32,940 bases of DNA from Thermoleophilia bacterium (lineage in GTDB: Bacteria; Actinomycetota; Thermoleophilia; Miltoncostaeales; Miltoncostaeaceae). The stretch is from contig JADHKZ010000010.1 of NCBI GenBank assembly GCA_016780995.1, positions 1 to 32,940 on the forward strand, given 5' to 3'. The position numbers and the translations under genes are program-made. The notes below the pieces were generated by a model, which did not search any database, was not told the DNA's origin, and saw only the letters and a program-made list of their open reading frames with translations. Position 1 is the first letter of the stretch. The number at the start of each line of letters is the position of its first letter. This document shows, piece after piece, positions 1 to 32,940 of the stretch.

Positions 1-2
1 TG

Positions 3-59
3 CTGCTGGTGGCGGGCGCCGCGATCGGCAGCCGGCTGGCCGACCGCGATCCCGCCTGA
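3..59 (+). CDS. 3' end of a gene cut by the window, probably membrane protein
   Basis: An open frame enters from the left edge and stops at TGA 57-59. Only 18 residues are visible: a hydrophobic stretch (LLVAGAAIGSRLA) followed by a polar tail (DRDPA). This looks like the last membrane helix and cytoplasmic end of an integral membrane protein, for instance a TSUP-type or similar transporter, but the piece is too short to name. It converges on the desaturase gene, with 18 bases between the two stop codons. Confidence 0.4.
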   Translation: MLVAGAAIGSRLADRDPA

Positions 60-77
60 TCACGAGGAGCCCGGCGT

Positions 78-1166
78 CTATGCGGGGCGCACACCCATGC
101 GCCTGAGCCAGCGGGCGTGCGATCCCAGAGCGGCCCAGAACGTGGGGTTGGCGTTGTAGCGAAAGCCGTGCACCTCGCACAGCTGCTCCACCACCGGTGA
201 GATGCGCCGGTAGTGCACATGGCACACGCCGGGCAGCAGGTGGTGCTCCACCTGAAAGTTCAGTCCGCCCAGGTACCAGTTGAGCACCCGGCTGGAGCGC
301 GCGAAGTCGACGGTGTGCTCCACCTGGTGGCGTGCCCACTCGCGCGGGCCGTCCTCCTCGGCCTCGGCGAGGAGCCGGGCCTCGGATGTGAAGTCGGCCT
401 CCTCCACGCAGTGCGCCAACTGGAACACCACGGCCAGGACGATCCCGAGGATCCACAGGGTGAACAGGGCACCCACCAGCACCCCCCACCAGGGCTGGAA
501 GAACATGGGCAGTACCAGCAGAAGCCCGAAGAAGACGAACTTCGATCCGATGAGCTGCCACAGGTCGGCGCCGCGCGGGCGCTGAAGCGGCACGTGGGCG
601 TTGGGCCCGCGAAGCAGCATGGAGAAGTCGCCCATCAGGGCCTGACGGGGTGCGTAGAAGCCGTACAGAGCGAACATGTAGATGTGCTGCCAGGGGTGCC
701 AGGGACTCCACGGCTGGTCCGGGGCGAACCGGGCTAGCGGGAGCTGCTCGATGTCGCCGTCCTTGTCCACCACGTTGGTGTAGGTGTGGTGGGCGTGGTT
801 GTGGCGCTCGCGCCACAGGTACGACGATGTTCCCAGCAGCAGGTCCATCACCAGGCCCAGCGGGCGCCACTTGCGCCCGAGGGCGCCATGGTTGGCATCG
901 TGCTGGATCGAGAAGGCCACGCCGCCCAGGGCGAAGGCCAGGGAGATGCAGCCCAGCCCGGCCTGCCACCAGTTGCCGGCCATGAACACCAGGTAGGCGT
1001 ACGACGCCGCGGTCCACAGCAGCATGAACGCGGCCTTCGAGAAGAAGCGGACGCGACCCATACGGCGTGTGCGCTTGTCCAGGATCTCGTTGACGGCCGC
1101 CCGCAGGTCGGCCTGGAACGATCCACCTCCGCGCATCAGGCGCGCGGCCGTCGTCGTCTTCGTCAC
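78..1166 (-). CDS. Membrane fatty acid (acyl-lipid/acyl-CoA) desaturase
   Basis: Membrane di-iron desaturase of the fatty acid desaturase family, which introduces a double bond into a lipid- or CoA-bound acyl chain using O2 and an electron donor. In 362-residue numbering the three histidine boxes are HDANH (89-93), HNHAHH (122-127) and QVEHH (305-309). The last has Gln in place of the first His, as in front-end/linoleoyl-CoA-type desaturases. Hydrophobic segments lie near 47-87 and 208-250. There is no N-terminal cytochrome b5 domain, so the electron donor must be separate. I chose GTG at 1166 because AGAGGA lies 5 nt upstream. A TTG at 1205 would add 13 residues and has a GATCGT box 6 nt before it. 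Regiospecificity cannot be read from the sequence. Confidence 0.9.
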   Translation of the reverse strand: MTKTTTAARLMRGGGSFQADLRAAVNEILDKRTRRMGRVRFFSKAAFMLLWTAASYAYLVFMAGNWWQAGLGCISLAFALGGVAFSIQHDANHGALGRKWRPLGLVMDLLLGTSSYLWRERHNHAHHTYTNVVDKDGDIEQLPLARFAPDQPWSPWHPWQHIYMFALYGFYAPRQALMGDFSMLLRGPNAHVPLQRPRGADLWQLIGSKFVFFGLLLVLPMFFQPWWGVLVGALFTLWILGIVLAVVFQLAHCVEEADFTSEARLLAEAEEDGPREWARHQVEHTVDFARSSRVLNWYLGGLNFQVEHHLLPGVCHVHYRRISPVVEQLCEVHGFRYNANPTFWAALGSHARWLRRMGVRPA

Positions 1167-1230
1167 TACTGTCCTCTCCCGACTGGCGAGCGGGGGATCG
1201 CTCAATGAGCGACGATCCGCTCAAGCCATG

Positions 1231-1245
1231 CCGCTACGGTAGCGG
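1231..1245. promoter_or_regulatory. 15-base inverted repeat in the desaturase/ssrA intergenic region
   Basis: CCGCTAC-G-GTAGCGG is a perfect 7+7 inverted repeat around one base, upstream of the desaturase. On the minus strand it contains TACCGT, a TANNNT -10-like hexamer, so it may be an operator overlapping the desaturase promoter. Function is inferred only. Confidence 0.35.
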
Positions 1246-1326
1246 TCCGTGCGGGGGTGGCAAGGCTCCCGGCATTGGCGTGGGGTTAAGCCTACGCGCC
1301 GTAAGTATCCTGCCCGCGGCCGGTGA

Positions 1327-1332
1327 TACCCT
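1327..1332 (+). promoter_or_regulatory. Probable -10 box of ssrA
   Basis: TACCCT fits TANNNT and would place the transcription start near 1339, about 16 bases before the mature tmRNA 5' end at 1356. That short leader is what RNase P would remove. No convincing -35 element is seen. Confidence 0.35.
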
Positions 1333-1355
1333 CCCACACAGCAGGAACCTTCAAC

Positions 1356-1720
1356 GGGCCCGAACCAGTTTCGACGGGGCGGAGAAGGATTGGCAAGCGA
1401 GCCGCGGACCCTGAGGACCGCGTTACCAACAGGGAACCAAACGTAGCTGCGGACACCCGTCAGCTCGCTCTCGCCGCCTAGTAAGCGGGTCTGAGAGTCG
1501 TCGGCCCACCCTTCGGACCATGAGGGGGATCACCGGCGTCGCATAGTGGTCCTGGCCCCGAGGCAGGGTTCCTCGGCCAAGGGGCGAGACTTCAGGAGGA
1601 GCTGGGGGAGAGGCGATTTGCCGGAGATGGCGCCCTCCCCGAGACATTCATCACCGGCTGCGCTCGGAGAAACCCATCTGGAAACGCTTTCGGACGCCGG
1701 GGCAGTGCCGGCCGGGTCCA
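1356..1720 (+). ncRNA. ssrA: Transfer-messenger RNA (tmRNA), divergent T-loop
   Basis: tmRNA rescues stalled ribosomes by acting first as alanyl-tRNA and then as mRNA for a degradation tag, together with SmpB. The 5' end GGGCCCG (1356-1362) pairs with CGGGTCC (1713-1719). The third pair is G.U, the alanine identity element, and the discriminator is A1720. The conserved GTTTCGACGGGG follows the 5' strand, as in other tmRNAs. The tag frame starts at GCG 1449, preceded by TAGCT as resume-codon context (A at -4), and ends at TAG TAA 1479-1484. It encodes ADTRQLALAA, ending in the canonical ALAA. Near the 3' end, TTTCGGACG leads into a perfect GCCGG/CCGGC T-stem (1696-1712). Its loop reads GGCAGTG instead of the usual TTCRANY. 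CCA is not encoded (ACTC follows). Confidence 0.93.
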
Positions 1721-1745
1721 CTCACGAAGGACATAGGCGGAATCT

Positions 1746-1769
1746 GAGGGGGCCAACTGCGGCCCCCTC
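1746..1769. terminator. Hairpin terminator behind ssrA, probably shared with the TSUP genes
   Basis: GAGGGGGCC (1746-1754) pairs perfectly with GGCCCCCTC (1761-1769) around a 6-base loop. There is no U-run. It lies 26 bases after the tmRNA 3' end and also downstream of the minus-strand TSUP pair, so it can serve both directions. Confidence 0.75.
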
Positions 1770-1853
1770 GGCGTTGGCGGCGGGCGTCAGCAGGTCAGGT
1801 CCAGGAGTGGAGTCGGCCTGTTGTGGTGAGGTCGGCAACGGGCACGTGCTTCT

Positions 1854-2237
1854 TCAGCGGTCTACCGCTGCATCACGGCGGGCACCCAGCCAGACGCGTG
1901 CGGCGATGATGAGCATGAGTGCCACGAACAGCCACCGCAGGATGTCCTCGGGCATGAGGTCGGCGGCCAGCGCCGCCAGCGCGGCAGTGACCACGGCGCC
2001 TGCTCCGATGATGAGGGCATGGCGCAGGTGCACGTCACCTGTGCGCCTCTGCTGCCACGTGCCCAGGATGGCCACCGGGATGATGGCCAGGAGCGAGGTG
2101 GCCTCGGCCACCACCTGCGTTAGGCCCAGCACCAGGGCCAGTGCCGGCACGAAGATGATGCCGCCGCCCACCCCGGCGAGCGCGGCGATGAAGCCCCCGG
2201 CCATCCCGAGCGCGATGGCGATGATGGCCGCCGTCAC
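1854..2237 (-). CDS. TauE/SafE (TSUP) half-transporter, C-terminal repeat unit
   Basis: 127-residue membrane protein matching the second internal repeat of TauE/SafE permeases, which move sulfur-containing or other organic anions. The N-terminus has the family signature GMAGGFIAALAGVGGGIIFV followed by a Pro and a long hydrophobic helix. Three or four membrane segments fill the chain, which ends in a charged tail (GARRDAAVDR). The start is GTG at 2237, whose bases overlap the TGA of the preceding half gene (GTGA), a typical coupled junction. A normal TSUP protein is about 250 residues with both repeats in one chain. Here the repeats are two genes, and the products presumably assemble as a heterodimer. 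A frameshift in an ancestral single gene is the alternative. Confidence 0.8.
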   Translation of the reverse strand: MTAAIIAIALGMAGGFIAALAGVGGGIIFVPALALVLGLTQVVAEATSLLAIIPVAILGTWQQRRTGDVHLRHALIIGAGAVVTAALAALAADLMPEDILRWLFVALMLIIAARVWLGARRDAAVDR

Positions 2238-2623
2238 GGGTTGACCGCCAGCAGGACCGCCGCCGCCACCAGCAGCAGGGCGAAGGCACGTGAGATGGTG
2301 ACCGCCGAGATGCGGGCACGCAGCCGCACGCCGAGGGTGACCCCGAGCAGCGCGGGGATGCCCACCAGCATGGCGGCCACCCAGTCGACGTTGCCAAGCA
2401 CCCCATGGGTGGCGGTGCCCACGACTGCGATGGCGGCGATGGCGGCCAGCGAGGTGGCGGTGGCCGCGCGCGAGCCGTAGCCGCACAGGATGATGAGCAG
2501 GGGCACGATGACCACGCCGCCGCCCACGCCGAAGAGCCCGGAGAAGGCACCGCCCACTGCTCCCACCGCCACCAGGCGCCACGTGAGGTCGCGGGGCGAC
2601 CGGATGGCGGCGGGGGTGCTCAC
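2234..2623 (-). CDS. TauE/SafE (TSUP) half-transporter, N-terminal repeat unit
   Basis: 129-residue membrane protein corresponding to the first repeat of TauE/SafE permeases. The signature GAFSGLFGVGGGVVIVPLL occurs near residues 25-43, followed by helices around 57-70, 80-100 and 112-127. It ends at TGA 2236-2234, overlapping the GTG of the second half gene. The start is GTG at 2623, preceded by TAGATT and exactly 6 bases (GGCGGG), so the transcript is probably leaderless. The TAG of that box is also the stop codon of the upstream lipoprotein gene. Substrate is unknown. Confidence 0.8.
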   Translation of the reverse strand: MSTPAAIRSPRDLTWRLVAVGAVGGAFSGLFGVGGGVVIVPLLIILCGYGSRAATATSLAAIAAIAVVGTATHGVLGNVDWVAAMLVGIPALLGVTLGVRLRARISAVTISRAFALLLVAAAVLLAVNP

Positions 2624-2632
2624 CCCGCCAAT

Positions 2633-3121
2633 CTACGACGCGCAGTCCTCGAGGCCTGCGGCGGTGGCCGCACGCCGGCGCTCGGCGATGATCTCCTGGC
2701 CCTTGTCGCTTCCGATGGTGGCCCCCTCCGCCTCCGGGAGGTCCTTGCCGGCCATCACCTGGTCGTACAGGTCATCGCTCAGGGCCACGCTGAGGTCGCC
2801 CTGCTGCAGGTACGCGGCCAGGTCCACCGAGATGTCATCGGGCGGGGTGAGCCTGGAGATGTCGGCGTATTGCTCGCGCGCGATTGCGATGGCCTTGGGG
2901 AACCGGTCGCGGAAGTCGGCCAGGTCGTCGAACTGCTGCATGTCGCCCAGCGCCACGAACTCCTCATTGGCAGAGCGGCAGATGGCGTTGGCCTGCGCCA
3001 CGAAGTCCGCCTGCGATGCGCCCGTGGTTGCCCCGCCATCCGAGCCGCCGCAGCCCCATGCAGCGCCCATGGTGGCCGCGAGGACCACCGCGAGGGCTAT
3101 GGACATGGCTGCGCGGCGCAT
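2633..3121 (-). CDS. Small secreted lipoprotein, function unknown
   Basis: 162-residue protein with a classic lipoprotein signal: MRR, a hydrophobic core (residues 6-22) and a lipobox-like AWGC with C24 as the acylated cysteine, then a Gly/Ser-rich spacer. The mature part is helical and acidic, with two further cysteines (C48 in AICRSANEEF and C160 at the C-terminus) that could form a disulfide. This layout is common in actinobacterial lipoproteins of unknown role. ATG 3121 was chosen because it starts the signal peptide and follows TAGGGT plus 7 bases, a leaderless arrangement. The spacer also holds AGGGG, which could act as a weak ribosome binding site. The TSUP genes follow after 9 bases. 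Confidence 0.75.
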   Translation of the reverse strand: MRRAAMSIALAVVLAATMGAAWGCGGSDGGATTGASQADFVAQANAICRSANEEFVALGDMQQFDDLADFRDRFPKAIAIAREQYADISRLTPPDDISVDLAAYLQQGDLSVALSDDLYDQVMAGKDLPEAEGATIGSDKGQEIIAERRRAATAAGLEDCAS

Positions 3122-3233
3122 GCCCCTGACCCTAGCCAGCCGCGCTCGGCGGGGTGCCCCCAAATCGCCGATTCATGTCCGGCGGGACCATGCGGCCGCC
3201 GGTCGAAACGCCAGCATGCGTAACGTGACGTAT

Positions 3234-3935
3234 ATGGACGAAAAGCGCAGGTTGCTGGTGGTGGCCAACGAGACCATCGCCGCACACCAGCTGTTCGAGA
3301 TGATCCGCCGCCGCGCGTCGGAGGCACCCACCGAGGTGCTGCTGGTGGCCCCCGCGCTCACCGGGCGGCTGCAGTTCTGGCTGTCGGACGAGGATGCCGG
3401 TGACCGCGCGGCACGCGACCGCCTGGCGGCATCCCTGGAGAACCTGCGTGAGCACGGCATCGAGGCCCGCGGCGCGGTGGGGGACGCCGACCCCCTATTG
3501 GCGATGGACGACGCCATGCGCACCTTCGCGCCCACCGAGATGATCGTGGCCACGCATGCCGTCGGCAGGTCGAACTGGCTGGAGCGCGGGCTGGTGGATC
3601 AGGCCCGCGAGCGGTTCGACGTCCCGATCGTGCACGTGGAGGTGCTGGAGCCCGAGATCGCCGTCACGCGCATGCGCGAGCAGCCTGACGCGGCGGCGCC
3701 GGCCCGCGAGCGGCACGAGGTGGCCGACTGGCTGCTGTTCGTGCTGGCGGGCGTGCTGGCCATCGGCGGCACGGTGCTGACGGCATCGTTCGTGCTGGCC
3801 GGCGTGGGCGAGACCGCTCTCGTGTGGTGGGTGATCTTCGGCGACCTGGGCCTGAAGATCGTGGCCTTCGTGATCATCTGGGTGGTGTTCCAGCGTCGCG
3901 CCCGGGCGGACCGGATCGACTACGAGGCCGCAACC
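3234..3935 (+). CDS. UspA-like domain followed by two membrane helices; no stop where expected
   Basis: From ATG 3234 the protein has a Usp-like alpha/beta domain (residues 5-137: KRRLLVVANETIAA, then TEVLLVAPALT, then EMIVATHAVGRSNWLERGLV with a GRSNW-type phosphate-loop-like turn, then PIVHVEV). Two membrane helices follow (about 166-190 and 198-220), ending in a basic FQRRARAD. TAACGT plus 7 bases precede ATG 3234, fixing the start; ATG 3216 is the alternative. The frame has no stop until 4577, but after about 3935 its composition becomes Gly/Ala/Arg/His nonsense and coding moves to the +1 frame (next gene). I therefore end the feature at the switch. Either an indel joined two genes, or one gene was broken in two. 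The role is probably stress-related, unproven. Confidence 0.6.
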
Positions 3936-3936
3936 C

Positions 3937-4506
3937 ATGCCCACCATGGGCGTCCTGCTTCGGGCGCTGCTGATCGTGCTGGGCATCGCCGCGCTGGTGG
4001 GCCTGGGCATCGTATTCGCGGGGCCCGAGCACACCGTGATGCGCGTGCTGGGCTCGGTGCTGGTGCTGGGTGCGGCGCTGCTGCTTGCCATGCCCGCCCT
4101 CATGGCGCCATGGCGACCGCTGCGAGTCGCGATGGGCGCGCTCATCGCGATCAACGCCGTGCTGGTGTGGATCATCATCTGGACGCCGGAGGGCGGCGAG
4201 GCGCCGGTGGGCGTGGGCCGGGCGTCGGCCATGGTCGCCACCCTGCTGCTGGTGCTCGCGGTGGGGGTGGTGCTCGAGCGCATCACCCGTGGGCCGCGGC
4301 TGCGACTGCCCCGGCGCATCGCGTGGGTGGGGGACGTGGCCGGCGCGGCGCTGCTGGGCATGGCCTGGGCGATGATCCTCACCGATGGCGAGGCCGACGT
4401 GCCCGCGCGCGTGATGGCGGGCACGGCGATCATCTATGCCTCGGCCGCGCTGGCCGCGCTGGTGCTGGCCCTCATGAAGAGCTATTCCGTGGTGCGCAGA
4501 AACTAA
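3937..4506 (+). CDS. Multi-span membrane protein, function unknown
   Basis: 189 residues, about six hydrophobic helices (near 7-27, 34-55, 64-81, 97-116, 130-147, 157-180), and a short C-terminus (KSYSVVRRN). No family signature is recognised. The start could be ATG 3937 or 3946; no clear Shine-Dalgarno precedes either. It follows directly, in the +1 frame, on the UspA/2-TM frame, which itself lacks a stop. It may be the C-terminal half of one eight-helix protein with a UspA N-terminus, or a separate translationally coupled gene. Confidence 0.6.
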   Translation: MPTMGVLLRALLIVLGIAALVGLGIVFAGPEHTVMRVLGSVLVLGAALLLAMPALMAPWRPLRVAMGALIAINAVLVWIIIWTPEGGEAPVGVGRASAMVATLLLVLAVGVVLERITRGPRLRLPRRIAWVGDVAGAALLGMAWAMILTDGEADVPARVMAGTAIIYASAALAALVLALMKSYSVVRRN

Positions 4507-4531
4507 TCGCCAAAAAAACTCAGACGATGTG

Positions 4532-4537
4532 TAGTAT
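4532..4537 (+). promoter_or_regulatory. Probable -10 box of the carbonic anhydrase-peroxiredoxin operon
   Basis: TAGTAT in a locally AT-rich island, giving a predicted start near 4544 and a leader of about 47 bases before the GAGGAG-preceded ATG at 4591. A possible -35 (TCGCCA, 4507-4512) is weak and spaced at 19 bases. Confidence 0.4.
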
Positions 4538-4590
4538 CGGCCGCGTGCATGAGGCACGAACTGCGGTCAATCGCTGAGCGAGGAGACGAG

Positions 4591-5166
4591 ATGGGCGTAC
4601 GTGAAGAGGTCGTGGCGGCCAACGAGGCCTACGCGGCGTCGTTCGACAAGGGCGACCTGGCCCTGCCGCCCGCGCGGCGGTTCGCAGTGCTCGCCTGCAT
4701 GGACGCGCGCCTCGATCCCGCCAAGTACGCGGGGCTCTCGGAGGGCGACGCGCACGTCATCCGCAACGCCGGTGGCCGCGCCAGTGACGACGCCATCCGC
4801 TCGCTGGTGATCTCGTACAAGCTGCTGGGCACGCAGGAGTGGTTCGTGATCCACCACACCGACTGCGGCATGGAGTTCTTCACCAACGAGGTGATGGGCG
4901 ACCTGCTGGCATCCAGCCTGGAGACCGCGGAGCTCGGCCCCGACGGCTTCCGCGACGTCGGCGCTGGTCCCGGGTCGCCGGTGGGCCGCGAGATCGACTG
5001 GCTCACTATCTCCGACCAGGCCGGCGCGGTGGTGGACGACGTCCGCCGTATCCGCGAGCACCCGCTGGTGCCGGCCGGCATCCCGGTGTACGGCTACGTG
5101 TACGACGTGCGTACCGGGCGACTGATCGAGATCCCGGAGGCCACCGAGGTGGGGAGGGCTGCCTGA
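4591..5166 (+). CDS. Beta-class carbonic anhydrase
   Basis: 191-residue zinc enzyme interconverting CO2 and bicarbonate in the cytoplasm. The beta-class ligands are all present: C36 in CMDAR (with the D38-R40 dyad), H89 and C92 in HHTDCGM. The chain is short and compact, as in the mycobacterial Rv1284 type. ATG 4591 is chosen because GAGGAG stands 7 bases upstream; the longer frame from 4549 lacks a ribosome site. The stop TGA shares its last base with the ATG of the peroxiredoxin (TGATG), so the two are translated together. That pairing suggests a link between bicarbonate supply and peroxide defence, which is inference. Confidence 0.92.
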
Positions 5167-5828
5167 TGAGCCTGAGCCTGAACCAGGTGGTACCGGACTT
5201 CACCGCGCACACCACCGAGGGCACCATCAACTTCCATGAGTGGATCGGCGACTCCTGGGCCGTGCTGTTCTCGCACCCCAAGGACTTCACGCCCGTGTGC
5301 ACCACGGAGCTGGGCTACATGGCCAGCATCAAGGGCGAGTTCGACAGGCGCGGCGTGAAGATCATCGGGCTGTCGGTGGACCCGCTGGATCGCCACGAGG
5401 AGTGGGCCAAGGACATCGCCGAGACCCAGGGCACCGCGCCCAACTACCCGCTCATCTCGGATGCCGACTTCGCCATCTCGAAGGCCTACGGCATGCTGCC
5501 GGCCGAGGTGGAGGGCGACCCGCTGGTGCGCACTCCCGCCGACAACCAGACGGTGCGCAACGTGTTCGTCATCGCACCCGACAAGACGCTGAAGCTGCTG
5601 CTGGTGTACCCCATGACCACGGGGCGCAACTTCGACGAGGTGCTCAGGGTGATCGACTCGCTGCAGCTCACGGCCAATCACAAGGTGGCCACGCCGGCGC
5701 AATGGCAGCAGGGCGACAAGGTCATCATCGCCGGGTCGGTCAGCAATGACCAGGCCAAGGAGATCTGGCCGGACGGCTGGGAGGAGCCCAAGCCCTACAT
5801 CCGCATCGTGCCGCAGCCCGTGAGCTGA
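5166..5828 (+). CDS. 1-Cys peroxiredoxin (Prx6 subfamily)
   Basis: 220-residue thiol peroxidase that reduces hydrogen peroxide, alkyl or lipid hydroperoxides, or peroxynitrite. The peroxidatic site is PKDFTPVCTTE with T42 and C45. R131 (TVRNVFVI) completes the active site. The long C-terminal domain (after about 160: VATPAQWQQGDKVIIAGSV and WPDGW) is typical of Prx6. C45 is the only cysteine in the protein, so no resolving cysteine exists and an external thiol must regenerate it. A glutaredoxin is encoded convergently just downstream and is an obvious candidate, although the two are not co-transcribed. The ATG overlaps the carbonic anhydrase stop by one base. Confidence 0.93.
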   Translation: MSLSLNQVVPDFTAHTTEGTINFHEWIGDSWAVLFSHPKDFTPVCTTELGYMASIKGEFDRRGVKIIGLSVDPLDRHEEWAKDIAETQGTAPNYPLISDADFAISKAYGMLPAEVEGDPLVRTPADNQTVRNVFVIAPDKTLKLLLVYPMTTGRNFDEVLRVIDSLQLTANHKVATPAQWQQGDKVIIAGSVSNDQAKEIWPDGWEEPKPYIRIVPQPVS

Positions 5829-5834
5829 TGCGGT

Positions 5835-5871
5835 GCGCCGGGCGGGTCGCGCCAGGCGGCCCGCCCGGCGC
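5835..5871. terminator. Strong bidirectional hairpin terminator
   Basis: GCGCCGGGCGGG (5835-5846) pairs perfectly over 12 bases with CCCGCCCGGCGC (5860-5871), loop 13 bases. It sits between the convergent peroxiredoxin and glutaredoxin stops and can terminate both. There is no U-run, usual in such GC-rich genomes. Confidence 0.85.
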
Positions 5872-5875
5872 GGCC

Positions 5876-6136
5876 CTAGCGGCCCAGCCGCCGTGCCAGC
5901 TCGCCGGAGCGGGCCAGCGCGCGGAGTGAGTCGAACCCGCCGATGGGGTCGCCGTCGATGACGACCTGGGGAAACGTGCGGCCACCCCCGCTCTCGGCCT
6001 GCAGCCGGTCGCGGGCATCCTCGCTGAACATATTGATGCGCACCTCGTCGTACGCGATGCCGCGCCGCCTGAGGAAGGCCTTGGCGCCCACGCAGTAGAG
6101 GCAGAAGGGCGTGGCATAGACGGTCACCCGGGTCAT
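5876..6136 (-). CDS. Glutaredoxin (GrxC-like)
   Basis: 86-residue thioredoxin-fold dithiol oxidoreductase. The active site CLYC is at 12-15 after the first strand (VTVYATPF). TFPQV at 54-58 carries the cis-proline P56, and GGFDSL at 66-71 is the GG-D thiol-substrate motif. Because such organisms often use mycothiol or other thiols, the physiological partner cannot be named; a mycoredoxin-like role is possible. ATG 6136 starts the domain directly and is preceded by TAGCGT plus 7 bases, suggesting a leaderless message. It converges on the 1-Cys peroxiredoxin. Confidence 0.9.
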   Translation of the reverse strand: MTRVTVYATPFCLYCVGAKAFLRRRGIAYDEVRINMFSEDARDRLQAESGGGRTFPQVVIDGDPIGGFDSLRALARSGELARRLGR

Positions 6137-6351
6137 GGGGTGAACGCTAGACCCCTTACGGCTCCCGGTCGGATGGCGGGTGCGGCTTCCCCGACATGCG
6201 AGGGGCACGACCCCCCGAGGCGACCACCCGCAGTCCATCCCGCCGTAGCCCCCGAGACCCCGCTTCCGCCCGGCGGCAGGGGGAACGCCTGTTCATAGCG
6301 TCGCCCCAAGGGAATCAGGACGTCCTGCGGGTAGTCCGGAAAGGCGGGAAA

Positions 6352-7974
6352 ATGAGTACACGGCATGTTCGTCGAGCAGGGGCACGTCGCAGGGCATTGG
6401 GGCTTGCGGCGGTGGGGACGGCCGCAGGGATGCTGGGTATCGCATCGACGGCCATGGCGGGGGAGGGGCCGATGCCCCCGGATGATGGCGAGAAGGTCAC
6501 CATCTGCCACGCCACGCGATCCATGACCAACCCCTACGAGATGATCGACGTGAGCACCAACGCCATCATCAACCAGGTCAGCGGCAAGTGGCAGGGGCAC
6601 GGGAAGCACGAGGACGACGTGATCCCCGCGTTCACCATCCCGCGCCAGAGCCCGCCGAATCCACCAGGGCTCACGTGGTCGTTCCCGGGGCTCCCGGAGG
6701 GCAGCACCGCGGAGAGGCGGGACGCCCTCATCAAGAACGAATGCTTCCCGCTCGGCATCAAGAAGACGGGAACGGCCTCGGTGCTCCCAGGGGGCAAGGT
6801 GTCGTATGAGGTGGCGGTCACCAACCTGGGCTTCCGGTCGATCCCGTTCGAGGCCATCAAGGTATCGGACTACAAGGTGCCGCTCGATCCGCCCGACCTT
6901 GCTAGCGCACTGAAGCCCGGTGAGACCCGGGTGTGGACGGGCAGCCGCATGGCGCCCGACAGCCTGCGCATGTGCGGCCGAAAGCTGAAGAACACGGCGA
7001 AGGCCACCTTGGTGATGCCCGAGAAGGGTGAGACGTCGCGCAAGCGCAAGGGCCTCCGCAAGCGGCAGGCCCAGGACGACATGACCGTTGTCTCGTCCAC
7101 CTGGATGACCGATGTCATCTGCCCGCTTGACGTGGCCATCACGAAGACGCCGACGCAGGCCACGGTGGAGCCCGGCGGCACCGTGGGCTACCAGGTGGCG
7201 GTGACCAACACCGGCCCGCTGCCGGTGCCGTACGAGCTGATCGAGGTGACGGACGAGGGCGCCGCGCTCACGCCGCCGGCGAACCCGCCGGAGTTCCTGG
7301 CCCCGGGGGCATCGCTGCTGTGGGGCGCGTCGAAGACGGCGGGGTCGGACGTGTCCGTCTGCGGCACGAACGTGACCAACACGGCATCGGTGACGGTGAA
7401 CGTGCCTCAGCCGCCGAATGGTGAGCAGCCCAAGGAGACGGGCCGCAGGATGCCCATGTACACCTTCACGCCCGGGGCCGATGACGTGGCCACCGCGGTG
7501 GGTATCCCGGTGTCGGGTGGCATCTGCCCGGTGGTGACGCCGGCGTCAATTCCGGCCACCCCGTTCGCTCCGGCCACGGCGTTCCGACCCGCGGGCCCCG
7601 CACTGTCGGTCACCAAGACCGGACCGGCGCGTGCGCTACGCGGTGGGTTCGTCAACTTCCGGGTGACGGTGACCAACACCGGTGGCGAAACGGCCACGGG
7701 CGTGACGCTGAGCGACACGCCGGCCCGCGCCATGCAGTGGCGGGCCGTCCCGAGCGGCGCAAAGGTCTCGGGTGCCACGGCAACGTGGACCATCGGCGAC
7801 CTGGCCGCCGGCCAGTCCGTGGACCAGATCGTGAGGATCCGCATGCGCCTCACGGCCAGCGGGCGCAGCTGCAACACCGCTCTCGCCACGGCGACGGGCC
7901 TGGATCAGGCGCGGGCCCGGGCCTGCGTGACGGTCGTGGCGGCCAGGCGGCCTGCCACCCCGGTCACCGGCTAG
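6352..7974 (+). CDS. Secreted DUF11-repeat surface protein
   Basis: 540 residues, exported. A signal peptide (RR-rich start, hydrophobic core 17-35, cut after AMA at about 36) is followed by a module beginning EKVTICHAT and ending DDVIPAF (47-93), a motif seen at the start of many bacterial surface proteins. Three Ig-like DUF11 repeats follow (about 133-256, 257-395, 415-530), each opening with a K-T-G/T-P strand and a V-x-V-T-N-x-G core. Paired cysteines may staple repeats. The chain ends in PATPVTG, which resembles the beginning of an LPxTG-type signal but lacks the helix and basic tail, so sortase anchoring is unlikely. ATG 6352 follows an AAGGCGGG purine stretch; TAGCGT at 6296-6301 is a possible -10. 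A structural or adhesive role is inferred. Confidence 0.85.
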   Translation: MSTRHVRRAGARRRALGLAAVGTAAGMLGIASTAMAGEGPMPPDDGEKVTICHATRSMTNPYEMIDVSTNAIINQVSGKWQGHGKHEDDVIPAFTIPRQSPPNPPGLTWSFPGLPEGSTAERRDALIKNECFPLGIKKTGTASVLPGGKVSYEVAVTNLGFRSIPFEAIKVSDYKVPLDPPDLASALKPGETRVWTGSRMAPDSLRMCGRKLKNTAKATLVMPEKGETSRKRKGLRKRQAQDDMTVVSSTWMTDVICPLDVAITKTPTQATVEPGGTVGYQVAVTNTGPLPVPYELIEVTDEGAALTPPANPPEFLAPGASLLWGASKTAGSDVSVCGTNVTNTASVTVNVPQPPNGEQPKETGRRMPMYTFTPGADDVATAVGIPVSGGICPVVTPASIPATPFAPATAFRPAGPALSVTKTGPARALRGGFVNFRVTVTNTGGETATGVTLSDTPARAMQWRAVPSGAKVSGATATWTIGDLAAGQSVDQIVRIRMRLTASGRSCNTALATATGLDQARARACVTVVAARRPATPVTG

Positions 7975-7991
7975 CCGCCGGTGGAGGTCGG

Positions 7992-8024
7992 CCCCGGGGG
8001 GCGCACCCTGCGCGCTCCCCGGGG
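7992..8024 (+). terminator. Hairpin terminator behind the DUF11 gene
   Basis: CCCCGGGG (7992-7999) pairs with CCCCGGGG (8017-8024). The stem continues through a G.U pair and GCGC/GCGC (8001-8004 with 8012-8015), about 13 pairs with a 7-base loop. It also lies downstream of the minus-strand HExxH gene, so it can act both ways. Confidence 0.8.
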
Positions 8025-8054
8025 TCGTTCCCGTGCCCGGGGCCCGGTGGCCGG

Positions 8055-8573
8055 CTACACCAGGGTGCGCTGGAGCGGGGGAGTGGCCACCAGCCGGGCG
8101 CGCCAGGCGCGGGCCGCGGATGACTTCCACGGGCGCTGCGTGGCCACGGCGCTGGCCCGTCGCACCGAGGCGACCCACTGGGGGTAGGCCACGGCCACCG
8201 CGCGGTTGCGTCCCATGATGCGCTTCAGCCAGGCGGGCCGCAGGTCATGCGTCACGGCCTCGACCGCGCCTTCCTCCACGGACATGTGGCCACCCTCCTC
8301 GAGGCCCCTCTCCATCCCCACCTGGTGCAGCACCTCGTGCAGCAGGGCGGTGAGTCGGTCGGGTGACCACTGCCGGGGCGGGCGGGCCAGCATGGCGGCG
8401 TCGGCGGCGGGCAGCCACACCACGCCGGGCGTGGCCATGCCCGATCCCGCGGGGATGTCCGACGACATGCAGGCGGTGGGCGTGGCGATGGGTGCAACGC
8501 GGGCGCTCACCAGGGCGGTGGCCTGGCGCACGATGGCGTGCACGGGTGGTGGAGGAGGAGTACAGGCGGGCAT
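8055..8573 (-). CDS. Putative zinc metallopeptidase-like protein (HExxH)
   Basis: 172 residues. The notable motif is LLHEVLHQVG with H79, E80 and H83, followed 16-17 residues later by a paired acidic site (SVEEGAVEAVTHD, E100/E101). This HExxH...E spacing matches gluzincin-like metalloproteases and minigluzincin-type proteins. The region before it (VVWLPAADA) could be the edge strand. The first 60 residues are Pro/Ala-rich and give no export signal. The C-terminal third is basic and Arg/Trp-rich. ATG 8573 is supported by TACCTT plus 6 bases (leaderless). No substrate or precise family can be assigned. Both DUF11 and this gene end at the shared hairpin. Confidence 0.65.
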   Translation of the reverse strand: MPACTPPPPPVHAIVRQATALVSARVAPIATPTACMSSDIPAGSGMATPGVVWLPAADAAMLARPPRQWSPDRLTALLHEVLHQVGMERGLEEGGHMSVEEGAVEAVTHDLRPAWLKRIMGRNRAVAVAYPQWVASVRRASAVATQRPWKSSAARAWRARLVATPPLQRTLV

Positions 8574-8654
8574 GAGCCGAAGGTATCGGCGGCGCCCACC
8601 CGGGCGTATAGGCATTCCGTAAGAGGCCCGTCACGGGCGTGAGGTTCCGGCGAT

Positions 8655-9158
8655 TTACCTGCGGCTTGGCCTCCCTGGCCGTTCCTTCGGGGGGGTGAGG
8701 AGGGGGCGCAGGGCAGCCCAGCGCCGGACCGCGCAGGCGTCGCGCTGGTCCACCCAGGCGGCCACATGGCGGTCGTTGATGAATCCCGTGACGATGGCCT
8801 CGGGGTCACGCGGGCGGCTTCCGGTGCAGGCTCCGGTGGGCTCCTGCGCGAGCGCCCGCGTGCGACCCAGCGCCACGCGGCACGCGGCGGTCATGGGTGG
8901 GCAGGTGACAGACCAGGCAAGGTGCCCGCGCCCCGGCCCGTGCGGCCAGAGCGTGATGGACAACTCGACGCGTGGCGGCGTGGATTGCACAGGCGGCCGG
9001 GCTGCTGCAGGGCTCCCTGCCGATGACGCCTGCGCCGCGGCCGCGCCCGGCCCCACGCCGCTGTCGCGTGGGACGCTGGCCAGGTAGGTGACGGCGGCGA
9101 TGCCGCAGGTGACGATGGCGATGCCGGCGACGATGCGCTCGTCGCCGCGCCGACTCAC
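8655..9158 (-). CDS. Membrane-anchored subtilisin-inhibitor-like (SSI) protein
   Basis: 167 residues: basic start, one hydrophobic helix (about 9-29) acting as anchor or signal, an Ala/Pro/Ser linker (34-62), then a domain (63-153) with the cysteine layout of Streptomyces subtilisin inhibitors. C86 is in WSVTCPP, C93 in TAACRVAL, C111 in GACTG and C142 in DACAVRRW, the last resembling the conserved NGCEIARW-like end of the family. Two disulfides are expected. The reactive loop cannot be confirmed. The GTG start overlaps the stop of the EAL-like gene (GTGA), so translation is coupled. It could inhibit an extracytoplasmic serine protease, but many SSI-like actinobacterial proteins have no tested activity. 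Confidence 0.6.
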   Translation of the reverse strand: MSRRGDERIVAGIAIVTCGIAAVTYLASVPRDSGVGPGAAAAQASSAGSPAAARPPVQSTPPRVELSITLWPHGPGRGHLAWSVTCPPMTAACRVALGRTRALAQEPTGACTGSRPRDPEAIVTGFINDRHVAAWVDQRDACAVRRWAALRPLLTPPKERPGRPSRR

Positions 9159-9760
9159 GGTCCGATGGGGGGCGTGAAATCCGTTCCGAGTTCGGCTGCG
9201 CCGATGACCGCGAGCCCGTGGGTGCGGGCACGGCGCACCAGCGACCGGCCGCCGATGAGCGCCGAGAGGTCGTCGGCAACGGTGGCGCCCTCGCCGGGCT
9301 CCAGCCATGCGAACGACACCCCTGCATCGGCCAGGTCGGGCAGGAGGGCGCGCTCATCGAGCGCGTGGTCACCATCGATGCGGCAGCCCACGGAGTGCCG
9401 GGCTGCCAGCGTGCCAACCACGCCGCGCAGGGCCAAGGCAGCTGACGGGGAATCGATCTCCAGCCATATGCGCCGGGGGTCGAGCCCATGCCGCTCAGCC
9501 AGGTCACGCACCCGGTAGGCAAACGACGGGGCGGCCAGCGACGCGCTGCTGATGGGCACGATCACCGCCGGCCAGTCGCGCGCCTCCATCGCATGTGCGG
9601 CCCGATCGATGACCGTCCATTCCAACGGGGCGTCACCAAGGGCATCTCGCGGCTGAATTGCGAAGGCGGCGATTTCGGCCGTGTCGGACCGCGCCACCGG
9701 CACCCCGCGGGCGTGCGTGATCTGTTCATCAACGTGCACTGCGGTCGGTCCGTTGTCCAT
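9155..9760 (-). CDS. Degenerate EAL-domain protein (no catalytic residues)
   Basis: 201 residues. The central part aligns by eye with EAL c-di-GMP phosphodiesterases: VPISSASLAAPSF matches the VNLSARQL helix, GLDPRRIWLEI the GLDPxxLxLEITE strand (E101 kept), and RARTHGLAVIGAAE the AHxLGLxVVAEGVE end. However, the EAL tripeptide region, the Asn of VNLS (Pro here), the DDFGTGYS loop (RIDGDHALDE here) and the Lys of LKID (LEPG here) are gone. It should not hydrolyse c-di-GMP and may be a binding or protein-interaction module. ATG 9760 is my choice; GTG 9790 would add ten residues. It is translationally coupled to the SSI-like gene. Confidence 0.65.
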   Translation of the reverse strand: MDNGPTAVHVDEQITHARGVPVARSDTAEIAAFAIQPRDALGDAPLEWTVIDRAAHAMEARDWPAVIVPISSASLAAPSFAYRVRDLAERHGLDPRRIWLEIDSPSAALALRGVVGTLAARHSVGCRIDGDHALDERALLPDLADAGVSFAWLEPGEGATVADDLSALIGGRSLVRRARTHGLAVIGAAELGTDFTPPIGP

Positions 9761-9949
9761 CGCATACGGGTTGTATGCCTTGCACGGCACGAACCACCCG
9801 GCGCGCCGATGATTTCGGCGGTTCGGCGCTCTCGCCCGCGCAAGGACCCAGCGTTTGGGTGGGGCGCGGCCCCGCCATGCGGGGGTGCGCCGCTGCGCGC
9901 GGCGGTGTCATGTTGCCGGGGGTTCGCCGCTACCGATGGAGGAGTTGCC

Positions 9950-10189
9950 ATGTCGATCGTTCTCGACGCACACCAGGGTGACGGGGCGCTGGCGGACGAG
10001 GCCCTCGATGCGGTGGCCGCGAAGGCGTGGGGCATGCTGGTGACGGGCGATCTCGCGCAGCGCGATACCTGGGACCAGGTGCTCATGTGGGTGCGCATCG
10101 GGCAGCGCCTGGCCGACGATCCCGCCCCGGAGGTGGCGTCGAGGATCACCGCGTTGCTGGCGTCGGGCCACGACCCCCGGGCGTCGTAG
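9950..10189 (+). CDS. Small helical protein, function unknown
   Basis: 79 residues, acidic and predicted almost all helix (DEALDAVAAKAWGMLV, then QRDTWDQVLMWVRIGQRL, then APEVASRITALLASG). No known motif. The start ATG 9950 is convincing because GGAGGAG stands 6 bases upstream, one of the clearest Shine-Dalgarno sites in the window. It is divergent from the EAL-like gene and ends 2 bases before the stop of the CBS gene. Confidence 0.6.
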   Translation: MSIVLDAHQGDGALADEALDAVAAKAWGMLVTGDLAQRDTWDQVLMWVRIGQRLADDPAPEVASRITALLASGHDPRAS

Positions 10190-10191
10190 GG

Positions 10192-10623
10192 TCAGCCCTG
10201 CAGGGTGACCGCGAGGATGGCCTCGCGGGCCGCTGCTCCCCGTCCGTGCGTGGCCTGCTCAAGGTCGCCCAGCGTGAGCACCCCCGTGATCGCGCCGTCG
10301 CGCATCACCACGACCCGGCGAACCTGCCGCAGCGCCATCATGTGCGCGGCGGTGTGCAGGTTCTCGTCGGGCCCGATGGTCACAAGGTCGCCGGAGGTCA
10401 TCACCTCTGCAATGGGCAACTCTCCCGCGCTGCCGTCCAGGGGGGCGTGCGCCAGGCAGCGCACCACCAGGTCGCGGTCAGTCACCACCCCGGCCAGTCT
10501 CCCCTCATCAAGCACCGGCACGAATCCGCAGTCCTCCATTCGCATGATCCCGGCGACGTCCCGCACCGTGCTGCCGATGTCGGCAATGGCCACGTCCTTG
10601 GTCATCACGTCGCTCACCTGCAT
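10192..10623 (-). CDS. CBS-domain-pair protein
   Basis: 143 residues made of two tandem CBS motifs (about 1-57 and 65-127), which together form a Bateman module that binds adenosyl ligands such as AMP, ATP or SAM. Markers are MTKDVAIADIGSTVRDVAGIM and FVPVLDEGRLAGVVTDRDLV in the first, and VMTSGDLVTIGPDENLHTA and RRVVVMRDGAITGVLTLGDL in the second. There is no fused enzyme domain, so it is probably a stand-alone sensor acting on another protein. ATG 10623 is set by GGGGAG 6 bases upstream; the upstream extension of the frame has no such support. Confidence 0.88.
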   Translation of the reverse strand: MQVSDVMTKDVAIADIGSTVRDVAGIMRMEDCGFVPVLDEGRLAGVVTDRDLVVRCLAHAPLDGSAGELPIAEVMTSGDLVTIGPDENLHTAAHMMALRQVRRVVVMRDGAITGVLTLGDLEQATHGRGAAAREAILAVTLQG

Positions 10624-10987
10624 CGCGCTCCCCTTTTCCCCTATGGATAGACCTCGCAGGATCCCCGTGTGGACACCCATCGAGGGGGATGGCACTGGAC
10701 ATCCGGGGGGTTTGCGTGGCACGCAGTGGCGGGACTACCCGAATGGCCAGCGACCGCGACCGGGGCGACCGGTACAACCCAGAGACCGCGGGTGTGGGCG
10801 GCGGGACCGGGGGTAGAGGATCCCCGGATGCGAGATGGTTCGGGGGGTCCGTCTCGCGTCTCCCGTCGCCCCCCGTGGGAGTCTTGAGGGTGGGGGAACC
10901 CCCACGTGGGCATCCGGATGATCTGACCCACACGACCGCTCCGCTAGGTTTGCTGAAGACCCCGCCCCTGCTTCCCAGGAGGAACAC
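10624..10987. other. Intergenic control region between CBS and binding-protein genes
   Basis: No gene is visible in these 364 bases. A 9-pair stem with one T.G wobble (10830-10838 with 10849-10857, 10-base loop) lies in the middle. Between 10890 and 10920 three palindromes stand side by side: GTGGGGG-AA-CCCCCAC, CCCACGTGGG (overlapping it) and CATCCGGATG. They sit immediately upstream of the -35 of the binding-protein gene, where activators or repressors would bind. Confidence 0.6.
10923..10950 (+). promoter_or_regulatory. Probable promoter of the substrate-binding-protein gene
   Basis: CTGACC (10923-10928) and TAGGTT (10945-10950) are separated by 16 bases and resemble an actinobacterial housekeeping promoter. 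The start would be near 10957, followed by AGGAGG 6 bases before the GTG at 10988. Confidence 0.5.
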
Positions 10988-12145
10988 GTGCGAAAGCGCG
11001 CCCTTGTCATGTCGTCAGCGTTCATCGCCACGGCCGCGATCGCAGGTCCGGCCGTGGCCGGATACGTGATCGGGGGTGATCGCTCCACCTACGGCACGAT
11101 CACCATCGCGGTTGAGGGCCCGCTCACCGGCCAGCAGGCGTCCAACGGGCAGGACATGCTTCGCGGCGTGCGCCTGGCGGTGCAGCAGTACAACGCCAAG
11201 GGTGGCTTCCATGGCCGCAAGGTGCAGATCGTGCAGGCCAACGACAAGGCCAACCCCAAGCTGGCCCGGTCGGTGGCCAACAAGGTCATCCAGGGCCCGG
11301 CCGTGGCCGTGGTGGGCCCCTACAACTCGTCCGTGGGCCTGGTGAACCTGCCGCTCTACACCCGGGCCAGGGTGGTGCCGGTGCAGATGACGTCCACCGA
11401 CGACACCACTGGCCTGGGCGTCACCGTGCAGCCCAAGAACAGCCAGATCTCACCGGTGGAGTTCAGCTACATCTCCAAGGCGTACACGCCGTCCAAGGTG
11501 TCGATGCTGGTGGACCCGTCGGCCTACACCAAGAGCATGGCCGACCGCCTGCAGAGGAGCCTCGAGGGCAAGGGCGTCCTGGTCACCCAGATCCCCATCT
11601 CGGAGACCCAGACGGACTTCACCCCGCAGATCAACCAGGCGCTCACCAACAACCCCACCGTGGTGTACCTGAGCACCTACTTCCCGCAGGGCGCGGCCAT
11701 CGCCAAGCAGCTGCTGGCCACGGGCAACCCGGCCAAGTGCTTCGCGGGCCTGGCCAACCAGGACCCGGCGTTCGTCACCCAGGCGGGCATCCCGGCCAGC
11801 CGGAACTGCACGTTCAGCGGCGTGCCGGACCCCACGCAGTTCCCCACCGCCAAGAACTACGTGAAGGCCTACAAGAAGGCGTTCCCGGGCAAGACCCCGG
11901 GCACATGGGGCACCTTCACCTACGACTCGGCCAACATCCTGTTCGCCGCGTGGAAGCGCGCCGCCGACCCGTTCAACTACGGCAAGGTGCTGGCGCAGCT
12001 CAAGAAGACCACCAACTTCGCGGGCGCCACCGGGAAGATCACCATCAATCGCCAGGGCAACCGCCCCAACGTGCCGGTGAGCATCCTGTCGGTGAACGCG
12101 CAGGGCAACTTCACCGTGGTCACCACCGACCGCAGCAACAAGTAG
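10988..12145 (+). CDS. ABC transporter substrate-binding protein, branched-chain amino acid (LivJ/K) type
   Basis: 385 residues. An export signal (basic start, hydrophobic 7-22, cut after AVA at about 24) has no lipobox, so the protein is secreted or anchored some other way. The mature part is a periplasmic-binding type I fold: TITIAVEGPLTGQQASNGQDMLRG, then VAVVGPYNSSVGLVN, then TDFTPQINQALTNNPTVVYLS, then GTFTYDSANILFAAW, all LivJ-like signatures. Such proteins bind Leu/Ile/Val, amides or aromatic acids. No Liv permease or ATPase genes lie nearby, so the partner is elsewhere or the protein is a sensor. GTG 10988 has a strong AGGAGG. A palindrome cluster precedes the promoter. Confidence 0.88.
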   Translation: MRKRALVMSSAFIATAAIAGPAVAGYVIGGDRSTYGTITIAVEGPLTGQQASNGQDMLRGVRLAVQQYNAKGGFHGRKVQIVQANDKANPKLARSVANKVIQGPAVAVVGPYNSSVGLVNLPLYTRARVVPVQMTSTDDTTGLGVTVQPKNSQISPVEFSYISKAYTPSKVSMLVDPSAYTKSMADRLQRSLEGKGVLVTQIPISETQTDFTPQINQALTNNPTVVYLSTYFPQGAAIAKQLLATGNPAKCFAGLANQDPAFVTQAGIPASRNCTFSGVPDPTQFPTAKNYVKAYKKAFPGKTPGTWGTFTYDSANILFAAWKRAADPFNYGKVLAQLKKTTNFAGATGKITINRQGNRPNVPVSILSVNAQGNFTVVTTDRSNK

Positions 12146-12154
12146 GACGTCGCC

Positions 12155-12538
12155 ATGCCCGCCGAGGAGGAGTGGCGTCAGGCGCGCCATGACAAGGGTG
12201 CCGAGAGCGTGAAGCAGGTGCTCGGGCCCCGCGCCGAGGAGTCGCTCGCGACCCTCGGCGAGCTCGGGGACCGCATCATCGAGACGATCTACGGCGACAT
12301 CTACCAGCGGCCGGGACTGCCGCTGCGCGAGCGCCAGATCGCCACGCTCTGCATGCTCATGGCCATGGGCGGCAAGGACCGCCAGGTGAAGGTGCACATG
12401 CGCGCCGCCATGCGCATCGGCATGACCGAGGACGAGCTGCGCGAGCTGGTGATCCAGTTGGCGGCCTACTGCGGGTTCCCCGCGGCCATCAACGCCCAGG
12501 CGCAGCTGAACGAGGTGCTGTCGGAGGACGCCGCCTAA
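12155..12538 (+). CDS. Carboxymuconolactone decarboxylase (CMD/AhpD-like) family protein
   Basis: 127-residue all-helical protein with the gamma-CMD pattern: LPLRERQIATLCMLMAMGG, HMRAAMRIGMTEDELRELVIQ, and AAYCGFPAAINAQ near the end. The CxxC of AhpD is missing, so alkylhydroperoxide reduction via AhpD chemistry is unlikely. A lactone decarboxylase or uncharacterised role fits better. It begins 9 bases after the binding-protein stop and is probably co-transcribed with it. AGGA lies about 6 bases before ATG 12155. Confidence 0.85.
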   Translation: MPAEEEWRQARHDKGAESVKQVLGPRAEESLATLGELGDRIIETIYGDIYQRPGLPLRERQIATLCMLMAMGGKDRQVKVHMRAAMRIGMTEDELRELVIQLAAYCGFPAAINAQAQLNEVLSEDAA

Positions 12539-12593
12539 CGCGGCAACGGGGATTTCACGGCGGGCCCGGGCCGGGGGCCACAATCCCCCGCCC

Positions 12594-13667
12594 ATGGCCC
12601 GCCGTGTGATCATCCCGGTCGTCGCCGCATGCCTGTTGGCCTGCGTGCCGGCGTCGCTGCATGCCGCCCGCGACATCACCACGCTCAAGCAGCGGGTGGA
12701 GGCCGTGGAGGCGCGCGCCGCGCAGTTGGACGCCCGGGCGGGCGAGGCCGCCGCGCGCCACAACCGCGCCATGGACCGCGTGGACGCCGCGCGCGAGCGT
12801 GCCGATCGCAGCCGAAGGGCGCTGGCGCGCACGCGGGGGCAGCTGGCGGTGGCCCGTGAGACGCTGTCGTCGCGCCTGGTCACCCTGTATCGGCGTCCCG
12901 ATCCGGGGCTGGTGGAGCTGGTGGTGTCGAGCGGGTCGCTGACCGACCTGGTGAGCCGCTCGGAGGCCCTGCAGAGCGCGGCCGGCCAGGACGCCGCGCT
13001 GGTGGAGAAGGTGCGCGAGCGGCGCCTCGCGCTGCTGGCCGAGCAGGACCGCCTGGCGCGCGCCATCAGCACTGCCCGTGCCGAGGCCGCCACCGCCGCG
13101 CGTGAGCGAGCGCGGGTGGAGGGCCTGATGCGGCGCTACCGGGCCGTGGTGGACGGCGCCCGGGGCGAACTGAAGGCCGCCCTCGCCGCGCGCACCCAGC
13201 AGAGGGTGCGTGCCGCGCGCGCCAAGGGATCGGCCGACATCCCCGTGGCCACGCCGGGCACCGAGCCGGTGTTCCCGGTGGCCGCGCCCGCCACGTTCAG
13301 CGACGACTGGATGGCCCCGCGCGGCAGCCGTTACCACGAGGGCATCGACATCATGGCCGCGCGCGGGGCACCGATCGTGGCGGTGGTGAGCGGCACCATC
13401 GTCCGCCTGGGCACCACGCCCATCAGCGGCAACCGCTTCTGGCTGCGTGCATCCAACGGCGACGAGTACTTCTACTGCCACATGGATGGCTTCGCGCCCG
13501 CGGCGCGCGAGGGGGCGTTCGTGAGGGCCGGCACCGTGCTGGCCTACAACGGCGACACGGGTGACGCCCGCGGCACCACGCCGCACCTGCACTTCGAGAT
13601 CCACCCCGGCGGGGGCGGTCCCATCCGGCCCTACCCGCTGGTGTCGTCCTGGCCCCGCGTGGGCTGA
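12594..13667 (+). CDS. M23-family peptidoglycan endopeptidase with coiled coil
   Basis: 357 residues, exported: basic start, hydrophobic 5-22, cut near ALHA-ARD. Residues 26-90 and 120-210 are Ala/Arg/Glu-rich coiled coil, as in EnvC/RipA-type hydrolases. The C-terminal M23 domain (about 240-345) keeps the zinc site and catalytic histidines: H248 and D252 (YHEGIDIMA), H296 (YCHMDG), H331 and H333 (HLHFEI). It should cut peptide cross-links of peptidoglycan, with the coiled coil serving for partner control or autoinhibition. No Shine-Dalgarno is visible; CACAAT lies 9 bases before the ATG and a GGGGG/CCCCC hairpin surrounds it. The 3' end overlaps the small minus-strand gene. Confidence 0.9.
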   Translation: MARRVIIPVVAACLLACVPASLHAARDITTLKQRVEAVEARAAQLDARAGEAAARHNRAMDRVDAARERADRSRRALARTRGQLAVARETLSSRLVTLYRRPDPGLVELVVSSGSLTDLVSRSEALQSAAGQDAALVEKVRERRLALLAEQDRLARAISTARAEAATAARERARVEGLMRRYRAVVDGARGELKAALAARTQQRVRAARAKGSADIPVATPGTEPVFPVAAPATFSDDWMAPRGSRYHEGIDIMAARGAPIVAVVSGTIVRLGTTPISGNRFWLRASNGDEYFYCHMDGFAPAAREGAFVRAGTVLAYNGDTGDARGTTPHLHFEIHPGGGGPIRPYPLVSSWPRVG

Positions 13668-13825
13668 TCGTCGGCCGGCGCAGCGGGGGCCTCGTCGGCC
13701 GGGCCCGGCACGTGATCGGCGTCCAGGTCGCAGGATGCGGTGGTCCTGGAGGCGTGCACCCACTGGCCGGGCACGCCGCGCATGGGCTTGATGGGCTGGC
13801 CGCATGAGGCGCATGTGATCGGCAT
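13631..13825 (-). CDS. Small cysteine/histidine-motif protein, probable zinc binder
   Basis: 64 residues. The first half carries C5, C8 (TCASCGQ), H24 (WVHA) and C32, a CxxC-H-C set that could hold one zinc; PIKPMRGVPGQWVH looks like a folded knuckle. The second half is acidic, Pro/Ala-rich and probably disordered. ATG 13825 has GAGAGT 6 bases upstream, a weak leaderless box. Its 3' end runs 37 bases into the M23 gene on the other strand. The conserved-looking cysteine arrangement is the main reason to accept it. Confidence 0.5.
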   Translation of the reverse strand: MPITCASCGQPIKPMRGVPGQWVHASRTTASCDLDADHVPGPADEAPAAPADDQPTRGQDDTSG

Positions 13826-13873
13826 GCACACACTCTCGCATGGGCGCCCGCCGCAGGTGTGACAATGCGGTGC

Positions 13874-14197
13874 ATGGGAGAGAGCAGAGACGAGATCGTG
13901 GCCCGGGTCACCGCGGAGCAGGAGGGCCTTCACCCCAACCCCGAGTACACCCGCACGGCCAGGCGCCGGGTGTGGGTCCTGGGCTCGATCATGGTGCCAG
14001 TGAGCCTGCTGATCGGATTCGCCATCGGCGCGCCGCTGGGGTGGTCGCCGTTCCTGTGGATCGCCACGGGGCTCGGCATCAGCCTTGGCGTGTTCTACGT
14101 GGCGTACGTGGTGCTGGCCGAGCGCGATGACGGCCGCATCCAGCGCGAGCTCGACGAGGCGCGCAGGCAGCGCGAGGCCACGGGCGAGGGCGGCTGA
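13874..14197 (+). CDS. Two-helix membrane protein, function unknown
   Basis: 107 residues: a charged N-terminus ([16 protein letters not shown]), two hydrophobic helices (about 33-53 and 59-80), then a charged helix ([20 protein letters not shown]) likely to be cytoplasmic coiled coil. No family was recognised. ATG 13874 is chosen because GACAAT with a 7-base spacer precedes it; ATGs at 13865 and 13859 are possible. Its TGA shares a base with the ATG of the LLM gene (TGATG), so they form an operon. Confidence 0.7.
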
Positions 14198-15270
14198 TGC
14201 GGGGCATCGAGATGGGCATCTACTCGTTCGGCGACGCCACCCCCGATCCGGCGACCGGCCGGGGCATGGACGTGGGGCAGCGCGTGCGGGACCTTGTGGA
14301 TGAGATCGTGCTGGCCGACCAGGTGGGGCTCGACGTGTTCGGGGTAGGGGAGCACCACCGGCCGGACTTCCCGGTGTCGTCCCCCGCCGTGGTGCTGGCC
14401 GCCGCCGCCGCGCGCACATCGCGCATCCGGCTCACGTCGTCCGTGACGGTGCTGTCATCCGATGACCCGGTGCGGGTGTTCCAGGACTTCGCCACCATCG
14501 ACCTCATCTCGGAGGGGCGCGCCGAGATCATGGCCGGGCGGGGGTCGTTCATCGAGTCGTTCCCGTTGTTCGGCTACGACCTGGCCGACTACCAGGACCT
14601 GTTCCTGGAGAAGCTCGACCTGCTGCTGCAGCTGCGCGAGGAGGAGGTGGTCACCTGGCAGGGGCGCCACCGCGCCCCCATCGAGGGCCGCGCCGTGCAC
14701 CCGCGCCCCCAGCAGGACCCCATCCCGGTGTGGATCGCGGTGGGCGGCACCCCGCAGTCGGTGGTGAACGCCGCGGCGCGCGGCCTGCCCATCTCGGTGG
14801 CCATCATCGGCGCCGCTGCGCAGCCCTTCATCCCCTTCGTCAACCTGTACCGCGAGGCCCTGGGTGAGTTCGGGCACGATCCCGCGCAGGTGCCGGTGGG
14901 CATCGGGTCGCATGGCTTCATCGCCGACACCTCGCAGAAGGCCGCCGACATCTCCGCACCGGGCCTGATGGCGGCGATGAACCAGATCGGCCGCGAGCGG
15001 GGGTGGGGCAGCGAGATCGACCGCGCCCAGTTCGACCGCATGCGCCAGCCCCACGGGGCGCTGATGGTGGGCAGCCCGGCCGAGGTGACCGAGAAGATCC
15101 TGGCCCAGTACGAGATGTTCGGGAACCGGCGCGTGCTGCTGCACATGGGCGTGGGCAACCCCCCGCACGCCGACATGATGCGGGCGATCGAGCTGTACGG
15201 CACGGAGGTGGCGCCGGCCGTGCGCAAGGAGGTCGCCAGACTCGACTCCATGGCGGCCGCGGCGCGGTAA
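14197..15270 (+). CDS. Luciferase-like (LLM) flavin-dependent oxidoreductase
   Basis: 357-residue TIM-barrel oxidoreductase of the bacterial luciferase superfamily, close by eye to the LLM group that opens with GIYSFGD and carries [28 protein letters not shown] and [16 protein letters not shown]. Those strings are all present (at 7-13, 50-58, 82-100 and 114-129). Enzymes of this group use FMN, sometimes F420, but their substrates are largely unknown. The length is normal. The start overlaps the 2-TM gene stop by one base. The final TAA is also the start of the TAAGGT box for the next gene. Confidence 0.9.
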
Positions 15271-15279
15271 GGTTGGTGC

Positions 15280-15480
15280 ATGGCTGAAGAGACGACAGGC
15301 ACGGACATCAGCGCCCTCGAGGGTGCGCCCGAGTGCCCCAAGTGCGGCGCGGCGATGTTCGCCACCATGCGCAAGATGCGTACCCACGATCTCGACGGGG
15401 CAAGCCCCGTGGCACGCGACCGCGAGCACCCGGTGTGGCGCTGCATGCGGTGCCAGAACGAGATCCCCCGCCAGGGCTAG
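15280..15480 (+). CDS. Small zinc-ribbon protein
   Basis: 66 residues with two CxxC knuckles: C19/C22 (ECPKCGAAM) and C55/C58 (WRCMRCQNE), about 32 residues apart, which would bind one zinc. The loop between is basic (RKMRTHD) then acidic. A nucleic-acid or protein-binding role is possible, but nothing specific can be said. ATG 15280 follows TAAGGT plus 6 bases, a leaderless arrangement whose TAA is the LLM stop codon. Confidence 0.65.
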   Translation: MAEETTGTDISALEGAPECPKCGAAMFATMRKMRTHDLDGASPVARDREHPVWRCMRCQNEIPRQG

Positions 15481-15499
15481 CGGTGCGTCCCGCGCCGTG

Positions 15500-16300
15500 A
15501 TGTCGGTCATCACGGCGCTCCGCGCCTCGTCCAACGGGGCCGCCATCCGCGTGGAGCGCGATGGCAGGAAGTGGCTGCGCCTGCCGGTGCACCTGGTGGC
15601 CGACCTCGGCCTGTCCACGGGCGAGGAGATGGACGAGGCGCGGGTGGCCCAGATCGAGCAGGCCGCCGAGCTGGAGCGCCTGTGGGAGGCCGCCCTGCGC
15701 TTCACCGTGGCGCGCGGCCGGTGCCACCGCGAGGTGGTGCGCAGGCTGCGCGACCGTCGCGCCGATGAGAAGCAGGTGGCCGCGGTACTGGCGCGCCTGT
15801 CGGCGGCCGGACTATCGGACGAAGAGGCCAATGCCGACCAGCGGGTGGAGCGGCTGGCCATGCGGGGATGGCCCGGCCGGCGCATCCGGTCGGAGATGCT
15901 GCGCGTGGGGTTTGCGCACGACACCGTGGCCCGGGCGCTGGCCGAGGGGCTGCCCGCAGGTCACGACGAGCAGCTGCTGGAGCGCGCGCTGGAGCGCAGC
16001 GGTGTGCCGGAGTCGGCCGCCGATCGCACCCGGCTGGCCGACCGGCTGGTGCGGCAGGGGTTCCCGCCGGCTGCCGTGCGCGATGCCATCCGCCCGCACG
16101 AGGGCACCCGGCCGTCCCGCGACGCGGCAGCGCCTGAAGCAGGGGAGATGATCCGCCAGGTGCGGCGCAGGTATCCGGACCAGGCGAAGGATTCCGGTGC
16201 GCGCCGTCGCGCCTTGGGGTGGCTGGCGCGCCGCGGGGTGGGCGCCGACGACGCCCGCCGCATCCTGGAGGCGGCGGGCGCGGAGGACGATGCTGCCTAG
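15500..16300 (+). CDS. recX: RecX-family regulator of RecA
   Basis: 266 residues. The body shows the RecX helical-repeat pattern: RFTVARGRCHREVVRRLRDR, VAAVLARLSAAGLSDEEA, then a second round, RVERLAMRGWPGRRIRSEM, then LRVGFAHDTVARALAEG, with further related helices to the C-terminus (IRQVRRRYPDQ, ARRRALGWLARRGV). RecX binds the RecA filament and inhibits it. RecX usually sits beside recA; here recA is absent from the window. The chain is longer than the common 150-residue form, resembling multi-repeat types. ATG 15500 is chosen; GTG 15497 is adjacent. It converges on DUF302 with stops touching (TAGCTAG). Confidence 0.7.
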   Translation: MSVITALRASSNGAAIRVERDGRKWLRLPVHLVADLGLSTGEEMDEARVAQIEQAAELERLWEAALRFTVARGRCHREVVRRLRDRRADEKQVAAVLARLSAAGLSDEEANADQRVERLAMRGWPGRRIRSEMLRVGFAHDTVARALAEGLPAGHDEQLLERALERSGVPESAADRTRLADRLVRQGFPPAAVRDAIRPHEGTRPSRDAAAPEAGEMIRQVRRRYPDQAKDSGARRRALGWLARRGVGADDARRILEAAGAEDDAA

Positions 16301-16702
16301 CTAGCCCGCGGCGATGGCGTCGAGCACCCGGCGAAGGCGCCCGGCCACCTCGGTGGCCACCGGCTCCAGGGCCTGGTTGCCCACCATCCCCAGCATCTGC
16401 TCGGCGGCCACGGCGCTGACCCGGGTCTTGCCATGGGCGCGGTACACCACCACGTTGCATGGCAGCAGCACGCCCAGCTCGGGCTCGGCCTCCAGGGCCT
16501 GGTGCGCCAGCGGCGGGTTGCATGCGCCGAGGATGACGTACTCCTCGCGGTCCACGTCGAGCTTGGCCTTCATGGTGGCCTTCACGTCGATCTCGGTGAG
16601 CACGCCGAAGCCCTCGTCGGCAAGCGCCTGCCGCGTGGTGGCCAGGACGTCGTCGAAGTCGCGGTCCACATCGATGGCGAGCGAGTACTCGACGGTTCCC
16701 AT
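16301..16702 (-). CDS. DUF302-domain protein
   Basis: 133-residue small alpha/beta protein with the DUF302 signature: FDDVLATTRQALADEGFGVLTEID, MKAKLDVDREEYVILGACNP, and PCNVVVYRAHGKTRV. The biochemical role of the family is unknown. ATG 16702 is preceded by GGGAGG at 5 bases, a strong ribosome site. ATG 16723 would overlap the upstream fusion gene by 8 bases but lacks such a site. It lies directly downstream of the large E1-lipoyl-KAS III gene, with 13 bases between that gene's stop codon and this start, so it is probably in the same operon. Confidence 0.85.
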   Translation of the reverse strand: MGTVEYSLAIDVDRDFDDVLATTRQALADEGFGVLTEIDVKATMKAKLDVDREEYVILGACNPPLAHQALEAEPELGVLLPCNVVVYRAHGKTRVSAVAAEQMLGMVGNQALEPVATEVAGRLRRVLDAIAAG

Positions 16703-16715
16703 TGGGGCCTCCCGA

Positions 16716-19700
16716 TCAGTCATTGCCTGTGAATTCCACGATAGCCGCTCCCGAGGTGAGGCCCGCGCCGAATGCCACCAGGCCGCCGAGGCCCGTGGGG
16801 GCGCTGGGCAGGTGCTCGGCGATGGCGATGGGGATGGTGGATGACGAGGTGTTGCCCCAACGCTCCACGTTGACCACGAACCGGTCCTCGGGCAGTCCGC
16901 TTCGGGCCTGCACCGACGAGATGATGCGGCCGTTGGCCTGGTGCGGGATCACATGCATGAGCTCGGGCACCGATGCTCCCGACGCGGCGGCGGCGCGGTC
17001 GAGCATCCGCAGCATCTCGCGCACCGCGCGGGTGTACACCCGCGGCCCGTCCATGAACAGGTGGTCGTCCAGGTGCGGTCCATGGCGGATCACCGACCCG
17101 TCGTCGCCGGTGGCCGACAGCACCGGGCGGTGCAGCAGCAGGGGCGAGTCGCCCAGGCGATCCGGGCCGTGCACCACCGTGGCCGTGACGGCGTCGCCGA
17201 ACACCACCACGGTGTCGAAGTCGTCGGGGTCCACGAACCGCGACATGGCCTCGGCGGTGATCACCAGCACCGACGCGTCGCGGCGCTGCTGCAGCATGTC
17301 GTAGGCGTTCTGAAGGGCGTACAGGTAGCCCGAGCAGGCGGCCGACACGTCGCTGGCCGCCACGTCGGCCGGGCCGTCGTGCTCGGCCAGCTGGGCCTGC
17401 ACCAGGCACGCCACCGTGGGGCTGAGCCGCGGCGGGGTGCCGGTGGCCACGATGATGGCCTCCAGGTCGCCCAGCGCCATGCCCTCGTGCTGCAGTGCCT
17501 CGCGGGCGGCCTGCGAGGCAAGGTCCACCAGGCTCTCGTCGGCGCCCAGGATGGGTCGCTGGCGGATGCCCGTGCGTCGTACGATGTCGGCCTCGGTGCG
17601 GCCGGGGAACCGCGCGGCGATGTCGGCATTGGTGAGGATCTGGCCACCCGCACGCACCGAGATGCCCGACAGGCCCACGGGCATGGAGCGCACTGCCGGT
17701 GACGGCGCCACCGAGGGCGCGGGCGATGCGGCGCGCTCGGTCACCCGGCGCACCCGCAGGCCGGGCTCGGCAGGCACGCGCCGGCGCGCCGCGGCGGCGC
17801 CCGGGGCCAGGGTGATGCGCGCCAGCGGGGTGCCCACGGCCACCGACTCCATCTCCTCGTGCAGGTCGGCGATCTCGCCCGATGCCGGGGCGGCCAGCTC
17901 GAACGCCGCCTTGTCGCCCTCGCATTCGGCGATCACCTGGCCCTCGGTCACGGTGTCGCCCTCGCCCACCATCCACTCCACCACCATCACCTGCTGGTCG
18001 GCGGGGCTCGACCCGGTGGCCTCCACCACCAGCACGCCATCCTGCTCCAGGGCGGCGGCCTCCTCCACCTCGAGGCCGCCCAGCATCGCGGCCACGGCCT
18101 CCACCACGTCGCGCGTTGATGGCAGCACCTCGGCCTGGTTCACGTAGTTGTTGGGCACCCAGGTATCGGGGCGCGCGATGCGGCGGGTGGTGAGGTTGCC
18201 CCCCAGGTGGTCCGACACCTGCGCCACCACCTCTGCGCCGAAGCCGCCCGTGATGTTGTCCTCGTGCACCACCACCAGGCGGCGGGTGCGGGCCACGCTC
18301 GCCACCACGGCCTCGATGTCCCACGGGGCGATGCCGCGCAGGTCGATCATCTCCACGCCCACGCCGCCGGCATCCAGCACCGCGGTGGCGCGCTCGGCGA
18401 TGGGGGCGGTGGACCCCCAGGCCACCAGCGTGACGTCGTCGCCGCGGTTGCGCACGGCCGCGTGGCCCGGCACCACGGGGTGGAACGCGCCCTCGGCGCG
18501 CGTGGAGCGCGCCGGGTCGTTGAGGCAGGTCTTGGGGTAGAGGATGAGCGTGGGGCGCTCGCCGTCGAGGGCCGCCTGCAGGGCGCCTGCGGCATCGTCG
18601 GCCGTGCTGGGCATCACCACGTCGAGGCCGGGGATGTGGGCGAACGTGGCCTCCAGCGTCTGGGCGTGGAAGGGGCCCAGGCCGGGGCGGTAGGCGCCGC
18701 ACGGGGCCAGCATGACCACGGGAGCCGAGAACCGGCCGTCGGTGCGCCAGTGGATGGTGGCGAGCTCCGACGCGATCTGGTTGAACGCCAGCGGCAGGAA
18801 GTCGGCGAACTGCACCATGGCCACCGGGCGGCCGCCGGCCAGCGCGCGGCCGATGGCGGTTCCCACGATTGTCGACTCACTCAGCGGTGCGTTGGTGACC
18901 CGGCCCGGGAACGCGGTGGAGAGCCCGCGCGTGAGCCCGAACACGTCACCCTTGGGGTCCTCGATGTCCTGGCCCATCAGCGACACCCGTGGGTCGGCGG
19001 CAAGCCGCTCCGCCAGCACGTCGCGCATGGCCTCCAGCATGGTGCGCGGCGCGCCCTCGCCCGTGGCCGGGGCATCGGCCGCGCGCGCGATCACCTCGGG
19101 TGCCACTGGCGGGATGGCCGACCGCGACGGCTCGGGGTCGGGCGCCTCCAGCGCGCGGGCGGCGGCGGCGCGCACCTCGGCCTCCACCTCGCGGTCCAGC
19201 GCCACCAGGTCGGCTGCCGGCACGCCGTCGGCCACCAGGTGCTCGCGCAGGGCGGTGATGGGATCGCCCTCGCGGGCCTCGGCGCGCTCGGAGTCATCGC
19301 GGTACACCGACTCGTCATCGGCGTTGGTGTGGTGCGTGAGCCGCTCCACCTCCACCACCATGATCACCGGGCGCCGGGCCTCGCGTACGTCGCGCACGGC
19401 ACGGGCCGTGATGGCGTCGAGGGTGATGGGGTCGCGACCATCCGCGCGCACGATGGGCGCGCCCAGGAACTGGTCGACCGGGCCCATGGCGGTGTCGTAG
19501 AACGTGCGCCCCGACGTGTGGGTGGAGATGGCGTAGCCATTGTCCTCGATCCAGAACAGCACGGGCAGGCACTCGCGGGCGGCCTCGCCGATGGCCTCCA
19601 TCACCTCGCCCTGCTGCGTGGTGCCGTCGCCCACGCCGGCCACCACGATGGGGGCGTCGGGGCTGTCGCGCACTTCGCGTGCCACGCCCACGGCGTGAAG

Positions 19701-20012
19701 CAGCCCGTTGCCGGTGGGCACGGTCATGGGCAGCACGTTGAGGGCGGGGTCGTTGAGGAACGCCGGCATCTGGCGCCCTGCCGAATCCGACTGCGCCGTT
19801 GACAGGAGGCCGTGGAAGAACCGGTCGGGCTCGATGCCCCGGCGCACCAGCAACGCGCGCGACCGGTAATGCGGCTGCAGCCAGTCGTGCGGGCCCAGGT
19901 GGTCGGCAAGAACCGCCGATGCCTCGTGCCCGGCGCCTCCCAGCTGGAAGAACGCCTCGCCGCGCTGCACCAGCTCCTCCTCCACCGCATCGATCCAGCG
20001 TGCGCTCATCAT
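16716..20012 (-). CDS. Four-part fusion: 2-oxoacid dehydrogenase E1-alpha + E1-beta + lipoyl domain + KAS III
   Basis: One continuous frame of 1098 residues from ATG 20012. E1-alpha (1-290) has the TPP motif GDG at 128-130 paired with DN at 157-158 (EDNGYAIS). E1-beta (about 322-645) has GQDIEDPKGDVFGLT, a complete SES..G..IG segment and H449 (GPFHAQTLEATF). A lipoyl domain (about 673-735) keeps the modifiable lysine K701 in EGDKAAFE. A Pro/Ala/Arg linker (736-775) leads to KAS III (776-1098) with C893 (AACSGY), H1024 (PHQANGR) and N1054 (WGNTSSS). Expected chemistry: decarboxylate a branched-chain-type 2-oxo acid, load acyl on lipoate, and condense with malonyl-ACP. No E2 catalytic domain is present, and E2/E3 genes are not in the window. 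Coding-like sequence continues upstream to CTG 20069. Confidence 0.93.
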   Translation of the reverse strand: MMSARWIDAVEEELVQRGEAFFQLGGAGHEASAVLADHLGPHDWLQPHYRSRALLVRRGIEPDRFFHGLLSTAQSDSAGRQMPAFLNDPALNVLPMTVPTGNGLLHAVGVAREVRDSPDAPIVVAGVGDGTTQQGEVMEAIGEAARECLPVLFWIEDNGYAISTHTSGRTFYDTAMGPVDQFLGAPIVRADGRDPITLDAITARAVRDVREARRPVIMVVEVERLTHHTNADDESVYRDDSERAEAREGDPITALREHLVADGVPAADLVALDREVEAEVRAAAARALEAPDPEPSRSAIPPVAPEVIARAADAPATGEGAPRTMLEAMRDVLAERLAADPRVSLMGQDIEDPKGDVFGLTRGLSTAFPGRVTNAPLSESTIVGTAIGRALAGGRPVAMVQFADFLPLAFNQIASELATIHWRTDGRFSAPVVMLAPCGAYRPGLGPFHAQTLEATFAHIPGLDVVMPSTADDAAGALQAALDGERPTLILYPKTCLNDPARSTRAEGAFHPVVPGHAAVRNRGDDVTLVAWGSTAPIAERATAVLDAGGVGVEMIDLRGIAPWDIEAVVASVARTRRLVVVHEDNITGGFGAEVVAQVSDHLGGNLTTRRIARPDTWVPNNYVNQAEVLPSTRDVVEAVAAMLGGLEVEEAAALEQDGVLVVEATGSSPADQQVMVVEWMVGEGDTVTEGQVIAECEGDKAAFELAAPASGEIADLHEEMESVAVGTPLARITLAPGAAAARRRVPAEPGLRVRRVTERAASPAPSVAPSPAVRSMPVGLSGISVRAGGQILTNADIAARFPGRTEADIVRRTGIRQRPILGADESLVDLASQAAREALQHEGMALGDLEAIIVATGTPPRLSPTVACLVQAQLAEHDGPADVAASDVSAACSGYLYALQNAYDMLQQRRDASVLVITAEAMSRFVDPDDFDTVVVFGDAVTATVVHGPDRLGDSPLLLHRPVLSATGDDGSVIRHGPHLDDHLFMDGPRVYTRAVREMLRMLDRAAAASGASVPELMHVIPHQANGRIISSVQARSGLPEDRFVVNVERWGNTSSSTIPIAIAEHLPSAPTGLGGLVAFGAGLTSGAAIVEFTGND

Positions 20013-20093
20013 GGCCCGGAGGGTGCCGAGCGCGCGCGCGTGGGTGGTGGCCTGCTGGGTGGTGCTCAGTTCTGACGCCGATCGTCGGGATCC

Positions 20094-20111
20094 GAAACGT
20101 TTCCGACCCTA
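20094..20111 (-). promoter_or_regulatory. LacI-type palindrome overlapping the fusion-gene promoter
   Basis: GAAACGTTTC (20094-20103) is a perfect palindrome centred on CG, with near-symmetric flanks (TCC..CGA), as in LacI/GalR-family operators. On the minus strand TAGGGT (20111-20106) is a good -10 box whose start site would fall near 20099, inside the palindrome, so a bound repressor would block initiation. The regulator is not in the window. Confidence 0.55.
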
Positions 20112-20149
20112 GACGCACCTCCGGACGCGTGCCCCCTGCGGGCATTGGG

Positions 20150-20170
20150 ATACGGAAAACCATGCCGTAT
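20150..20170 (+). promoter_or_regulatory. Inverted repeat upstream of the F420-type LLM gene
   Basis: ATACGG (20150-20155) and CCGTAT (20165-20170) form a 6+6 inverted repeat with 9 bases between, just upstream of the TACCAT -10 (20178-20183). It covers the -35 zone, a position suited to a dimeric repressor. Confidence 0.35.
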
Positions 20171-20189
20171 GGCCCGGTACCATCGGGTC

Positions 20190-21227
20190 ATGCGCATCGG
20201 CCTGGCCCTCGACCACATGGCGCCCCCCGTTGATTCGCTGGCGCTCGCCCGCGATGCCCAGGCAGCCGGCTGCGACCAGGTGTGGGTGCCGGAGACGTGG
20301 GGCTTCGACGCCCCGAGCCTGATGGGAGCCCTGGCCGCCGGTACCGCGCGCATGGGCATCGGGGGCGTCCTGCCGGTGTACTCGCGCACGCCGGCGCTCA
20401 TCGCCCAGACGGCCGCGGGCGTGGATGCCCTGTCCGGCGGACGTGCCGTGCTCGGGCTCGGCACGTCGGGGCCGCAGGTTGTGGAGGGGTGGCACGGCGT
20501 GCCGTTCGCCCGCCCGTTGGGTGAGCTCCGCGAGGTGATCACGGCATGCCGCACGGCCTGGCGGCGCGAGGTGCTGCAGGTGGACGGCCCGCGTCCCGTG
20601 CCGCTGCCCGCGGGCGAGGGAACGGGCATGGGGCGCCCGCTCAAGATGATCACGCGCCCGGTGCGCCCGGACATCCCCATCGTGGTGGCCGCGCTCGCCC
20701 CCGGTGGGGTGCGCCTGGCAGCCGAGATGGCCGACGGCTGGTGGCCGCTGTTCGCATCGCGCCAGGCCATCACGGGGCCGTGGGCGCAGCCGCTGGCCGA
20801 CGGCCGCGTACGGCGCGACCCCGCACTGGCCCCGCTTGCCATCACCACGTCGGCCGTGTGCTGGGTGGGGGATGGACCGGCCGCGGATGCCGCGCGCGCG
20901 GCGGCTCGGCGGGAGATCGCGTTCTACGTGGGGTCAATGGGGTCGCGCGAGATCAACTACTACCGCGACGCCGTTGCGGCCATGGGGTTCGCGCGCGAAT
21001 GCGCGGCCATCGCGGACGCCGCGCTGGATGGCCGGCGCCGCGACGCCGAGGCGCTGGTGGGCGACTCCATGGTGGATGCCCTTGCGGTGATCGGCGAACG
21101 GGCGCGGGTGGCCGATCGCCTTGCGGAGTTGGCGGATGCCGGCGTGGGCACCCTGGTGGTGTCGGCGGGCACGCCCGACCCGGTGCGGGCCATCGCGGGG
21201 TTGCGCGAGGCCCTGGCCTGGGCCTGA
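20190..21227 (+). CDS. F420-dependent-type LLM oxidoreductase
   Basis: 345-residue luciferase-superfamily TIM-barrel protein. The markers MRIGLALDHMAP, ARDAQAAGCDQVWVPETWGFDAPS and ALSGGRAVLGLGTSGPQVVEGWHGVPF, with P-LGELREVI after them, match the LLM class thought to use reduced F420. Another landmark is IPIVVAALAPGGVRLAAEMADGW. The substrate is unknown. ATG 20190 follows TACCAT plus 6 bases (leaderless). It is divergent from the fusion gene, sharing a 177-base intergenic region with two palindromic sites, so co-regulation is possible. It converges on the NAGPA-domain gene with 4 bases between stops. Confidence 0.88.
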   Translation: MRIGLALDHMAPPVDSLALARDAQAAGCDQVWVPETWGFDAPSLMGALAAGTARMGIGGVLPVYSRTPALIAQTAAGVDALSGGRAVLGLGTSGPQVVEGWHGVPFARPLGELREVITACRTAWRREVLQVDGPRPVPLPAGEGTGMGRPLKMITRPVRPDIPIVVAALAPGGVRLAAEMADGWWPLFASRQAITGPWAQPLADGRVRRDPALAPLAITTSAVCWVGDGPAADAARAAARREIAFYVGSMGSREINYYRDAVAAMGFARECAAIADAALDGRRRDAEALVGDSMVDALAVIGERARVADRLAELADAGVGTLVVSAGTPDPVRAIAGLREALAWA

Positions 21228-21231
21228 TGGG

Positions 21232-23028
21232 CTAACGCACCCGCACGGCGTCGCGCAGCCCGGACTTGCCGAGCGAGCTGGTGGCATACACCGTCACGTA
21301 GTACCTGCCGGCGCGTGCCGGGCTCCAGGTGACGGTGCTGCGCCCCCGGGCCATCTTCTTGTTCCGGGCCATTGTGGCCACCACGCGGCCACTCGCGGTG
21401 GTCACCTGCGCGGTCACCCGGGCGGGGCGTGACAGGGCGAACGAGGCGGTCACGCGCCTCTTGCCCTTGGCGCCGCTGCTCGATACCCGGAGCCCGCCCA
21501 GGGTGCGGTCCACCACGATGATCCGCTTCTGCGAGGTGGGCGTGGATCCGTCGGCGGGCGTGAGGTTGGCCGTCACGTTGTACGGGCCCTCCGGCATGCC
21601 GAGCGCCTTCGGGTCGATGGTGATGGGCGTGTAGGCGGGGTCACCCGTGCGATTGAGCAACTGCGAGCTGAACCCGCCACCGCGACGCGCGATGGTGACG
21701 GTGGTGGTGCCCGTGGCGGGCGACTGCGCGCCCAGGGTGAGCGTCTCGTTCACGCCGTCGCCGTTGGGGGTGATGCGGTTATCGGGCGGGATGGAGAGCT
21801 GGGCGCCCGCGTAGTACGCCACCAGCATGTCGGCGATGGGACGGCTGCCGGTGTTGGGCACCACCTGGTTGGGGCCGACGGCCATCATCGACGACCCGCC
21901 CGCGTCAAGCCCCATGCCGGTCACCACGCCAAGCGAGGCCATCATGCGCGCCTGCTCCGACATGGTGTAGCCGCGCACGCCCTGCTGCGGGCCCTCGGCC
22001 ACCACCATGAGGATGGTGCCGTCGGCCTTCTGGCCCACAGCGCTGCGGGTGGTGCGGCCGTTGCGCTGGTAGGTGCTGAACGACTCGCCCGACGAGGTCA
22101 CCGCCCGACCGTTGCGCACCAGCGTGGGCCCGCCGCCGATGGCGCCCCATGCATCGGGTGCCACGCCCGGGATGGAGGTCTCGATCTCCATGCGCGCGCC
22201 GGGGAGGAAGTCGTTGAAGAGGGTGACGCCCGACAGGTTCTTCCCCGACACCACGATCTGCCCGTTGGCAATGGGGGTGCCGCCGCCGGGGCGCTGGGCG
22301 ATCACCGTGCCTGACACCACGCCGGTCACCGGGAATGCGCCGCCGCCGTCCAGGGCCACCACCACCTCGTAGCCCGGCTCCGCCGGGGTGGGGCCGCCGT
22401 ACGCCGGCGTGTACACCGTGACGCCGCTGGTGGACGTGGATGCCAGGGGGCGGTTCACGGCGCGCACCAGGCGGCGCGGGCCCTTGGCGCCGGTGGCCGG
22501 GTCCACCTTGCGGTAGCGGGCGTTCAGCGACAGGTTGGCCACCGACAGCGCGCCGCCGGCTCCCAGCGCAAGGGACGACCGGGTGCTCTCGGGGCTGGCC
22601 AGGAGCTCCGGCCCCACGGCCAGCACGCCGCTGGGGGTGCCGCTGGTCAGGCTGAAGAAGTCACCGTTTATCCCAGCCGTGGCCCCCTGGGCCAGGCGGG
22701 CCGCCATGCCGTCCGACAACGTGGAGCGGCGGGTGAGCGACCCCGACGACTGCGCGGGCGCCATGCGCGTGAGGGCGTTGTAGGTGAACGACACCACGTG
22801 GAGGCGCTGGGGCCCCGATCGCCTGAGCACCTGGTAGGTGATGCCGGGGACGATGCGCGTGAGCTGCCCGGCGCTCGCGCCGCTGGTGGGAACCGGCGTG
22901 GGCGCCCCCGAGGCGGGCACCGCCACGGCGGCTCCGGCGGCGATGGCCGCGGTGATCAGGGCATTTCGGGCGAGCACGCGGCCATTCAAGCCCGAACCCG
23001 GCCGGTGGCGCAGCCCGCCGGGTCGCAT
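21232..23028 (-). CDS. Secreted phosphodiester glycosidase (NAGPA-domain) protein with C-terminal Ig-like regions
   Basis: 598 residues from ATG 23028. An export signal with a long basic n-region and hydrophobic core 21-38 is cut near SGA-PTP. The NAGPA domain (about 80-410) shows GINGDFFSL (119-127), GAIGGGPTLVRNG (295-307), AVGQKADGTILMVVAEG (330-346) and the glycine/aspartate site GLDAGGSSMMA (373-383). This family includes the mammalian mannose-6-phosphate uncovering enzyme and bacterial cell-wall proteins. The C-terminus has ITPNGDGVNETL (419-430), a start motif of FlgD/CHU_C-like Ig domains, and a second beta-domain (about 505-598) ending DAVRVR. GTG 22977 is an alternative start. It lies 14 bases after the stop of the next gene upstream, so it is probably in its operon. 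An exopolysaccharide or wall substrate is inferred. Confidence 0.88.
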   Translation of the reverse strand: MRPGGLRHRPGSGLNGRVLARNALITAAIAAGAAVAVPASGAPTPVPTSGASAGQLTRIVPGITYQVLRRSGPQRLHVVSFTYNALTRMAPAQSSGSLTRRSTLSDGMAARLAQGATAGINGDFFSLTSGTPSGVLAVGPELLASPESTRSSLALGAGGALSVANLSLNARYRKVDPATGAKGPRRLVRAVNRPLASTSTSGVTVYTPAYGGPTPAEPGYEVVVALDGGGAFPVTGVVSGTVIAQRPGGGTPIANGQIVVSGKNLSGVTLFNDFLPGARMEIETSIPGVAPDAWGAIGGGPTLVRNGRAVTSSGESFSTYQRNGRTTRSAVGQKADGTILMVVAEGPQQGVRGYTMSEQARMMASLGVVTGMGLDAGGSSMMAVGPNQVVPNTGSRPIADMLVAYYAGAQLSIPPDNRITPNGDGVNETLTLGAQSPATGTTTVTIARRGGGFSSQLLNRTGDPAYTPITIDPKALGMPEGPYNVTANLTPADGSTPTSQKRIIVVDRTLGGLRVSSSGAKGKRRVTASFALSRPARVTAQVTTASGRVVATMARNKKMARGRSTVTWSPARAGRYYVTVYATSSLGKSGLRDAVRVR

Positions 23029-23042
23029 ATGACATGCATCTT

Positions 23043-23693
23043 TCAGGCGCGGGCCATGGCGTGCGCGGCGGCCTCGATGGCCTGGCGCACGTATCCCTGC
23101 ACCGCTGCGGCCTGGCTGCTCTGGTCGCGCTCCTGCGCGGTGGCGGCGTGTCCGGTGGCCTCCACCATGGCGGTCACCTGGCGATGGTGCATGTGCAGGA
23201 TGGTGGCGGCCAGGTCGCGCTCGCGTTCCTTCGCCCAGGCCAGCGCCGACTCGGTGAGGCCGTCGTATTCCGGGCCCAGGCGGCTCTCCAGGCAGCGCAG
23301 GAACAGCATCTGCCACGCCCCCAGGCGCACGCGACGCTCCAGGGCCGCATGGATGGCGGGCTCCGTGTGGCCGTCCGCGCCGTACAGCAGGTGCTCCTCC
23401 AGGGCGATCGCCCCCTGTCCCAGCTCGACCTGGCGATCGAACAGGTCCGAGTGGGCCGCGAACCAGTCGTCGAGGTCGTCGCCCATGCCCTCCACCCGGT
23501 CGGCCAGGCCCGGGGCGACGCCCGCCATCAGTCCCTCGGCCGCGAACCGCAGGTGCGCGCGCACGGCTGAGTCGGCGGCGGGCTGCACGTCCACGTCGCC
23601 GGGGTCCTCCTCGGCAAGCAGCTCCCGCAGCCGCGCGGGATGCGCCTGCATCCAGGCAAGCACCGACTGCGCATCGAGGAGAGAGCGGCTCAC
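23043..23693 (-). CDS. Helical cytoplasmic protein, function unknown
   Basis: 216 residues, no signal or membrane helix, strongly helical with many Ala/Leu/Glu/His. A distinctive middle (LGQGAIALEEHLLYGADGHTEPAIHAALERRVRLGAWQMLFLRCLE) and a histidine cluster (ILHMHHRQVTAM) could bind a metal or haem, but no family is recognised. GTG 23693 is chosen because TAGCCT plus 7 bases precedes it. The frame continues upstream to ATG 23723, which has a weaker box (CATCGT, 7 bases). Its stop is 14 bases before the ATG of the NAGPA gene. Confidence 0.65.
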   Translation of the reverse strand: MSRSLLDAQSVLAWMQAHPARLRELLAEEDPGDVDVQPAADSAVRAHLRFAAEGLMAGVAPGLADRVEGMGDDLDDWFAAHSDLFDRQVELGQGAIALEEHLLYGADGHTEPAIHAALERRVRLGAWQMLFLRCLESRLGPEYDGLTESALAWAKERERDLAATILHMHHRQVTAMVEATGHAATAQERDQSSQAAAVQGYVRQAIEAAAHAMARA

Positions 23694-23726
23694 GGCGGAG
23701 AGGCTAACCAGTGACACACTCATGAC

Positions 23727-24329
23727 GTGGACGATGCACTTTCGCTTTCGGACTTTCGCCGGCGGGTTGCCGCCAACTACGTCCGTGCGCGGGAGCGCGG
23801 GGGCGGGGACGAGGCCTGGATGGCCTGGAGGATGGAGCGGGACGAGGTATTCCGGTCGCATCCCCAGAGCCCGGTGCCCGAAGGCCGCCGCGCCGGGTTC
23901 GGGGGGATGGGGTTCTTCCCCTACGACCCCACGTGGCGGCTTGAGGCCGTGGTGGAGCCCGCCGCCGCCGACGCGGGGAAGACCCCATCTGCACCGGACG
24001 CCCGATTTCGGCAGGTCGGGATGGCGGTGGCGGAGCGCGACGGCATGCCCATCCGCCTGCCACTGCTGTGGCTCGACTCCTACGGCGGAGGGCTGTTCCT
24101 CCCGTTCCGCGATGCCACCAATGGCCGCGAGACCTACGGCGGTGGGCGATACCTGCTGGACCAGGCGAAGGGCGCGGACCTGGGGGTCACCACCACCGGC
24201 CGCCTCATCCTGGACTTCAACTACGCCTACCACCCGTCCTGCGCGCACGACCCGCGGTGGACCTGTCCGCTGGCATCGCCGGGATCGGTGATCGACATGC
24301 TCGTGCGCGCCGGCGAACTGGCGCCCTGA
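23727..24329 (+). CDS. DUF1684-family protein
   Basis: 200 residues, the usual family length. Diagnostic strings are GMGFFPYDPTWRLEA, FRQVGMAVAERDGMP, GLFLPFRDATNGRETYGGGRYL, LILDFNYAYHPSCAHDPRWTCPLA and the end VRAGEL. The conserved Asn/His/Cys/Asp set suggests a metal or enzyme site, but no function is established for the family as far as I know. The GTG start at 23727 lies 6 bases after CACACT, a weak leaderless box. It abuts the PIG-L gene end to end: TGA 24327-24329 is followed at once by the opposite TGA. Confidence 0.88.
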   Translation: MDDALSLSDFRRRVAANYVRARERGGGDEAWMAWRMERDEVFRSHPQSPVPEGRRAGFGGMGFFPYDPTWRLEAVVEPAAADAGKTPSAPDARFRQVGMAVAERDGMPIRLPLLWLDSYGGGLFLPFRDATNGRETYGGGRYLLDQAKGADLGVTTTGRLILDFNYAYHPSCAHDPRWTCPLASPGSVIDMLVRAGELAP

Positions 24330-25112
24330 TCAGTCCAGCGGGCCCCCGCCCATCGCGCGCGCGCTCGGTGCCTCGAGCCACGCAGTGACCGGCCTCGGGA
24401 TGGGTCTCCCCAGGGGGCTCGCGGCATCGAGCGCCCGGGGCGAGCCCAGCAGCCACTCGTCATCCTCGCGCACCACCTCGGTGACCACCTCGGCGCGCCC
24501 CGCGGCCAGGGCCGGGGCCCCGAAGCCGAACACCTTCTCGGCGGCCGTGACGGCGGTGAGGCGGCCGCGTGCCTCCACGTGCACCCGGTGGTCGGCGCGC
24601 GCCATCTCGCCCTCGTGGGCCGACAGGGCCTGCTCGATCTCGGCGGCCCGGTCGTCGTCGAACGTGGTGACGATGGTGGGGAAGGGCAGGTCGCCCCAGA
24701 TGGCCCACATCCACCATGGCGGCGCATCGTCCCGCGCGCTGAGCACGTCGCGGATGGCGCGGCCGGTGAGCTCATGCGCGTGGTGTACGTCGTGCGGCGA
24801 TGGGCCCACCACCAGGTCGGGCCGCTCGGCGCCGTCGAGCGCCATGCCCAGCTGCCATCGCACCCTCTCCTCCGCGGCCGCGCGGTCGTCGGTGGCCGAC
24901 ATCGCGACGGGGGGCTCCGTGACGATCAGGCGGAAGCCCGCGCGCTCGCAGGCCTCCTCCACCTCGGCGCGTCGCCGGTCGTGGTCGTCGGGGCGCCCCA
25001 GGCTGAGGGCCAGGTTCACCACCTCGTGCCCGGCATCCCGCAGGGCCATGAGGGTGGCCGGTGCGCCCACCAGTTCGTCATCAGGATGCGGCGATACGTG
25101 CAGGACCCTCAT
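24330..25112 (-). CDS. PIG-L/LmbE-family N-acetylglucosaminide deacetylase
   Basis: 260-residue zinc deacetylase-like protein. PHPDDE (8-13) gives ligands H9 and D12, and the second site HDVHHAHE (106-113) supplies the third histidine. The family removes N-acetyl from GlcNAc conjugates (MshB in mycothiol synthesis, Mca in detoxification, and others). Nothing here tells which; no other mycothiol gene is in the window. ATG 25112 is preceded by CAAGGT and 6 bases. The C-terminal half (KVFGFGAPALAAG onward) is a typical lid region. Confidence 0.88.
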   Translation of the reverse strand: MRVLHVSPHPDDELVGAPATLMALRDAGHEVVNLALSLGRPDDHDRRRAEVEEACERAGFRLIVTEPPVAMSATDDRAAAEERVRWQLGMALDGAERPDLVVGPSPHDVHHAHELTGRAIRDVLSARDDAPPWWMWAIWGDLPFPTIVTTFDDDRAAEIEQALSAHEGEMARADHRVHVEARGRLTAVTAAEKVFGFGAPALAAGRAEVVTEVVREDDEWLLGSPRALDAASPLGRPIPRPVTAWLEAPSARAMGGGPLD

Positions 25113-25160
25113 GGAACGACCTTGGCAGGAAGTTGATGGGGCATGCCCCCGGCCGGGGTG

Positions 25161-26165
25161 CTACCGGCGCGACGTGCGGTCGTAGGCCCCGGCCCACGCC
25201 GGCGCGTCGGGGTCGAGCTTGGCCAGGAGCGCCAGGTCGACTGATAGCGCGACGGCGTGGGGGAGTGCCATGACGGGAGCCAGGCGGGGGTCGGCGCCTG
25301 GGTCGCCGGCCAGCGCCACCACCTGCGCGCCGCCCTCGGCCAGCACCTCGGCGGCCTCGCGCAGCAGGGGATCGGGATGGGGGCCGGGCACCGTGACTGC
25401 GATGTCCCCGGGCACCGTGGCGAACCGCCCGGTGGTGGCGCCCTCGCGCGTCTCGTAGCCGTCCACCGGCAGGATGGACACCTCGCGCAGGCACAGCGCG
25501 GTGTGCAGCGCCGCGGGCCACGCGGGCCCGGTGCCCACGCATACCCCGGCGTGGGGGCGCGGCCCGGGGTGCGGCGGCAGCGCCGCCGCCGCCTTCACGA
25601 TCGGATCGAGCCGCCCGCCCGCGTCCTCCACCGCATGGGCCAGGGCGCGATCGCCGCTCATGCGCGCCAGCACCGCGAGCCCCGCCACCAGCGATCCGGC
25701 GTAGCCCTGGGTGTGCGTGCGGGCCCGGAGGGTGTCCACCACCACGAGCGCACGGGCCTCGGCGGCGCGGCCGATGGTGGATCCGGCGTTGGCCGTGATG
25801 GCTGCGATTGGGCGTGGCGCGCCCGCGTCGATGGCCTCGATCACGTCACGGAACTCCCCGGAACTGGAGAGCGCCAGCAGGCGGTCGCCGTCCCTCCACG
25901 GGAACGCCCCGCGCGCCACCAGGCCGCCGGGCACCGCCAGCACCTCCACCGGCGGCTGGGGCACCTGCAGCCAGGCCAGCCACAGGGCCAGCGCCACGTG
26001 CCACTGGGCGCCGTTGCCGGTGACGATGACCCGGCGCACGTCCGGCGCGGTGAGCAGCGCGGCTACGTCGTCGAATCCCTCGGCCCGGCTGGTGGTGGCG
26101 GTGAGCGTGCCCGGGGTGAGCACGAGGTCGGCCCAGAGGCCCGAGTCGGTTCGCGGTGCGCTCAT
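25161..26165 (-). CDS. SIS-domain sugar-isomerase-like protein
   Basis: 334 residues with a double SIS fold like the isomerase half of GlmS or AgaS/FrlB-type enzymes. The first SIS (about 40-165) has VIVTGNGAQWHVALAL and LLALSSSGEFRDVIEAI, the phosphosugar-binding Ser loop. The second (about 205-320) has GVCVGTGPAWPAALHTALCLREVS, resembling the ALKLKE region of GlmS. There is no glutaminase domain. A phosphosugar isomerase/deaminase or a sugar-phosphate sensor is likely. ATG 26165 follows TATGGT plus 6 bases, so it is probably leaderless. It lies upstream of PIG-L on the same strand with 48 bases between. Confidence 0.85.
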   Translation of the reverse strand: MSAPRTDSGLWADLVLTPGTLTATTSRAEGFDDVAALLTAPDVRRVIVTGNGAQWHVALALWLAWLQVPQPPVEVLAVPGGLVARGAFPWRDGDRLLALSSSGEFRDVIEAIDAGAPRPIAAITANAGSTIGRAAEARALVVVDTLRARTHTQGYAGSLVAGLAVLARMSGDRALAHAVEDAGGRLDPIVKAAAALPPHPGPRPHAGVCVGTGPAWPAALHTALCLREVSILPVDGYETREGATTGRFATVPGDIAVTVPGPHPDPLLREAAEVLAEGGAQVVALAGDPGADPRLAPVMALPHAVALSVDLALLAKLDPDAPAWAGAYDRTSRR

Positions 26166-26207
26166 GCGCCCACCATAGCCCCGGCCACGCGTCGCTACGC
26201 TGCCCCC

Positions 26208-26360
26208 GTGGCAACCGGGCAACCCGATGACGCTCCCGAGCAGCCGCGCTGTCCCACCTGCGGCGAGCGCGACTCAGAGGACATCGGCCAGGATGTCCGG
26301 CGCTGCCGGAACTGCACCTACGTGTGGATCCCGGTGACCCCCGAGGGGGACGGGCGCTAG
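26208..26360 (+). CDS. Small zinc-ribbon protein
   Basis: 50 residues: C15/C18 (RCPTCGERD) and C33/C36 (RRCRNCTYVW) form a compact four-cysteine ribbon of the transcription-factor-S or rubredoxin-like shape. The GTG start at 26208 is 6 bases after TACGCT. It is divergent from the SIS gene, whose own TATGGT box lies 18 bases away, so two back-to-back leaderless promoters fit in about 40 bases. Its TAG stop lies within the same CTAG as the opposite gene's stop. Function unknown. Confidence 0.65.
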   Translation: MATGQPDDAPEQPRCPTCGERDSEDIGQDVRRCRNCTYVWIPVTPEGDGR

Positions 26361-26674
26361 GAAGCCAGCAGGTCGCGGACGCCCGACGGCCCGGCGCGCA
26401 GCAGTGATGCCGCCCTGCGGGCCGCCTGGCTCCTCTCCAGCATCTCCCGTGCCGTGACGTCGTCGTGCGCCATGACGGCGGCGGCGGCATCGCGGTCGGC
26501 CTGGATGGCGATCATGTCGAGCCGCTCGGCCATGCGCTGGTTGCGACCCATGCGGGTGCGCGGGCGACGACGGACGGCTGCAGGCGCGATCTTCTCCGGG
26601 ACCACCTCGGGAGTGCTGACGAGGGTGAGCTGGGCTCCGCCCTGCGACTGCTTGGTGTGTTGTGGAGAACGCAT
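26357..26674 (-). CDS. Small basic-helical protein, function unknown
   Basis: 105 residues. The N-terminal third is polar, then a basic segment (RRRPRTRMGRNQRMAERL) leads into long amphipathic helices (AIQADRDAAAAVMAHDD, then EMLERSQAARRAASLLRAG). It could be a nucleic-acid-associated or coiled-coil protein, but no family is recognised. ATG 26674 is supported by TAGCCT plus 7 bases. The stop TAG lies within a CTAG palindrome shared with the convergent zinc-ribbon gene. Confidence 0.6.
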   Translation of the reverse strand: MRSPQHTKQSQGGAQLTLVSTPEVVPEKIAPAAVRRRPRTRMGRNQRMAERLDMIAIQADRDAAAAVMAHDDVTAREMLERSQAARRAASLLRAGPSGVRDLLAS

Positions 26675-26807
26675 GTTCGTAAGGCTAGCGCCGGGGTCGG
26701 ACGCGCTCGGGGGGCGAAAACGGGGGAAATCCCATCCACAAGCCGTTTTCCGGAAAGGCCGTGAAATCGAACCGGAACACCTTTCCCGCCGCTTAACATG
26801 ACGCCCC

Positions 26808-28196
26808 ATGGGAACGGGCCACTCGCACGCGCATCACATGCCCCGCGGCGGTTCGGCGCGCCGGGTGGCGCTGGTGTCGGTGGGCGCCGCCATCCTGCTC
26901 ATCGGCATCAAGCTGGCCACCGGCATCGCCACCGGCAGCCTTGCCTTCCTGTCGGAGGCCATCCACTCGGGCACCGACCTGGTGGCGGCGCTGCTGGCGC
27001 TCTTCGCCGTGGGCGTGGCCGCCCGTCCCGCCGATCGCACGCATGCGTACGGGCACGGCAAGGCCGAGCACCTATCGGCGCTGGCCGAGGGCGCCGTTCT
27101 GGTGCTGGTGAGCCTGTGGATCGCCTACGTGGCCATCGGCCGGCTGGTGCAGGGTGGCCACGACGTGGACGCCACGTGGTGGGCAATCGGCGTGGCGGTG
27201 GTGATCATCGCCATCGACCTGGGGCGCACCGTGGCCCTCACCCGCGCGGCGCGGCGCTACAACAGCGCGGCGCTCAAGGGCAGCGCCCTGCACTTCGCCA
27301 GCGACCTCGCGGGTACCGCGGCCGTGCTGGTGGGCCTGCTGCTGGTCCGCGCCGGCGCCGAATGGGCCGACGCCGCTGCCGCGCTGTTCGTGTCGGCGCT
27401 GGTGCTGGTGGCCGCGGGTCGCCTGATGCACGAGAACGTCGAGGTGCTGATGGACCGCGTGCCCGACGATGACGAGGCCGCGGTGCGTGGGGCCGTGGAC
27501 GCCATGGGCCCTGGCGTGGAGCTGCGCCGCCTGCGCATGCGGTCGGCTGCCGGACGGGCATTCGCCGACGTGGTGATCGCCGTGCCCCCGGGCGAGTCGG
27601 TGGGGCGTGGCCACGCCGTGGCCGACGAGGTGGAGGAGGCTATCGAGGCCGCGGTGCCGGGCACCGACGTGGTGGTGCACGTGGAGCGGCGGGAGGGGGC
27701 CGATGAGGACCTGGCCGAGCGCGTGCTGGCCGTGGCGCACGAGGTGCCGCGGGTGCGCGAGATCCACAACGTGCGCATCCTCCACCTGGATTCCGGCACG
27801 GAGGCATCACTGCACCTCAAGCTGCCGCCCGACACCCCGCTGCCGGATGCCGATGCCGTGGCCCGCGCGGTGGACACCGCTGTTGTGGCGGCCGTGCCCG
27901 AGGTGGCCCGCGTGCACTCCCATGTGGAGCCCCTGGGTGCCCCCGGCTCGGCGGCCGAGGTGGCGGGCGACGCGGCCACCGCCGACGCCGTGCGGGCGCT
28001 CATCACCGAGGAGTGCGGTCGTGCCCCCCACGAGGTGCGCCTGGTGAGCACGCCCGAGGGGGTGGTGGCATACGTGACCCTGGCGCTGGGGTCGGCCACG
28101 CTGGGACAGGCGCATGACACCGGCGGGCGCGTGCGCCGCCGCATCCGCGACGCCGTGCCCGGCGTGGTGGATGCCTTCGTGCAGTCGCGCCCCTAG
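26808..28196 (+). CDS. CDF cation-efflux transporter with three tandem C-terminal domains
   Basis: 462 residues, against about 300 for ordinary CDF proteins. A His-rich start (GHSHAHH) precedes six membrane helices (about 18-205). The transport-site residues H53/D57 (HSGTD) and H162/D166 (HFASD) resemble the HxxxD zinc-type site, and HAYGHGKAE (79-87) is the CDF signature. The cytoplasmic part contains not one but three ferredoxin-like regulatory domains in tandem (about 212-295, 300-375, 392-460), each beginning with a helix and ending in a V-x-V-x-V strand. Zn, Fe, Co or Mn efflux is possible. TAACAT lies 8 bases before ATG 26808. Confidence 0.9.
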   Translation: MGTGHSHAHHMPRGGSARRVALVSVGAAILLIGIKLATGIATGSLAFLSEAIHSGTDLVAALLALFAVGVAARPADRTHAYGHGKAEHLSALAEGAVLVLVSLWIAYVAIGRLVQGGHDVDATWWAIGVAVVIIAIDLGRTVALTRAARRYNSAALKGSALHFASDLAGTAAVLVGLLLVRAGAEWADAAAALFVSALVLVAAGRLMHENVEVLMDRVPDDDEAAVRGAVDAMGPGVELRRLRMRSAAGRAFADVVIAVPPGESVGRGHAVADEVEEAIEAAVPGTDVVVHVERREGADEDLAERVLAVAHEVPRVREIHNVRILHLDSGTEASLHLKLPPDTPLPDADAVARAVDTAVVAAVPEVARVHSHVEPLGAPGSAAEVAGDAATADAVRALITEECGRAPHEVRLVSTPEGVVAYVTLALGSATLGQAHDTGGRVRRRIRDAVPGVVDAFVQSRP

Positions 28197-28921
28197 TCAG
28201 GCGGGGCCGGCGGGCCGGGGCCCGTCCCCGGCGCGGACCACAGCCATCCGCCGTGGTCACGCAGCCACGCGGACTCGGCGCGGTGGGCGGGGCGCACCGC
28301 ATCCACCAGCGCCCAGAAGCGCGCGGAGTGGTCCAGGTGCACCAGGTGCGCCAGTTCATGCACCACCACGTACTCGGCCACCCGTGCCGGGGCCATGAGC
28401 AGCCGCCAGCTGAACGACACCGACCCGCGTGCCGAGCACGACCCCCAGCGGGTGCGCGGGTCGCGGATGGAGATGGCGTTCGGGCGCGCCCCCACCGCCG
28501 GTGCCACGGCATCGCAGGCCTGCGCGAACCAGTCACGTGCGGCCCGCCGGTAGGCGCGCTCCACCAGCGGGCGCACGTGGTCGGGCGACGGCGCGGCCAC
28601 CATCAGTCGCCCCTCCTCGGGGCGGAAGACCGCCGACGGCCGCCCGGCCGTGCGCACGCCCAACTCCACCTCTCCATCCAGGAACGGCAGCGCCATGCCG
28701 TCCTCCAGCAGCACGGGGGCTGCCGGGTGCAGCAGCTCCCGGTGGCGCAGCAGCCAGCGCTCCTTGGATGCCACCGCGCGCTGCACCTCGGCCTCGGGCA
28801 CGCGCGTGGGCGCCGACACCCTGAGCCCCTCCGGGGTGAGGGTCATGCGCACGTGGCGCGAGCGCGGATTGCGCACCAGCGTGTAGGGAACCGCGCGGCC
28901 TGCCAGCATCACCTCGGGCAT
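28193..28921 (-). CDS. YgjP-type zinc metallopeptidase (M48-like, DUF45)
   Basis: 242 residues. The C-terminal catalytic part has TRWGSC (157-162), then VVVHELAHLVHLDHSARFW with H188, E189, H192 and H198. That HExxH...H pattern with WGSC is the hallmark of the YgjP/SprT-like family. The N-terminal half (VPYTLVRNPRSRHVRMTLTP) is the usual strand-rich lead. A cytoplasmic metallopeptidase of unknown substrate is the normal annotation. ATG 28921 was chosen because CACCAT with 6 bases precedes it. It converges on the CDF gene, and their stops share CTAG. Confidence 0.88.
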   Translation of the reverse strand: MPEVMLAGRAVPYTLVRNPRSRHVRMTLTPEGLRVSAPTRVPEAEVQRAVASKERWLLRHRELLHPAAPVLLEDGMALPFLDGEVELGVRTAGRPSAVFRPEEGRLMVAAPSPDHVRPLVERAYRRAARDWFAQACDAVAPAVGARPNAISIRDPRTRWGSCSARGSVSFSWRLLMAPARVAEYVVVHELAHLVHLDHSARFWALVDAVRPAHRAESAWLRDHGGWLWSAPGTGPGPPAPPD

Positions 28922-28982
28922 GCACCGATGGTGTCGCAACCGCCGGACGGAAGGGCTGCATGCCGGTCCTGTGCCGCCTGCT

Positions 28983-28988
28983 ATTGTG
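28983..28988 (+). promoter_or_regulatory. Probable -10 box of the infC-rpmI-rplT operon
   Basis: TATTGT fits TANNNT, with a predicted start near 28995. The leader of roughly 77 bases contains AGGAGG at 29040-29045. No -35 consensus was found. Confidence 0.45.
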
Positions 28989-29039
28989 CCCCGGCTTCAC
29001 GAAGCACCAGTCCACCGGGCGCACCGCGCCCCGATCTGC

Positions 29040-29082
29040 AGGAGGGGCTCGCCTGACGACGCCCGTAGCGCGTGCCACCTAG
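29040..29082 (+). promoter_or_regulatory. infC leader with a strong Shine-Dalgarno and a CTG mini-frame
   Basis: AGGAGGGG (29040-29047) is the best ribosome site in the area but lies 26 bases before the infC GTG. Seven bases after AGGAGG, CTG 29053 opens a nine-codon frame (LTTPVARAT) that ends at TAG 29080-29082, overlapping the infC start. It could be a leader peptide used for coupling, or the trace of a frameshift. No L20-leader fold was established. Confidence 0.35.
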
Positions 29083-29662
29083 GCGCGGACCAGACACCCG
29101 GCCTCCCGCCGGCCCGTCCACCCGGATCAACGACGCCATCCGCGTCGAGAAGATCCGGCTCATCGACGAGACCGGCGAGAACCGTGGGGAGATGCGCACC
29201 GAGGAGGCCCTCGACCACGCCGCGCGGCTCAACCTCGACCTGGTCGAGGTGGCGCCCGAGGCACGGCCGCCCGTATGCCGCATCATGGATTACGGCAAGT
29301 GGCGCTACGAGCAGGAGCAGAAGGCAAAGCAGGCGCGCAAGCACCAGAGCACGATCACCATCAAGGAGATCAAGTTCCGGCCCAAGATCGACCCGCATGA
29401 CTACGAGACCAAGAAGGGCCACGTCCTCCGGTTCCTCAAGAACAAGGACAAGGTGAAGGTCACGATCATGTTCAGGGGCCGCGAGCTCATGCACCCGGAG
29501 CGCGGGGAGGCCATCCTCCTCCAGCTCGCCGAGGAGGTGCAGGACCTCGCACTGATCGAGAGCCGGCCCAACCTGGATGGCCGCAACATGATCATGATGC
29601 TCGCGCCGCTGAAGGATGCCCCGCCCAAGAAGGACACGGCACAGCCGGACGAGCCCTCCTAG
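29072..29662 (+). CDS. infC: Translation initiation factor IF-3
   Basis: 196 residues. The N-domain begins [22 protein letters not shown] and includes [25 protein letters not shown]. The linker is rich in Lys/Arg/Gln. The C-domain shows [18 protein letters not shown] and [18 protein letters not shown]-3 binds the 30S subunit, keeps the subunits apart and selects initiator tRNA and start codons. GTG 29072 is the first start after an in-frame TAG. It gives an 18-residue Pro/Arg-rich lead, similar in length to that of E. coli IF-3. ATC 29126 is another rare-start possibility. The C-terminal [16 protein letters not shown] tail is disordered. It is the first gene of the ribosomal cluster. Confidence 0.93.
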
Positions 29663-29681
29663 GAAGCACGGAACACCACAC

Positions 29682-29879
29682 ATGCCAAAGATGAAGACCA
29701 ACAAGTCGGCCTCCAAGCGCTTCCGCGTAACGCGGAAGGGCAAGGTCATGTACGTGCACTCGGGGCTGCGGCACAACCTCGAGCACAAGTCCGCCAAGCT
29801 CAAGCGCTCGAGCGCGCGACCCGCGTCGATCGCCGAGGTCGACCGTCCGGAGATCCTCCGGCTGCTGGGGAGGCGCTAG
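29682..29879 (+). CDS. rpmI: 50S ribosomal protein L35
   Basis: 65-residue basic protein. [17 protein letters not shown] is the invariant L35 start, and [12 protein letters not shown] is its second conserved block. It binds 23S rRNA in the large subunit. ATG 29682 is the only sensible start; AGGAAG lies about 14 bases upstream, further than usual. The gene sits 19 bases after infC and 3 bases before rplT, the standard order. Confidence 0.96.
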
Positions 29880-29882
29880 TCC

Positions 29883-30245
29883 ATGGCACGTGTCAAGCGT
29901 TCCGTCAACGCCCGCAAGAAGCGGCGCAAGGTCCTGGCCCAGGCCAAGGGCTACTGGGGCACCAAGCACACCTCGTACCGGCGCGCCAAGGAGCAGGTGC
30001 AGCGCTCGGGCAACTACGCCTACCGTGACCGCCGGGCCCGCAAGCGCGACTTCCGTCGCCTGTGGATCGCCCGCATCAACGCGGCGGCCCGCCTGAACGG
30101 CCTCACCTACGCGGAGTTCATGCACGGCCTGTCGCTGGCCGGGGTGGAGATGGACCGCAAGATCCTGGCCGACCTCGCGGTGAACGAGCCGGAGCACTTC
30201 GCCGCCCTGTGCGCGCGGGCCGCAGACGCCCGCGCGGCCGCCTGA
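29883..30245 (+). CDS. rplT: 50S ribosomal protein L20
   Basis: 120 residues with the family hallmarks [50 protein letters not shown] and [12 protein letters not shown]20 nucleates early 50S assembly and in many bacteria represses the infC-rpmI-rplT message. The GAGG of the L35 end gives the ribosome site (GAGGCGCTAGTCC-ATG). The chain carries a short alanine-rich extension after the usual end. Confidence 0.96.
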
Positions 30246-30280
30246 CCCAAGGCACCGGGCCCGCGACACCAGAGGCACGC

Positions 30281-30308
30281 GGCGGGGGCGGCCCGGGGCC
30301 CCTCCGCC
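30281..30308 (+). terminator. GC hairpin between rplT and the methyltransferase gene
   Basis: GGCGGGGG (30281-30288) pairs with CCTCCGCC (30301-30308), seven GC pairs and one G.T, loop 12 bases and itself GC-rich. It may partially terminate or process the ribosomal message; no U-run follows, and the GTG of the next gene begins 3 bases later. Confidence 0.5.
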
Positions 30309-30310
30309 GG

Positions 30311-31108
30311 GTGACCTCCCATCGCAACCCTGCGCTGCAGCACGTGCGCAGGCTGCAGCAGAAGCGCACGCGTCGCGAGGAGCGACTGCTGGTGGCCGAG
30401 GGCGAGGACGTGGTGCAGTCGGCCCTCGACCGCGGCATCGCGCCCGTGATGCTGCTGGTGGACGAGGAGCGCACGCCCGCGGACGACCCCCGCGTGGTGG
30501 CCACGACGGGCCTGGCCGAGCGCTATGCGCTGTCCACGCGCCTGATGGGCGGGGTGAGCACCCTGGCGCAGCCCCCGCGAATCATCGGGGTGTTCGCCCA
30601 GCCGGGGCCGCACCACTTCCGCACCGTGGCCATGCCCCCTGCGCTGGGGGTGTACCTGGCCGGCGTGGCCGATCCGGGCAACGTGGGCACGCTCATCCGC
30701 ACCTGCGCCGCGCTGGGTGCTGATTGGCTGGCGCTTGGCCCCGGATCGGCCGACGCCGCCCATCCGCGCGCGGTGCGCGCGGCCATGGGCGCCACCTTCG
30801 CCCTGCCGGTGCTGGAGGGCGTGTCGCCCGCCGACCTGGCCACGCGCCAGGGGTTCCGCGTGGTGGCGGCCGTGGCGCACGGCGGCGCCGCGCCCTGGGA
30901 CGTCGACCTCACCGTGCCCACCGTGCTGGCGCTGGGGGCCGAGCGCGCGGGGCTCGACCCCGTGATGGACGCCCTGCGCGAGTCGCTGGAGGTGGTGGAG
31001 GTCACCATTCCGCAGGGGGAGGGCGCGGAGTCGCTCAACGTGGCCGCCGCGGGTGCTGCCCTGCTCGCCGAGCGGGTGCGGCAGTCCTCTAGGATGCCGC
31101 GGTCATGA
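30311..31108 (+). CDS. SpoU/TrmH-family RNA 2'-O-methyltransferase
   Basis: 265 residues. A short N-terminal substrate-binding part (QHVRRLQQKRTRREERLLVAEGEDV) is followed by the SPOUT knot domain with its three motifs: DPGNVGTLIRTCAALGAD, LALGAERAGLDPVM, and VTIPQGEGAESLNVAAAGAALL. The enzyme uses S-adenosylmethionine to methylate a ribose in rRNA or tRNA; the target is unknown. This gene often sits between rplT and pheS in Gram-positive genomes. GTG 30311 gives the normal length. The stop overlaps the pheS ATG (ATGA), so it is coupled. Confidence 0.88.
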   Translation: MTSHRNPALQHVRRLQQKRTRREERLLVAEGEDVVQSALDRGIAPVMLLVDEERTPADDPRVVATTGLAERYALSTRLMGGVSTLAQPPRIIGVFAQPGPHHFRTVAMPPALGVYLAGVADPGNVGTLIRTCAALGADWLALGPGSADAAHPRAVRAAMGATFALPVLEGVSPADLATRQGFRVVAAVAHGGAAPWDVDLTVPTVLALGAERAGLDPVMDALRESLEVVEVTIPQGEGAESLNVAAAGAALLAERVRQSSRMPRS

Positions 31109-32115
31109 GCGGGATCCCCGACCTCACCGCGCTGGCCGACGAGGCCGTCGCCCAGATCTCCTCCGCATCCGACCTGGATGCGCTGGAGGCCGCGCGCGTG
31201 AAGTACCTGGGGCGCAAGGCGCCGCTCACCGAGCTGCTGGGCTCCATCGGCACGCTGCCGCCCGAGGAGCGGGGCCGCGTGGGCAAGGACGGCAACGCCG
31301 CGCGCAAGGCCATCGAGGCCGCGCTGGATGCCCGTCGCGAGGGGCTGGAGGCCGACGCCATGGGCGCCGCGCTGGAGGCCGACACCGCCGACGTCACGCT
31401 GCCCGGCAACGCCTTCCCGCTGGGGGCGCTTCACCCCATCACCCAGGTGCGCCTGGAGGTGGAGGAGATCTTCCTCGGGATGGGCTACTCGGTGGCCGAC
31501 GGCCCCGAGGTGGAGACCGGCTACAACAACTTCACGGCCCTCAACACGCCCGATGGCCACCCCGCGCGCTCCGAGAGCGACACCTTCTTCATCGGGGGCG
31601 GCGACGACGTGCTGCTGCGCACCCAGACCTCGCCGGTGCAGATCCGCACCATGCAGCAGGGCCCGCCGCCGGTGTACGTGATCGCCCCCGGCACCGTGTA
31701 CCGCCGCGACGACGTGGACGCCACCCACAGCCCCATGTTCCACCAGGTGGAGGGGCTGGCCGTGGACGAGGGGCTCAGCTTCGCGCACCTCAAGGGCACC
31801 ATCGAGTACTTCCTCACCCGCCTGCTGGGCGACCGCGACGTGCGCGTGATCCCGCACTTCTTCCCGTTCACCGAGCCGTCGGTGGACGTGAGCGTGTCGT
31901 GGACCGACCGGCACGGGCGCACCGACTGGCTGGAGGTGGCAGGCGCCGGCATGGTGGATCCCAACGTGTTCGCCGCCGTGGGCTACGACCCCGAGCGCTG
32001 GACGGGCTTCGCGTTCGGGTTCGGCCTGGACCGCATCGCCATGATCCGCCACCAGATCAGCGACATCCGCCTGCTGTACGAGGGCGACCTGCGCTTCCTG
32101 GAGCAGTTCTCGTGA
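31105..32115 (+). CDS. pheS: Phenylalanyl-tRNA synthetase alpha subunit
   Basis: 336 residues. The coiled-coil tRNA-binding N-domain (1-85) precedes the class II catalytic core. Present are HPITQVRLEVEEIFLGMGY, GPEVETGYNNFTALNTP, HPARSESDTFF, TSPVQIRTM, YRRDDVDATHSPMFHQVEGL, FFPFTEPSVDV, WLEVAGAGMVDPNVF and motif 3 GFAFGFGLDRIAMI. It forms an alpha2-beta2 enzyme with PheT that attaches Phe to tRNA-Phe. The usual GCGM is GAGM here, a mild variation. The ATG overlaps the preceding stop by 4 bases, and its own TGA overlaps the pheT GTG. Confidence 0.97.
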   Translation: MSGIPDLTALADEAVAQISSASDLDALEAARVKYLGRKAPLTELLGSIGTLPPEERGRVGKDGNAARKAIEAALDARREGLEADAMGAALEADTADVTLPGNAFPLGALHPITQVRLEVEEIFLGMGYSVADGPEVETGYNNFTALNTPDGHPARSESDTFFIGGGDDVLLRTQTSPVQIRTMQQGPPPVYVIAPGTVYRRDDVDATHSPMFHQVEGLAVDEGLSFAHLKGTIEYFLTRLLGDRDVRVIPHFFPFTEPSVDVSVSWTDRHGRTDWLEVAGAGMVDPNVFAAVGYDPERWTGFAFGFGLDRIAMIRHQISDIRLLYEGDLRFLEQFS

Positions 32116-32940
32116 AGCTGCCCCTGGAATGGCTGCGCGAGCACGTGGCCACCGACCTGGATGACGCCGCCCTGGCCGACAGGCTCACCGCCACGGGCAC
32201 CGCCGTGGAGCGCATCGTCACGCGCGGCATCCCCGTGACCGATGCCAACCGGCAGGCGTTCCGCGTGGGCAAGGTGCTCACGGCCGACCAGCACCCCGAT
32301 GCCGACCGCCTGCGCGTGCTCAGCGTGGACACCGGGGACGACGTCCCGCGGCAGATCGTGTGCGGCGCGCCCAACGTGGCCGCGGGCCAGACCGTTGCCG
32401 TGGCACTGCCCGGCGCGGTGATGCCCGGTGGCCAGAAGCTGGGCAAGGCCAAGCTGCGCGGGGTGGAGAGCCTGGGGATGGTGCTGAGCGAGAGCGAGCT
32501 GGAGTTGGCCGAGAGCTCCGAGGGCATCATGGTGCTGGACGATCACCTGGCCGCGGGCGCATCGGTGCTCGATGTGCTGCCGCCGCCGGGCACGATCCTC
32601 GAGCTTGAGCTCACCCCCAACAGGGGCGACTGCCAGGGCATCTACGGCATCGCGCGCGAGGTGCACGCCATCACCGGCGCGGTGCTGCACGAGCTTGACC
32701 ATTCGCTTCCGCCCGAGGACGGCGCCGGCCAGGTGGGCGACTACGTCTCGCTGCGCGTGGAGGCCCCCGATCTCTGCCCGCGCTACATGGCCCGGGTGCT
32801 GCTGGACGTGAAGGTGGGCCCCTCACCCGATTGGATGGTGCGCCGCCTGGAGGCCGCGGGGATGCGCAGCATCAACAACGTGGTGGACATCACCAACTAC
32901 GTGATGCTGCTCACCGCCCAGCCGCTCCACGCATTCGACC
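32112..32940 (+). CDS. pheT: Phenylalanyl-tRNA synthetase beta subunit, 5' part
   Basis: The first 276 codons of an expected 800 or so; the frame runs off the window. Visible are the N-terminal domain (KLPLEWLREHV), the OB-fold tRNA-binding region (VGKVLTADQHPDADRLRVLSVDTG, then IVCGAPNVAAGQTVAVALPGAVMPGG), then GVESLGMVLSESELEL, LELTPNRGDCQGIYGIAREV and RSINNVVDITNYVMLLT. Start GTG 32112 overlaps the pheS stop (GTGA). It completes the synthetase with PheS and carries the editing domain further on. Confidence 0.96.
   Translation, partial: MKLPLEWLREHVATDLDDAALADRLTATGTAVERIVTRGIPVTDANRQAFRVGKVLTADQHPDADRLRVLSVDTGDDVPRQIVCGAPNVAAGQTVAVALPGAVMPGGQKLGKAKLRGVESLGMVLSESELELAESSEGIMVLDDHLAAGASVLDVLPPPGTILELELTPNRGDCQGIYGIAREVHAITGAVLHELDHSLPPEDGAGQVGDYVSLRVEAPDLCPRYMARVLLDVKVGPSPDWMVRRLEAAGMRSINNVVDITNYVMLLTAQPLHAFD

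Follow-up and report, generated by a model that had tools for sequence, protein, structure and literature searches.

In Staphylococcus aureus, the branched-chain 2-oxoacid dehydrogenase complex (Bkd, composed of E1ab, E2, and E3) is followed by FabH (PMC10026030). In FabH itself, the CoA adenine stacks between Trp32 and Arg151 and is hydrogen-bonded by Thr28 (PMC4606726). Photorhabdus BkdABC is reported to form a 5-methyl-3-oxohexanoyl thioester and carries an ACP domain within BkdB (PMC4578411, PMC4901931). Two-carbon loaders of the NapB/NapC/NapD/NapE type (naphthyridinomycin; DinU/T/S/Q for dnacin) combine a transketolase-like TPP enzyme with an ACP and a KAS III (PMC7570522).

Here, we describe a gene from a Thermoleophilia bacterium that encodes E1α, E1β, a lipoyl domain, and a KAS III as a single chain. 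The gene lies in the window, by which we mean the whole 32,940-nucleotide stretch analyzed (contig JADHKZ010000010.1, assembly GCA_016780995.1). The fusion shares with the Bkd-FabH route its E1 chemistry, its lipoyl carrier, and, as its presumed end step, KAS III condensation with malonyl-ACP. That route, however, uses several proteins and a free acyl-CoA intermediate, whereas the fusion has no E2, its KAS III has lost the CoA site, and all parts except E3 are held in one chain. By its published description, BkdABC likewise leads from a 2-oxo acid to a condensed product, but it does so with several proteins and requires a phosphopantetheinylated ACP domain. The Nap-type loaders also place a TPP enzyme and a KAS III in one system and charge a carrier protein with an acyl unit, but they consist of separate proteins, belong to an antibiotic cluster, and use a ketose donor and an ACP acceptor.

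A further comparison comes from three Streptomyces plasmid clusters (L040 to L042), which appear streptogramin-like by gene content. In each, the gene for an E1ab with 38 to 39% identity to the E1 of the window protein immediately precedes that of a mega-synthase, and the N terminus of this mega-synthase runs in the order lipoyl, E2 catalytic, ACP, KS. In these mega-synthases, the acyl group could pass from lipoyl to ACP to ketosynthase; a review of pristinamycin II gives the corresponding step as isobutyryl-CoA loading at SnaE1 (PMC6963833). In our E1 tree, the Streptomyces E1ab is the nearest nonfused E1 and is sister to the fusions (support of 95 to 99), which relates the fusion to lipoyl-dependent PKS/NRPS starter loaders, and in both cases loading of a ketosynthase line would depend on a lipoyl group. 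The Streptomyces loaders differ in keeping E2 catalytic and ACP domains, in using a type I KS rather than a KAS III, and in lying inside a biosynthetic cluster; neither their lipoyl-E2-ACP module nor such a cluster accompanies the fusion. By analogy, the fusion may work like the BkdABC, Nap, and Streptomyces systems, but it belongs to none of them, having no E2, ACP, or cluster and a KAS III without a CoA site.

We found no published description of an E1α-E1β-lipoyl-KAS III architecture in the open-access literature or the family databases. A preliminary description of this DNA had stated that no enzyme with this order was known, and within those sources the statement holds; functional precedents exist. 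We think it somewhat probable that the fusion represents an undescribed enzyme family, present in Verrucomicrobiota and Thermoleophilia, that initiates the chains of fatty acids or polyketides with no need for acyl-CoA, namely, a one-polypeptide 2-oxoacid dehydrogenase with a ketosynthase cysteine as its acyl acceptor.

A single reading frame joins E1, a lipoyl domain, and KAS III

On the minus strand of the window, which carries all of the features given below, an ATG at position 20012 opens a frame that runs without an internal stop to a stop codon at 16716-16718 and encodes 1,098 amino acids (whole gene, 16716..20012). The E1α domain comes first (residues 1-295; 19128..20012; Pfam E1_dh, PF00676, 5e-37) and contains the TPP motif G128-D129-G130...N158. 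It is followed by the E1β pyrimidine-binding domain with H449 (residues 324-497; 18522..19043; Transket_pyr, PF02779) and the E1β C-terminal domain (residues 516-629; 18126..18467; Transketolase_C, PF02780). The fusion therefore carries the intact TPP motif and E1β histidine of 2-oxoacid dehydrogenase complexes. Next is a lipoyl domain with a GDKA motif (residues 675-733; 17814..17990; Biotin_lipoyl, PF00364, 7e-13), in which K701 (codon at 17910..17912) is the expected lipoylation site. An Ala/Pro-rich, flexible linker (residues 738-779; 17676..17801) leads to the KAS III domain (residues 780-1094; 16731..17675; PF08545/PF08541; PRK09352, 5e-71), within which Pfam places ACP_syn_III at residues 888-949 and ACP_syn_III_C at residues 1010-1093. 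Alignment with E. coli FabH equates C893 (17334..17336) with the nucleophile C112, H1024 (16941..16943) with H244, and N1054 (16851..16853) with N274, so the Cys-His-Asn triad of KAS III enzymes is complete.

In the 1,098-residue protein, Pfam detected no E2 catalytic domain (2-oxoacid_dh, PF00198), no peripheral subunit-binding domain, and no ACP domain. The preliminary description had reported one stop-free frame of at least 1,098 codons, a missing E2 transferase, and a KAS III that follows the lipoyl domain; each of these points was borne out, and the catalytic residues that it named (G128-D129-G130, N158, H449, K701, and C893/H1024/N1054) all stand where it had placed them.

These features are well conserved. 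Across 23 aligned fusions from two phyla, G128, N158, H449, K701, C893, H1024, and N1054 are invariant, while D129 is retained in 22 and G130 in 20. The lipoyl lysine sits in an invariant D700-K701-A702 motif in all 23 sequences, implying that the lipoyl arm is under selection. The linker between the lipoyl and KAS III domains varies in sequence and is steady in length, at 41 to 58 residues in all fusions. Among solved structures, bacterial FabH is closest to the last third of the protein, although the NCBIfam FabH models score below their curated cutoffs (TIGR00747, 205 bits against 292; NF006829, 239 against 249). An AlphaFold2 model of the whole chain, built from 13 sequences, had a mean pLDDT of 49.5, which is too low to judge geometry or reach.

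The fusion, an orphan gene, occurs in two phyla

Across the 84,980 species genomes scanned, the fusion matched metagenome genomes of Thermoleophilia/Miltoncostaeales at 78 to 85% identity and three Verrucomicrobiota genomes at 52 to 53%. Within a sample of 199 genomes from the host class, it was present in 18 of 20 genomes of the host genus (Miltoncostaeales) and, at 60% identity, in one genome of another genus of the host family (G055); the remaining genomes gave E1-type matches only. When the lipoyl-KAS III segment was used as the query in Verrucomicrobiota, 16 of 145 sampled genomes (the center genome included) contained a continuous match, one of which ends at a contig edge, and at least 12 of these 16 have a second, stand-alone KAS III match. 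Fourteen regions from Verrucomicrobiota and G055 each contained the full-length fusion, at 42 to 59% identity to the window protein. A search of plasmids did not find the full fusion.

In the E1 tree (support of 99) and again in the KAS III tree (support of 100), a single branch separates the 23 aligned fusions from the other sequences, and the Thermoleophilia copies adjoin a subgroup from Verrucomicrobiota. Given that both trees recover one clade with this placement, the sequences are most simply explained by a fusion that arose once and then moved between phyla.

The surroundings of the gene are conserved within the host genus and contain no fatty-acid or polyketide genes. In Verrucomicrobiota, the neighbors vary by lineage and include ribosomal-protein genes, a glycine-cleavage P-protein, a GAF/PEP-utilizing protein with an ammonium transporter, and radical SAM proteins. 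We found no theme common to the neighbors across lineages (recX-like, luciferase-like, DUF302, GAF/PEP-utilizing, ammonium transporter, and radical SAM; names of neighbors without a Pfam match were read from their translations), nor any biosynthetic cluster in the neighborhoods examined in the host genus and Verrucomicrobiota. The fusion thus stands as an orphan gene. Elsewhere the host genome encodes a stand-alone FabH (contig C17), an E1α/E1β/E2 set distinct from the fusion (contig C59), a 1,439-amino-acid OdhA-like frame (contig C91), a LipA, and an E3 whose gene is split across two contigs. The host's E2 genes are located on contigs other than that of the fusion. Since the host has its own FabH, E1/E2 set, and OdhA-like protein, the fusion is an extra, dedicated, and self-standing enzyme.

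The KAS III half has lost its CoA-adenine clamp

The KAS III half resembles FabH in its fold family, its Cys-His-Asn triad, and its ACP-docking arginine, but differs in lacking the Trp32/Arg151 clamp, in having a small gate residue, and in its position C-terminal to a lipoyl domain. At the position of W32, the window protein has D809 (17586..17588); tryptophan is found there in none of the 23 fusions, which have D, A, G, or K, compared to 29 of 31 stand-alone KAS IIIs. Likewise, R151 is replaced by F932 (17217..17219), and arginine occurs in 0 of 23 fusions (F, Q, P, or Y instead) and in 26 of the 31 stand-alone proteins, a control set that is mostly actinobacterial. No fusion therefore retains the CoA-adenine clamp of acyl-CoA-using FabH, while the stand-alone FabH of the host keeps it. 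R1029, the counterpart of the ACP-docking arginine R249, is invariant in all 23 fusions, and arginine is kept at the R36 position in 22. A KAS III fed by a lipoyl arm could dispense with the CoA site but would have to keep its triad and ACP docking. Clamp loss alone is no proof of lipoyl use, because five of the 31 stand-alone KAS IIIs also lack Arg151, one of them together with Trp32.

Phe87 of FabH is the gate of the acyl pocket. The corresponding residue of the window protein is S864 (17421..17423), and this position is Ser or Thr in every one of the 23 fusions but in no stand-alone KAS III of the 31 compared, which fits a roomier acyl pocket and a primer larger than acetyl.

A proposed CoA-independent route to chain initiation

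We favor a scheme, which we hold to be reasonably probable, in which the fusion is a self-contained, CoA-independent chain initiator: acyl-dihydrolipoyl-Lys701 would acylate Cys893, and condensation with malonyl-ACP would follow. First, as we propose from knowledge of the E1 family, the E1α/β half would use TPP to decarboxylate its 2-oxo acid substrate, which is most likely branched (of the 2-oxoisovalerate type), and would reductively acylate the lipoyl group on K701. The S-acyl-dihydrolipoyl arm would then swing on its linkers to a KAS III of the same assembly and acylate C893, with no E2-to-CoA transfer, as the missing E2 and lost CoA clamp suggest. Given that the triad is intact, H1024 and N1054 could drive decarboxylative condensation with malonyl-ACP docked via R1029, yielding a 3-oxoacyl-ACP for fatty-acid synthesis, and a lipoamide dehydrogenase (E3) encoded elsewhere would reoxidize the lipoyl arm. 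The sequence data establish the architecture, its conservation, and the loss of the CoA site; the chemistry of every step, including the transfer, and the identities of the acyl group, substrate, and product are inferred.

Delivery by the lipoyl arm straight to C893 had been suggested in the preliminary description. The loss of the CoA clamp alongside retention of the triad and the ACP-docking arginine argues for this suggestion, as do the conservation of the fusion, its single origin, and its orphan status. If correct, a widespread bacterial lineage would prime fatty acids, probably branched ones, while bypassing the acyl-CoA pool, and enzymology would gain a new acyl-transfer step, from acyl-lipoyl to a ketosynthase cysteine. 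It would also give a reason for the second KAS III in fusion-bearing genomes, and the engineering of branched fatty acids and polyketides would gain an initiator that is compact and encoded by one gene. The lost clamp predicts that activity of the fusion depends on K701 and not on CoA.

One alternative accepts direct transfer from the lipoyl arm to C893 but has KAS III act as an acyltransferase, in place of E2, that hands the acyl group to ACP or another acceptor without condensation. KAS III-like acyltransferases are on record, namely, CerJ and Pau29 (PMC4425429) and ChlB3 (PMC9573744), and the Streptomyces relatives of the fusion E1 feed a lipoyl-E2-ACP loader. CerJ and Pau29, however, have lost a catalytic histidine (Val in CerJ and Asn in Pau29; PMC4425429), yet all 23 fusions keep the full triad. 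With CoA as the acceptor, an option also raised in the preliminary description, this alternative is further disfavored by the absence of the clamp from every fusion. Overall, we regard an acyltransferase role as unlikely.

We consider it a little less likely still that the fusion serves only as a tether, such that E1 and the lipoyl domain use an E2 encoded elsewhere, KAS III is supplied with free acyl-CoA or acyl-ACP, and joining them raises the local concentration. The partner that this would require is available: each fusion-bearing genome tested contains at least one E2 catalytic protein, and a search for a fusion-bearing genome devoid of E2 found none among 16. Several observations nonetheless speak against tethering: the CoA clamp is lost in all fusions, the protein lacks a subunit-binding domain, the fusion has a single origin with a linker held at its narrow range of lengths, and in two genomes (G309 and G311) the fusion itself is the only full E1α/β match that we found. 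An E2 acting on the fusion in trans is thus disfavored.

The acyl group is probably branched, judging from weak sequence signs in the E1 half, which among solved structures is closest to branched-chain E1s and to the E1 of the Thermus 2-oxo acid dehydrogenase. All 23 fusions have F22, Y49, and R80, which align with residues F66, Y95, and R126 of the Thermus protein, and 22 of them have methionine at position 82 (Thermus M128). That the same initiator instead handles an unbranched unit seems to us quite improbable, whether this unit were acetyl or propionyl (made from pyruvate or 2-oxobutyrate) or two carbons of a ketose, as has been proposed for NapB/NapD. Ketose is used by NapB/NapD-type systems (PMC7570522), and the NCBIfam models that best match E1α/β are those for pyruvate dehydrogenase, all far below cutoff; the structural relatives, the conserved Thermus-like positions, and the roomier pocket suggested by the Ser/Thr gate point the other way.

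Integrity and start of the reading frame

The preliminary description had itself warned that an assembly join might have merged neighboring genes. We dismiss such a join, or a sequencing artifact with the same effect, as having next to no chance of being correct, since the full-length frame recurs in many independent assemblies from two phyla and is conserved down to 42% identity, which excludes both chance and an assembly join.

Upstream of the ATG, the frame stays open to a CTG at 20069, the end coordinate that the preliminary description had assigned. This CTG is kept in frame in all nine same-genus homologues examined. In two of them (L010 and L012), a stop codon directly precedes it, making the CTG a plausible start codon that would extend the protein by 19 amino acids (16716..20069).

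The window fusion, which joins E1-alpha, E1-beta, lipoyl and KAS III domains in a single chain, is translated above from an ATG, and a CTG at window 20067-20069 (- strand) lies in frame with it, 19 codons 5' of that ATG. This CTG is kept in nine homologues from the same genus (L007 to L012, L015, L018, and L022), and in L010 and L012 a stop codon immediately precedes it. From the sequence, we consider the CTG the probable start codon of the fusion. The gene is flanked on each side by one luciferase-like monooxygenase (PF00296; window 14197-15270 and 20145-21227, both + strand), and this neighbourhood is kept within the genus.

Miltoncostaeales-type fusion genes were also present in metagenome genomes whose record titles name Bifidobacterium breve or Acidobacteria (L008, L022, and L021). 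The neighbours of the gene are conserved as well in L008, and the titles of these three records are probably wrong.

Among the 23 aligned fusions, GDG in the TPP motif is replaced by GDS (residue 130 position) in three, namely L019, L024, and one more, and by GEG in L112. The Verrucomicrobiota fusion frame L110:5851-10386 (+ strand) carries ~420 extra open codons at its N terminus, to which no Pfam match was found; this additional length may reflect a start overcall.

At the position of FabH Arg151, half of the CoA-adenine clamp, Pro or Thr is found in five actinobacterial stand-alone KAS IIIs (L049, L059, L064, L071, and L073), which cluster together in the KAS III tree. These proteins may represent a further group in which CoA use is altered.

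In three Streptomyces clusters (L040:14929-18400, L041:14878-18500, and L042:11929-15600), a fused E1ab precedes a mega-synthase that opens with lipoyl-E2-ACP-KS domains; this arrangement constitutes a putative lipoyl-based starter-loading module.
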